From SAR202 cluster bacterium (lineage in GTDB: Bacteria; Chloroflexota; Dehalococcoidia; Lucifugimonadales; Lucifugimonadaceae): a DNA stretch of 52,994 bases. The notes beneath the pieces are model-generated. The model was not told the DNA's origin. It ran no database searches and saw only the letters and a list, made by a program, of their open reading frames with translations. Below are positions 1 through 52,994 of this stretch, piece after piece; position 1 is the stretch's first letter; each line of letters begins with the position of its first letter. The position numbers and the translations under genes were made by a program. The stretch covers positions 1 to 52,994 of the forward strand of contig VFGU01000009.1 of the NCBI GenBank assembly GCA_009392285.1, read 5' to 3'.

Positions 1-307
1 TAATTTGGTTAGCAACAGTTTCTATAAGCATTCCAAGTTCAAAGTGGCCAGTATGATGACCTAAAGCAATAGGTTCTCCGTCATCACTTCTCATGCCTCC
101 TAGTGTGCTCAAAATCATAAATTGAGTCCCCCATAATTTTTTTGGGTCCCATCCCATCCCAGTGTTTTGGCTTTGAGCAAAAAGATTTCCACTAGGCTCA
201 GAGATTAATTGCTCATGAGTGAATTCTATTTTCCCTTTTGGCCCCTCTGCGTGAGTCAAAAAATCCCATGAATTATCATTTAATTTAGATTCTCCTAGTA
301 TATCCAT
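1..307 (-). CDS. YjhG/YagF-type sugar-acid dehydratase (IlvD/Edd family), N-terminal part only
   Basis: I translated this partial gene by hand; it starts with ATG at 307 and runs off the left edge, giving about 102 residues. They contain SPSGNLFAQSQNTGMGWDP-like, FMILSTLGGMR and DGEPIALGHHTGHFELGM-like segments (the first reads EPSGNLF), which match the N-terminus of E. coli YagF/YjhG as I remember it. Family members dehydrate aldonic acids such as xylonate to 2-keto-3-deoxy acids with an Fe-S cluster; the cluster and catalytic residues lie outside the window. An in-frame stop just upstream fixes the start. The gene begins 4 nt after the stop of the SDR gene, so it is the third gene of an operon with the SDR and amidohydrolase. 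Family is well supported; exact substrate is unknown. Confidence 0.82.
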   Translation of the reverse strand, partial: MDILGESKLNDNSWDFLTHAEGPKGKIEFTHEQLISEPSGNLFAQSQNTGMGWDPKKLWGTQFMILSTLGGMRSDDGEPIALGHHTGHFELGMLIETVANQI

Positions 308-311
308 GGAT

Positions 312-938
312 TTATTTTAACAATTTAATGAATTCTTGCTTGAATAAAGCAATGTTTTTTGAAGAGTCTTTGGCTGGCAGTATTTTTTTAGGTTTGAATT
401 CTAGTATCTTGATCCTATCTAAATTAATTTCAGAAACTTCAGAGCAATACTCAGAAAGCATAGATTTAGTTTTTGAATAGGAATAATAATTTTTATTATC
501 TAAATCATTATCAGTCATATTTATAATGAAATAATTTGATTTGATGGTTTTATAATTTTCAAAAATTATTGAAGTCAGTGTTAAAGGATTTCTATAATGG
601 ATATTAATATTTTTTTGGTAATTTTCGAATTTAAAATTGTCTATTGTGTCCTCAAAATATAAAGATGCATTATTGATTACACCTATTAAGTTAGTTTTTT
701 TTGGCATTAGATTTTTTAATATATTTTTTGAATTTACTTTTGAAAGGTCAATATAGAGGGGAAAAAATTTTTGTTTTTTGAATTTATTATTTAGACTTTT
801 TGAAAGTCGGTCAGTTTCTTTTTTTGATTTAAAATAATGAAGCAATATATTGTATTTTTGCTCTGCTAGCAATTCAGCTATATGTTTTCCAAGTTTACTT
901 GCTGACCCAGTCAATAAGACGAATTCATCCTTTGGCAT
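312..938 (-). CDS. Short SDR-family oxidoreductase, FolM/pteridine-reductase-like
   Basis: The protein has 208 residues, shorter than the usual 240-260. It shows the NAD(P)-binding glycine motif TGSASKLG at residues 10-17, the NNAS motif at 89-92 and a YxxxK catalytic motif (Y152/K156, or Y154/K158). The usual catalytic Ser position carries an N-M-T-D stretch (140-143), as in dihydromonapterin reductase FolM and PTR1, where Asp replaces Ser. The C-terminal substrate loop is reduced. It starts 2 nt after the amidohydrolase stop and ends 4 nt before the dehydratase start, so all three are probably co-transcribed. Context would allow a sugar dehydrogenase role, whereas motif similarity points to pteridine reduction; I cannot decide between them. 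Confidence 0.75.
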   Translation of the reverse strand: MPKDEFVLLTGSASKLGKHIAELLAEQKYNILLHYFKSKKETDRLSKSLNNKFKKQKFFPLYIDLSKVNSKNILKNLMPKKTNLIGVINNASLYFEDTIDNFKFENYQKNINIHYRNPLTLTSIIFENYKTIKSNYFIINMTDNDLDNKNYYSYSKTKSMLSEYCSEVSEINLDRIKILEFKPKKILPAKDSSKNIALFKQEFIKLLK

Positions 939-940
939 AA

Positions 941-1765
941 TTAATTTAAATTCAGTATATTTTTTATATTTTTTTCAGTTATATTTATTAGGTCTTTTTC
1001 TTTTAAATTCTTCATTTCACTTAATATTCTTTCTGGAGATAGAATTGGAAAATCGCTTCCAAAAATTATTTTCTCTGAACCGACAATTTCTATTGCTATC
1101 TCAAATATTTTTGGATTGTATAAAAATGATGATGCGGCCGTATCGTAATATACATTTTTGGATACATCTTTAACCTCATTCATTAATTCATAAAATAATA
1201 AGCCACCACCCCAGTGAGCAAGAATTATTTTATTTTCTGGGAATAATTCAATAAATTTGTATATATTTTGAGCATAAGAACTACCTTTGCCAGGATACAA
1301 ATGTCCTACTGGTTCAGAAGCATGAATGATTATCGGAAGCGAGTTTTCTTGTAACAATTTTAAGGCATCATTCCAGAGATTTTTATCATCTAGTGCAAGT
1401 TCTTGTATTGATGGATGTATCTCACCTGCGCCCTTTGCTCCTAATTTTATACACTTTTCCATTTCTTCTAAATTTTCTTTAAACAATGGGTTTATTGAAA
1501 AAAAGGGGATTAGTTCATCTGGATTTCTCTTAAAAGTATCTAAATTAAATTGATTTGATGCCTGCAGAAGATCGAAATTTGTCCATCCATAGCCCAATAT
1601 AATTGATTTTTCTATATTGTGAGAGTTCATGTTTTTAATCAGTTCTTCAGACGTTGTAATTTTTTGTTCATCACTAAACATTTCTGAAAGAACTTTTTCT
1701 TTGCCAAACTCTTCTATAAGTTTATTAGGCCTATTTGGTAATATATGTGTATGAGAATCAATCAT
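941..1765 (-). CDS. Amidohydrolase-2 family metal-dependent hydrolase (TIM barrel)
   Basis: This 274-residue protein has the amidohydrolase_2 (PF04909) pattern: HxH at residues 5-7 on strand 1, H148 (IIIHASE), H184 (LAHWGGG) and D238 in GSDFP, all metal or catalytic positions. The family includes lactonases, decarboxylases and hydrolases acting on carboxylates. It is the first gene of a leftward three-gene operon with an SDR and a sugar-acid dehydratase, so a sugar lactonase role is attractive but inferred. The ATG at 1765 lies 3 nt downstream of a TAAAAT hexamer and has no Shine-Dalgarno, so the transcript may be nearly leaderless. Confidence 0.85.
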   Translation of the reverse strand: MIDSHTHILPNRPNKLIEEFGKEKVLSEMFSDEQKITTSEELIKNMNSHNIEKSIILGYGWTNFDLLQASNQFNLDTFKRNPDELIPFFSINPLFKENLEEMEKCIKLGAKGAGEIHPSIQELALDDKNLWNDALKLLQENSLPIIIHASEPVGHLYPGKGSSYAQNIYKFIELFPENKIILAHWGGGLLFYELMNEVKDVSKNVYYDTAASSFLYNPKIFEIAIEIVGSEKIIFGSDFPILSPERILSEMKNLKEKDLINITEKNIKNILNLN

Positions 1766-1798
1766 AATATTTTAAAAGTTTAAGTTAGTTTACAGGAT

Positions 1799-2887
1799 AT
1801 GAATAATTTAAATCGAGGTACTGTTTTCGTAAAGAAAGTTTCACCAGAAACGATTCTGGAAGATTATTCGTGGCTATTACAAAAGGCGAAAGTCACTGAA
1901 AATTTTGATAAATCTATAAATACTTTCCTAAAAGTAAATATTTCATGGGACAGATATTACCCTGGATGTTCCACAGCGCCATGGCAACTAGAAGGCGTAA
2001 TTAAAGAACTATTAAAGAACAATTTTTCAAATATTATCGCTGCACATAATGGGACAGTTGTTGTAGATCCCGAAAGAGGAAGAGCTGAAAATAAACATAA
2101 AAATGTAGAAGATAAATACAATATTCCTTATATTCTTGTTGATTCTCCAGAATCTGAGGCAGTCGCTTATAAACCAAAAAGTAAATTATTAGTATTAGAT
2201 AAGATTTTCAAAGAAGGCATCATGATTCCAAAAACTTTTTTTGGTAGCAATATTATTCATATGCCAACAATGAAAACACATGTTTTTACAACTATGACAG
2301 GAGCCTTAAAAAATGCTTTTGGAGGATTGCTTAATCAAAATAGACATTGGACCCACTCACAAATTCATGAGACTTTGGTTGATTTGTTACAAATTCAGCA
2401 CGATATACATGAAAATATTTTTGCTGTTTCTGATGGTGCATTCTCAGGAGATGGGCCAGGACCTAGAGCAATGAGAATTAAAGAGAAAGATATTATTGTG
2501 GGGGGTTATGATCAAGTCGCTGTTGATGCAGTTGTAGCCAAAATGATGGGTTTTGATCCAATGAAAATTGATAAATTAAAAATCTGCCATGAAATGTCAC
2601 TTGGAGTCGCAAAACCCTCAGAAATTAATGTGGTCGGAGACGATATATCATCTATTAATTGGAAATATTCATCAACTGAAAATACTTTTGCCAGTAAAGG
2701 TCAAAAATTTATTTATTGGGGACCATTAAAACCTTTAGAGAAAATTCTTCTTAGAAGTAAAATTGCACCATGGGCATTTTTTGCTTCTGACCTATATCAC
2801 AATAAATATTGGCTTAAATTTATAGGGAAAAGCAGAATTAAAAAAGCACTAAAATCAAAATGGGGCAAGTTATTTCTAAGTTACTAG
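1799..2887 (+). CDS. DUF362 domain-containing protein
   Basis: This 362-residue protein matches the DUF362 pattern, including the typical PTMKTH segment (residues 156-161) followed by GALKNAFGG. Some relatives carry a C-terminal 4Fe-4S ferredoxin domain; none is visible here, and the C-terminus ends in a basic amphipathic stretch. The function of the family is unknown. It is transcribed alone, divergent from the amidohydrolase operon (33-bp gap) and convergent with proA, with a 4-nt overlap of the two stop regions. The start is ATG at 1799; AGGAT abuts it too closely to be a normal Shine-Dalgarno. Confidence 0.8.
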   Translation: MNNLNRGTVFVKKVSPETILEDYSWLLQKAKVTENFDKSINTFLKVNISWDRYYPGCSTAPWQLEGVIKELLKNNFSNIIAAHNGTVVVDPERGRAENKHKNVEDKYNIPYILVDSPESEAVAYKPKSKLLVLDKIFKEGIMIPKTFFGSNIIHMPTMKTHVFTTMTGALKNAFGGLLNQNRHWTHSQIHETLVDLLQIQHDIHENIFAVSDGAFSGDGPGPRAMRIKEKDIIVGGYDQVAVDAVVAKMMGFDPMKIDKLKICHEMSLGVAKPSEINVVGDDISSINWKYSSTENTFASKGQKFIYWGPLKPLEKILLRSKIAPWAFFASDLYHNKYWLKFIGKSRIKKALKSKWGKLFLSY

Positions 2888-4137
2888 GATCTGATATGAC
2901 CTTTCCCTGTAATTATCCATTTATATGATGTAATTTCACTTAGTCCCAAAGGTCCTCTAGGAGAAACTTTAGTGGTGCTAATTGCAATTTCAGCCCCAAG
3001 CCCCAATTCTCCGCCATCATTAAATCTGGTCGATGCATTTACGGTTACGGCTGAAGAATTTACTTTTTCAGTAAATATTTTTTGATTTTTTGCTATGTCT
3101 GAAATTATCCCGTCAGTATGACCATAACTATGTTTATCAATATGTTTTATAGCCTCTTCAATAGAAGAAACCGTCTTTAAGGAAACTATTAAATTTAGAT
3201 ATTCTTGTCCCCAGTCATTATCTGATGCCTTTTTTATTAATCTAGATGAATTTATTTTTTTTGCGCTTTGAAATAACTTTGGTTGAATTCTCATTTCAAT
3301 TCCAAGCCCAACAAAGTGATTAATTATTTTGGGAAGCAATTTATTTTGTTGCTTTTCATGAAGCAAGATTGTGTCTAATGCATTACAAACACTTGGTGCC
3401 TGAGTTTTTGCATTTTCTAAAATTGGAAGGAGAGATTTTTCGTCAATTTTCTCATCTACAAATAAATGACTTACTCCTATTCCACCAAAAATGGCTCGCA
3501 TTTTTGCATTTTTTGAAACATTATTTACAAGTTCTTTACCGCCCCTTGGTATAACCAAATCTATATATTCGTCCATGCTTAACATTTCATTAATATATTT
3601 TCTGTCTGGATCTTTTAAATATTGAACAGCATTGGGATTAATCTTATTTTTTTTAAGAGCATCTCTTATAATTTTTGTAAGTAATAAATTTGTTTGTAGA
3701 GATTCTTTACCGCCCCTCAAAATTGTTACATTTCCTGATTTTATGGACAAACAAGCAATGTCTATAGTCACATTTGGCCTGCTTTCATATATTGCTGCAA
3801 TAACACCAATTGGAACAGATTGCTTCTTAATTACCAAGCCATCATTCCTGGTATATTCTTCATCGCTTAATAAAGGATCACTTAATTTCCTAATATTGTT
3901 TATAGAATTAATGATACTTTTTAGTTTTTGAGAATTTAGAATCAATCTTTCCTTTATTTCAGAAGGCAATCTTTTGTTATTGGATAGATCTTTAGCATTT
4001 GCTTTAAGGATTGAACTTTCTTGCCTTTTTAAGTTTTCAGATATTTCTTTTAGTATCTGGTTTCGCTTTAAGTTGGACAACAAGCCCATTTCCCCTGTGC
4101 ATTTTCTTGCAGATTTACAAATTGATGTTAAATTCAT
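2884..4137 (-). CDS. proA: Gamma-glutamyl phosphate reductase (glutamate-5-semialdehyde dehydrogenase)
   Basis: ProA reduces gamma-glutamyl phosphate with NADPH to glutamate-5-semialdehyde, the second step of proline biosynthesis in the cytoplasm. At 417 residues it has the standard length. The catalytic cysteine is C251 in APSVCNALDT; IYESRPNVT (117-124) and the C-terminal NASTRFNDGGELGLGAE block are also typical. It overlaps proB by 4 nt (ATGA), so the two are translationally coupled. Its 3' end overlaps the convergent DUF362 gene by 4 nt. Confidence 0.97.
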   Translation of the reverse strand: MNLTSICKSARKCTGEMGLLSNLKRNQILKEISENLKRQESSILKANAKDLSNNKRLPSEIKERLILNSQKLKSIINSINNIRKLSDPLLSDEEYTRNDGLVIKKQSVPIGVIAAIYESRPNVTIDIACLSIKSGNVTILRGGKESLQTNLLLTKIIRDALKKNKINPNAVQYLKDPDRKYINEMLSMDEYIDLVIPRGGKELVNNVSKNAKMRAIFGGIGVSHLFVDEKIDEKSLLPILENAKTQAPSVCNALDTILLHEKQQNKLLPKIINHFVGLGIEMRIQPKLFQSAKKINSSRLIKKASDNDWGQEYLNLIVSLKTVSSIEEAIKHIDKHSYGHTDGIISDIAKNQKIFTEKVNSSAVTVNASTRFNDGGELGLGAEIAISTTKVSPRGPLGLSEITSYKWIITGKGHIRS

Positions 4138-5270
4138 AACTTATTTTCACTAGTTGATTCTAATAATACTAGGTTATCTCTATGTATCATCTCGGTGCCA
4201 TAATTAATTTCAATAATTTCATCTATTTCGTTTGAATCTTTACCTTTTAACTTTAAAGAATCTTCGGTGCCATAATTTGTTATTCCATATGCTATTTCGT
4301 TATTTTTTGAATCTTTAATTAATAAAATATCACCTCTATTAAATTTTCCTTCAATTGATAATATTCCAACTGGCAGCAAACTTGCACCTTTGGTTAATAG
4401 TGCTTTTTTTGCGCCGTCATCAATTATTATCATTCCTTTATTTTCAGATACGCCTGTAAATAACCATCTCTTTTTACTTTCTAGATTGGAAGAATTAGGC
4501 ACAAATTGAGTTCCTATGCTATTCCCTTCAATGATTTTATTTATTACATTGTTTTGAGGGCTTGTTATTACACACTTAATTCCAGACCCCATGCATATTT
4601 TTGCTGCTTCTAATTTACTTTTCATTCCTCCAGAACCCACTTTGTCTTCTGAGTCTTTTGCGTAAGACATTATAGTTTCGTCAATCACATCAACTTTTTT
4701 AATTAATACTCCTTTACCATTGATGTCAGGATTTTCTGTATACAATCCATCCATTCTTCCAAATAGAATGAGCAAATCGGCATCAATTGCATTTGCAACT
4801 ACAGATGACAGCCTGTCATTATCTCCATAAAATCGCCCCTCAATTTCTTTAGTAGAAACAACATCATTTTCGTTGATTATTGGAATTACATTTAATTCGT
4901 AAAGTTTTTCTAAAGTATTTTTTATGTTTAAATATGCAATCCTAGAATTGAAATTATCACGACCCGCCAATACTTGAGCACAATAAATATTATGAGATTC
5001 AAAAAATTTACTATATTTCTCCATTAAAAATGTTTGACCTATCGAAGCCATAGCTTGTTTTGATGAAGTTTGATTAGAATTTTCTAAACCTTTTATTAGT
5101 AAGTGATGTTTTGCTAGAGCGACTGCGCCAGACGTAACTATAGTAAATTCAAAACCTTTTGATCTTAAATTAACAATTTCACTTAACAATTCATTTAGAT
5201 GATTATAGTTATTATCTTGAGCGTCATTTAGAATTATTTGTGAGCCAATTTTTATGACAATTCTTTTCAT
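4134..5270 (-). CDS. proB: Glutamate 5-kinase with C-terminal PUA domain
   Basis: ProB phosphorylates glutamate to gamma-glutamyl phosphate, the committed and usually proline-inhibited step of proline synthesis. The 378-residue protein has an amino-acid-kinase domain over about residues 1-260 (VKIGSQ near the start, VTSGAVA, INENDVVST, DNDRLSS, GGMKSKLEAA) and a PUA domain over roughly 280-365 (KGASLLPVGI, FNRGDIL). It is the first gene of proBA. The promoter is probably the ATTATAAT octamer at 5292-5299, shared back to back with mfd; on this strand TATAAT lies 21 nt before the ATG, with TTAACT 18 bp further upstream. Confidence 0.97.
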   Translation of the reverse strand: MKRIVIKIGSQIILNDAQDNNYNHLNELLSEIVNLRSKGFEFTIVTSGAVALAKHHLLIKGLENSNQTSSKQAMASIGQTFLMEKYSKFFESHNIYCAQVLAGRDNFNSRIAYLNIKNTLEKLYELNVIPIINENDVVSTKEIEGRFYGDNDRLSSVVANAIDADLLILFGRMDGLYTENPDINGKGVLIKKVDVIDETIMSYAKDSEDKVGSGGMKSKLEAAKICMGSGIKCVITSPQNNVINKIIEGNSIGTQFVPNSSNLESKKRWLFTGVSENKGMIIIDDGAKKALLTKGASLLPVGILSIEGKFNRGDILLIKDSKNNEIAYGITNYGTEDSLKLKGKDSNEIDEIIEINYGTEMIHRDNLVLLESTSENKL

Positions 5271-5291
5271 AGTGTGTTCAAATTTTTTTCC

Positions 5292-5299
5292 ATTATAAT
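5292..5299. promoter_or_regulatory. Symmetric -10 element shared by proB and mfd
   Basis: The octamer ATTATAAT is its own reverse complement, so it gives a perfect TATAAT on both strands between the divergent proB and mfd starts. For proB, a -35-like TTAACT lies at 5316-5321. No clear -35 is visible for mfd. This is a prediction from sequence only. Confidence 0.5.
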
Positions 5300-5347
5300 T
5301 TAGAGTATAGTTTTAAGTTAATTTATATCCAAGCATAAGGCTAAAAT

Positions 5348-8300
5348 TTGAAAGTTCAATCTGAAATTAAAAAAAATAACCAATTTGAATCAATTTTTTC
5401 AAATCTTTTATTTCACAAAAAAGAAAGTTTGGTAAAAAGGATTTCAAATTTGGATGAAGGTTTGCTAGAAATATATTCTTCAGGAGAAAGTTTAGCTTTT
5501 TTAACTTCACTAATTTCAAGAGCTAGAGATGAAAGTGTTATTTTAATTGTTGATACACCTGAACTGTCTAGATCATTATACGAAGATTGCGCTGAATTTT
5601 TACAAAATTATATAGACGTCATTCATGTTCCCGAAATTGATACTCACCCAATGAGTGGTTTGGAATTTGACTCTTTTTCCAATATTGAACGAAATGGGGC
5701 TATTTCAAAAATGTTAGATTTAAGAAATAAAAATTTTTTGGCTATAACCTCAGGACTTTCTCTGTCCCAGAAAACTCCCAATTTAGAATTTTTATCTAAC
5801 GAAGGAACATTTGATTCATATATTGGGCAAAAAATAAAAATTAGTGAAATTGTTAATAAACTTTCATTTTTAGGGTATGAGAGAACTCATGTGGTTGAGC
5901 AATCAGGAGAGTTTTCTGTCAGGGGCAATCTTATTGATGTTTTTCCGGTAGGCAATAAGAACCCTTTAAGGATTGATTTTATAGGAGATGAAATTGAGAG
6001 TATTAGAAATTTTGACCAAGAATCTCAGAAGACAATAAAACAGGTTAAAAAAGCGTCGATCAGAGTTTCTAGCCAATTATCTTTATCAGAAAAAGAATCA
6101 AAAAAGATGGGAGAAGGCGGATGTTTGTTAGATATTTTTAATCAAAATTCTATAGTGGTCATTAATGAACCACAATTAATAGAAATTTCTATTAAAAAAT
6201 ATGAAGAGAGGTTTTCTCTTAATAAAAAAGACAGGTTTACCTATAAACAAAAGGATATAGCAGAAAGATTATTAAAATTTAATAAGATGATAAATATAAA
6301 AAATCTTATGATCTCAAATAAAGTCGGAAAGAATTTTATTGAAGTTGAAAAAATAGACTTGAAAGGTAGTAATCTAAGTTCACTAGACCCCATAGGGAAA
6401 GCTGTAGATCAAATAATTCAATATAGCAAAGATTCTATAGTTATGGTTGCGTCAAATAATATAGTAAGGATTAAAGAAAAGATAAATGAATATTCGACTA
6501 GTAATAAGGATTTAGAGAAAAAGATTTTTTTTGCAAAGAAGTCTATTAACAATTCTTTTGGAATTAAGATTGACAATGGCACTGGCATTATATTTCTTGG
6601 TGATCATGAATTATTTGGGATTAAAAATAAAATCAGAAATTTTGATAAATCACTAAGTAAAAGTCGTAAATCTAAGTTATTTGAAAAAGGTGCTTTAGTT
6701 GTCCATGAAGATCATGGGATATCAAGATTTATTGGAGTTACAAAATTAGAAGGTCATGGCGATAGGGAGTATTTAGAATTACATTTTGCAGAAGACGATA
6801 AACTTTTTGTTCCTGCTGACCAAATATCTAGAATTGAGTTGTACAGAGGAGGGCAGGATAATGCTCCTAATCTGCATCGACTTCATGGAAAAGAATGGGA
6901 GAGGCAGAAAGATAGAGTAAAAAAATCTACAGAAATATTGGCATCTGAACTTTTATACATACATTCTAGTAGAAAAAAAGTTAAAGGTTTTTCTTTTAAC
7001 AAAAATGATGACTGGATGTTAGCGCTTGAATCTAGTTTTCCATTTGCTCTTACGGAAGATCAGCAGAGATCTATAAACGAGATATACAAAGATATGGAAA
7101 GTATCATACCTATGGACAGACTACTTTGCGGGGATGTTGGATTTGGAAAAACTGAATTGGCAGTTAGAGCAAGTTTCAAGGCAGTGCAGAGCGGAAAACA
7201 AGTTGCAATATTGGTCCCTACCACAGTATTAGCTGATCAACATTACGATACATTTAAATCAAGACTTAATCAGTTTCCAGTAAATATCCAGTGCCTTAGT
7301 AGGCTTAAAACAATCAAAGAATCAAATGAAATAAAGAAACAATTAAGGGCAGGGCAGGTTGATATATGCATAGGTACACACAAATTGCTCCAAGATACTA
7401 TAGATTTTAAGGATTTAGGATTATTCATAGTTGATGAGGAGCATAAATTTGGAGTAAGACAGAAAGAGTTTTTAAAAAGCATGAGGCTTAATTTAGACAT
7501 ACTTTCTTTGAGCGCAACTCCAATCCCTAGGACAATGAATTTGGCCTTGTCTGGAGTAAGGGATCTTAGCATGATTGAGACAGCCCCATTAGATAGGAGG
7601 TCTGTAAGAACATATGTTGTTGAAGAAAATGACGAATTATTAAGAGAGATAATACTAAGAGAGAAAGATAGAAATGGACAGATGTTTATTGTCTATAATC
7701 GTGTTAATAAAATAGAAAAAATTGCTGAGAAAATTAAAGAAGTTGTTCCAGAAGTTAAAGTTGATTATGCACATGGAAGGATGGACCCTAGGAAGTTGTC
7801 AGAGGTCATGAATAGTTTTGCAGATAAAAATATTGATGTTCTAGTTTGTACAACAATTATTGAGTCAGGTTTAGATTTGCCAGACTCTAATACAATAGTG
7901 ATAATCAATCCCCACCAATTAGGATTAGCGCAACTTTATCAACTTAGAGGAAGGGTTGGAAGATCGAGTCATCAAGCTTATGCATATTTTGTAGTGCCTA
8001 GGAAAGCAAAGCTTAACTCCGAGACTGAAAAAAGACTTGAAGCAATGACACGATTTCAATACTTAGGGGCGGGTAAAGAAATAGCTTTAAGAGATATGGA
8101 AATTAGAGGAGTAGGAAACGTTTTGGGTAAAGAGCAAAGCGGAAATATTAATGCAATTGGGCTTGGACTATTTTTAAAATTCTTAGAATCAGCAGTTTCG
8201 AGAAAGCAAAACAATATTAATTATAATGATTTGAAATTTAAATATTCATTAATTAATTTAGATCTATTAGAAGATATTGGAATACCTTTTGAGTATATTC

Positions 8301-8695
8301 CTGATATAGAATCTAGGCTTGAAATATACGATCGCTTATCTTCGATTTTTAATTTAAAAGAATTATCTGTCTATAAAGACGAATTGATCGATCGATTTGG
8401 ATTACTGCCTGAAAGTTTAATTAATTTAATTAACTACCAAAAAATAAAAATTTATTGTTCTAAATTAGAAATTAATTTTATTAGTATTAAACAAGATCAA
8501 AGTATAATTAGATTTAAATATTCCATAATTGGTATGGAAAATTTTATTGAAGAAATTTTCAAAAATAAATTTTATATATCTGATAAACAAATTAGGATTA
8601 ATCATAAAGTTGATATGACAGAACTTATACAGGCATTAAGTGATTTTGAGAGATTTAAGTCAAAATTTTCTGAGCAATTTTCTTCTATAAAATAA
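5348..8695 (+). CDS. mfd: Transcription-repair coupling factor Mfd
   Basis: Mfd displaces stalled RNA polymerase at lesions and recruits UvrA. The 1115-residue protein has a UvrB-like N-terminal region, a CarD-like RNA-polymerase-interacting domain near residues 445-500 (GALVVHEDHGISRF), two RecA-like motor domains with Walker A GDVGFGKTE near residue 596 and a DEEH box near 695 (VDEEHKFGVRQKE), QxxGRxGR (LRGRVGRSS) and a C-terminal TRCF domain. The start is TTG at 5348, supported by AAGG at 5337-5340 seven bases upstream and by no better start nearby. The 3' end overlaps the convergent HAD gene by 11 nt. Confidence 0.97.
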   Translation: MKVQSEIKKNNQFESIFSNLLFHKKESLVKRISNLDEGLLEIYSSGESLAFLTSLISRARDESVILIVDTPELSRSLYEDCAEFLQNYIDVIHVPEIDTHPMSGLEFDSFSNIERNGAISKMLDLRNKNFLAITSGLSLSQKTPNLEFLSNEGTFDSYIGQKIKISEIVNKLSFLGYERTHVVEQSGEFSVRGNLIDVFPVGNKNPLRIDFIGDEIESIRNFDQESQKTIKQVKKASIRVSSQLSLSEKESKKMGEGGCLLDIFNQNSIVVINEPQLIEISIKKYEERFSLNKKDRFTYKQKDIAERLLKFNKMINIKNLMISNKVGKNFIEVEKIDLKGSNLSSLDPIGKAVDQIIQYSKDSIVMVASNNIVRIKEKINEYSTSNKDLEKKIFFAKKSINNSFGIKIDNGTGIIFLGDHELFGIKNKIRNFDKSLSKSRKSKLFEKGALVVHEDHGISRFIGVTKLEGHGDREYLELHFAEDDKLFVPADQISRIELYRGGQDNAPNLHRLHGKEWERQKDRVKKSTEILASELLYIHSSRKKVKGFSFNKNDDWMLALESSFPFALTEDQQRSINEIYKDMESIIPMDRLLCGDVGFGKTELAVRASFKAVQSGKQVAILVPTTVLADQHYDTFKSRLNQFPVNIQCLSRLKTIKESNEIKKQLRAGQVDICIGTHKLLQDTIDFKDLGLFIVDEEHKFGVRQKEFLKSMRLNLDILSLSATPIPRTMNLALSGVRDLSMIETAPLDRRSVRTYVVEENDELLREIILREKDRNGQMFIVYNRVNKIEKIAEKIKEVVPEVKVDYAHGRMDPRKLSEVMNSFADKNIDVLVCTTIIESGLDLPDSNTIVIINPHQLGLAQLYQLRGRVGRSSHQAYAYFVVPRKAKLNSETEKRLEAMTRFQYLGAGKEIALRDMEIRGVGNVLGKEQSGNINAIGLGLFLKFLESAVSRKQNNINYNDLKFKYSLINLDLLEDIGIPFEYIPDIESRLEIYDRLSSIFNLKELSVYKDELIDRFGLLPESLINLINYQKIKIYCSKLEINFISIKQDQSIIRFKYSIIGMENFIEEIFKNKFYISDKQIRINHKVDMTELIQALSDFERFKSKFSEQFSSIK

Positions 8696-9386
8696 ATTGT
8701 AGTTCATTTAAATTATTAATTACCTGGCACTCTTCGTAATAACTATACTGACCCTCTCTATCTAATAGAATTGGGGTTATATTAGAATTTCTTGCACCTA
8801 TAACATCTGTTTCTATTTGATCCCCAATAAATACACATTCCGAAGGATCATGATCAAAGACATTTAGGGCATATTTAAATATTTTTGGAGATGGCTTTGA
8901 TTCCCCTGCATCATATGATGTTATTATTTTAAAAATATAATTTGATAAATTTAGATCCTTGCTGAGATCTTCTCCTTTTGCATCAATATTTGTAATTATA
9001 CCTACGGAAAAATTATTTTCTTTTAAGAATTTTAGACAAGGAATAACATCATCATATTTTTTTAGAGAACTCTTTTGACTGTATACATATGTCCAAATTT
9101 TTTTAACTTCGCTTTCTGATAAATTTTGACCAAGGTGGCCAAATAAATTCTTTTCATATTCGCAGTAAAATAAAAACTTTTCTTTATCACTAAGAAGATG
9201 CATAGATTTTTTAGCAGTCTGTTCAGCAAACCATGAGTCAGACTTTAATATAGCATCTTTAAATTGAGATTTATCAATTTTTAAATCTATTAATTTAGAT
9301 GCTTGATATTGAGTTTCTTCTCTATCGGGGTAAAATTTAAATAATGTATTGTACAGATCAAAAAGTACGCAGTTAATCTTATTCAA
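8685..9386 (-). CDS. HAD-family hydrolase (HAD-IA type)
   Basis: The 233-residue protein has HAD motif I FDLYNTLF with nucleophile D10, motif II in GIITNID, the conserved Lys in GESKPSPKIF and motif IV IGDQIETDVIGA. The residue two after the nucleophile is Tyr rather than the general acid/base Asp of classic phosphatases; this FDxYxTL form occurs in haloacid-dehalogenase-like and other HAD-IA proteins. Substrate cannot be read from sequence. It overlaps the upstream GT39-DUF2298 gene by 4 nt, so the two are co-transcribed, and overlaps the mfd 3' end by 11 nt. Confidence 0.85.
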   Translation of the reverse strand: MNKINCVLFDLYNTLFKFYPDREETQYQASKLIDLKIDKSQFKDAILKSDSWFAEQTAKKSMHLLSDKEKFLFYCEYEKNLFGHLGQNLSESEVKKIWTYVYSQKSSLKKYDDVIPCLKFLKENNFSVGIITNIDAKGEDLSKDLNLSNYIFKIITSYDAGESKPSPKIFKYALNVFDHDPSECVFIGDQIETDVIGARNSNITPILLDREGQYSYYEECQVINNLNELQFIL

Positions 9387-12300
9387 TTCTTAACCTCATA
9401 AATAGTAGTTTTATTATTTTGATATATTATATTTAATAATTTGCTTTCTACTAGATCGGCTATTGATTCAATTCCTTCATTCGGGTAATAAGATTTTTCT
9501 TGTTCACCTATAATTACCAACTTAACATCATATTTGTTGAGTATGTTTATCTTTTTGCTTACGTCTAACGTCGAGTAAAATTCATTGACATCATTTTTTC
9601 TTTCATTTATTAATGAGGTTTTATATTCTCTTTGCTGTGTCTGATGCCAATCCCAACCTATTACAGTCGGGAATCCTGTATATATAGAAAATCTATTTCC
9701 CCATGTATATAAAGGAGACAGGCCCTCAATTATATTTTTTGTTTTTCTTTCATTTTCTTTTAGCCAATTTATAGCATCTAAATCATACTTTAGAGTTATA
9801 GATGTAGAATTATTTTTGTATTCAGCCTTTTCTGCAAATTTTGATCCATTTAGAGTAAAACTCGTATCAACAAATCTATCCTGAACTCTGCTTATTGTTC
9901 CAAAAATAGGGAAGAGCATTCCTGATAAAAACAGGAATCCAACAACTGGATAGAAGAAAAATAGCATAGATTTCTTTTTTAAAGAGTTTGAAAGTTGCAA
10001 AATTAAGAAAGAGGATGCAATAGAAATTAGAATCCAAATTTGAAGATAGAATTTGAAGAAAGTATTCATTCGCCCAATATCATTTTGAACTTTGAATATT
10101 TCTACGAAAATTGCCATCAGTAATGCTGTAATGAGCATTGTAATGATTTGGGGATAAAATTTATTCTTATCAAATTTATTCCTTATCTTAGGCAATAATA
10201 TACTGATCATAAATATAAAAACTACAGTTAGGCTTAGGTAATGGATTTCTAGAAAATCAAATATTCTAGTATTAAATTCATTTGAGATAAAGCCTGTAAA
10301 TGGAGAGTTAAAATTGAGATGAAAAGGCAAGAAAAGTAAGTAGCCAATAAAAATTATTGCTCCAGTGTATGATATCGCCGCTTTTATTGTATATAAAGGA
10401 TTTCGCCAGTTTCTAAAGTAAATTAATGAAAAACTGAATATTAAAAATAATTGAACAGGAACCATCCATGTGTTGGTAACCCACGAAACCCCTAATAATA
10501 AAGAGTTAAACAAGATTGTAGATGAATAAAAGTGCCAAGAATTATTTTTTATTTTTGAAAAACTTAAGGTTAAGAAAGTTAAGCTTAGAATCATAATTGG
10601 AATCCCTATCATGTGAGGATGCAAGTCAGCAAACAAAAAGGAAAAAAATGGAAACTCTGAAATTTCATAACCTAAAGAATCCTGAGGAAGAACCCTAGAA
10701 GGTTGCCAGTAATCGATTTCAAATAATTTGCTAAAGGATCCAGATTTAACCTTGTTAAACATTTGAATAAAAGGTTGAAAATTTCCAAAAATTAATGTCG
10801 TTGAAACCGTTATCATTGGAAGAAGTATTTTACTTTTAGATATATTACTCGCTAGGCTCCACAATCCAGTAAGTGAAATAGCAAATACTGTTGCCACAGC
10901 TAAATTAAATCCTATATAAGGACTTACCTGAGAAAGTTTAATTAGCATTCCAAATATAAAAAATCCAAAATAATAATAATTCATTATTGCCCCAGAAAAC
11001 CAAGGATCAATTGGAGGCATATAGTTAGAATTCAGAATTGCATTTAGATAGGCAAGTTCCATGGGCTTTTCGCCGCCTCTATATGGATGCCATAAGTCCG
11101 GATTAATACTTCTTATTAATAAAAAAACTATAAAAGAAGCCGCAAAGATCAATTCATATTTTATAAAAGAGTTTTTATTTTTATAAATAAAAGCCACCAA
11201 CTTTTTTCTATTCTTAATAAATAAAATTAAAGAGATGCTAAAAATAATAAAAATTAAAAAATATAAATTAGATAAATTGAATATGAGTAAATTAAATGAA
11301 AGACATATCCATGATATAAATGAAAACAAAATTAAAGATATTATTTTTATTGAACCTATAAAAGGGAATTTTGAGTATTTAAAAACTAACCATAATAATG
11401 GTATTGATATGATTGATAACATTTGCAAAACAATATACCAAGATATTGCTGATAAAATTGATCCACTAGAATTAAAAAAACCAACATATGAATTGCCATA
11501 AGTGTCGTTAATTTTTTCTTGATTTAGTCTATTTAGATAATTTTTATTATGACTTATGTTAATAATTTTATTGAAAATCTCATCAGAAGAAAGATTTTCT
11601 ATGTTTTTAAAAATAAAAGTTTCTGGATGATCATATGCAGAAAAACTTTCGTCTGTCCAGCCAAGATTTATTCCAAATTTATTTGTTTGGTAATCATCAA
11701 AATCTATATTTTTTATCCTGCTGAAAGGATTCGAATTGTACGAAAACCCTAAATATGATGGACTTGTTATATTTGACCTAATTAATTTATAGCCAAGATC
11801 TTCTGAAAAAAGTTTTCTATAATAATTGGTTGTTAAAGGATATCTTTCTTCAAGCCTTGGAATAGTTGAAACCAGTCTTTTAGTAGTTAAATATACTCCA
11901 TCAGAAGATGATAAAAGAGTTGCCATCCCTCTTGCTTTGGTGACAGAATCGTTATCATATAAATTTAATTCTTTTGTTATATATGTTTTATTAGTTCTTA
12001 ATGCTTCATCCCAGTGTTCTTTTAATAAAATGTCCCCTTCTTCAAACTCTCTATCTATAAACTTTCCTGCAGTTAATGCTTCATGTTCATTTGAATATAT
12101 TTGAATAAAACTAAATGTGTAATGCAATGAACCAAATAGCAATATAGCAACTATTGTTATATATATTTTTTTGTACTTTCCTGATTTTGATAATAAATAT
12201 GAAATCATGTACGAAGAGAATATGCTGATCACAGGTATTATTGGCAACATATATCTTAAAAATTTTGTATGAATTGCTCCAAAGAAACCAAAGTATACAA

Positions 12301-13258
12301 AGAACCATAAAAATAATATCAATAAATTTCTACGATTAGTTATCTCTAATTTCTTTATTACAAATAAAGTTGAAAAAATTCCTAATAAGCCTCCTATTGG
12401 CCCTAATGAAGTTTTTATTAACTGACTTAAGTGATAAATGTATGGCGATGTATTTATATATTGTCTAGTATATGGAAAATCAATTAGACCCCGCGCCATG
12501 TCAGATTGAGTTTCTGAGGCTGCCAAGAAGGTATCAAAATTAATTAATGAAAATGGATTTAATATAAAAAAGGTAAGAAAAGATAGAAATAAAAGAAAAG
12601 CGGTATACTTCGACAAATCAATCAACCTCGCTTTTAAGGAGGTCTGGCGAATATTAAATATAATCGTGATTAATACAACCCCTAAGATTAAGAGTGAACT
12701 AATTTTTATAGATAATGAAACACCAAAAAGAATCCCGACTATTGCTATTCTCTTTATAGTTAATTTTTCATTTAATTTAATACAATAGAAAATTATTAAA
12801 GTTAAAAAAAAGGTAAGAAAAGTATCAACAACAAAAAAATGCGAAGTCTGAATTGCTAAAACACAAATTGAATAAAAGAAACTGGCGAGTATTCCAGATA
12901 AATTTGAATGCAATTTTCTTCCAATTAGTCCAACAATAACTATTGTGAGTGAATCAAAAACTGAACTTAGAATTCTTCCAGGAAATCTCAATTCATAAAC
13001 ATTCCATTCCTTGTTTAGCGAGAATATTTCTAGGATGTACAAGGGAAGGGTTCCATAGTTATACCAGCCTGGATCAAGATTGCTTAAATTCATCTGGTTG
13101 GAAATCATTAGGAGTTGTCTTTCATCAGGATGAAACAGTAAACCTTGATCCCAATTTATCCCATAAAATCTCAACAGAAAGCCTATCATCGAAATGGCAA
13201 TAACTATAAGATAAAAATGCTTTTCTTTTATAAAATTAACAATTTTTTCATTAATCAT
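9383..13258 (-). CDS. Fusion of a GT39/ArnT-like glycosyltransferase with a DUF2298 'YYY' membrane protein
   Basis: This is a very large integral membrane protein of 1291 residues. The N-terminal half (about 1-520) looks like a PMT/ArnT GT-C glycosyltransferase: FHPDERQLL near residues 40-50 holds the acidic pair expected in the first lumenal loop, followed by many transmembrane helices and a soluble segment. The C-terminal half (about 690-1290) is DUF2298, the family named for Tyr-Tyr-Tyr and known mainly from Chloroflexota and archaea: WHPYRGGEKP, DPWFSGAIMNYYYFG near 765, FADLHPHMIG near 878, and WDWHQTQQRE near 1201. It probably transfers lipid-linked sugars onto envelope acceptors outside the membrane. 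It lies 16 bp from the divergent M16 gene and 4 nt into the downstream HAD gene. Confidence 0.88.
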   Translation of the reverse strand: MINEKIVNFIKEKHFYLIVIAISMIGFLLRFYGINWDQGLLFHPDERQLLMISNQMNLSNLDPGWYNYGTLPLYILEIFSLNKEWNVYELRFPGRILSSVFDSLTIVIVGLIGRKLHSNLSGILASFFYSICVLAIQTSHFFVVDTFLTFFLTLIIFYCIKLNEKLTIKRIAIVGILFGVSLSIKISSLLILGVVLITIIFNIRQTSLKARLIDLSKYTAFLLFLSFLTFFILNPFSLINFDTFLAASETQSDMARGLIDFPYTRQYINTSPYIYHLSQLIKTSLGPIGGLLGIFSTLFVIKKLEITNRRNLLILFLWFFVYFGFFGAIHTKFLRYMLPIIPVISIFSSYMISYLLSKSGKYKKIYITIVAILLFGSLHYTFSFIQIYSNEHEALTAGKFIDREFEEGDILLKEHWDEALRTNKTYITKELNLYDNDSVTKARGMATLLSSSDGVYLTTKRLVSTIPRLEERYPLTTNYYRKLFSEDLGYKLIRSNITSPSYLGFSYNSNPFSRIKNIDFDDYQTNKFGINLGWTDESFSAYDHPETFIFKNIENLSSDEIFNKIINISHNKNYLNRLNQEKINDTYGNSYVGFFNSSGSILSAISWYIVLQMLSIISIPLLWLVFKYSKFPFIGSIKIISLILFSFISWICLSFNLLIFNLSNLYFLIFIIFSISLILFIKNRKKLVAFIYKNKNSFIKYELIFAASFIVFLLIRSINPDLWHPYRGGEKPMELAYLNAILNSNYMPPIDPWFSGAIMNYYYFGFFIFGMLIKLSQVSPYIGFNLAVATVFAISLTGLWSLASNISKSKILLPMITVSTTLIFGNFQPFIQMFNKVKSGSFSKLFEIDYWQPSRVLPQDSLGYEISEFPFFSFLFADLHPHMIGIPIMILSLTFLTLSFSKIKNNSWHFYSSTILFNSLLLGVSWVTNTWMVPVQLFLIFSFSLIYFRNWRNPLYTIKAAISYTGAIIFIGYLLFLPFHLNFNSPFTGFISNEFNTRIFDFLEIHYLSLTVVFIFMISILLPKIRNKFDKNKFYPQIITMLITALLMAIFVEIFKVQNDIGRMNTFFKFYLQIWILISIASSFLILQLSNSLKKKSMLFFFYPVVGFLFLSGMLFPIFGTISRVQDRFVDTSFTLNGSKFAEKAEYKNNSTSITLKYDLDAINWLKENERKTKNIIEGLSPLYTWGNRFSIYTGFPTVIGWDWHQTQQREYKTSLINERKNDVNEFYSTLDVSKKINILNKYDVKLVIIGEQEKSYYPNEGIESIADLVESKLLNIIYQNNKTTIYEVKN

Positions 13259-13274
13259 GGTTTAATTATTCATC

Positions 13275-14546
13275 ATGAACAACTTCAAAACAATAAAATT
13301 GCAAAATGGTGCAACTGTTATTACTGTTCCAATGCAAAATACTAATGCAACAACTGTAGTTTTGTTTTTTGGTGCAGGCTCTAGATATGAAACACCTGAT
13401 ATTGCTGGATCATCGCATTTATTCGAACATTTATTATTTAAAGGGACTCAAAAAAGAAAAACTCCTAAAGAAATTGCTGAAATAGTCGAATCAAAAGGAG
13501 GAATTCTAAATGCATATACTGACAAAGAGTCTACGGGCTACTGGTGTAAAATGCCCTCAGAATTTTATCTTGATGGATTAGATGTTTTAGTTGATATGGC
13601 TAAAGATCCTTTAATAAAAAAGAAAGATTTGGAGTTAGAAAAAAATGTTGTATATGAAGAGATAAAGGCTTTTATGGATTCAGCTGGTAGTAGAGCATCA
13701 AACAAGGCTGATCAGCATATTTGGCCCAATCAACCTATGGGTGTAGATGTTGCAGGTTCAATAGAAACTGTTAAAGCTACTTCAAAGGAAGATTTAATAA
13801 AATATCTCAATAAACAATATACTTCTTCCAATGCGGTTCTAGTTGTTTCTGGGAATCTTGAGCACGAAGAAGTAGTTCGTGCATCTGAGAAAGCTTTTAA
13901 GGGTTTTAGAGAAGGCGATCCAATGAAATTCTCTCCATCCTCTTATTATAATGACAAACCTTTGACGGTTTTAGACAAAATGGAAACAAATCAGTCCCAT
14001 TTGACAATTGCTTTCAAGAATTTTTCATTAGTTGATGAACTAAGACATGCCTCTTTGGTGCTATCTGTGCTACTTGGTGGCGGCATGACTAGCAGACTTT
14101 TTGAGCAGGTTAGAGAAAAGCGTGGCTTAGCATATTCAGTAAATTCTACATCTCATGGTTACTCAGACTGCGGAGTTTTTTACATAGATGCTGGGATTGC
14201 TCCTGAAAATACAGAAGAGACTTTTAAAGTGATAATAGAAGAAATCAAAAAAGTAAAAAACGATTTGAGTAAAGAAGAAATGGAATCCTCCAAAGAATTA
14301 ATTAAGGGAAGAATGATGATGAGATATGAAGATTCTAGGTCAATTGCTATGAATTATGGAACGCAGTATCTCTTAACTAATAGAATTATATCAATTGAAG
14401 AGAGTCTTGAAATGCTAAAAAAAGTTACTTTGAGCGATATTTTTAAGGCTTATGAGTATATCTTTGATAATTCAACAATTGTTGTTTCAGTTGCAGGATC
14501 TGTGGAAAATATTCCAGATTTGACTAAAAATTCACAAATTTTCTAA
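13275..14546 (+). CDS. M16-family zinc peptidase
   Basis: The 423-residue protein is a single-chain M16B-type protease resembling the processing-peptidase beta subunit. It has the inverted zinc motif HxxEH (H48, E51, H52 in SSHLFEHLLF) with the third ligand in YEEI (E128/E129), and the conserved GGGMTSRLFEQVREKRGLAYSV block near residue 270. It probably degrades or processes small peptides. It is transcribed alone; its start leaves only 16 bp to the divergent membrane-glycosyltransferase gene, so the promoter must overlap that gene. Confidence 0.92.
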   Translation: MNNFKTIKLQNGATVITVPMQNTNATTVVLFFGAGSRYETPDIAGSSHLFEHLLFKGTQKRKTPKEIAEIVESKGGILNAYTDKESTGYWCKMPSEFYLDGLDVLVDMAKDPLIKKKDLELEKNVVYEEIKAFMDSAGSRASNKADQHIWPNQPMGVDVAGSIETVKATSKEDLIKYLNKQYTSSNAVLVVSGNLEHEEVVRASEKAFKGFREGDPMKFSPSSYYNDKPLTVLDKMETNQSHLTIAFKNFSLVDELRHASLVLSVLLGGGMTSRLFEQVREKRGLAYSVNSTSHGYSDCGVFYIDAGIAPENTEETFKVIIEEIKKVKNDLSKEEMESSKELIKGRMMMRYEDSRSIAMNYGTQYLLTNRIISIEESLEMLKKVTLSDIFKAYEYIFDNSTIVVSVAGSVENIPDLTKNSQIF

Positions 14547-14600
14547 AAAATTGCATATAAAATTATTGAATACCAGATAAGTAATAAGTTAAATTTTATC

Positions 14601-14618
14601 CATATTAAAAACAATATG
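14601..14618. promoter_or_regulatory. Inverted repeat before the XRE regulator gene
   Basis: CATATT-AAAAAC-AATATG is a perfect 6-bp inverted repeat ending 7 nt before the XRE gene start. Its position suggests an autoregulatory operator or a structure at the ribosome site. The arms are AT-rich, so chance is a real alternative. Confidence 0.3.
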
Positions 14619-14625
14619 AATAATT

Positions 14626-14979
14626 ATGTGGAATTCTGAATCAATTAAAGAGTTAAGAAAATCCTTGGATTTATCGCAAAGTGCGTTTTCTAAAAAATTA
14701 GGAATCAGACAGCAAACAGTGAGTGAGTGGGAAACCGGAGTTTATTCTCCTAGGGGTGGCTCAATTACATTACTTGATATGGTTGCAAAAGAAGTGCAAG
14801 GTGATTATAGAAATATTATAGCGGCTGAGAATTATGAATCATCAATTAAAGTTGTAGAAAAACAGGACAAACCGCCTGTTGAGAAGAAAATAACTGAAAA
14901 AGTGAATAATAAGCGAAGCAACTTTGTTTATTATGGAAATGTTTCAAGTTCAAATAATGGTCAACTACTTCCTATATAG
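14626..14979 (+). CDS. XRE-family helix-turn-helix regulator
   Basis: The 117-residue protein has an N-terminal XRE/Cro-type HTH (residues 6-58): LRKSLDLSQSAFSKKLGIRQ followed by QTVSEWETG. The remaining half is charged, low in predicted order and ends in a Ser/Asn/Gly-rich tail. There is no toxin, phage or peptidase neighbour, so it looks like a stable chromosomal regulator rather than an antitoxin. Its 3' end overlaps the convergent oligoribonuclease gene by 19 nt. Target genes are unknown. Confidence 0.85.
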   Translation: MWNSESIKELRKSLDLSQSAFSKKLGIRQQTVSEWETGVYSPRGGSITLLDMVAKEVQGDYRNIIAAENYESSIKVVEKQDKPPVEKKITEKVNNKRSNFVYYGNVSSSNNGQLLPI

Positions 14980-15536
14980 TCTGGATCTGAAAAGAAGTAT
15001 TGCCTGAGCCATTTTAGTTCCTCAATGCTTTCTTGGATATCTTCCATCGCGAGATGCGTCTTATTTTTTTCAGGAAATTTGGTTTCTGGGTACCATCTTT
15101 GAACTAATTCTTTTATTGAAGAAACATCGATCATTCTATAGAACAGATATTCTTCTAATTTTGGCATTTCTTTTCTTAGAAATTTTCTATCAACCCAAAT
15201 TGAGTTTCCGCACAATATCCCTTTATTAGGTTCAATTCTCTTTGAAATAAACTTAAATACTAAATCTTCAACATCATTTAATGAATAATTAGATTCTTCA
15301 ACTCTTTTAAGTAGTCCAGATTTTGTATGTTGATTAAGTGACCATGATTCAATCGTTTTTAGTTCTTTTTTAGTTCTATTTATTGCTAAACCTAACTTCG
15401 AATCAGGAAATTTATCAGTTATATTTAACTTTTCATCCGTAATTATTACAGCAATTTCTAATATTACGTTCTCATCTCCCAATCCTGTCATTTCAAGATC
15501 TATCCAGATGAGATTATTTTGACTTGGGTGTAACAT
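14961..15536 (-). CDS. orn: Oligoribonuclease (DEDDh 3'-5' exonuclease)
   Basis: Orn degrades 2-5 nt RNA fragments (nanoRNA and linear cyclic-dinucleotide products) to mononucleotides. At 191 residues it has family length and all DEDDh residues: D13 and E15 in WIDLEMTG, D116 in NSIWVDRKFL, and H161 and D166 in HLAMED. The start is ATG at 15536; TATAAT ends 6 nt upstream with no Shine-Dalgarno, the arrangement expected for a leaderless mRNA. It is divergent from xth and overlaps the XRE gene tail by 19 nt. Confidence 0.96.
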   Translation of the reverse strand: MLHPSQNNLIWIDLEMTGLGDENVILEIAVIITDEKLNITDKFPDSKLGLAINRTKKELKTIESWSLNQHTKSGLLKRVEESNYSLNDVEDLVFKFISKRIEPNKGILCGNSIWVDRKFLRKEMPKLEEYLFYRMIDVSSIKELVQRWYPETKFPEKNKTHLAMEDIQESIEELKWLRQYFFSDPDYIGSS

Positions 15537-15542
15537 ACTTTA

Positions 15543-15550
15543 ATTATAAT
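15543..15550. promoter_or_regulatory. Symmetric -10 element shared by orn and exonuclease III
   Basis: ATTATAAT supplies TATAAT on both strands in the 35-bp spacer between orn and xth. On the minus strand it places the orn start codon at about +1. On the plus strand it leaves a leader of roughly 15 nt before ATG 15572. Predicted from sequence. Confidence 0.5.
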
Positions 15551-15571
15551 ATACTTTTTTTCTTAATAATT

Positions 15572-16357
15572 ATGAAAATCATTTCTTGGAATGTAAATGG
15601 AATAAGAGCCTGCCTTAAAAAAGGACTAGAGGAATTTATATCACACCATTCTCCAGATATTATGTGCATTCAGGAAACAAAAGCAGATCAAAGCCAAGTT
15701 GACTTAAATATAGGTTCATATGAAATGTTTTGGAATAGTGCAGAAAGAAAGGGATATTCAGGAACTTTAATAATTTCAAAGGAAAAAATAAAAGAAGTTA
15801 AATATGGCATAGGAATAGAAAAGCATGATAATGAGGGTCGAGTTATTACAATTGATTTAGGAAATATATTTATTGTTAATGTATATGTTCCTAATTCAGG
15901 CTCAGACAGAAAAGAACCGCTTAAGCGGCTAGATTATAGAACTCAAGAATGGGATGTGGACTTCCTTAATTATTTAAAGTCTTTGGCAGATAAAAAGCCT
16001 CTTATTGCTTGTGGAGATTTTAATGTTGCTCACCAAGAAATAGATATTGCCAATCCATCTTCTAATAGAGGTAACTCGGGTTTTACTGACGAAGAAAGAG
16101 AAAGTTTTTCAACTTTTTTATCAGAGGGATTTGTGGATGTTTTTAGAGAGAAGGATTCATCATCAAGACCATATACATGGTGGAGTTATATGGGAAGTGC
16201 TTATAAAAATAATACAGGCTGGAGAATTGATTATTTTCTTGCCTCAAAAACGATTTTGCCTCTAATTCATAGTGAGGAAGTATTAATATCTCCTCCAGAT
16301 GACTTAGGCGAAAGAAAATCTGATCACTCTCCTATAAAAATTGAATTAGATATCTAA
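15572..16357 (+). CDS. xth: Exodeoxyribonuclease III / AP endonuclease
   Basis: This 261-residue enzyme cleaves at abasic sites and trims 3' blocked ends in base excision repair. It begins MKIISWNVNGIRA and carries the catalytic Glu in CIQETKAD, the GDFNVAHQEID segment, TWWSYM and the terminal KSDHSPI Asp-His motif of the EEP fold. I chose ATG 15572 because the reading frame extends upstream to 15524 only through the orn start and promoter, with non-conserved residues. It probably forms a two-gene unit with the Smr gene 15 nt downstream. Confidence 0.95.
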   Translation: MKIISWNVNGIRACLKKGLEEFISHHSPDIMCIQETKADQSQVDLNIGSYEMFWNSAERKGYSGTLIISKEKIKEVKYGIGIEKHDNEGRVITIDLGNIFIVNVYVPNSGSDRKEPLKRLDYRTQEWDVDFLNYLKSLADKKPLIACGDFNVAHQEIDIANPSSNRGNSGFTDEERESFSTFLSEGFVDVFREKDSSSRPYTWWSYMGSAYKNNTGWRIDYFLASKTILPLIHSEEVLISPPDDLGERKSDHSPIKIELDI

Positions 16358-16372
16358 TAGATTGGAACTAGA

Positions 16373-16609
16373 GTGGAAAAAATATCAATAGACTTGCATG
16401 GCATGAGATATGGTGAAGCTAAAATCGCAATCGAAAACCATATTATCGATTGTGTTAACTCTAATTATTCTCATGTCAGAATAGTTCATGGCCATGGCAC
16501 AGGTACATTAAGAAATTTAACTAAAGAAATTTTTGATAAATCTAAATTTATTGGTGAATTTTATTTAGAGCATAATTTTATAGCCACTATTGGGAAGATT
16601 AATTATTAA
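16373..16609 (+). CDS. Stand-alone Smr domain protein
   Basis: This 78-residue protein is essentially one Smr domain, as found at the C-terminus of MutS2: IDLHGMRYGEA (residues 6-16) and HGHGTGTLR (39-47), the two signature motifs. Smr domains bind or nick nucleic acids; the small stand-alone form has no fixed role. The start is GTG at 16373. It follows xth by 15 nt, which suggests a link to nucleic-acid repair or decay. Its 3' end overlaps the convergent glycosyltransferase gene by 11 nt. Confidence 0.9.
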   Translation: MEKISIDLHGMRYGEAKIAIENHIIDCVNSNYSHVRIVHGHGTGTLRNLTKEIFDKSKFIGEFYLEHNFIATIGKINY

Positions 16610-17714
16610 ATAGTTTTTTTATTTCAGAAATTAAATATTCAGTAACTATGGATGGTTCAAATCTTCTTGCTGAAAAATCCATATTTTCTTTTAATTCTTT
16701 TGATATATTTTCTTCTTTCAGAATTCTCAAAGTTTTTTCTGATAATTCCTGAATATCTTTAACATTTGCTAGCAACCCTGACCTCCCACCTTCTAAAACT
16801 TCCGTGGTCCCTCCTGGGCTATTTGTAGCCACTATTGGAGTTCCAAGTATTTGACTTTCTATAAGAACATTTGGGAGCCCCTCATATAGTGAAGTTAATA
16901 AAAAAACCTTCGAATATTTAAAAAATTTATAAGGATTTTTACTATACCCAATTAATTTAATTTGATTTCCAATTTCTGGATTATTCAATTTAAATTCTTC
17001 TACTAATTTTCTTTGCGGGCCATCTCCAACAATTAATAATTTTGAATTCAATTCATTTGTAATAATTTCAAAAGTTTTAAGTAAGGTTGGTATATCCTTT
17101 TGAAAAGACAATCTTCCAACATACAATATAATCGGCTCAGAACTCTTTGAGATCCAGGTATCAGCAACCTCTTCCTCAGATAACTTAATAATATTTTTTG
17201 AAGATGATGGATTTAAAATTTTTATAACTTTTGCAGATTCGTTTATATAATTTTTCTTTAGATCTTCGCAAACCGAATCAGAATTTCCATAAATTAGATC
17301 TGCATTACGATAAGTCATTTTTACTAAAAATTTTAGTAGTAATTTTTTTAATAAATTGTATTGTTTTAGGGTTGAAGAAAGATGAAGCCTTTCCGATAGA
17401 ATTGTTTTAGGTTTATATTTTGAAATCACTGAAGATAGAATTGCAACTATATTTGCATAATATTGAGCTGAAATTAAGATGTCTGGTTTTTTTTCATTCA
17501 GCATCTTGGATAATTTAAATAATGACAATATTGACCTTGAGGTATTCAGTGAAATTATTTCAATTCTATCATTTTGATTTAATGAATTTTTATTTTGATT
17601 AAGGGTAACTATAGTAACTTTATTACCTTTGTCTATAAGTTGGTCTGATAAAGTTAAGAAACTCTTTTCTACCCCTCCAATATTCATATGGGGTATAAAA
17701 ATAAAATAGTTCAT
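16599..17714 (-). CDS. GT4-family glycosyltransferase
   Basis: The 371-residue GT-B protein has the N-terminal GGVEKSF loop (residues 13-19), the Rossmann start of the donor domain IILYVGRLSFQKD near 195-207, the EX7E motif in SLYEGLPNVLIESQ and the phosphate-binding SPGGTTEVLEGG stretch. Such enzymes transfer sugar from nucleotide-sugars to envelope glycans. It shares 1 nt (TAATG) with the glutaredoxin stop, so it is the last gene of the cinA-to-GT run. Donor and acceptor are unknown. Confidence 0.92.
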   Translation of the reverse strand: MNYFIFIPHMNIGGVEKSFLTLSDQLIDKGNKVTIVTLNQNKNSLNQNDRIEIISLNTSRSILSLFKLSKMLNEKKPDILISAQYYANIVAILSSVISKYKPKTILSERLHLSSTLKQYNLLKKLLLKFLVKMTYRNADLIYGNSDSVCEDLKKNYINESAKVIKILNPSSSKNIIKLSEEEVADTWISKSSEPIILYVGRLSFQKDIPTLLKTFEIITNELNSKLLIVGDGPQRKLVEEFKLNNPEIGNQIKLIGYSKNPYKFFKYSKVFLLTSLYEGLPNVLIESQILGTPIVATNSPGGTTEVLEGGRSGLLANVKDIQELSEKTLRILKEENISKELKENMDFSARRFEPSIVTEYLISEIKKLFNN

Positions 17715-17989
17715 TATTTTAAGGAAAGTTTACTAATTGCTTTTGCTAATTCTGAATCAGTTGGCTCGCTTAAAACTATTTCGTCTTTAGAATTTTTTAT
17801 TATAATTGTTGGAACTGTAGCCCTGCCATTATTTATTTTTATTACTTTTTCTTGCGCCTTTTTATCTTCAAGGATATTGATTTCTGTATAAGGAATTTTA
17901 TTATTATCCAAAAAAGCTTTACTTCTTACGCAGTCTGAGCAAAAGTTTCGGGAGTACATCAATATTTCTGGGTAAACTAAACTATTCAT
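17714..17989 (-). CDS. Glutaredoxin-like (mycoredoxin-type) thiol oxidoreductase
   Basis: The 91-residue thioredoxin-fold protein has the active-site CxxC at C17-C20 (FCSDC) and the cis-proline motif TVPT near residue 58. Length and motif fit the small glutaredoxin/NrdH/mycoredoxin group, which reduces disulfides using low-molecular-weight thiols or thioredoxin reductase. The tail after the TVPT strand is typical. It is 36 nt downstream of dnaE and translationally coupled to the glycosyltransferase. Confidence 0.9.
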   Translation of the reverse strand: MNSLVYPEILMYSRNFCSDCVRSKAFLDNNKIPYTEINILEDKKAQEKVIKINNGRATVPTIIIKNSKDEIVLSEPTDSELAKAISKLSLK

Positions 17990-18025
17990 GATTTAGATTA
18001 TATTACAGAAAGTAATTCAGTTAAA

Positions 18026-21000
18026 TTATGTAATAATAACGTTATTTTGCCCTATTATAGAATCAAGTTTAGAATTCAATTCTTCAGTAACATTAACACA
18101 TATAGGCAGTTCTAGTTCTATAGATTTTTCGTCATAAATGATTTTTATTAATACATTTTCTTTTTGTTCTTCAGATCTATTTTCCAGAAGTATTTTCATA
18201 ATGTCTTCAAATTTATATTTATCCTCGATAAGATTTTTCGATCCAATAAATTCAAGGTGTAAATTACCCGAAGTTGAAGGCTCAATAACCTCGTTTGGTA
18301 ATGACTCAATTATCTCTTTTTCTACAAAAGGATCCTCTTTTGGCTCTTCTTCTTGTTTATAGAACAATTCTTTATCCTTATTTAAGTCAATAGTTTCTTT
18401 GGAAACAAATTTTTCTAGTTCATTATTTTCAAACTCTAATCTTTTCCCATCTTCAAAAATTAAATTTGTAGAACCATTTCTTAAATTTGTTTTTACACTT
18501 AACTCAAGATATGTTCCGTTTTCCCACAGATCTTGTGAACCCTCCATTTTATCTGGCCAAATTACAAGTTCGATTGCGTTATCTAGAAGCCCTAGTTGGC
18601 AAATCAAGAACATTTCTTTTGCTCTGGTTGTTCTTTTTGTAGTAGATATAACTTGACCAATAACTTTAACTTGAGCATTTGCGCGCTCTGAGTTTAATTG
18701 CCCTGCCAATACAATATGGGAGTTTGAATAAGTTTCTATTTTTTTATTAATTGGATTCTCACTCAGAACTGTGCCCAACAAGTCTCTTTCCCAAAACATT
18801 CTTTCTTTGTAATCTACTTCTGCTTCTATTAGATTTAGGTTTAAAGGCACTTTTACCTCATCACCAAATAAATCAAACATATTTGCTTGTCCACTATTTT
18901 CTAGTTCATTTCTTCTAGACATCTCTGTGGCAATTTTTTCTATAGAAGGTAACAAGATTTCTCTTTTTTCAATTTCATCAAAAGCCCCCACTTTTATTAA
19001 TGGCTCAAGAGAACCTTTGGCAATAGGGTTTTTTGACATTCTAGTTATAAAATCTTCGATGCTTTTAAACTTGCCATTATTTTTTCTTTCTTCTACCAGA
19101 GGAGTTATTGCGTTTGAACTAATATTTTTTATAGTGCCCAATCCATAACTAATTGATTTGTTGCCCTCGAAATTTTTATAAGTCTCAATATCAATTATAG
19201 TATCTTCTTCTCTATCTTCGACATCTCTATATATATACGGCTCAAAATCAATTTCGCTCATATTTATATTAGGACCAGAAACCGCTATATTCATAGAGTT
19301 GCATTCTGCAATTAAAGTTGAAATTTTTTCTTTGTCATCGGAAGAATTTTTCATTAAAACGGACATGAAAATTTCTGGGTAATTAGCTTTAAAATATGCG
19401 GTCCAATATCCAATCATTGCATAACTAACGCTATGAGCCTTATTAAAAGCATATCCAGCAAAAGGTTCAATTAACTCAAAGACTTTTTCTCCTAATTCTT
19501 TGCTAAACCCATTATCTAAAGTTCCTTGAATGAACTTTCCTTTTTCTTCCGCCATAACCTGAGGTATTTTTTTACCCATTGCTTTTCTAAATGAATCTGC
19601 ATCTCCTAAGGAATAGCCAGCAATTGACTGAGCAATTAATAAAACTTGGTCTTGGTAAACTATTATTCCGTAAGTCTCTTTTAGTATAGATTCTAATGAT
19701 TCGTGAGGATACTTTATAGGGATCTTTCCGTGTTTTGAATTAATGAAAGTAGATATATGCTCCATTGGCCCTGGTCTATATAAAGCTATCATTGCAGAGA
19801 TATCATTTATTGAAGTAGGCTTTAATTCTTTTATGTATCTTTTCATGCCAGAACTTTCTAATTGAAAAACTCCAGAAGTCTTTGCATCGCTAAGCAAGTC
19901 AAATGTCTTTGTGTCATCTTTTGGCACAGAATTTAGATCTATTATTTCTCCTGTTTTCTTCTCGATCATTCGAACTGTTTGATCAATTATAGTAAGGTTA
20001 GATAAGCCAAGAAAATCCATTTTTAGAAGCCCCAAATCAGCCAATGCAAACATCTCAAATTGTGTCAATGGAGTCGAATCGTTACCTTCAATTACTGGAG
20101 GCCTTTGAATTGGAACAACGTTGTCTAAAGGGTCTTTAGATATAATAACTCCAGCAGCATGTGTTTGGATATTTCTTACTGAACCTTCAATTTTTTTTGC
20201 ATTTTCAAAAAGATTTCTTATATCTTCGTTTGTATCATATTCTTGCCTAAGTTCTGGGCTCATATTTAATGCTTTTTCTAATGTCATATCTGAAGTAGGA
20301 TTATTAGGGTCTCTATTTGGAATAAGTTTTGCAACCTTATCTACAAATGACAACGGAAGTTCCATAACTCTTCCTGCGTCTCGTATTGAACCTTTTGCCT
20401 TTATTTTGCTGAAGGCAATAATTTGAGCTATATGGTCAGAGCCGTATTTTTCTGTGCAGTATTCTAAAACCTCCTTTCTCCTGTCATCTTGGAAATCTAT
20501 GTCAATATCTGGCATTTCCTTCCTCTCAATATTTAGGAATCTTTCAAACACTAATTTATTTTTTACAGGATCAATTTTAGTTATTCCTAAGCAAAATAAT
20601 ACCAAACTTGCAGTTGCGCTTCCTCTTAGAGTAGTCAGAATTTTTTTATTGTTTACAAATTGAAAAATATCCCAAACAACTAAAAAATAATCTGCAAAAT
20701 CAGTCTCTTTAATAACTGACAATTCATACTCTAACCTTTTATTTATCTCGTCAGATGCTTCTGGAAAATTTAACTTTAATCCTTCGTAGCATAATTCCTT
20801 CAAATAGGTAAAGGCATCCTTTTTGTCAGGCGTTGCGAATTCAGGAATCATTGTTTGAGAGAAGTCAATTTTTAACTCACATTTTTCAGCAATTTCTAAT
20901 GTATTGTCACATGCCTCAATAATGTCACTAAATTTCTCCCTTACTTCTTCTGGGGGCATAATGTAATAACTATTATCTTCAAGGATATCTTTTCTTCCAT

Positions 21001-21688
21001 TGGGGCTATTTGATCTTACATTTTTCAACAATATTTCTTTGTCATAATCCTTGGCTGTTTCATAATGATTATCATTAGTTGCTACAATTTTTATTCCTAA
21101 TTCTTTATAATTATTTATTATCCATTGATTTATTTTTTCTTGATCTGGCACTAGTTCATGCCTCATAATTTCTAAATAATAATCTTCCTTGAATGTTTCT
21201 TTAAACCAACTAATTGTTTCGTGTATTTTTTGGTTATCTCCTGAAATTATTTTTTTTGACAATTCGGCTGATGGGCATCCTGAAAGAACAATTAAACCTT
21301 CTTTATATTTTTTCAAAATTTCTTTATCAATTCTTGGCCTATAGTAAAATCCTTCCAAATTAGATATTGAAACTAGTTTTATTAAATTTTTGTACCCAGT
21401 ATTATTTTTAGCTATTACTGTCAGATGGTCATAAGCATGACTTGGGTCTTTATCTTGTCTTGCTTTGGGTGCCACATAAAATTCGCATCCTATAATAGGT
21501 TTTATGTTTTCTTTCTTGCATTCATTGTAAAAATCTATAGCACCATATAAATTCCCGTGGTCAGTTAAAGCTATTGCAGGCATTCCATATTTCTTGGCTA
21601 ATTTAGCCATAGATTTCAAGGAACTGCTTCCATCAATAAAACTAAATTCAGAATGATTATGTAAATGAACGAAAGATTTTTCAACCAT
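18026..21688 (-). CDS. dnaE: DNA polymerase III alpha subunit
   Basis: This is the replicative polymerase, 1220 residues, slightly longer than E. coli DnaE. An N-terminal PHP domain keeps its metal-site residues (HLHNHSEFS at 8-16, LTDHGNLYG, GCEFYVAP, YDHLT, NDNHY), so it may retain proofreading or pyrophosphatase activity. The palm has PDIDIDF near residues 390-400 with the catalytic aspartates, followed by HAAGVIIS, FQLESSGM and YQDQV. A C-terminal OB fold (VKVIGQVIS) and a tau-binding-like tail follow. It starts 46 nt after fabF. Confidence 0.97.
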   Translation of the reverse strand: MVEKSFVHLHNHSEFSFIDGSSSLKSMAKLAKKYGMPAIALTDHGNLYGAIDFYNECKKENIKPIIGCEFYVAPKARQDKDPSHAYDHLTVIAKNNTGYKNLIKLVSISNLEGFYYRPRIDKEILKKYKEGLIVLSGCPSAELSKKIISGDNQKIHETISWFKETFKEDYYLEIMRHELVPDQEKINQWIINNYKELGIKIVATNDNHYETAKDYDKEILLKNVRSNSPNGRKDILEDNSYYIMPPEEVREKFSDIIEACDNTLEIAEKCELKIDFSQTMIPEFATPDKKDAFTYLKELCYEGLKLNFPEASDEINKRLEYELSVIKETDFADYFLVVWDIFQFVNNKKILTTLRGSATASLVLFCLGITKIDPVKNKLVFERFLNIERKEMPDIDIDFQDDRRKEVLEYCTEKYGSDHIAQIIAFSKIKAKGSIRDAGRVMELPLSFVDKVAKLIPNRDPNNPTSDMTLEKALNMSPELRQEYDTNEDIRNLFENAKKIEGSVRNIQTHAAGVIISKDPLDNVVPIQRPPVIEGNDSTPLTQFEMFALADLGLLKMDFLGLSNLTIIDQTVRMIEKKTGEIIDLNSVPKDDTKTFDLLSDAKTSGVFQLESSGMKRYIKELKPTSINDISAMIALYRPGPMEHISTFINSKHGKIPIKYPHESLESILKETYGIIVYQDQVLLIAQSIAGYSLGDADSFRKAMGKKIPQVMAEEKGKFIQGTLDNGFSKELGEKVFELIEPFAGYAFNKAHSVSYAMIGYWTAYFKANYPEIFMSVLMKNSSDDKEKISTLIAECNSMNIAVSGPNINMSEIDFEPYIYRDVEDREEDTIIDIETYKNFEGNKSISYGLGTIKNISSNAITPLVEERKNNGKFKSIEDFITRMSKNPIAKGSLEPLIKVGAFDEIEKREILLPSIEKIATEMSRRNELENSGQANMFDLFGDEVKVPLNLNLIEAEVDYKERMFWERDLLGTVLSENPINKKIETYSNSHIVLAGQLNSERANAQVKVIGQVISTTKRTTRAKEMFLICQLGLLDNAIELVIWPDKMEGSQDLWENGTYLELSVKTNLRNGSTNLIFEDGKRLEFENNELEKFVSKETIDLNKDKELFYKQEEEPKEDPFVEKEIIESLPNEVIEPSTSGNLHLEFIGSKNLIEDKYKFEDIMKILLENRSEEQKENVLIKIIYDEKSIELELPICVNVTEELNSKLDSIIGQNNVIIT

Positions 21689-21734
21689 AATAATAACTTA
21701 ATTTAATATATAGTTTGACCCAAAAATAGTCTAT

Positions 21735-22988
21735 CTATTTTTCAAATTTAGAAATTATTAAGCATGAATTTTGGCCGCCAAATCCAAAACTATTTGATAA
21801 GGCGTGATCAATTTTAATTTTTTTAGGTTTTTGGGGTGTATAGTCTAAATCACAATCTTCATCTTCATCTATCAAGTTTATAGTCGGGTGCACAATTTGA
21901 TTTTCAATAGATTTTACACAAGCAATGGCTTCCATAGCACCTGCAGCACCTGATGCATGGCCAATAATTGATTTTGAAGAATTTATTTTTAATTTTTTTG
22001 AATGATCGCCAAACACTCTTTTTATAGCCAATGTTTCTGCTTTATCTCCTGCAGGAGTAGACGTTCCATGAGAATTAATATAATCAATTGAAGATAAGTC
22101 TAAATTTGATTTTTTTAATACCTTTTCCATCGCTTTGGTAGCTCCTTTACCTTCAGGTTCTGGTTGCACCAAATGGAATGCATCAGATGTGCATGCGTAT
22201 GATGTAATTTCTGCTAGAGGTTCTTTTCCTCTTTTAATTGCATGTTTTAGAGATTCCAAAATAATTATTCCGCTGCCTTCAGATGGAACAAATCCATCCC
22301 TATTTTTATCAAAAGGCTTACTAGCAGTTTTTGGATTATCATTTTGGCTAGTTAAGGCATGCATATTACAAAACCCCCCTAAGCTAGTTTCACAAAAAGG
22401 TGCCTCAGATCCACCTGCTATCATCACTTCTGCATCTCCTCTTCTTATAACTTCAGCAGCTTCCCCAATCGCCTGGGTTCCAGCAGCACAAGCGGTAGCA
22501 ACAGTATTTGAATATCCGGTTAAATTAAGTAACCTGCTGATATTTGAACTTGCCATATTGGGCAACATTTTAGGAACATACAATGGACTTACAGTATTCC
22601 TGTTGTTTTTAAACATTTGAAGGTTTTCTTTTTCTGTTTCTGGCAATCCTCCCGAACCACTGCCCAACAAAACCCCTACTTCTCCACTGTCCTCTTTACC
22701 AAGATCTATCTCCGAATTTGTCAGGGCTTCTAGTGTGGCTGCAATGGCAAATTGAGAATATCTAGCCAGCCTTTTAACTTCTTTTTTATCCATATAATTT
22801 AACGGATCAAAATTATCAATTTCGCCTCCAATTTTGCACGTATATCCCTCTGTGTCTACTTGTTTTAGATAGTCTATTCCTGACTTTCCTTGAATTAGTG
22901 AATCCCAAAAATCATTAACAGTTTTGCCTGTACAAGATATTATTCCCATCCCTGTTACAACAACTTTATTTTCTATATTTTTATTCAT
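21735..22988 (-). CDS. fabF: 3-oxoacyl-ACP synthase II (FabF type)
   Basis: FabF condenses malonyl-ACP with growing acyl-ACP in type II fatty-acid synthesis. At 417 residues it has the full Cys-His-His triad: C167 in TACAAGT, H307 in NSHGTSTPAGD and H344 in IIGHASGAAGA, plus K339. The gatekeeper and GGSEA segments are standard. It overlaps folC by 4 nt and precedes dnaE by 46 nt. No other fab genes are in the window, so it sits in a mixed housekeeping operon. Confidence 0.96.
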   Translation of the reverse strand: MNKNIENKVVVTGMGIISCTGKTVNDFWDSLIQGKSGIDYLKQVDTEGYTCKIGGEIDNFDPLNYMDKKEVKRLARYSQFAIAATLEALTNSEIDLGKEDSGEVGVLLGSGSGGLPETEKENLQMFKNNRNTVSPLYVPKMLPNMASSNISRLLNLTGYSNTVATACAAGTQAIGEAAEVIRRGDAEVMIAGGSEAPFCETSLGGFCNMHALTSQNDNPKTASKPFDKNRDGFVPSEGSGIIILESLKHAIKRGKEPLAEITSYACTSDAFHLVQPEPEGKGATKAMEKVLKKSNLDLSSIDYINSHGTSTPAGDKAETLAIKRVFGDHSKKLKINSSKSIIGHASGAAGAMEAIACVKSIENQIVHPTINLIDEDEDCDLDYTPQKPKKIKIDHALSNSFGFGGQNSCLIISKFEK

Positions 22989-24292
22989 TTATTTAATATG
23001 TTATTTATTTCTGAAGATACAAATAATGATCCTGCTACTATGATTAAATCATTTTTTTTATAACTATTCATTGCTATTTTAAGTGCATTTTCTGTGCTAG
23101 TCGACTTTATAAATTTTATGCCAAGTGCAGTTAATTTTTTCTCAATCTCTTTAGTAGGAAGCGATTTAGGGTGATTTGATTTTGTTATTATTACTTTAGA
23201 AGGTATTTTTTTTATAAATTCTATGAAAGTATTTATGTCATGGTTATTATTGGTTCCATATATAAAAGTATAATTTTTATTATTAAAAAAGGTGGATACA
23301 GTTTTTTTTAAATTCTTAAATCCAGCTTTGTTATGAGCCCCATCAATTAGAATCCTTTTGCCATCTATACAATAAAAATCACCTCTGCAAGGCCACGAAT
23401 TCCTATTTATGCCTTCTGTAATAGTATTTATTGGAATATTTTGATTAAATTCTTTTACAGTTTTTATTGCGGTAGCAATATTCTCAAGATGGTACAGTCC
23501 TATAGATTTGTAATTTATATCGTAATGAACTCCATCAACCAGCAATTTTGCTTCCATTTTGTTCGCAACTATTTTTGGAATCCCGCATACTTTATATTTT
23601 GCTTCAATTAAATTTGAGTTTTTTAAATTAGCAGTTTTAGTTAATATTTCTCTAGCTATCTTGTTTTGTTTTGCAGTAATTACCTTTGAATTCCTTTTGA
23701 TAATTCCAGCTTTATTTTGAGCAATTGACTTGATAGTTCCACCTAATATTTTTTTATGGTCTTCGCTAATTGGCGTAATTATGCTTATGTCTGATTCAAC
23801 CACATTAGTCGAATCAAAACTGCCTCCTAATCCTGTTTCTAAAATTTTTACATCTACTCCTTCTTTCTTAAAAATAGCAAATGCCATTGCCGTTATTATT
23901 TCAAAAAAAGTAAATTGCACTCCCTCTTCTTTTTCAAAGCGATAAATTTTTTTAGAAACTTCTTTATGTACTGAAGCAAATATTTTTTCACTTATTTCAT
24001 TGCCGTTAATTTTGATTCTTTCTGTATAATTTTTGAGATGAGGGGAAGTTAATAATCCAGTTTTATAATTCTTTGAGATAATTGAATTAATAATTGAAGA
24101 TACTGTTCCTTTTCCATTTGTGCCAGCTATATGAATAGTGAAAGATTTGTCATTTTGAGGATTGCCTAATAGGTTCATCAATTTATTAGTTCTATCTAAT
24201 TTGAAAAAAGGAAATTTTGTCTTTTCTTCTTTTTCAAAATTAAATCTTTTTTCTAATTCAGCTAAAGAATTTAAATAATTTGAATTAGTCAT
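22985..24292 (-). CDS. folC: Folylpolyglutamate synthase / dihydrofolate synthase
   Basis: FolC adds glutamate to dihydropteroate and folates, using ATP. The 435-residue Mur-ligase-fold protein has the P-loop IAGTNGKGTVSS (residues 55-66), TSPHLKNYTERI, the ETGLGGSFDSTN folate/omega-loop block, PISEDHKKILGG and LIDGAHN for the ligase domain. It is 21 nt after the alcohol dehydrogenase gene and overlaps fabF by 4 nt. Confidence 0.95.
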   Translation of the reverse strand: MTNSNYLNSLAELEKRFNFEKEEKTKFPFFKLDRTNKLMNLLGNPQNDKSFTIHIAGTNGKGTVSSIINSIISKNYKTGLLTSPHLKNYTERIKINGNEISEKIFASVHKEVSKKIYRFEKEEGVQFTFFEIITAMAFAIFKKEGVDVKILETGLGGSFDSTNVVESDISIITPISEDHKKILGGTIKSIAQNKAGIIKRNSKVITAKQNKIAREILTKTANLKNSNLIEAKYKVCGIPKIVANKMEAKLLVDGVHYDINYKSIGLYHLENIATAIKTVKEFNQNIPINTITEGINRNSWPCRGDFYCIDGKRILIDGAHNKAGFKNLKKTVSTFFNNKNYTFIYGTNNNHDINTFIEFIKKIPSKVIITKSNHPKSLPTKEIEKKLTALGIKFIKSTSTENALKIAMNSYKKNDLIIVAGSLFVSSEINNILNK

Positions 24293-24313
24293 TAAATATG
24301 GTTATGAAATTAA

Positions 24314-25369
24314 TTAATATTTAATTATGGACCTGCCAGCTATTTGTCCATTATGCAATTTATCGCAGGCCTCGTTTATTTGGTTTAATGAAAATGTTTC
24401 ACTTATCATTTCATTTATCGGAAATTTGCCTTTGTGGTACATATCTAAGAAATAAGGAAAATCTTCTTCAGGATATGTTGCGCCAAGGCTACCTCTATAA
24501 GTCTTTTGATAAAATAGAAATTCATTTGCTTCTACCTCAAGATCATTTTTTTCTGGTATTCCAATAAGAACGGATGTTCCACCTTTATTTTCTGCTCCAG
24601 AGCCACCCCTTTTGGTAGCCATAAGAATGTTCCTCATAGTTATTTCTTTTCCTATTGCATCAAACGCATAATCAACACCGCCTTGAGAGATATCCAAGAT
24701 TTCTTCGATAGGATCCGATTTTTTTGCATTTATAACATGTGTTGCACCAAATTTTTTAGAAAATTCTAACTTACTTTCATCTAAATCAACTGCAATCACC
24801 ATTGATGCCTTCATAATTGAAGCCATTGTTACAGCAGAGAGCCCAACCCCGCCTACTCCAAATATTGCAACAGTGTCACCTTCATTTATTTTTGCAGTAT
24901 TTTTAACAGCTCCAGCACCTGTTAAAACAGAGCAGCCCACAATGCAGGATTCTGGAGTAGCATGCTCTTTAGGTATTTTTACAACATATTCATCATCGCA
25001 CATTATAGTTTCTGACCATGTAAAGGTTATTCTGTGATTAAGCGCCTTCTCCATATAACTTACGCCTTTTAAGTCGGGTAAATATCTTCCTTTAATTGGC
25101 GTTCTTGGGACCCATGTGGCTATAACGTAATCACCTTCTTTTACGTATTGGCAATCTGGTCCGACTTTTGTTACAACTCCGGTTGCTTCATGGCCTAGCA
25201 AGAAGGGTCTAGGCAGAGAATTATCATTCATTTGGTGAAGTTGGGAATGGCAAATTCCACTTGAAATAAGTTTTATCTGAACTTGCTTTCCTTCTGGGTC
25301 AGCCAGATCTATTTCATCGATAATTAAATCTTCTTGAGGTTTTAACTGTATAGCTGATAACGCTTTCAT
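24314..25369 (-). CDS. Zinc-type alcohol dehydrogenase (MDR family) without the structural zinc loop
   Basis: This 351-residue medium-chain dehydrogenase has catalytic-zinc ligands C40 (SGICHSQ), H60/E61 (LLGHEATG) and C146 (VGCSVLTGAGAV), and an NAD-binding GVGGVGLSAV motif with an acidic residue after the second strand (VIAVDLDESK). The loop that binds the structural zinc in most relatives (about residues 85-120) contains no cysteines. It resembles class-III/aryl-alcohol dehydrogenases overall. It overlaps cinA by 4 nt and is followed by folC. The substrate is not evident. Confidence 0.9.
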   Translation of the reverse strand: MKALSAIQLKPQEDLIIDEIDLADPEGKQVQIKLISSGICHSQLHQMNDNSLPRPFLLGHEATGVVTKVGPDCQYVKEGDYVIATWVPRTPIKGRYLPDLKGVSYMEKALNHRITFTWSETIMCDDEYVVKIPKEHATPESCIVGCSVLTGAGAVKNTAKINEGDTVAIFGVGGVGLSAVTMASIMKASMVIAVDLDESKLEFSKKFGATHVINAKKSDPIEEILDISQGGVDYAFDAIGKEITMRNILMATKRGGSGAENKGGTSVLIGIPEKNDLEVEANEFLFYQKTYRGSLGATYPEEDFPYFLDMYHKGKFPINEMISETFSLNQINEACDKLHNGQIAGRSIIKY

Positions 25370-26595
25370 TTGGTGATTAAAAATTTCCTAGTTAGACTTA
25401 GTGCATTCATTGTGGCTCTCCTTTTATCAGGTGTTCCAATTCCTGCTGATCTTATATGCTTGGTATCATATCCAGAATCACTAACAATCGCAAAATAACT
25501 TTCGCCCTTCCCTAGATTTTCTACTTTTAAATCACCAGAAATTACTCCAAAATATGACAGACCTAAGTCTGAAGATGATATTTTTTTTATTAGGTATGCT
25601 TGACTGAGAGCAATTTTAATTGGATCCGATTCATCAAATTCAACTTCATATTTATCGAATAAATTTTTTATATTACTGCCTGCCCCAATAGTAATGCCTT
25701 GGTTATATAGATTAGAAGCAGCATTTTGGAAAGCATCTGAGATTGCGCCTCCAGAAATATTTTCTATAGTAGAAATGGTATTGTTACTTGATGAGAGCAG
25801 TCCTCCTATATTTTTTTCTAAAGTCTCTTCGTCTTCTCCAAATACTGCGTCTCCTAGTAGGTCATTTATTTCTTTTTTAACAGGATTAATTAAAAGGTCT
25901 GCTTCTTTTTTATTTTTTGCTTTAGCAGCTATTCTTACGTCTACTTGCCCAGGGTGAGCAAGAACCCCTACTGTAGGATTTGTTGACTTCTCAATAATAT
26001 CTCCTATTAAGTGATCTACATTGCTTTCACCAAGATCAATTGTTTTTAAAACTTTGTAATGAATGATTTCGTTTAGTTCATATTTTTTTATTAAATAGGG
26101 GATTACTTCATTTTCTACAAGCCATTTCATTTCAAATGGCACTCCAGGCAAACATATTATGCATTTACTCCCTTCTTCAACAATAAAAGAAGGAGCGGTC
26201 CCATTTGGGTTTTTTATGATTATTGAGCCTTCAGGGAACATGGCTTGTCTATCATTATTTTTAGTTGGGATAAACCCTCTTTTTCTAAATCTTTCCTCTA
26301 TATCTTTAAGAGATTCTTTATCACTATAAAGTTTTCTTTTAGTCACTTTTGCGACTATATCTCTAGTCAGATCATCTTTAGTGGGTCCGATTCCTCCCGA
26401 AGTGATAACTATGTCTGCTCTCTTAAGAGCATTTTTTAAGATCATTTCCATTCTTTTAGGGTTGTCGCCAACAATTGTCTTAAAAAATAAATTTATTCCA
26501 TTTTCTGCCAATCTTTGAGATATCCATGCAGAATTTGAATCGACAATTTGGCCCAATAGAAGTTCAGATCCAATTGCAACTATTTCAGCATTCAT
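25366..26595 (-). CDS. cinA: CinA-family protein with a degenerate C-terminal PncC domain
   Basis: The 409-residue protein has an intact N-terminal MoCF-like (COG1058) domain: AIGSELLLGQIVDSN (residues 7-21), TSGGIGPTKDDLTRD (65-79), and CLPGVPFEMKWL. The C-terminal half aligns with the nicotinamide-mononucleotide deamidase PncC, but the conserved ESCTGG motif reads ENISGG (278-283) and the following TYSN region reads IGAGSN, so the Ser and Tyr of those motifs are missing. Deamidase activity is therefore doubtful, while the N-terminal ADP-ribose/CoA-pyrophosphatase-like activity may remain. It heads the leftward run to the GT4 gene. TATAAT at 26604-26609 lies 8 nt before the ATG, suggesting a leaderless mRNA. 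Confidence 0.9.
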   Translation of the reverse strand: MNAEIVAIGSELLLGQIVDSNSAWISQRLAENGINLFFKTIVGDNPKRMEMILKNALKRADIVITSGGIGPTKDDLTRDIVAKVTKRKLYSDKESLKDIEERFRKRGFIPTKNNDRQAMFPEGSIIIKNPNGTAPSFIVEEGSKCIICLPGVPFEMKWLVENEVIPYLIKKYELNEIIHYKVLKTIDLGESNVDHLIGDIIEKSTNPTVGVLAHPGQVDVRIAAKAKNKKEADLLINPVKKEINDLLGDAVFGEDEETLEKNIGGLLSSSNNTISTIENISGGAISDAFQNAASNLYNQGITIGAGSNIKNLFDKYEVEFDESDPIKIALSQAYLIKKISSSDLGLSYFGVISGDLKVENLGKGESYFAIVSDSGYDTKHIRSAGIGTPDKRRATMNALSLTRKFLITK

Positions 26596-26603
26596 AGGGA
26601 TCT

Positions 26604-26609
26604 ATTATA
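26604..26609 (-). promoter_or_regulatory. -10 element of cinA, leaderless arrangement
   Basis: TATAAT on the minus strand ends 8 nt before the cinA ATG, so transcription would begin about at the start codon. No Shine-Dalgarno precedes the gene. No convincing -35 is visible. Confidence 0.4.
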
Positions 26610-26644
26610 AGTTTTTAATAAAAAAAAGGTAGACTTGATTAATT

Positions 26645-26658
26645 AGAACAAATGTTCT
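26645..26658. promoter_or_regulatory. Palindromic operator 1 (SOS-box-like) before the Cys-cluster HTH gene
   Basis: AGAACAAATGTTCT is a perfect inverted repeat: arms AGAACA and TGTTCT, extendable by one base pair outward. The GAAC-N4-GTTC core has the form of the LexA box of Bacillota and Actinobacteria. It lies just upstream of a TATATT/TATTAT -10 candidate and 22 bp (start to start) from a second copy. Confidence 0.6.
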
Positions 26659-26666
26659 ATATTATT

Positions 26667-26680
26667 AGAACAAAAGTACT
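26667..26680. promoter_or_regulatory. Palindromic operator 2 before the Cys-cluster HTH gene
   Basis: AGAACAAAAGTACT repeats operator 1 with one mismatch in the right arm; the outer bases extend to TTAG...CTAA. The 22-bp spacing puts both sites on the same face of the helix, with the predicted -10 between them and the start codon 7 nt further on. This looks like a repressor site that would cover the promoter. Confidence 0.55.
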
Positions 26681-26687
26681 AATTAAT

Positions 26688-27038
26688 ATGACAAGTTATT
26701 ATAAAAATTTACAAACTCGTGAGTTGACTTCTGACGACTCAAATTATTTTGATACAGGGTGCAAGTATTCTGCTAGTTGCTTAAACTGCCCTTTGCCTAT
26801 TTGTGTATATGATGACCCTGATTTTTTCAAAAATTTAATTAAAAAAAATAGAAACAAGAATATATTCCAAGATTATGAGAGAGGAATGAGCGTGAAAGAT
26901 CTATCATTAAAATATGAGGTTAGTATAAGAACAATTCAGAGAGCACTTAAATTTAGTAAATCTTCAGAATTGCATCTGGATGATAAAAATATTAGTCAAA
27001 AAATATATAAGAAATTTAATTATTCTTCTAATTCATAG
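26688..27038 (+). CDS. Small HTH protein with a four-cysteine cluster (unknown function)
   Basis: The 116-residue protein has four clustered cysteines, C25-x5-C31-x2-C34-x4-C39 (GCKYSASCLNCPLPICVYD), which could bind zinc or an iron-sulfur cluster. A predicted helix-turn-helix follows at about 61-88 (YERGMSVKDLSLKYEVSIRT). I chose ATG 26688 because the frame's earlier ATG at 26652 lies inside the operator palindrome and would be upstream of the predicted +1. I have an unverified impression that similar CLxCPLPxC-HTH proteins are common in Chloroflexota. It stands alone, divergent from cinA, and overlaps the convergent phoU by 19 nt. A redox- or metal-responsive regulator is an inference. Confidence 0.8.
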   Translation: MTSYYKNLQTRELTSDDSNYFDTGCKYSASCLNCPLPICVYDDPDFFKNLIKKNRNKNIFQDYERGMSVKDLSLKYEVSIRTIQRALKFSKSSELHLDDKNISQKIYKKFNYSSNS

Positions 27039-27718
27039 GGAACTATTGCCCCTGAATCTCCTGTAATAACATATATAGTTCTTTCTGCAATGTTATTTGC
27101 TCTGTCTGAAATTCTTTCTAGGTTATGGGCAACCCATATGATATAAGTTCCTTGTTCAACTAATTTTGAATCTCTTGACATTCTTTTTATTAGATCATTT
27201 TGTACCTGATAATTTAGGTAATCTATTTCGTCATCTTGAGAAAAAATTTTCCTTGCAGCTTTTATGGCTTTTTTCTCTTCAGGCACATTAGAAAATAATT
27301 TAATGCTATCTTTCAGCATATTTTTTGCAATTGCTTCCATTTTTGGTATTTTTTCAAATTTAGTTATGAATGGTTTTTTACCTATTTTTAAATTTATTTT
27401 GCATATTCCAGAAAGATAATCTCCAATTCTTTCCAATTCTTGTGACACAAACATGTAAGATGTAAGCTTTCTCATATCTGAAGCTAAAGGAGTTTCGCGT
27501 CTAATAACCTCTATAGAATTATTTTCAATTTCTAATGAGGATTTATTTATTAAATAATCATTTTTAATGACCTTTTTAGATTTTTCTAGATCCTTTTCAT
27601 AAAAAGAACTGAATGTATCCTCAAATACCTCAAGTATCTTTAAGTCTAAGGCGTTAATTTTAGTTTCTATTTCAAGTAAACCTAGATCTAGTGATTTTCT
27701 GCCGTGATAATTTGCCAT
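27020..27718 (-). CDS. phoU: PhoU-family phosphate signalling protein
   Basis: The 232-residue helical protein has the two PhoU repeats with their metal-binding signatures: QELERIGDYLSG in the first half and HNLERISDRANNIAE in the second. PhoU couples the Pst transporter to the PhoR kinase and restrains phosphate uptake. It lies 13 nt after pstB. The protein ends in an acidic tail; its gene overlaps the convergent HTH gene by 19 nt. Confidence 0.94.
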   Translation of the reverse strand: MANYHGRKSLDLGLLEIETKINALDLKILEVFEDTFSSFYEKDLEKSKKVIKNDYLINKSSLEIENNSIEVIRRETPLASDMRKLTSYMFVSQELERIGDYLSGICKINLKIGKKPFITKFEKIPKMEAIAKNMLKDSIKLFSNVPEEKKAIKAARKIFSQDDEIDYLNYQVQNDLIKRMSRDSKLVEQGTYIIWVAHNLERISDRANNIAERTIYVITGDSGAIVPYELEE

Positions 27719-27731
27719 AAAAAGTTAATAA

Positions 27732-28568
27732 CTATCCTATTCTGCCAGTCACATACTCCTCTGTTCTCTTATCTTTAGGATTTCCAAATATTTGATCAAC
27801 TTCTCCATATTCTATTAGTTCTCCAATCCTCTCTTCTCCAGCCATCATACATGCAGCATAATCAGAAACTCTGACAGCCTGCTGCATATTGTGGGTGACA
27901 ATAACTATAGTTACAGAACTTGATAAGTCTTTAATTAACTCTTCGATTCTATCAGTTGAAATAGGGTCAAGAGCAGAGCATGGCTCGTCCATTAAAATAA
28001 CCTCAGGATTTACAGCCAAAGTTCGGGCTATGCATAATCGCTGTTGTTGACCTCCAGAAAGTCCATATGCATTTTCTTTTAATCTATCTTTTACTTCTTT
28101 CCATAGATCTGCTTTTCTTAAACTTGTTTCAACAATTTCATCTAGATTTTCTTTGATCCCATTAACTTTTGGGCCGAAAGCAACATTTTCATAGATCGAT
28201 TTTGGAAATGGATTAGGTTTCTGGAATACCATTCCTATTCTATATCTAACTTCAGCTGGATCCATATCAGAAACATCTCTCTTGTTATATAAGACCTGGC
28301 CGTTAACTCGAGCAATTCGTATAGTGTCATTCATTCTGTTAAAGCACCTAATTAAAGTACTTTTTCCGCATCCGGAAGGCCCTATTAAAGACACTACTTT
28401 ATTTTTAGGCACTTGAATGTTTACTTCTTTTACAGCCAGTACTTTTCCGTATAAAACATTTAGATTAATTGACTCTAATACAGGATCTGAAAAATTAATA
28501 ATTTTATTTGATTCGTTATCTGAACTTTTATTAATCTTTTTTTGGCTTTTGATTTTTTGTTTAATCAT
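27732..28568 (-). CDS. pstB: Phosphate ABC transporter ATP-binding protein PstB
   Basis: The 278-residue ATPase has Walker [10 protein letters not shown] (residues 63-71), Q-loop Q116, signature LSGGQQQR (170-177) and Walker B ILMDEP (191-196), with PstB-specific stretches such as [18 protein letters not shown] basic 25-residue N-terminal extension precedes the domain. GGAG sits close to the ATG at 28568. It pairs with phoU, but pstS, pstC and pstA are not adjacent; the next gene upstream is the divergent rlmN. Confidence 0.96.
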
Positions 28569-28649
28569 TACTCCAATAAGGTACTTTTTTATTACCTAAA
28601 TTGATACTATCAGACTTAAAGAAAAAGTAAACATAAGAATTGTAAAAAA

Positions 28650-29729
28650 TTGATTTCAATATTTGATAAGAAAAAAGAAGATTTAAAATTAGATTTTGAG
28701 AATGCTGGAATTAAAGGTTATAGAGTTGATCAGTTATGGCAAGCTATATATGTAGATTTATCTTCTGATTTTGATGAAATAAAAACCCTCCCTTCTGAAG
28801 CAATTGATTATTTAAAGTCAAGTCATGTTGTAAGCCCTCTCCAGTTAGTTGTGAAGAGAAAATCTAAAGATAAAAGTACAGATAAGTATTTATGGAAACT
28901 TCATGACAATAAATTAATTGAAACTGTTTTGATGAGGTATGATGAAGATGGCCATAGAAGGCGCAGAAGAACTGTCTGTATTTCGTCTCAAGTTGGATGC
29001 GCGCTTGATTGTAAATTTTGTGCAACTGGTCAGCAGGGGTTTTCAAGGCAATTAACAGTTGGAGAGATTGTTTCACAAGTAATTGAAATAAAAAAAGATT
29101 TATTAATTGAGGAAGGGCGCCCATTTAATAATGAAAATAATTTGAATATTGTGTTTATGGGAATGGGAGAGCCTTTAGCTAATTATTCTAGAACTATCGA
29201 GGCAGCAAAAAGATTTAATGATCAAAAGGGTCTTAATATAGGTGCTAGAAACATTACAATTTCAACAGTTGGGTTAGTACCTAAAATACTGGATCTTGCA
29301 GAAGAGAATATTCAGGTTAATTTAGCCGTTTCTATACATGCTCCTGATGACGACACGAGATCTGAAACTGTGCCTATTAATAAGACATATCCAATAACAG
29401 AATTAATCAATGCGTGTAAAAAATATATAGAAATAACAAATAGAAAGGTTTTTTTCGAGTATGTTTTGTTGCAGGGCCAAAACGATTCTATTTCTCATGC
29501 TGATAAGTTAGGTAGATTATTAAAGCCTCTTATGTGCCATTTAAATTTGATACCAGTTAATCCAACTTTAAAATCGAATTATATCCGTTCTAACTCAGAA
29601 AAAATCAATGCTTTTAGAGAGGTAATTGATAAATATGGGATACCATCAACAATAAGAATGGAAAAAGGAATAGATATTAATGCTGGATGCGGTCAATTAA
29701 AATCTGAATATATAGAAATAGAAGGCTGA
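28650..29729 (+). CDS. rlmN: 23S rRNA (adenine2503-C2)-methyltransferase RlmN
   Basis: RlmN is a radical-SAM enzyme that methylates A2503 of 23S rRNA and A37 of some tRNAs. The 359-residue protein has the CxxxCxxC cluster motif at C117, C121, C124 (GCALDCKFCATGQ), GMGEPLANY, and the second catalytic Cys C347 in NAGCGQL. The start is TTG at 28650; no ATG lies nearby and the homology begins just after. It overlaps the SelA-like gene by 1 nt (TGATG). Confidence 0.96.
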   Translation: MISIFDKKKEDLKLDFENAGIKGYRVDQLWQAIYVDLSSDFDEIKTLPSEAIDYLKSSHVVSPLQLVVKRKSKDKSTDKYLWKLHDNKLIETVLMRYDEDGHRRRRRTVCISSQVGCALDCKFCATGQQGFSRQLTVGEIVSQVIEIKKDLLIEEGRPFNNENNLNIVFMGMGEPLANYSRTIEAAKRFNDQKGLNIGARNITISTVGLVPKILDLAEENIQVNLAVSIHAPDDDTRSETVPINKTYPITELINACKKYIEITNRKVFFEYVLLQGQNDSISHADKLGRLLKPLMCHLNLIPVNPTLKSNYIRSNSEKINAFREVIDKYGIPSTIRMEKGIDINAGCGQLKSEYIEIEG

Positions 29730-30832
29730 TGGATATTTATAAAGAATTAAATATAAAAACTATAATCAATGCTCAAAGTTGGGTAACTAAGCTCGGGGGA
29801 AGTATAATGCGACCTGAAGTTCTAGATGCAATGAATAAAGCTTCTAGCGCTTTCGTTAATGTTGAAGAATTACATGAAAAATGTTCGGAGCAAATTGCAA
29901 ATTTATGTAATTCAGAGAGTGCTTTAATTACATCTGGATGTGCTTCCGCGATAGTCCTTATGTCTGCTGCGGTAATATGTGCCAAAGATGAATCTTTAAT
30001 AGATGAAATTCCAAATATAATAAATAGGCCAGAAATTTTAATTGATTCGAATGCACGTAATCATTATGATTCAGCTTTTGAAATGACTGGAGCGAAATTA
30101 GTAGAATATAAAAACTTAGATGATATAAAGGAAAAAGTTACAAGAAAATCTATAGCTATAGCTTTTGTAGAAGCCCCCTTTTTAGGCTCAGGAGTAAGCA
30201 TTAATGAAACAGTAAATTATGCGAATGAATTTGGTTTGCCTGTTATCGTAGATGCTTCTGCAAGAATTCCTCCAGTGAGTAATTTGTATAAATTTACAGA
30301 CGCAGGTGCAGCAATGGTTGCTTATAGTGGAGGTAAAGGAGTAAGAGGTCCACAAAATACAGGCTTTATATTAGGAAAGAAGACTTATGTGGATCTCGCC
30401 AAGAGAAATTTAATTTGCTTTTCAGACAGTAAAGCAAAAATTGGAAGGTCCATGAAAGTATCAAAAGAGTGCTTAGTTGGACTTACCACGGCTTTAAAAT
30501 TATTTATAGATATTGACCAGGACACTGTATGGAGAGGTTGGAAAGAAAAAGCAAAATTTATAGTTGATGAACTTTCTTCTATAGGGGGGCTTAATGTGAA
30601 ATTAGAGGATGATGGGGTAAATAGAGAGGGGCCTCAGGCAGTGATTTATTTTAATGATAATTGGGAAGGGTTGGACCCAAAACAAATTAGGTTAATGCTT
30701 GAATCAGGGGATCCGGCTATATATGTTGGAACAGGCGGATATGGAGACGAAATAAATTTAGCAATGACTAATGTTCAGGAAGGTCAAGAAAAAATAATTG
30801 CAAAAAAACTCAAAGATATTTTAACTAAATAA
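29729..30832 (+). CDS. SelA/DgaE-like PLP-dependent enzyme
   Basis: The 367-residue fold-type I PLP enzyme resembles the SelA-like branch that includes D-glucosaminate-6-phosphate ammonia-lyase. It begins with INAQSWVTKLGGS and has TSGCASAIVL, VDASARIPPVSN and the PLP lysine K203 in YSGGKGVRGPQNTG. It lacks the SelA N-terminal tRNA-binding domain, and no selB or selD is in the window, so a true selenocysteine role is unlikely; an amino-sugar-acid or amino-acid lyase is more plausible. It is coupled to rlmN by a 1-nt overlap. Confidence 0.85.
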   Translation: MDIYKELNIKTIINAQSWVTKLGGSIMRPEVLDAMNKASSAFVNVEELHEKCSEQIANLCNSESALITSGCASAIVLMSAAVICAKDESLIDEIPNIINRPEILIDSNARNHYDSAFEMTGAKLVEYKNLDDIKEKVTRKSIAIAFVEAPFLGSGVSINETVNYANEFGLPVIVDASARIPPVSNLYKFTDAGAAMVAYSGGKGVRGPQNTGFILGKKTYVDLAKRNLICFSDSKAKIGRSMKVSKECLVGLTTALKLFIDIDQDTVWRGWKEKAKFIVDELSSIGGLNVKLEDDGVNREGPQAVIYFNDNWEGLDPKQIRLMLESGDPAIYVGTGGYGDEINLAMTNVQEGQEKIIAKKLKDILTK

Positions 30833-30890
30833 TTCTTCAAGTTTTTCTATATAATTATTATTTATATGAATATTTATTAGTATTAATATT

Positions 30891-31280
30891 ATGACTCAGG
30901 AATTATGGAAAAGTTATTTTGAGACTGGCCTAGAAAGTGCTAAGGCAGGTCTTATTGAAACCGCTATAGATTATTTTGAATGGGCAGCAAAAATTAAGCC
31001 AGATAATCATGAAATTTATTATAATTTAGGCGTATCTTATATGACTCTTGGAAAAATGAATGAAGCTATAGATTCATTTACAAAATCAATAAATCTAGAT
31101 GGTAATAATTCTGATGCATATGCTAATAGAGCTATCTGTTATTCATACGTTAATAATAAATCAAAAAGTAATCAAGATATCTCTATAGCGGTAAGCAAGG
31201 GGGCAATTGAGTCAGGGATTAGGGAGGCCGTAAGAGTTATTGAGGAAAAAAGAAAAAAAGAAAAAAAGAAAAAAAATTAA
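30891..31280 (+). CDS. TPR-repeat protein with lysine-rich tail
   Basis: The 129-residue protein has about three tetratricopeptide repeats (residues 8-110), including YYNLGVSYMTLGKMNEAIDSF and AYANRAICYSYVNNKSKS. It ends in a highly basic KRKKEKKKKN-type tail. No signal peptide is visible, so it is probably a cytoplasmic scaffold; partners are unknown. It may be the third gene of the rlmN unit (58-nt gap). Its 3' end overlaps the MerR gene by 4 nt. Confidence 0.8.
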   Translation: MTQELWKSYFETGLESAKAGLIETAIDYFEWAAKIKPDNHEIYYNLGVSYMTLGKMNEAIDSFTKSINLDGNNSDAYANRAICYSYVNNKSKSNQDISIAVSKGAIESGIREAVRVIEEKRKKEKKKKN

Positions 31281-31900
31281 CTCAATAATTTATTTAGTTC
31301 CTTGATTCTTAAAATGTTTCTCACCTTTTCAAATTCCGAATGAATTGATTTAATCGCCTCTTTATTAAAATTAGAGAAATTTATATGTTCCAATAGAAAT
31401 GCAGACTCGGCCTTAGATAGTTCAGTGTATTCGGCATGCCTAATTAAATATTCTTCAGGGATGCCAGAAGTATTTAGTTTTTTTAGATTATTAAGAAGTT
31501 GTATATCTAATGAGTCTAAAAAATAGACACCTTTCCTTGGGTTTTTTGCTGTTACTAGTTCAGTTTTAATTATCTGCTTTATCCAGTTTGGGTTCATAGA
31601 TAATTGTTCAGATAATTTTTTTATACTACCTGTGAATGATGTATATTTTGGATATTTTTTCTCCTTTTTATCCAGTGATTGTTTTATCATTTTCATAGGC
31701 AATCCTTTGGCTTTTAACTTTTTAACTTCAATTATTTCATCTATGCTCTTTTGCGAAAAAAATGCCCTAGTTTTTGCAGTCTTTTTAGGCGGAGTAATCA
31801 GGTTGCTTCTTACATAATAATTAATTGCAGAGGTTGATATGCCAGTTTTTTCTGAAACTTCGCTTATTGAAAATTTATACTCTTTTTCCATTTGGATCAT
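31277..31900 (-). CDS. MerR-family regulator with two winged-HTH-like segments
   Basis: The 207-residue protein has an N-terminal MerR DNA-binding domain (residues 9-75: ISEVSEKTGISTSAINYYV, RAFFSQKSIDEI). A second, weaker HTH-like segment (about 85-150) is followed by a helical C-terminus. A second ATG three codons in is an alternative start. It is the last gene of an operon with an ABC exporter (20-nt gap after the permease), so it probably controls that exporter. Confidence 0.85.
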   Translation of the reverse strand: MIQMEKEYKFSISEVSEKTGISTSAINYYVRSNLITPPKKTAKTRAFFSQKSIDEIIEVKKLKAKGLPMKMIKQSLDKKEKKYPKYTSFTGSIKKLSEQLSMNPNWIKQIIKTELVTAKNPRKGVYFLDSLDIQLLNNLKKLNTSGIPEEYLIRHAEYTELSKAESAFLLEHINFSNFNKEAIKSIHSEFEKVRNILRIKELNKLLS

Positions 31901-31920
31901 TCGTTAATAATTTATTCATA

Positions 31921-32982
31921 TTATTCCCATTTAAAAGTAAATGCACATATTGAGAATGCTATTGCAAGCCATAATATAGTTATTCCTAATTGAGGAAGGG
32001 TGGTTAAAGTGCTATTTCCATATAACGCAGATAATCTAATTCCTTGAGCTAGATGTGTTAATGGTAAAACATTGCTGATGTACCCAATAAATTTAGGTAA
32101 AAAGTCTATCGGAAAGAATACTCCCGATAAGAAAAGCATAGGAAAAGTTACCAAATTTGCCAAAGCTGGGGCACTATCTTCACTGGGGGCTAAACTTGAA
32201 ATAGCCAATCCTATTGACAAGAATAGCACTCCACCTAAAAGCGATAATAGTAATATGTTTATCCAGGCCATTATGCTCCCTTGACCTATCGAAACTCCTA
32301 GAATAAATACGCCCATTATTAAGAGCAGGAAAGTTTGCAAAATTATTATAGTTACTCTTGAAATCAAATGGCCAACTATAAAATGAGATGGAGATATGGG
32401 AGTTGCTTGTAGCCTTCTTAATACTCCTTGATTTTTATAACTCAGTAGCGTGAACACAACTGAAAAAATACCATTTTGCATTATTGCCATAGCCGCAATT
32501 CCTGGAATTATAAATCCCTTATATCCCTGGTAATTTATATCAGCAATATTAGATTTAATATTTTTTAATTCTTGAATAGAATCTGTGTCTTCCAAGGCTA
32601 TAGAATAAACTAGGTTCCTCACAAGTTCCCTCTCAGCAGAATCTCCTTTTCTAGTAGTTATATTTATTTCATCTTCTGGGGGATTTAATATTAAATATGA
32701 AGCTATACTCCCTTTTGTTAATAATTCTGTAGCTTCATCTTCTGAATTAAGAACTTTAATCTCGATGCTTTCTGATTTTTTGAGTTTATCTGTGATTTTT
32801 GTTGAATTGTCAGTATTTGAATAATCAATTAATCCTACATTTGGAGGGCTATATCCTAATATATTTGCATTTCCAAATACGAGCATGGTCACAACAGGAA
32901 AAAAGAGTGACCAAAATATAGAACTTTTTCTCCTAAAAAACATTTTGCTTGCCGCAATTGTAAAACTTAAATAGATCTTCAT
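31921..32982 (-). CDS. ABC-2 type transporter permease
   Basis: The 353-residue membrane protein has the ABC-2/YhhJ layout: one transmembrane helix near residues 10-35, a large extracytoplasmic domain to about 165, then five helices including the LSGVFFPIDFLP stretch before the last ones. It pairs with the ATPase encoded immediately upstream, overlapping by 1 nt (TAATG). The likely role is export of a drug, lipid or small peptide; the substrate is unknown. Confidence 0.9.
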   Translation of the reverse strand: MKIYLSFTIAASKMFFRRKSSIFWSLFFPVVTMLVFGNANILGYSPPNVGLIDYSNTDNSTKITDKLKKSESIEIKVLNSEDEATELLTKGSIASYLILNPPEDEINITTRKGDSAERELVRNLVYSIALEDTDSIQELKNIKSNIADINYQGYKGFIIPGIAAMAIMQNGIFSVVFTLLSYKNQGVLRRLQATPISPSHFIVGHLISRVTIIILQTFLLLIMGVFILGVSIGQGSIMAWINILLLSLLGGVLFLSIGLAISSLAPSEDSAPALANLVTFPMLFLSGVFFPIDFLPKFIGYISNVLPLTHLAQGIRLSALYGNSTLTTLPQLGITILWLAIAFSICAFTFKWE

Positions 32983-33737
32983 TAGTCTTCCCTTAAACTT
33001 TTACCTGTCAGATCTATAAAAACATCCTCAAGCGTGGCCTCTCTAATTTTTTTTGAAGATTTAAAGCCTGATTTTGTTAATTCGTCAATTAAATTAGAAG
33101 GGGAATTTATTTTTATTATTTTTCCTTCATCTATTATTGCCACTCTGTCACATAATTCTTCTGCTTCTTCCATATAATGAGTAGTTAAAACAATTGTCTT
33201 GCCTTCATTTTGAAATGATTTAATCAGGTCCCATAAATTTCTTCTGGCTTGAGGATCTAAGCCAGTAGTTGGTTCGTCAAAAAATAGTACTTTAGGATTA
33301 TTAACTAAGGCTACAGCTATTGATAGTCTTTGTTTTTGCCCACCGGATAAAGTTTTAAAATAGGAGTCTCTTTTTTTAGATAGCCCAACCCTTTCTAATA
33401 TTTTATTAGCATCAACTGAAGACGAATAAAGAGTCGCGAATAATTCTATAATTTCAAATAATGATAATTTTTCAAAGAAATTTACTGATTGAAGTTGAAC
33501 CCCAATTATTTTTTTTACTAGTTTGCTATCTTTTCTTACATCTAAATTATTAATAAAAGCTTCTCCACTAGTAGACTTTATTAGGCCTTCCAATATTTCT
33601 ACAGTAGTTGTTTTGCCTGCACCATTAGGGCCTAACAAACCAAAAACTTCACCTTCATTTACTTCAAAATCTATTCCTCTTACAGCTTCAAATTTGTCAT
33701 ACTTTTTCTTTAAATTTTTTACTTGAATAATTGACAT
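32982..33737 (-). CDS. ABC transporter ATP-binding protein (export type)
   Basis: The 251-residue ATPase has Walker A GPNGAGKTT (residues 36-44), signature LSGGQKQR (130-137), Walker B LFFDEP (151-156) and the H-loop in TTHYMEEAEEL, as in the CcmA/DrrA multidrug subfamily. The C-terminal TLEDVFIDLTG is typical of that group. It is the first gene of the exporter-MerR operon. TACACT lies 7 nt before the ATG with no Shine-Dalgarno, so a leaderless start is possible. Confidence 0.94.
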   Translation of the reverse strand: MSIIQVKNLKKKYDKFEAVRGIDFEVNEGEVFGLLGPNGAGKTTTVEILEGLIKSTSGEAFINNLDVRKDSKLVKKIIGVQLQSVNFFEKLSLFEIIELFATLYSSSVDANKILERVGLSKKRDSYFKTLSGGQKQRLSIAVALVNNPKVLFFDEPTTGLDPQARRNLWDLIKSFQNEGKTIVLTTHYMEEAEELCDRVAIIDEGKIIKINSPSNLIDELTKSGFKSSKKIREATLEDVFIDLTGKSLRED

Positions 33738-33775
33738 AAATTAAAGTGTAGCGTGGTACTAAAAATTTGTAATCT

Positions 33776-36526
33776 TTATTTTTTTGAAACTAGATAAAGC
33801 AATGAAGGTAAAGTAATGAGAGAAGCTATTAACGCAAGACTTATCATTACTGCTGTTAATATTCCAAATGTTGAAAATAAAGGCATTGGTGCGAAGCCCA
33901 TTATTAAAAATCCTAATGTGCTTGATATTGCTGACCCAAGCAAAGCTAATCCCGTCCCATTTATTGAATTGTGTAAGGCATTTAACTTGTCTGATGTTGA
34001 TATTAATTCTTCTCTAAATCTCATGGTCATATGAATTGCAAAATCAACCCCAACCCCTAATGAGATGGCCCCTATAGTTGCAGTTACATAATTTAAACTA
34101 AAATCAAATAGATACATGATTCCGTAGAGCCAAATAACAACCAATGCAATTGGCACGATAGTTACTATTGCATACCGGAATGATCTTAGAGTTATAAGTA
34201 TAATTAAGAATGATCCTATAAACGCAAATGGTATAGACCTCCTCATGGAATTAGTGGTAGCGTTTAATTGATCGCTTCTGCTAAATGGTGATCCGGTAAG
34301 ACCGACTGATATATTCTTAGGAAAATCAGTTTCTTCTATTAATTTATTTAAATCTTTCCTTACTTCAGCAACATCATCTTCCGTTCTAGTGCCGCTTAGG
34401 AATATCATTAGAATTGAAGTAAAGTCCCCGCCATCATTTTTGTCATACCAAAAATATCTTTGAAACCATAGAGGATCAAAAGAATATTCGCCTTTTGATT
34501 CGATTCCATTATCAAATCCATATTTGATTATTTCTTTAATTTGTTCAGAATTGTCTGGAATATTATCTTTATTGGAATCGGTAATTTTTACACCAGATTT
34601 TTTGAATATTTCTTCTTTTAAAGGTTCATTTTTTAGAACTAGTGAGACAATTTTAGATATATTAAGAACATCATTTTGATTTATCTCTCCATTTTCATTA
34701 ACTCCAATGAAGTTTATTTTAGAGAGATCTTTTATAAATTTATTGAAGATGATGATAAATTCTGGATCGGTTATAGCCCCCTCGAATATAAATTGTGCAG
34801 GCTCACCCCTTACCCCGGGATCAAATTCTTCAAATTGGTCTAGTGAAACCACAAAGTCTGATTCATTATCAAAGAAATCTTTTACATCAAATTCTGATTT
34901 CAGATTTATTGCACCATATCCAGCAATTATAGTAATTAATAATGAAACAGGTAACACGATATAATATCTTTTAGAAATATTTGTAAAAAAATCAGCAAAT
35001 CTCTTTTCAAATTTTCTATTCTCAATTTGCGATAAATTAGTGGTAGCAATTTTTGATCTTTGATTAATAAAAATCGGTAGTGCTAAATTAATAATTAGAA
35101 TAAATATTGCTATTACAAAACCGATAAATAACCCCCAAAACTCATTAAGAATGTTTGAGCCTAAAATAACTACAAAAATTATTCCAAGGCCTATTGATGC
35201 TGGAGTTGTTATGAAGTTGATTATTCTTAAAATATTTTGAAAGGTTGTCATTTCATTTTTTATTAGTGGTACTACTTTTGAATATGCAAGTGGAACTAAT
35301 AATCCAAGTACTATATAAGAAAGTAATGTTGCTAATGTGGCAGCAACACCAAAATAAAAAACGCTCTCTACTCCTGCAAAAGCATTTGCCATAAAGGCTG
35401 AACTGTCTGTAAGGAGTGCAAGAGTAAGCGCACCTATAACTCCTGAAATTCCAACTATAAAATAATTTTTATGCCCCTTAGCCCTTTCTTCTTGCATCCT
35501 TCTTAATGCATGAATTGCAAAATCAACTCCAAAAGAAACCATAGCGATAGGAACAATCAGATCAGTTATTAATCCTCCCTTAAAGCCTAAAACAAATGAC
35601 ATTCCTTTGAGCCATATCATTAGTGCAATAAGTCCTACTCCTACCAAAACCATAGCAACATAAGATCTTAGAAAAATTCCACATACCGCTATTGCTGCAA
35701 TTACTGTTGCAGTAATAAATTGACCTGCTATACTTCCTTGTTCTTCAGCCACTAAATTCACATCAATTGCTATTCCCAGCGCAGTATAGGAAGGGTTGTT
35801 GTAATTCATAACTTCAACTATTTTTCTGCTGTACCTCTCTTTATCTATAGCCGTCTCATTAGCACCAAGTTCGATAGCAAAATTTCCTCCCCCAAGTTTT
35901 TTATTGTCTGATAGAACATCTACAAATAGAGCTGGAGATGTCCAGTAATTTATTTCTTGACCTTTTATAATTCTTTTTTCACTATTTGCGCCTTTCGATA
36001 ATACAAATTTTGGGTCACCAATTAATCCTGACTCAAATAGTTGGTGTAGAATTAATTTGACGTCATCTTCATTTGCATCAGCTAATCCATTAGGAAAATC
36101 AGAATTTCTTCTTAATGCACTGTCAACAGCATTTGCAATACTATAAACTCCTGTGAAAGTTATACTTGTTGACTCATCGTAACCATTCCATAGATATGAG
36201 TTTTCTTTTAACGAACCCACAGACAGAGATTTATTAGAATCTAATTCAATTAGCCTGTCCTGGTTACTCAAAAGTTCATATAGGCTTTGTTTGTCAATCA
36301 TATCTCCGTCATTTGCTTTGATTACCAAGGATACAAAATGAACCGATTCCACAAATTTCTCATTAATTTTTTGTTGAACTTTGTATGCTTCTTTTTTAGG
36401 GTCTAAGGAAGCATCTCCAGGATCTTTAAATATAAGAGGCATAAAACAAATCATTAATGTTAATAACGCAAAGACGGTCAATATTTTATTTGAATGCCGG
36501 TAAATTTTATCTAAAACTATATCCAT
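33776..36526 (-). CDS. MMPL/RND-superfamily transporter
   Basis: The 916-residue membrane protein has the duplicated RND layout: a helix near residue 15, a periplasmic domain (about 40-260), five or six helices (260-430), a second copy beginning near 505, a second periplasmic domain and a last helix bundle. Each half has the sterol-sensing/MMPL motif with Asp in the helix bundle (PIAMVSFGVDFAIHALRRM and SLGVGVDFAIHMTMRFREE). Relatives export lipids or hydrophobic compounds. It follows leuS by 57 nt and precedes the ABC exporter. Confidence 0.92.
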   Translation of the reverse strand: MDIVLDKIYRHSNKILTVFALLTLMICFMPLIFKDPGDASLDPKKEAYKVQQKINEKFVESVHFVSLVIKANDGDMIDKQSLYELLSNQDRLIELDSNKSLSVGSLKENSYLWNGYDESTSITFTGVYSIANAVDSALRRNSDFPNGLADANEDDVKLILHQLFESGLIGDPKFVLSKGANSEKRIIKGQEINYWTSPALFVDVLSDNKKLGGGNFAIELGANETAIDKERYSRKIVEVMNYNNPSYTALGIAIDVNLVAEEQGSIAGQFITATVIAAIAVCGIFLRSYVAMVLVGVGLIALMIWLKGMSFVLGFKGGLITDLIVPIAMVSFGVDFAIHALRRMQEERAKGHKNYFIVGISGVIGALTLALLTDSSAFMANAFAGVESVFYFGVAATLATLLSYIVLGLLVPLAYSKVVPLIKNEMTTFQNILRIINFITTPASIGLGIIFVVILGSNILNEFWGLFIGFVIAIFILIINLALPIFINQRSKIATTNLSQIENRKFEKRFADFFTNISKRYYIVLPVSLLITIIAGYGAINLKSEFDVKDFFDNESDFVVSLDQFEEFDPGVRGEPAQFIFEGAITDPEFIIIFNKFIKDLSKINFIGVNENGEINQNDVLNISKIVSLVLKNEPLKEEIFKKSGVKITDSNKDNIPDNSEQIKEIIKYGFDNGIESKGEYSFDPLWFQRYFWYDKNDGGDFTSILMIFLSGTRTEDDVAEVRKDLNKLIEETDFPKNISVGLTGSPFSRSDQLNATTNSMRRSIPFAFIGSFLIILITLRSFRYAIVTIVPIALVVIWLYGIMYLFDFSLNYVTATIGAISLGVGVDFAIHMTMRFREELISTSDKLNALHNSINGTGLALLGSAISSTLGFLIMGFAPMPLFSTFGILTAVMISLALIASLITLPSLLYLVSKK

Positions 36527-36583
36527 AGTTATATTTTTATCTAAAAATATATTTTTGTGTTTCCAAGTTGTTAAAAATTTTTG

Positions 36584-39043
36584 TTATTTTACTACGAAGT
36601 TAACAAGTTTATCTTTAACATAAATCTTTCTAATTATTTCTTTACCCTTAATATGCTGACCGACCTTTTCAGAATTTTCTGCCATATGAATTATCTCATC
36701 TTCAGATTTATCACCTTCTATTTCAAATTGGTCTCTGATTTTTCCATTTATTTGAATTACTATTATTTTGATTTCAGATCCTACAAGATCTTCATTCCAT
36801 TCAGGATATTTTTCATTGTGAATACTGAATGATCCGCCTTTTATATTCCATAATTCTTCAGTTATATGTGGAGCCATAGGCGATAAAAGTCTGATTAATA
36901 TTTTTACTGATTTGTCCCAAATCTCCTTGCTGCATCCATCGTTCCACAGCCTATTTAACCGATTTGTAAATTCCATTAATGTAGAAATGGAAGTATTAAA
37001 TTTAAATTTATCTAAATCGTCATGGACCTTCTTAATCGTATAGTGAGTTAATCTTTCAATTTCATTATTATTTTTATCATTTTTATTTATTTCTGAAGAA
37101 TCTCTTGTGCATATATCCCAAACTCTGTTCAACCATCTTGTAATACCATTGAATGCATCATCACTCCAATCGCCTCCTTGATCCCAAGGACCTAAAAACA
37201 TTAAATACAATCTCACAGAATCTGCTCCATATTCCTCTACTAATGGATCAGGGGCTAAAGGATTTGCTCTTTTAGAAATTTTTTGATGATCCTTTAACAG
37301 AACTCCCTGATTGAATAAGTTTTTATAGGGTTCATCAAAATCAATAAACCCTAAATCTCTTAAAACTTTATTGAAAAATCTTGAATATAATAAATGCATT
37401 ACTGCATGTTCTGCTCCACCAGTATATTGATGAACAGGCAGCCAATCAGAAATAGTTTTTGAATTAAATGGTTTATTATTGTCAGGATCAGAAGCAAACC
37501 TTAGGTGGTACCAAGAAGAATCTACGAATGTATCCATAGTATCTGTCTCTCTTCTTAATTTTCCGTGTTTTGGGTGATCAAACCATAAGAACTCTTCATC
37601 AAGAGTTAAGGGTGATTGACCAGTTGGCATAAATTCTTTAGCATCAGGCAGAATTACAGGAAGGTCGTTTTCTGATACAGGGATTATATTATTTTCTTCA
37701 TCGTAGAATATAGGTATAGGTGTGCCCCAATATCTTTGTCTCGAAATTAACCAATCTCTCAAATGGTAAGTAATAGTTCCGTTCCCAATATTTTTTTCTT
37801 CCATAAACTTTGTAATACTTTTTAGTGCCTGTTCGCTACTGACCCCATCAAATTGTGCAGAATTTACGAGTATCCCTTTCGATTCGTTAGCCTCATTAAT
37901 TTCAGACTCATTCTTGCCATCTTTGGTGACAACAACCTTTATAGGCAAGTCATATTTTTTTGCAAACTCAAAATCTCTTTGGTCGTGCGCTGGAACACCC
38001 ATTACGGCTCCAGTTCCGTATGTCCCTAGAACATAATCACCAATGAATATGGGTACCTTTTCTCCATTTACAGGATTTATTGCATAGCCACCTGTAAATT
38101 CGCCCGTCTTCTCTCTTTCTGTAGAAGTTCTTTCAATTTCTGATGACTTTGTTGCATTAGAAATATAATTTTCTACATTTTTTTTAAAAGGATTTTCAGT
38201 TACCTTATCAACTAAAGGATGTTCTGGTGCAAGTACAATAAATGTTACTCCATAAATGGTGTCTACCCTAGTAGTAAATGTAGATATATGATTTTTTAAT
38301 GAAACTAAATTAAATTTAACAGTAGTTCCTAACGATTTTCCAATCCAATTTCTTTGCATCTGCTTAATTTTTTCTGGCCAACCTAAGTCATCCATCTCTA
38401 GAAGTTCTTCTGCGTAGTCGGTGATTTTAAAGTACCATTGCGGCATCATTTTTCTTATAACTTCTGCGCCTGATCTTTCTGATTTTCCATCCACTACCTG
38501 TTCATTTGCTAATGTAGTTTGGTCAACTGGATCCCACCAAACCGCACCATTTTTTCTGTAAGCTATACCTTTTTCAAGCATTTTTAAGAAAAAATATTGG
38601 TTCCATTTATAGTATTTAGGTTCACAAGTAACTAACTCTCTGCTCCAGTCATAGCAGTTACCCATTAATCTAAATTGCCTTCTCATATTTTCTATGTTTT
38701 CGAAGGTCCATTTCATAGGATTTATATTTCTAGATATTGCAGCATTTTCTGCTGGTAATCCAAATGCATCAAAGCCTTGAGTATGCAGGACATTAAACCC
38801 TTTCATCCTTTTAAATCTAGAATAGGTATCTGCAGGTGTAAAAGCATACCAATGGCCAATGTGAAGATCTCCTGAAGGATAAGGAAACATTGTTAATGAA
38901 AAGAAGTTATCTTTTTTGTCTTCACTAAAGTTAGTTTTGTAGATTTCAGATTCATTCCATTTCTTTTGCCACTTAGGCTCAATAACTGAAGGATTATAAG
39001 GAATAAACTCTGAATCTCTTTTTGTTTTTTTATAGTTACTCAT
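36584..39043 (-). CDS. leuS: Leucyl-tRNA synthetase
   Basis: The 819-residue class I synthetase has HIGH at residues 61-64 (PYPSGDLHIGHWYAF), a CP1 editing domain around 220-420 (TTRVDTIYGVTF, GTGAVMGVPAHD), and the tRNA-binding C-terminal region. The KMSKS loop reads KISKR at 588-592 (QKISKRANP), with the usual SRGN segment shortened by one residue. It is slightly short for the family. It shares 1 nt with the end of the ManD-type gene, so it is the fourth gene of that operon. Confidence 0.96.
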   Translation of the reverse strand: MSNYKKTKRDSEFIPYNPSVIEPKWQKKWNESEIYKTNFSEDKKDNFFSLTMFPYPSGDLHIGHWYAFTPADTYSRFKRMKGFNVLHTQGFDAFGLPAENAAISRNINPMKWTFENIENMRRQFRLMGNCYDWSRELVTCEPKYYKWNQYFFLKMLEKGIAYRKNGAVWWDPVDQTTLANEQVVDGKSERSGAEVIRKMMPQWYFKITDYAEELLEMDDLGWPEKIKQMQRNWIGKSLGTTVKFNLVSLKNHISTFTTRVDTIYGVTFIVLAPEHPLVDKVTENPFKKNVENYISNATKSSEIERTSTEREKTGEFTGGYAINPVNGEKVPIFIGDYVLGTYGTGAVMGVPAHDQRDFEFAKKYDLPIKVVVTKDGKNESEINEANESKGILVNSAQFDGVSSEQALKSITKFMEEKNIGNGTITYHLRDWLISRQRYWGTPIPIFYDEENNIIPVSENDLPVILPDAKEFMPTGQSPLTLDEEFLWFDHPKHGKLRRETDTMDTFVDSSWYHLRFASDPDNNKPFNSKTISDWLPVHQYTGGAEHAVMHLLYSRFFNKVLRDLGFIDFDEPYKNLFNQGVLLKDHQKISKRANPLAPDPLVEEYGADSVRLYLMFLGPWDQGGDWSDDAFNGITRWLNRVWDICTRDSSEINKNDKNNNEIERLTHYTIKKVHDDLDKFKFNTSISTLMEFTNRLNRLWNDGCSKEIWDKSVKILIRLLSPMAPHITEELWNIKGGSFSIHNEKYPEWNEDLVGSEIKIIVIQINGKIRDQFEIEGDKSEDEIIHMAENSEKVGQHIKGKEIIRKIYVKDKLVNFVVK

Positions 39044-40341
39044 TAAGGTTTTACCACGCCACCATCTGCTCTTCTAACAGTATCCCATGCTCCTCCAAAT
39101 TCTCTCTCTTTAAAAGGAAATTTAGCGGCTAGACTTTCATCTATATCTATGCCTAAACCAGGTTTCCCGTTAGACCACATCATGCCATCTTTTAAAGTTG
39201 GACAGCCAGGGAAAACTTTTTTTGTATTTTCTCCAAATAATGCTGCTTCTTGAATTCCAAAATTTTGACAGTTTAAGTTTAGGGCTAGGTTTGCAGCGTG
39301 GCCAACTGGAGATGTATCTCCTGGGCCGTGCCAAGCAGTTTTTACCCCCATTAGTTCGCCAAATGCTGCAATTTTTCTTGCTGGCGTGATCCCTCCAATA
39401 TCAGATATGTGAATTCTTATAAAATCTATAAGTTTATTCTTTATCATCGGTATAACATCATTTGGTGAACTATATAACTCACCCATGGCTATTGGTGTTG
39501 CGCATTGATTTCTTACCATTTCAAAATAGTGTTGATCTTCTGGGCTGAATAAATCTTCTAAGAAAAATAACCTAAATTTTTCAACTTGTTTGGCAAACCA
39601 AACTCCTTGTATAGGACTTATCCTTTCATGAACATCATGAAGTATTTCTATTCCATAACCAAATCTGTCTCTAATATACTCAAATAATGAAATTGCTGAA
39701 TTCATATATGGCACAGGCTCAAATACGCCACCAGGGTGAGCATAATTTTTTTGCGGATCATAATCAGTCAGCCAACTTGTTATAGCTATGGGCCCTTTAG
39801 AAACATCTTTGTTATTTGCGGTGCTAGTTCCGGTTTTAGCACTTTTATTTCCATAAGTTGCATAACCCGGAGTCGCCACTTGCACTCTTATATGATGAAA
39901 TCCTTGCTCCATAAAATTTTCCATCTTATCTCCAACCTCTTCATTAGTATCTCCAGAGGAATGAACATATACTGGTGCTGCTTCGCGGGATCTTCCTCCA
40001 AGAAGGTCATACACTGGCATGTTTGCCATTTTTCCTTTTATATCCCAAAGAGCTTGATCTATTCCAGATAAAGCATTGTTTAATACAGGACCATTTCTCC
40101 AATAAGATGAAACATATGAAGATGCCCAAATATCTTCAATATCTTTTACAGATTTTCCTTTTAGGAATGGAGCTAAATAATCTTCAATTGCTGCTTTAAC
40201 AGGCGTCGGCCTTTGGGTAAATGTTGCACATCCGACACCGTAAAGTCCGGACTGATCTGTTTCAATTTTTACAATTACAAGTCTGATGCCATCAGGTTCT
40301 GTAAAAATTACTTTCACATTTTTGATTTTTGGATCAGTCAT
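39043..40341 (-). CDS. ManD-type sugar-acid dehydratase (enolase superfamily)
   Basis: The 432-residue protein belongs to the mannonate dehydratase/RspA branch. Metal ligands are D236 (HDVHERISP), E262 (LEDLFSP) and E288 (GELYSSP); catalytic histidines are H238 and H338 (AWHGPGDTSPVGHAA). Family members dehydrate D-mannonate or D-gluconate to 2-keto-3-deoxygluconate, often weakly. The aldolase two genes upstream could cleave such a product. It overlaps the FKBP gene by 8 nt and leuS by 1 nt. Confidence 0.9.
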   Translation of the reverse strand: MTDPKIKNVKVIFTEPDGIRLVIVKIETDQSGLYGVGCATFTQRPTPVKAAIEDYLAPFLKGKSVKDIEDIWASSYVSSYWRNGPVLNNALSGIDQALWDIKGKMANMPVYDLLGGRSREAAPVYVHSSGDTNEEVGDKMENFMEQGFHHIRVQVATPGYATYGNKSAKTGTSTANNKDVSKGPIAITSWLTDYDPQKNYAHPGGVFEPVPYMNSAISLFEYIRDRFGYGIEILHDVHERISPIQGVWFAKQVEKFRLFFLEDLFSPEDQHYFEMVRNQCATPIAMGELYSSPNDVIPMIKNKLIDFIRIHISDIGGITPARKIAAFGELMGVKTAWHGPGDTSPVGHAANLALNLNCQNFGIQEAALFGENTKKVFPGCPTLKDGMMWSNGKPGLGIDIDESLAAKFPFKEREFGGAWDTVRRADGGVVKP

Positions 40342-40873
40342 TTTTCACCAGCCTTATGATTTTTATTAATTTTACTTCAAAAATAAGAGTAGAATTTTCA
40401 GGAATTACTCCGGGAATCCCGTCTTTGCCGTAAGCAAGTTCAGAGCCAATTTGTAGCCTTCTAACACCTCCTTCTTTCATGCCGGGAATTCCTAGGTCCC
40501 ACCCTTTGATTACTTGTCCTTGGCCAATCCTGAATTTAGCTGTAGATCCCCTAGGATAAGTGCTGTCAAATACACAGCCATCTGATAACCATCCGGTATA
40601 ATGGACTTCCACTTTATCATTGGCAATAACTTCCATGTCGCCTGTACCTTCAGTAATATCCATAAAATCTAAATCCTTCTGCAAATTAATATAATTCACA
40701 GAATTATTATCTCCAAATTGTGGCGCGTCAGATGGATACATTTCGTTTTTACATTCTACAGGAATTGAAGTTGGTGTTATAACTTTTATTGCAGTGTCTT
40801 CAGGAACTTGCCCTCCAGATCTACATGCAAATGCAAAAATTGAGATAAAAATAATGATTACTATGTTTTTCAT
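40334..40873 (-). CDS. FKBP-type peptidyl-prolyl isomerase lipoprotein
   Basis: The 179-residue protein has a lipoprotein signal peptide (hydrophobic 4-16, lipobox FAFAC with C17), a flexible linker, then one FKBP domain from about residue 75 (VEVHYTGWL, FDSTYPRGSTAKF, VIKGWDLGIPGMKEGG, LAYGKDGIPGVIPENSTLIF). It should act on exported proteins at the outer face of the membrane. It overlaps the aldolase gene by 4 nt and the ManD gene by 8 nt; the link to sugar-acid enzymes is probably only positional. Confidence 0.93.
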   Translation of the reverse strand: MKNIVIIIFISIFAFACRSGGQVPEDTAIKVITPTSIPVECKNEMYPSDAPQFGDNNSVNYINLQKDLDFMDITEGTGDMEVIANDKVEVHYTGWLSDGCVFDSTYPRGSTAKFRIGQGQVIKGWDLGIPGMKEGGVRRLQIGSELAYGKDGIPGVIPENSTLIFEVKLIKIIRLVKND

Positions 40874-41622
40874 TTGGAATTAATTATTTTTGAAGCCTCA
40901 TTTATACCGTCATTTAAAAAAGGGCCGATATTTACACATATACAATTTACTCCCATATTCAAATAATGATCAAGCTTTGGCACAGTTGTGAGCGCCCCAG
41001 CATTTTTTCCAGACCCTACAATCCTTTTTAGGGTATCGTCTATAGTATCTTGAACCTTCTGATCATCAGTTCTTCCTATGTAACCCATGGTTGCTGCAAG
41101 ATCATTAGGTGCCACAAAAAAAACATCAATATCTTCTACTTCTAAAATCTCATCTAAATTATTTACCGCTATTATGTCTTCAATTAAAACGATCAGCATT
41201 GATTCTTGGTTTGCTTTTAAAAAATAATCTTTAACTCCGTAGCCCTGTCTGCTCGTAGACATCCCTCTATTGCCAATAGGTGCAAATTTAGCAGAGTCTA
41301 CAACGTTTCTTGCTTCTTCAGCCGTATTAACATGAGGAACGCATATACTTTGACTTCCTCTATCTAGAGTTCTGTAAATCACTCCTGCTTCATTTTGATG
41401 CACTCTAGTTATAGAAGTTTTATCCCATAAATCGCATGCTCTTGTTAAATCTGATATGTCTGCAAAATCTACGCCCCCATGCTCAGCCTCTATCCATATT
41501 CCATCAAAATCTAAAGGGCCTAGTTGATCTATTTGATCTGCATTGGCTACACCCATCAAAGTTAGAGTTGGTTGTCCTTTAGTTAATTTATCTTTTATTA
41601 TATTTTTTCTTAGTTCAACCAT
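40870..41622 (-). CDS. HpcH/HpaI-family class II aldolase
   Basis: The 250-residue TIM-barrel protein has the family's IWIEAEHGG (43-50; E45, H48) and FFVAPNDLAATMG motifs, with the Arg and Glu of the metal/pyruvate site in VLIEDI. Members cleave 2-keto-3-deoxy acids to pyruvate and an aldehyde. With the ManD-type dehydratase in the same operon, a KDG/rhamnonate-type cleavage is the likely role. It is the first gene of the operon; GAGG lies 7 nt before the ATG. Confidence 0.9.
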   Translation of the reverse strand: MVELRKNIIKDKLTKGQPTLTLMGVANADQIDQLGPLDFDGIWIEAEHGGVDFADISDLTRACDLWDKTSITRVHQNEAGVIYRTLDRGSQSICVPHVNTAEEARNVVDSAKFAPIGNRGMSTSRQGYGVKDYFLKANQESMLIVLIEDIIAVNNLDEILEVEDIDVFFVAPNDLAATMGYIGRTDDQKVQDTIDDTLKRIVGSGKNAGALTTVPKLDHYLNMGVNCICVNIGPFLNDGINEASKIINSK

Positions 41623-41689
41623 TTGCTTTCCTCTCGGTTTCTTAATATAAGGTTATAAAATAAACTTTAGAAACAGTTTAATTGTGATT

Positions 41690-42484
41690 ATGAATGATTT
41701 CAAAAATAAAACCTTAAGTATTGCAGGATCTGATTCAGGCGCTGGAGCAGGAATACAGGCTGACTTAAAAACTTTTTCTTCTTTGGGTGTGTATGGTGCA
41801 ACTGTAATTACTGCTGTTACAGCACAAAATACAGTTGGGGTTCAGGATGTTGTAATGATGTCAGGAGATTTTGTATCTGAACAAATTAATTCTGTCATGT
41901 CAGATATCAAACCAAGTTCAATAAAAACTGGAATGCTGGGCAATTCCGAAATAATTAATGCTGTCTGTAAATCATTAGAAGGTAATAATTATCAAGATTT
42001 AGTTGTTGATCCTGTTATGATAGCAGAGAGTGGAGATTCTTTAATCGATGATTCAGCTATATCTTCCTACATTAATAAATTATTTCCTTTATCTACATTA
42101 GTGACACCTAATATTCACGAGGCTGAAAAAATTGCAAAAATTAAAATTAATTCTGAAGATTCCTTAATTAAATGCGGAAGATTAATTTTAGATATGGGCG
42201 CAAACAGGGTATTAATTAAGGGTGGTCATTGGAAAGAAGACATAGCAGAAGATTTTTTGTTTTCTGAAGGTGAAATGATTAGATTTTCAGAAACAAAAAT
42301 AAATACAAAAAATACTCACGGAACAGGGTGCACTTTGTCAGCGGCTATAACAGCTTTTCTTTCTATGGGCGATTCTGTGGAGTTTTCTATTAGAAAAGCA
42401 AAAGAATACATAACCAACAGTTTAAAATACTCATATTCTATTGGAGAAGGAAATAGTCCAGTAAATCATTTCCATAAAAAATGA
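41690..42484 (+). CDS. thiD: Hydroxymethylpyrimidine/phosphomethylpyrimidine kinase
   Basis: ThiD phosphorylates HMP and HMP-P for thiamine synthesis and salvage. The 264-residue ribokinase-fold protein has [19 protein letters not shown] at its start, [23 protein letters not shown] and the anion-hole [12 protein letters not shown] near residue 208. I chose ATG 41690; a GTG two codons upstream (41684) is possible. It overlaps the esterase gene by 4 nt. There is no room for a TPP riboswitch upstream. Confidence 0.94.
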
Positions 42485-43119
42485 AGATTATAGAGCACGT
42501 TAGCAAAAATTTACCTTTTATATCTTCAGTTCCTGAAAATAATTCTAACTATCTGGGGATAATTTTTCTTTTACATGGATTTGGGGCTAGCATGCAAGAT
42601 TTAGTAGATATTGCCCCGATGATTAATAAAGATGATTATATTTTTATTTTTCCAAATGCTCCATTTGAGATGAGTTTTGGGTTAAACCAAAAAGGTTATT
42701 CATGGTTTGATTTTGATAATTTGAGCCAGATCAGTAAATCACAAAAAATTCTTGAAAATACTATTGAAGAATCCCTAAAACTATTTAATATTGATGACAA
42801 TAAAATGTATCTAGGTGGTTTTTCTCAGGGAGGGATGATGGCCATGCATTCTGATCTAATTCACCAAAATTTATTTTCCGGATATATAATTTTAAGTTCT
42901 AAGATAATTCCTAATATTGACATAAATATAAATTTAAAAACAGACCCAAGAATTTTTTTGGCCCACGGAGTAAATGATTCAATAATTGATATTTATGATG
43001 CAAGAGAAACTCAAAATAAATTGATTAATAGAGGTTTGGATGTTGAATATCATGAGTATGAGATGGAACATCAAATTATAGAAAGTGAATTAAATGATAT
43101 TAAAAATTGGCTACTATAA
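42481..43119 (+). CDS. Alpha/beta hydrolase, carboxylesterase/phospholipase type
   Basis: The 212-residue protein resembles the YpfH/EstB carboxylesterase family. It has LLHGFGASMQDLVDIAP (31-47), the nucleophile elbow GFSQG with S115, and triad partners D166 (HGVNDSII) and H197 (EMEHQI). It is translationally coupled to thiD by a 4-nt overlap, though no functional link is obvious. It ends 4 nt before the convergent CoA-transferase stop. Confidence 0.9.
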   Translation: MKIIEHVSKNLPFISSVPENNSNYLGIIFLLHGFGASMQDLVDIAPMINKDDYIFIFPNAPFEMSFGLNQKGYSWFDFDNLSQISKSQKILENTIEESLKLFNIDDNKMYLGGFSQGGMMAMHSDLIHQNLFSGYIILSSKIIPNIDININLKTDPRIFLAHGVNDSIIDIYDARETQNKLINRGLDVEYHEYEMEHQIIESELNDIKNWLL

Positions 43120-43123
43120 TTGA

Positions 43124-44326
43124 TTATTTCATTCCTGCTATCTTATTCTTGATTAAGTCAGAGATTTCGGATTCTGTGTAATTTAGTTCTTTTAAGATTT
43201 CTTCTGTGTGTTCACCGTATAACGGCGCAGGTTTTTTTATTTTACCAGGGGTAGATTGTAATTTTGCTATAACTCCTATATTTTGACTACCTTTAAGGTT
43301 TGGGTGATCTATCTTCACATTCATATTTCTATTTTTTACTTGTTCGTCTTCCCAAACTTCTTTCATATTATAAATGGGGCCAGCAGGTATCCCATTATCT
43401 AGTAGTATTGATATCCATTCCTCACTATTTTTAGTGGAGAAAACTTTTTCTAGTATTGCTTCAAGATCTTTCCTATTGATTTGCCTCATATCTGAAGTCT
43501 TAAACTTCTTATCTTCTTTTAATTTACTCATTCCAATTACATCAACAAATCTTTCCCAGTTTGACTGATTAGCAGCACCCAAATTTATAAATCCATCCTT
43601 AGTCTTGAATGCTTGATAAGGTGCCGTGAGTCTATGTGCTGAACCGTCAGGCTCAGGTATAGATCCTGTTGTGAAATAAATACTGCTTTCATACAAGGTA
43701 TAGGCTAATGCTGATTCTAATAACGATACTTCTAAAAATTGACCTTTGCCACTCTTAAGTCGATGTATATATGCCGAAAGTATTCCTTGCATAGCGAACA
43801 TTCCTGTATTCAAATCAGCTATAGGAACACCTACTTTTACAGGTGCTGCATCTTTGTGTCCTGTTATGCTCATTAACCCACTCATTCCCTGTGCAATCAA
43901 ATCAAACCCCCCTCTTTTAGAATAAGGTCCAGTTGTACCAAAACCTGATATTGAACAATAAATTATTTTTGGATTTATTTTCTTCACATCTTCATAGCCA
44001 AATCCTAATTTTTGCATAGTGCCGACTCTAGAATTTTCAATTAGAACATCAGCATCATCAAGCAATTTATTTAAAATGATTTTCCCTTCTTGAGATTTTA
44101 TATCTAGCGAAATACTTCTTTTATTCCTATTCAGTTGAACAAATGCAGAAGAATCTTTTCCAATAAACGGAGGTCCCCATGTTCTTACATCATCACCGCC
44201 ATTAGGTTTTTCAATCTTTATTACATCTGCACCATGATCAGCTAATAGCATCGAACAAAAAGGGCCTGCAAGAATTTGACTGCAGTCAATAACTTTTATT
44301 CCATCTAAGGATTGATTAGATTCCAT
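43124..44326 (-). CDS. Family III (CaiB/BaiF) CoA-transferase
   Basis: The 400-residue protein has the family features: VIDCSQILAGPFCSMLLADHGADVIKIE-type N-terminus (residues 12-39), GFGTTGPYSKRGGFDLIAQ (128-146) and the catalytic Asp D171 in PIADLNTGMFA. Such enzymes move CoA between acids such as succinate, mesaconate or carnitine derivatives. It is a single gene between convergent and divergent neighbours, so the substrate cannot be guessed from context. Confidence 0.94.
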   Translation of the reverse strand: MESNQSLDGIKVIDCSQILAGPFCSMLLADHGADVIKIEKPNGGDDVRTWGPPFIGKDSSAFVQLNRNKRSISLDIKSQEGKIILNKLLDDADVLIENSRVGTMQKLGFGYEDVKKINPKIIYCSISGFGTTGPYSKRGGFDLIAQGMSGLMSITGHKDAAPVKVGVPIADLNTGMFAMQGILSAYIHRLKSGKGQFLEVSLLESALAYTLYESSIYFTTGSIPEPDGSAHRLTAPYQAFKTKDGFINLGAANQSNWERFVDVIGMSKLKEDKKFKTSDMRQINRKDLEAILEKVFSTKNSEEWISILLDNGIPAGPIYNMKEVWEDEQVKNRNMNVKIDHPNLKGSQNIGVIAKLQSTPGKIKKPAPLYGEHTEEILKELNYTESEISDLIKNKIAGMK

Positions 44327-44363
44327 TGTTTAAATATCCTTTAGGTAATTTTAAAAAGCAAGT

Positions 44364-44368
44364 AGGAG
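44364..44368 (+). promoter_or_regulatory. Shine-Dalgarno that fixes a TTG start
   Basis: AGGAG lies 6 nt before the TTG at 44375. It is one of the few strong ribosome sites in the window and supports the rare start codon of the SDR gene. Confidence 0.65.
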
Positions 44369-44374
44369 AATAAT

Positions 44375-45130
44375 TTGTTTGATCTAAAAGATAAAGTTTC
44401 ATTAATTACAGGAGGGAATGGGGGCATAGGAGAGGGCATTGCTAATGGTTTTGCTGACTTTGGTTCAAGAGTAGCAATTGTTGGGAGAGATGAAGCTAAA
44501 TGCAAAAAAGCTCAAGAAAAAATAATCAACAATGGAGGAGAAGCAAAGTATTTCTTATGTGACGTCGCAAGTTATGAATCTGTAAAAGATTGCATTAGCG
44601 AAGTGAATAATGAATTTGGCTCAATAGATATATTGGTGAATAATGCTGGAACAACTATAAGGAAGGCTCCTCATGACTTATCTCCAGCTGACTGGAAGGC
44701 AGTTATGGATACAAATTTAACAAGTGTTCATTATTTTTCTTCCATTGTTTTTAATCAAATGAAGAAAAAAAAATCTGGAAAAATAATAAATATAGGATCG
44801 ATGTTCTCAATTTTTGGTGCCGCGCATGTTCCTGTATATGCTGCTAGTAAAGGTGGTGTTGTTCAATACACAAAAAGTTGTGCAATTGCTTGGGCAGAAT
44901 TTAATATTCAAGTTAATTCTATATTGCCTGGTTATATTACTACCAACTTAACTGATGGATTTAGAAAAAATTTTCCTGAAGATGCTGAGTTAGTAACTTC
45001 AAGAATTCCAGCTGGCAGGTGGGGAGTTCCGAGTGATCTTGCAGGCACAGCAATATTTTTAGCATCTTCAGCATCAGATTATGTAACAGGCACTTCTATA
45101 CCTGTAGATGGGGCGTATTCGATTAGATAA
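44375..45130 (+). CDS. SDR-family oxidoreductase (gluconate 5-dehydrogenase-like)
   Basis: The 251-residue classical SDR has TGGNGGIG (12-19), NNAG (89-92), catalytic S142 and Y155/K159 (VYAASKGG), and the C-terminal GTSIPVDGAYSIR. The pattern is closest to sugar-acid or 3-keto dehydrogenases such as gluconate 5-dehydrogenase. It starts with TTG preceded by AGGAG. It stands alone, divergent from the CoA-transferase and 5 nt from the convergent lipase stop. Confidence 0.92.
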   Translation: MFDLKDKVSLITGGNGGIGEGIANGFADFGSRVAIVGRDEAKCKKAQEKIINNGGEAKYFLCDVASYESVKDCISEVNNEFGSIDILVNNAGTTIRKAPHDLSPADWKAVMDTNLTSVHYFSSIVFNQMKKKKSGKIINIGSMFSIFGAAHVPVYAASKGGVVQYTKSCAIAWAEFNIQVNSILPGYITTNLTDGFRKNFPEDAELVTSRIPAGRWGVPSDLAGTAIFLASSASDYVTGTSIPVDGAYSIR

Positions 45131-45135
45131 GTAAA

Positions 45136-46485
45136 CTAATTACCCCAAGGAATTTTTTCTTCAGGAATTACTGCATCTAGGTCACTAGGCACATCTTCCC
45201 AAGGAATTTGTTCCCATGGCTTTAGCGATTTTGCTTTTCCTGCTAAGTCAGATAATCGGTTCTTAAGATCTAGCATTTTACTAACAGGAATTTTGTCTAC
45301 TGGTAACTTATCTGCAGGGAAGTTAACTTTATCTAAAGGAATTTTTTCCCAGAACTGCTCTTGAGATTCTCTTTCAGACTTAGCCAATTTACTTGTGTAA
45401 TCTTTATCATTGCACTTTTCATAATCTTTATTTTGACAAAGAGTGTACAAACCCACTAATCCAAAGTAGTAAGATGATTTATGGTGATCTGTGAAATCTC
45501 TAGTGCTGAATAGCAATGCTGTATTTACATCATTCAGGCCATATAAATCTCCAGATTCATCAATTTGAATTAGTTCTCCCACATGTTCATAAGGTATTAA
45601 CATTCCAGGAACTCTTGGGATCGGGTCATTCGCTACTACAAATCTATACATTTTTATTGGAAGTTCCTCAAAAGCATCTCTGAACTCTTCCATTCCTACT
45701 CGAGGAGCCCCAAAAGTAATAGCATTTACTTCTCTGCCTAATGTTGAAGCAATGTCAAAACTAGCGAGTGTTGTTAATGCCCCTCCAAGACTATGGCCAA
45801 CAATGTAAATTTCTTTATCAGGGTGCTCACTGACGTATTCAATAACTTTTTCTCTGAACAACATGTACTCACTTACGAATCCTTCGTGGGCACTTATCTT
45901 AGAAAGTTCAGGATCATCTAAGAAAGAAAGTTTCTTTAAAGTCGCTCTAGCATCAGTCAGCATATTAAGAATTCTCTCCCACCTTTTATCACTTCCAGTA
46001 TCTCTGAAAGCCACAATGACTTTATCCATTTCAGTTACTACATAAGCTTGTCCACCACTCATTATCACCCCATAATCTAAAAATTCAGCCTTTTTTTCAT
46101 CACCTGGGACAATGACATCACCTATCAATTCAACACCAGCAGTATCTAGATAATCTTTCATTTCATTTGCTTCAGCCATTACCCAATAAGTGTGTTGAAG
46201 CGAACGCATGCCTGTTCTTATAATTTTATCTGAGAAAGACCCCAACTTTTTTAATTCAGGGTCACTTAATAATTTTTTTTCATTCGCTTTTAATGATTCT
46301 GTATCTACTTCTGTCTCAAGTCTTTTTGCTTCTTCAGCAGCAGATGTTGCATTTAATTCTTGTTTAGAAAGTTCTTCCCCTTCTTCATTTATTTTTGTTA
46401 CGTTGCAAGAAAAGAGAAACAAACAAGATAAAATAACTAGAAAAAAATTAGATAATTTAACTTTTTGAATTTCATATATTTTCAT
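45136..46485 (-). CDS. Class 3 lipase-fold lipoprotein
   Basis: The 449-residue exported protein has a lipoprotein signal (hydrophobic 13-26, lipobox LFSC with C27), a charged region to about 90, then a class 3 lipase domain. The nucleophile is S232 in VGHSLGGAL, with D287 (ANDPIPR) and H334 or H335 (FTDHHKSSY). FGAPRVG is typical. The last 80 residues are rich in short repeats of the IPxxK/PW form. GAGG lies 5 nt from the ATG, and the gene follows the lactonase by 2 nt. Confidence 0.9.
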   Translation of the reverse strand: MKIYEIQKVKLSNFFLVILSCLFLFSCNVTKINEEGEELSKQELNATSAAEEAKRLETEVDTESLKANEKKLLSDPELKKLGSFSDKIIRTGMRSLQHTYWVMAEANEMKDYLDTAGVELIGDVIVPGDEKKAEFLDYGVIMSGGQAYVVTEMDKVIVAFRDTGSDKRWERILNMLTDARATLKKLSFLDDPELSKISAHEGFVSEYMLFREKVIEYVSEHPDKEIYIVGHSLGGALTTLASFDIASTLGREVNAITFGAPRVGMEEFRDAFEELPIKMYRFVVANDPIPRVPGMLIPYEHVGELIQIDESGDLYGLNDVNTALLFSTRDFTDHHKSSYYFGLVGLYTLCQNKDYEKCNDKDYTSKLAKSERESQEQFWEKIPLDKVNFPADKLPVDKIPVSKMLDLKNRLSDLAGKAKSLKPWEQIPWEDVPSDLDAVIPEEKIPWGN

Positions 46486-46487
46486 CT

Positions 46488-47579
46488 TTACCTCTTTAAG
46501 AATTTAATGCATACAGGATATGGTACATCTATCTTACCACCTGTGTACTCCAAGGTTCCATTATTTTTATTAATCGCAAAAGTAAATATATCGCCAGAGT
46601 CTTGGTTAGCTGCATGAATAAAATTACCTAAGGGATCAATAGAAAAATTTCTGGGAGTTTTTCCTAGAGTAGATTCATGGCCAACTTTTTCTAATTTTCT
46701 ACCATTATCTAAAACCTTAAATATTGCTAAACTATCATGCCCCCTATTTGATCCATAAAGGAAATTTCCATCTGATGTTATATGTATATCAGCACAACTT
46801 TTATGACTAATTCCATCTGGAAGAGTTGAAATAGTTTCGATAGAATCTAATACTCCGACTTCTTCATCAAAATCAAATGATGTAATAGTGGCTCCTATTT
46901 CATTTATTACATAAACTACTTTCCCATTTGGGTGGAATTCAAGGTGCCTTGGGCCCATACCTGGCTCGACTTTTGCAAAACTTGGGTCATTAATTTCTAA
47001 TTTGCCATTTTTATGATTAATTTTATAAATCATTATCTTGTCTGTTCCTAGGTCTGGCACAAGTGCGAATTTGTTGTTAGGGGTAACATTAATCGAATGA
47101 GCATGAGGTTCCATTTGTCTGTCAGGATTAATACTAGAACCTTCATGTTGAATTACTTGGACATCTTCATCTAGGCTGCCATCTTCGTTTATAGAGGCTA
47201 TCGTAGAGGCTCCTCCAGCATAATTTGCAGCAAGAAGTAATTTGCCATCTTTATCAGTGGTTAAATGACAAGGACCATTTGAACCTGATGAAATTGTATT
47301 TATTATCGAAAGGCTACCGTCATCTTTGTTAATGGAATATGCAGACAGTGCGCCTCCTCTCTTGTCATCTATTTCACCTACTGAATATAAATTTCTACCA
47401 TCTGGAGATATAGAAACGAAGGACGGATTATCTTTTTCAAAGGCTGTTCCTAATTGAGAAAAAACTCCATTAGATGAATTGTATCCAAGGATATAAATTC
47501 CTTTACTTTGAAATTTAGGAGTAATCACTCCTCCTGAAGTATAAGTCCCAATATATGCATAGTAGTCAAAGTCGCTCAT
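46488..47579 (-). CDS. Lactonase-family seven-bladed beta-propeller protein
   Basis: The 363-residue protein matches the YbhE/Pgl lactonase (PF10282) family: DYYAYIGTYTSGG at the start, repeated blade motifs NPSFVSISPDGRNLY, HSINVTPNNKF, GPRHLEFHPNGKVVYVINE and a closing HAANQDSGDIFTF. Members hydrolyse 6-phosphogluconolactone or other lactones. I place the start at ATG 47579, preceded by AGGGGGAT at 5 nt. The frame extends to 47675 only through the upstream gene's terminator, giving a false signal peptide. It is co-transcribed with the lipase. Confidence 0.88.
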   Translation of the reverse strand: MSDFDYYAYIGTYTSGGVITPKFQSKGIYILGYNSSNGVFSQLGTAFEKDNPSFVSISPDGRNLYSVGEIDDKRGGALSAYSINKDDGSLSIINTISSGSNGPCHLTTDKDGKLLLAANYAGGASTIASINEDGSLDEDVQVIQHEGSSINPDRQMEPHAHSINVTPNNKFALVPDLGTDKIMIYKINHKNGKLEINDPSFAKVEPGMGPRHLEFHPNGKVVYVINEIGATITSFDFDEEVGVLDSIETISTLPDGISHKSCADIHITSDGNFLYGSNRGHDSLAIFKVLDNGRKLEKVGHESTLGKTPRNFSIDPLGNFIHAANQDSGDIFTFAINKNNGTLEYTGGKIDVPYPVCIKFLKR

Positions 47580-47653
47580 TTTATCCCCCTTTAAATATAT
47601 ATGCATGATAAATTCTTTTGAAGAAAATATAAATAAGGAGGCTAAAAAAAGGT

Positions 47654-47680
47654 AAAAAAAAATTCGGCTTTTCAACCGAA
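47654..47680 (-). terminator. Intrinsic terminator of the SDR gene
   Basis: Read on the minus strand, TTCGGTT-GAAA-AGCCGAA forms a 7-bp stem with one G-U pair and a GAAA tetraloop, followed by nine T. It lies 67 nt downstream of the SDR stop. It is the clearest Rho-independent terminator I found in the window. Confidence 0.8.
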
Positions 47681-47746
47681 CGATGAAACTATTATATCAA
47701 ATTTTTACTTTTCATGTCAATACTTTAGGTTTGAAGATTAAAATTT

Positions 47747-48625
47747 TTATAAATCTATCCCACATTTTTCTGATGTCATTTGCCATAATTTATTCCTTTG
47801 ATCTTCAATTTCAACTATAGGATTTGGCTTTACTATTGTAGGATTCCCTCTGTGTTGCCTTTTTGTATCTAAGCCAACAAATTCCCCTCCATTCAAGTTT
47901 TGATTAATGCAGGAGAAAATAATTGATTTTACCCCTTCTCTTGAAGATACCATCACTGGTAAAGCATAAATAAGTTTTGCAAGGAAAAAGTACCTTCCAA
48001 GTTGACTTTTTGCAACTCCAGGGTGACAAGCGATTGATTTTATAGGAACACTTTTCTTATTAAACCTCTTTTGTAATTCAATTGAAAACATTAACCTAAA
48101 TAGATTGGTATGTGCATAAATTTCTCTCTTTTCCTTGAATGAAGAAATTTTTTTAATTGGGTTAAAATAATCCCAGTTTATTTTATCTACATGGTAACTT
48201 GATATGCTGGAAACATTTATTATTTTAGGATCAGATGAACTAACTAAATTAGGTATTAATTTTAGTGAAAGATAAAAATAACCTAAATAATTTGTTGCAA
48301 ATGTAATTTCAGTTCCATCTTCTGTTTTTTTAGGTGGATGAAGCATTATACCTGCGTTGTTAATTAAAATGTCTAATTTGGAGAATTTCTTGTTAAAATT
48401 TTTTACAAAATTATCCATACTTTCTTTGTTGCTTACATCAAGTTGCATAAAATAACTATTTTTACCAATTTCTTTCTCAACTTTTCTGCCTCTTTTTTCA
48501 TTTCTAGAAGCTATTATTACTGTATTATTAAGACTTGCAATTCTTTTTGCCGCCTCAAGGCCTAACCCGCTACTAGAGCCAGTAATAATTATAGTTTTAT
48601 TGGTTAAATTAAGATTTTTTTGCAT
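47747..48625 (-). CDS. SDR-family protein lacking the catalytic lysine
   Basis: The 292-residue protein resembles retinol-dehydrogenase/WWOX-type SDRs. It has TGSSSGLG (15-22), NNAGIM (89-94), S139/S140 (INVSS) and Y170, but the expected Lys four residues on is Asn (YAHTN, N174; codon AAT). The relatives I recall have YxxSK here. Activity may be lost or changed. The start is ATG at 48625 with TATAAT 8 nt upstream and no Shine-Dalgarno, suggesting a leaderless mRNA. It has its own terminator. Confidence 0.88.
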   Translation of the reverse strand: MQKNLNLTNKTIIITGSSSGLGLEAAKRIASLNNTVIIASRNEKRGRKVEKEIGKNSYFMQLDVSNKESMDNFVKNFNKKFSKLDILINNAGIMLHPPKKTEDGTEITFATNYLGYFYLSLKLIPNLVSSSDPKIINVSSISSYHVDKINWDYFNPIKKISSFKEKREIYAHTNLFRLMFSIELQKRFNKKSVPIKSIACHPGVAKSQLGRYFFLAKLIYALPVMVSSREGVKSIIFSCINQNLNGGEFVGLDTKRQHRGNPTIVKPNPIVEIEDQRNKLWQMTSEKCGIDL

Positions 48626-48633
48626 TTATTACT

Positions 48634-48641
48634 ATTATAAT
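48634..48641. promoter_or_regulatory. Symmetric -10 element between SDR and small membrane-peptide genes
   Basis: ATTATAAT gives TATAAT on both strands. On the minus strand it sits 8 nt before the SDR start codon. On the plus strand it would start a leader of roughly 88 nt before the 48736 gene. Confidence 0.45.
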
Positions 48642-48644
48642 TAT

Positions 48645-48677
48645 TTAATACTAAATAATATAAAAATATAGTATTAA
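48645..48677. repeat. Perfect 9-bp inverted repeat in the divergent promoter region
   Basis: TTAATACTA at 48645-48653 and TAGTATTAA at 48669-48677 are exact reverse complements separated by 15 bp. The pair lies at the predicted +1 of the rightward transcript, so it could be an operator with two half-sites or a hairpin in the leader. AT-richness raises the chance of coincidence. Confidence 0.4.
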
Positions 48678-48735
48678 TATATATACCTTTAATTACTTTA
48701 CTTAAATTATATTATCACGTTAAAATCCTGAACTT

Positions 48736-48828
48736 ATGAAAAGAAATAAATTGCCAAGATCTTTATTTATAATTGCTGCAATAATTGATGGAATTATAAT
48801 AATTTACTTGATTAAATATTTTTTCTAA
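48736..48828 (+). CDS. Small predicted single-pass membrane peptide
   Basis: A 30-residue reading frame begins at ATG 48736: a basic N-terminus (MKRNKLPRS) followed by an almost purely hydrophobic stretch (about residues 10-30, only D18, G19 and K27 break it). Its TAA shares 1 nt with the acetyltransferase ATG (TAATG), a translational-coupling geometry. TAAAAT at 48721-48726 lies 9 nt before the ATG. No family is recognised. It could be a real small protein or an upstream frame that sets GNAT translation. Confidence 0.5.
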   Translation: MKRNKLPRSLFIIAAIIDGIIIIYLIKYFF

Positions 48829-49352
48829 TGGATAAAAATAATTTTTACATTCGAATTTTTAATAAAGAAGATCAGCTTGATGTTCAGAAAATGGTAGTTA
48901 ATGGCCTTACTTACACCGCAAAAGATAGGACTGATAATGTAAAAAATGGAATTGCTGCTTATTTAGAAAGATCTATTAAAGAAGATCTTGGTAATATTTA
49001 TGAGCATTATTTTCCTACTGGTATTTTTTTTGTAGCTATATCTGGTACAAATATCGTTGGGTGTTTGGGAGCCCAAAAAGAAGGAACCTCTACTTTTAGA
49101 CTCAAGAGATTAAGCGTAAAAATGCATTACAGGAATCAAGGAATTGCTAGAGAGTTGTTAAATAATGTAGAAATATGGAGCCGAGAAAGAAAAGTAACCA
49201 AATTGATATTAGGTACATCAGAAGTTCAGAAAGATGCTTTGCGGTTTTGGCAAAAATCAGGATTTCAAGTTATAGAAAGTGAGGTTGTTGAAAGTGGCAT
49301 AGAAGTCTTTTCTTTGATAAAGAACCTAGACTTTAACTTTAATGATGGATAA
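48828..49352 (+). CDS. GNAT-family N-acetyltransferase
   Basis: The 174-residue protein has the GNAT fold with acetyl-CoA motif A in LKRLSVKMHYRNQGIARELL (RNQGIA at 102-107), preceded by the IVGCLGAQ strand. Motif B follows with ALRFWQKSGFQVIES. Substrate is unknown. It is coupled to the small membrane-peptide frame upstream and overlaps the convergent zinc-ribbon gene by 27 nt, the longest overlap in the window. Confidence 0.9.
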   Translation: MDKNNFYIRIFNKEDQLDVQKMVVNGLTYTAKDRTDNVKNGIAAYLERSIKEDLGNIYEHYFPTGIFFVAISGTNIVGCLGAQKEGTSTFRLKRLSVKMHYRNQGIARELLNNVEIWSRERKVTKLILGTSEVQKDALRFWQKSGFQVIESEVVESGIEVFSLIKNLDFNFNDG

Positions 49353-49841
49353 ATAAATACCTATAACTAAACTTAACAACCAGGTAATTATATCCGGGGA
49401 GAATCCATACCAAATTGTAAGGTGTCCTATCGCGACGCTTAGTCCTGCAATTACTACGAGAGTCAAACTTTTCTTATATCCTGAGGTCCTTTCAATTACG
49501 TTTCCTATTATCCATCCAAGTATTGGGACTGGCAATATTATGAGATAGTAGATAATTATTGATGGGATTAAGTTTGATAAAATTTCTACAATGATTCTGA
49601 AAATAATAGCAAAAGATACTGAGATAAACATACAAATAACGAAACTCAATATTAAATCTTTTGGGGTTGGGCTAAATGCTGGATTTGTTTTTAATTTAGC
49701 GCATTCTTTACATTTAGGAACTGTCTTTGTTTGAACCATACAATTAGGGCAAATAAAATTTTCACAATTTTTATCTCCACATTTTAAAAAAGTAGATATT
49801 TCTTTACCGCAGCCACATTTGTCTTTATCAAGAGTTTTCAT
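49326..49841 (-). CDS. Zinc-ribbon membrane protein (unknown function)
   Basis: The 171-residue protein starts with eight cysteines in paired order (C9, C11, C21, C26, C31, C34, C44, C47), resembling a B-box-like double zinc-binding module, then a Pro-rich linker and about four transmembrane helices from residue 60 to the end. I do not recognise a named family. It is the last gene of the rny-PHP-plsY unit and overlaps plsY by 14 nt, so it may act with one of them at the membrane. Confidence 0.8.
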   Translation of the reverse strand: MKTLDKDKCGCGKEISTFLKCGDKNCENFICPNCMVQTKTVPKCKECAKLKTNPAFSPTPKDLILSFVICMFISVSFAIIFRIIVEILSNLIPSIIIYYLIILPVPILGWIIGNVIERTSGYKKSLTLVVIAGLSVAIGHLTIWYGFSPDIITWLLSLVIGIYLSIIKVKV

Positions 49842-50460
49842 TTTTTATATCTCTGTCCAAAATTATTCTGTTCATAATTATTTTATAATCTTTTGGCAGC
49901 GAATTACCTGTAATTCTTTTCAAAATAATTAAGAAAAGGCATATTAAGTAGCAGAAAAAAAGAGAAGTGGAAAAAATTAATGAAAAAATACAGGAAATTG
50001 TAATTGATATTAACCATGAGGGGCCACCATCTCTAACTTTGAAATAAATTATTAGATACAAAGAATACAAAATTAAAGCCATGACCAAGTTAATTCCTAG
50101 CAAGCTTCCTATAATGATAGCCATTCCTCTTCCGCCTTTTAATTTCAGGAAAATAGACCAATTATTTCCAATTATTTGCACGATTAATATAGGTATTAGA
50201 TAATATTCTCCTATCAAACCTGATTGATTGAAATCAATCATAAATTTAGCAATAAAAATAGGTAAAAAACCTTTTAAGATGCTATCTCCAAAAAAAATTA
50301 TTATTGCGGCAATTTTTGAATGATGTTTCCAAATATATGAAGAGCCTAGATGTGTTTTTAATGACTTTGATTGATCTTTTTTAAATTTATTAAGATAAAT
50401 ACTAGAAAAATTTAGAGAACTAAAAAAATAAACAATAATTAAAAAAATTACATATTCCAA
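49828..50460 (-). CDS. plsY: PlsY-like glycerol-3-phosphate acyltransferase, divergent
   Basis: PlsY moves an acyl group from acyl-phosphate to glycerol-3-phosphate, the first step of phospholipid synthesis. The 210-residue, multi-helix protein keeps GDSILKG (58-64) and FLKLKGGRGMA (104-114), the second and third PlsY loops. The first loop, normally GSGNxGATN, reads LGSSYIWKHHSK (38-49). It is therefore either a functional but diverged PlsY or a paralogue with another substrate. It overlaps the PHP gene by 13 nt and the zinc-ribbon gene by 14 nt. Confidence 0.75.
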   Translation of the reverse strand: MEYVIFLIIVYFFSSLNFSSIYLNKFKKDQSKSLKTHLGSSYIWKHHSKIAAIIIFFGDSILKGFLPIFIAKFMIDFNQSGLIGEYYLIPILIVQIIGNNWSIFLKLKGGRGMAIIIGSLLGINLVMALILYSLYLIIYFKVRDGGPSWLISITISCIFSLIFSTSLFFCYLICLFLIILKRITGNSLPKDYKIIMNRIILDRDIKNENS

Positions 50461-51290
50461 CTTATTTCACCATTTAATTTATTTCTGGAAATATTATAGA
50501 AATTTAATAATTCCTCTTCATTTAGAAAGTTTTTCCCTAAGTAAGATTTTTTTCCATTTCTATGAAAATCGCTGCCAGCGGTTTTAGTTAATCCAAATTT
50601 TGACATTATCTCTTCGCAATCTTTAATTTTTTTATCTTCTATTATTTCTAGCCCTACTAACCCATTTTCAGAAAGGCCACTAATTGATTTATCAAAATTA
50701 CTCACAGTATGAGGATGTGCAAGTGAACATACTCCCCCTGCCTTTCTTATTACTTCAATTAATTCATTTGCACTTATTTCATAAGGATTTTTATAAAGAG
50801 ATTTAATTTTATGAAGATATGTTTCAAATGCATCATTAGTATTTCTAACATATCCAAGATTAATTAGTGCATATGCTATATGAAGCCTCCCTATAGAGCC
50901 TTTAGAATTTTTTACAATATCTCCCCAACTTATATTCACATCTTCTTCATTAAGTTTTTCTAATGCAAATTTAGCAAATTCAGTTCTTCTTAATTGCAAT
51001 ATCTTCAGGACAGAGTTTAAATCTTTATTTTCAGGATCAAAGAAATAAGCAAGAAGATGGACGCTCGAATCATTTATAGAGCTAGACAATTCTATCCCAG
51101 GTATTAATTTTATTTGGTTATATTTAGATTTTTTGATTATTGAATTTGCTTTTTTATAGCCGGTCAAATTGTCATGATCAGTAATTGAAATATACGAAAT
51201 ATTTTTGGAAATACTTTCTTCAACTATATCTGCAGGACTTAAATCTCCATCAGAGAAAAAACTATGAATATGTAAATCCGCAATATTCAA
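50448..51290 (-). CDS. PHP-domain phosphoesterase (TrpH/RNase AM-like)
   Basis: The 280-residue protein has the PHP metal motifs: DLHIHSFFSDGD (5-16; H7, H9), ITDHDNLTGY near 38, PGIELSS, SLAHPHTV, and the final GSDFHRN. The architecture matches the TrpH/YciV group, whose E. coli member (RNase AM) is a 5'-3' exoribonuclease; nucleoside 3',5'-bisphosphate hydrolysis is another known activity. It lies 2 nt after rny, which fits a role in RNA turnover. Confidence 0.9.
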   Translation of the reverse strand: MNIADLHIHSFFSDGDLSPADIVEESISKNISYISITDHDNLTGYKKANSIIKKSKYNQIKLIPGIELSSSINDSSVHLLAYFFDPENKDLNSVLKILQLRRTEFAKFALEKLNEEDVNISWGDIVKNSKGSIGRLHIAYALINLGYVRNTNDAFETYLHKIKSLYKNPYEISANELIEVIRKAGGVCSLAHPHTVSNFDKSISGLSENGLVGLEIIEDKKIKDCEEIMSKFGLTKTAGSDFHRNGKKSYLGKNFLNEEELLNFYNISRNKLNGEISWNM

Positions 51291-51292
51291 TA

Positions 51293-52822
51293 TTATTGAG
51301 CTATTTCGGTCGATCTAGATTCTCTAATCACAATGACTTTGATTTGACCTGGGTAGTTTAATGAAGATTCTATCTTTTCAACTATATTTTTAGCTAATAA
51401 GGCAGATTCATCATCATTAACCCTGATTGGATCCACCATAACTCTTAGCTCTCTTCCAGCCTCAATTGCAAAGCATTTTTCTACTCCCTCAAAACTTAAT
51501 GCAATTTCTTCAATATCTTTTAGTCTTTTTATGTAGGCTTCTGCCGAATCTCTTCGAGCCCCTGGCCTTGATGCACTTAAGGCATCAGCAGCAGCCACAA
51601 TAAATGACTCAGTCATTGAAAAATCTGAATCGTGGTGTTCTCTGATTACAGTTACAATTTTAGGATCCATCTCATATTTATTTACAAGATCTGCCCCAAT
51701 TTCAGCATGAGGTCCGTCTACTTCATGAGTTAAAGCTTTCCCGATATCGTGTAAAAATCCACCAGTTCTGCATATTTTTTCATCTGCCCCAATTTCATTT
51801 GCCATTAATGCACCTAAGTGAGCAACTTCGATAGAGTGCTGCAAAACATTTTCTCCGTAACTGTACCTGTATTTTAACCTACCCATCATATTTACTATTT
51901 CTGGATGTAGGCCTTTTACATAGGATTCAAAAGTAGCATCTTCTCCAGCTTTTCTAATTGTTTTATTTATGTCTTTCCTTGATTTTTCAGATATAGACTC
52001 AATCCTAGCGGGATGAATTCTTCCATCTTTAATTAATTCGTTTAGAGCATTAATAGCTACTTGTCTTCTAATAGGGTCAAAGCATGAAACCGTTACAGAT
52101 TCAGGCGATTCATCAACTATTAGGTCTACCCCTGTAGCTTTTTCAATAGCTCTAATATTTCTTCCATCTCTTCCTATAAGCCTACCCTTCATATCTTCGC
52201 TGGGGATAGATACTGCTTGTATTGTTTCTTCAGCTACTACATCAGAAGCAAACCTTTGTACTGCTCCAGCAATAATATTTTTTGCATGATCTTCTACCTT
52301 AAGTTCTAACTCTTCTTCAGCCGCTCGAAACTTTTTTGCTACTTTGTGTTCTATGTCTTCTTGTGCTTCTTTTAAAAGAATATTTTTTGCATCTTCATAA
52401 GAAATTTCTGAAGCATCTTCAATTTTCTTCGCGTATAATTCACGAGAATTTGAAAGATCTTTTTGTTGTTGTTCTACAAATTTTACCTGTTCAGAAATAC
52501 TTAATTTCTCTTGATCAAGTTCAGAAATTTGTTTTTCAACTTTTTCTTTTAGAGAATCAATCTTAGATTGATCTTGTCGTATTTTTCTTTTTTCTTCATT
52601 TATTTCTTTTTCTGATTCTAGTCTTAACTGCAGTGAACTCTCTTTAGCTTCAAGCAAAATTTCTTGACTCCTCTCTTGAGCCATGTTTATTTGCTGGTTT
52701 GCTGCATTTCTAGATGCAATTTGAGATCTTTGGTCTAAAAATAACTTTATTCCAAACCCCACAGCACCAGATACTATTCCAGTTATAAGCACAAGAAGTA
52801 TCATGAGTAATGAGTTACTCAT
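51293..52822 (-). CDS. rny: Ribonuclease Y
   Basis: RNase Y is the membrane-anchored endoribonuclease that starts bulk mRNA decay. The 509-residue protein has an N-terminal transmembrane helix (about 4-27), a long coiled coil (30-170), a KH domain (GRLIGRDGRNIRAIEKATG, about 215-275) and an HD domain with HD near residue 355 (GGFLHDIGKALTHE) preceded by VLQHSIEVAH. It has the strongest ribosome site in the window, AGGAGGT, and a hairpin over the start codon. It heads the rny-PHP-plsY-zinc-ribbon operon. Confidence 0.97.
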   Translation of the reverse strand: MSNSLLMILLVLITGIVSGAVGFGIKLFLDQRSQIASRNAANQQINMAQERSQEILLEAKESSLQLRLESEKEINEEKRKIRQDQSKIDSLKEKVEKQISELDQEKLSISEQVKFVEQQQKDLSNSRELYAKKIEDASEISYEDAKNILLKEAQEDIEHKVAKKFRAAEEELELKVEDHAKNIIAGAVQRFASDVVAEETIQAVSIPSEDMKGRLIGRDGRNIRAIEKATGVDLIVDESPESVTVSCFDPIRRQVAINALNELIKDGRIHPARIESISEKSRKDINKTIRKAGEDATFESYVKGLHPEIVNMMGRLKYRYSYGENVLQHSIEVAHLGALMANEIGADEKICRTGGFLHDIGKALTHEVDGPHAEIGADLVNKYEMDPKIVTVIREHHDSDFSMTESFIVAAADALSASRPGARRDSAEAYIKRLKDIEEIALSFEGVEKCFAIEAGRELRVMVDPIRVNDDESALLAKNIVEKIESSLNYPGQIKVIVIRESRSTEIAQ

Positions 52823-52832
52823 AGTACCTCCT
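52803..52832 (-). promoter_or_regulatory. Strong Shine-Dalgarno and start-codon hairpin of rny
   Basis: AGGAGGT at 52826-52832 lies 3 nt before the rny ATG. The first 20 coding bases, ATGAGTAACTCATTACTCAT, form a perfect 8-bp stem with a CUCA loop that pairs the start codon. The combination suggests translation limited by structure. Confidence 0.5.
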
Positions 52833-52882
52833 GTTTATTATTTTTTATTCTATTTTTAACAAAATTTAATTTTCTAATTCGA

Positions 52883-52911
52883 ATTTTCGGGGAATATTAG
52901 CGTGTAGTCAA
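52883..52911 (-). promoter_or_regulatory. Possible promoter of rny
   Basis: On the minus strand TTGACT (52906-52911) is followed after 17 bp by GAAAAT (52883-52888). The -35 is good and the -10 weak (4 of 6). The region is intergenic. Confidence 0.3.
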
Positions 52912-52923
52912 GAAACCTAATCT

Positions 52924-52994
52924 TTAATTGGCACCTTCAGCATCTTCAGCACCTTCAGCATCTTCAGCACCTTCAGCATCTTCAGCACCTTCTT
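52924..52994 (-). CDS. C-terminal end of an unidentified acidic-repeat protein
   Basis: Only the last 22 complete codons are in the window: repeats of E-G-A-E-D-A ending EGAN and TAA at 52924-52926. Three other frames over the repeat are also open, because the DNA is an 18-bp tandem repeat, but this frame lies on the strand of rny and gives a plausible acidic Ala-rich tail. The parent protein cannot be named. Confidence 0.5.
   Translation of the reverse strand, partial: EGAEDAEGAEDAEGAEDAEGAN
52930..52994. repeat. 18-bp tandem repeat
   Basis: The unit GAAGGTGCTGAAGATGCT (minus strand) is repeated about 3.5 times without visible decay and continues past the window edge. It encodes a six-residue protein repeat. 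Copy number could vary by slippage. Confidence 0.85.

Follow-up and report, generated by a model that had tools for sequence, protein, structure and literature searches.

A four-cysteine helix-turn-helix gene under tandem LexA-type boxes in a SAR202 bacterium: probable orphaned control gene of a phage-head gene set of Dehalococcoidia

The gene transfer agents (GTAs) of alphaproteobacteria have dedicated activators, and for RcGTA the direct activator is GafA (PMC6363796, PMC9632790). The gene set described here resembles RcGTA in that the host has kept phage-head genes at more than one locus together with a gene for a putative DNA-binding regulator, and in that its capsid appears to be conserved along the host lineage. 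It differs from RcGTA in its host class, the unrelated Dehalococcoidia, in the LexA-type boxes that stand directly at the head operons, in its putative regulator, a four-cysteine (four-Cys) helix-turn-helix (HTH) protein, and in being known here from genes alone. The C-terminal HTH of this protein bears a weak likeness in sequence and fold to Mor/C of phage Mu (PF08765), below the Pfam threshold, but an N-terminal cysteine cluster takes the place of the Mor dimerisation domain. Within Dehalococcoidia, starvation is reported to activate a siphovirus-like prophage of Dehalococcoides (Waller et al. 2012, cited in PMC3462421); that prophage shares with the present gene set its phage structural genes and its host class, and a response to stress is reported for it.

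Among the open-access papers listed for GTAs of Dehalococcoides, Dehalococcoidia or Chloroflexi and for LexA of SAR202 bacteria, none has a title or abstract that describes the head element. LexA boxes of the form GAAC-N4-GTTC are the type of Bacillus and the actinobacteria, and SOS genes under such boxes have in common with our locus a palindromic core laid over a sigma-70 promoter. Unlike in those genes, two boxes flank the -10 element in most of the family studied here, the gene that they would control encodes a putatively phage-derived four-Cys HTH protein instead of a repair function, and an asymmetric GTGC variant of the box is common in Dehalococcoidia. The parts of the system, an SOS box and an HTH, are ordinary; what is unusual is that, throughout the class, head-gene loci are coupled to a single box family and a single four-Cys HTH gene, and that the control gene outlasted the particle genes.

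The window, a stretch of 52,994 nucleotides, contains one such gene. We think it probable that this is the LexA-controlled, orphaned control gene of a domesticated, GTA-like phage-head set of the class Dehalococcoidia. The broader proposition, that the set is an undescribed, vertically inherited GTA-like element with dispersed head loci under LexA, of which the SAR202-type branch kept a repurposed regulator, we regard as evenly balanced. The features of the locus are as follows.

26635 to 26640, plus strand: -35 element TTGATT; a TTGAC-like hexamer stands at the equivalent place in most family loci
26645 to 26658, no strand assigned: box 1, AGAACAAATGTTCT, predicted LexA-type operator in the promoter spacer
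26658 to 26663, plus strand: -10 element TATATT, between box 1 and box 2
26667 to 26680, no strand assigned: box 2, AGAACAAAAGTACT, predicted LexA-type operator lying on the probable start site of transcription
26688 to 27038 (stop codon included), plus strand: four-Cys HTH protein of 116 aa, supported by homologues and by dN/dS against congeners
26760 to 26804, plus strand: cysteine cluster C25-x5-C31-x2-C34-x4-C39, invariant in 50 homologues
26877 to 26966, plus strand: helix-turn-helix, about residues 64-93, from weak Mor/HTH profile matches and an AlphaFold2 model
25366 to 26595, minus strand: cinA, divergent neighbour given as context (Pfam MoCF_biosynth, CinA_KH and CinA)
27020 to 27718, minus strand: phoU, convergent neighbour given as context (Pfam PhoU)

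The original prediction had placed two palindromes 22 bp apart around a -10 element, 7 nt before the start of a small protein, and this arrangement is confirmed in each respect. The boxes lie 22 bp apart, start to start, and flank the -10 element of a sigma-70-type promoter (TTGATT-N17-TATATT, 26635-26663) whose 17-bp spacer holds box 1; box 2, which has a single mismatch to a palindrome, ends 7 nt before ATG 26688. That ATG is the likeliest start, being the most consistent with relatives, and an upstream in-frame ATG at 26652, the choice of the ORF finder, falls inside box 1. Alignments of the family promoters show a TTGAC-like -35 element, and a TANNNT-like -10 element between the boxes, in most loci, and box 2 of the relatives is often a perfect GAAC-N4-GTTC. 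The proposal that the boxes share one helix face does not hold as a conserved feature, since their start-to-start spacing varies from 18 to 22 bp across genera, a range that rules out a fixed helix-face spacing.

The strict motif AGAACN4GTTCT occurs at 2 sites in the 751-kb assembly and the reversed control at 2 as well, so a lone strict site carries no significance in a genome as AT-rich as this one. The tandem arrangement is another matter: GAACN4GTTC pairs with a gap of 4-14 are present in 40 of 100 related genomes, once in each, against 1 genome for the reversed control. Thirty-nine of these 40 genomes belong to the window's family and 38 have the boxes beside the four-Cys gene; in G025 the boxes are at a contig edge, beside cinA, and in the fortieth genome, G082, no four-Cys gene was detected and the site is unrelated. 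The joint occurrence of tandem boxes and four-Cys gene in 38 family genomes establishes the regulator-operator unit that had been proposed as a conserved one, with its palindromes retained upstream of the orthologues. The position of the locus between cinA and phoU is likewise conserved in several genera. The gene does face cinA divergently, as had been pointed out, but the link to cinA amounts to a neighbour relation.

The gene product bears out the description of a small protein with a C-x5-C-x2-C-x4-C pattern and an HTH. Far from varying freely in the family, all four cysteines (C25, C31, C34 and C39) are invariant among 50 aligned homologues, together with G24, L32, P35 and the HTH residues S79, R81 and R85, and the AlphaFold2 model has a pLDDT of about 90 over residues 21-90. 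A homologue was detected in 69 of the 100 related genomes, and dN/dS values of 0.13-0.14 against three congeners indicate that the window's gene is under purifying selection. The Mor/C profile (PF08765) matches the HTH with an E-value of 0.00018 and 21.9 bits, the gathering threshold being 24.9, and the fold likeness of the C-terminal HTH to Mor/C has a Z of 6.5 over 55 residues at an rmsd of 6.2; other HTHs match the protein as well as Mor does. Structure matches cover the HTH part and not the cysteine part, and none has a Foldseek E-value below 0.001, although being missing from the structure match lists is no evidence of absence.

The cysteine cluster is best read as a structural metal site, the metal probably being zinc, with an Fe-S cluster also compatible with the data. 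WhiB proteins have a different cysteine spacing, and no WhiB-like family was among the Pfam or NCBIfam matches of the four-Cys protein with E ≤ 1; an identity as an Fe-S or WhiB-like sensor was rejected for this want of profile support. An identity as a defence gene was likewise rejected, PADLOC having returned no defence-model match for the gene. A tblastn search of known phages and plasmids found no match to the four-Cys gene, and none of the viral contigs matched the single window protein sequence; the viral contigs that carry homologues were found only by way of the alignment or of the portal.

The window genome encodes both recA and lexA, the latter recognised by Pfam LexA_DNA_bind and Peptidase_S24, and 57 of 60 relatives have a lexA gene too. 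In a scan that accepted single-base core variants such as GTGC or GTAC, 37 of 52 lexA loci had the box core in the 120 bp upstream of the gene, where control windows lead one to expect 0.2. Even among genomes without a detected four-Cys gene, 7 of 10 have the box at lexA. G014, which belongs to the window's family, has just two copies of the strict 16-mer TAGAACN4GTKCTA, one at the tandem operator and the other about 36 bp upstream of recA. Because the core stands at lexA and recA, including in genomes with no four-Cys gene detected, LexA is the parsimonious binder and a LexA box is the best reading of the palindromes, which favours the first of the two controls originally suggested. The suggested comparison with recA and lexA promoters gave matches in relatives but no clear box at either promoter in the window's own genus, for which the specificity of LexA is inferred from the relatives.

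Across the class, the phage-head operon that the gene heads outside the window's family reads, in order, a box of type TAGAACATNNGTGCTA, the four-Cys HTH gene, a portal (phrog_64, 1.5e-43), a scaffold-like protein and a major head protein (phrog_212, 3.8e-72), with TerS and TerL either in front of it or as a separate operon. In the single contig of G147, which we take to be Dehalococcoides mccartyi 195, the strict 16-mer occurs exactly twice, once before the four-Cys HTH-portal genes and once before TerS-TerL. Of 42 genomes, 21 yielded the capsid gene. Portal and capsid gene are on separate contigs in G066, G079, G081, G086 and G088, where contig breaks mean that, for some of these genomes, separation is shown and the distance is left unproven. 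In G066, G081 and G086 the separate capsid gene is preceded by the box, in one of the three with one mismatch, and in the single contig of G323 about 13 kb separate the capsid gene from the four-Cys gene.

Among 16 genomes, the distances between capsid proteins correlate with those between LexA proteins (Mantel r 0.65, 0 of 5000 permutations; the correlation is lowered by the lexA chosen for G173, probably a paralogue) and are mostly the smaller of the two. This is the pattern expected of a vertically kept, domesticated element. By eye, no integrase or replication genes were recognised in the 5-15 kb flanks of the head clusters, and one locus, L261, has a recombinase nearby. Taken as genes, the class-level set looks like a domesticated, GTA-like element. 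The portal gene looks truncated in G147 (L127:5472-6383) and interrupted in G073 (L165:15164-16519), so the element appears to be decaying in some lineages. Large secreted proteins with 'LSPSSGxxGTxVTVTG'-like repeats adjoin head clusters in L127, L129, L135, L136, L137 and L275, and a role as cell-surface partner is conceivable for them.

Viral contigs in IMG/VR provided 43 portal loci with enough upstream sequence. The four-Cys gene stands directly before the portal in 35, of which 23 have the box in view, while the contigs of the other 12 stop about 260-380 bp ahead of the portal. Three loci have TerL directly before the portal, with neither four-Cys gene nor box; two of them (L257 and L258) are apparently one phage. 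The third, L270, encodes an integrase, a replication O protein and a portal that is about 70% identical. The remaining 5 fit neither arrangement.

The window's family has a different gene content. The window genome is 56% complete, so the absence of head genes was judged from relatives: no related portal turned up in the family's 51 other genomes outside the genus or in 10 within it, except for one portal match at 28% in G035, and the capsid gene was found in 0 of 9 family genomes tested. In most genera of the family, the tandem boxes are followed first by a gene for a protein of 200-270 aa with no Pfam match and then by the four-Cys gene. In the one case tested it aligns to TerL residues 13-189 (30% identity, E 2e-24), has LLEVVTA where TerL has LLEVDES in the putative Walker B region, and lacks the nuclease half; by this alignment it is a dead TerL ATPase fragment, with a dN/dS of 0.16 (one pair). 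The window's genus has lost this fragment, and its tandem boxes directly precede the four-Cys gene. Genus g6 has in the same position a protein of 172-178 aa of no recognised family (L139:4420-4938, L094:1534-2070), perhaps a further decayed TerL fragment.

In the model we propose, LexA dimers on both boxes would cover the spacer, the -10 element and the start site and so keep the promoter shut, and DNA damage, by way of RecA and LexA self-cleavage, would open it. In relatives, LexA-type boxes would in this way drive the four-Cys HTH gene, portal, scaffold and major capsid genes, and also TerS with TerL. Position and fold make regulation of the head genes the best guess for the four-Cys protein of the ancestral element, most likely as a Mor/C-like activator, its cysteines holding a structural metal that may well be zinc. 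The window's family has lost the head genes, most genera retaining the dead TerL fragment with the HTH gene and the window's genus the HTH gene alone. Because the head genes are gone and purifying selection persists, the protein presumably now serves other targets of the SOS response.

The second control originally suggested, in which the four-Cys protein represses itself through its own palindromes, perhaps as a sensor of metal, redox state or an Fe-S cluster, and LexA plays no part in the genus, would suit a protein with an HTH and invariant cysteines whose operator lies directly before its own gene, in a genus whose lexA and recA have no clear box. We nevertheless consider it unlikely: the same core occurs at lexA and recA, including in genomes that yielded no four-Cys protein, and at TerS-TerL and capsid loci as well, and a LexA-type core at lexA is what LexA autoregulation would be expected to leave. 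Autorepression of this kind is without support and is not needed.

The two other readings that we weighed concern the origin and the use of the gene. An ordinary prophage family acquired many times, with the window gene as functionless debris of a recent prophage, would account for the integrase-bearing temperate phages with portals about 70% identical (L270) and for the visibly decayed clusters of G147 and G073. It is hard to reconcile with temperate-phage contigs that have neither the four-Cys gene nor a box before the portal, with capsid distances that follow those of LexA, and with a window gene that is under purifying selection at a cinA-phoU locus conserved in several genera; we give it little credence. 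Alternatively, damage could induce the dead TerL fragment and the four-Cys HTH protein, which would poison incoming or induced phages at the stage of packaging or late transcription; of this pair the window's genus would retain the HTH half. The fragment does appear to be under purifying selection (dN/dS 0.16 in the one pair), it lacks catalytic residues and the nuclease half, and it stands with the HTH gene downstream of the tandem boxes, but PADLOC finds no match to a defence model and the window's genus has the HTH gene alone with no TerL fragment left; we rate the interference as improbable. A LexA-controlled gene orphaned from a domesticated head set is the reading we prefer.

If this reading is correct, DNA damage would directly switch on a capsid-forming, possibly gene-transferring system throughout a whole class. 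Among its members are the dehalogenating genera of bioremediation, Dehalococcoides and Dehalogenimonas, and how these exchange reductive-dehalogenase genes is unsettled. A domesticated control gene from this system would then be present in the SAR202-type bacteria that abound in the deep ocean. Domesticated head clusters are now filed as viral contigs in metagenomes, and the combination of box, four-Cys HTH gene and portal may serve as a marker that separates them from temperate phages.

Three minor observations were made beside these. Seven genomes of the window's genus share a second strict AGAACN4GTTCT site, which lies between dnaA and fmt, about 20 bp ahead of the start codon of fmt:

L002:1501-1514 (G000 C12:30182-30195): dnaA-fmt strict site; also in L318, L319, L321, L322, L323 and L331

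G010 has a strict box-like site (L342:1501, C1:2142941) upstream of a gene that by eye resembles another terminase large subunit, which may be a chance match. Distant homologues of the four-Cys HTH protein occur in other phage-like contigs, L312, where the gene lies upstream of HNH and terminase-like genes, and L315, part of a 43-kb IMG/VR contig; given these homologues, the ultimate origin of the four-Cys gene may be viral.
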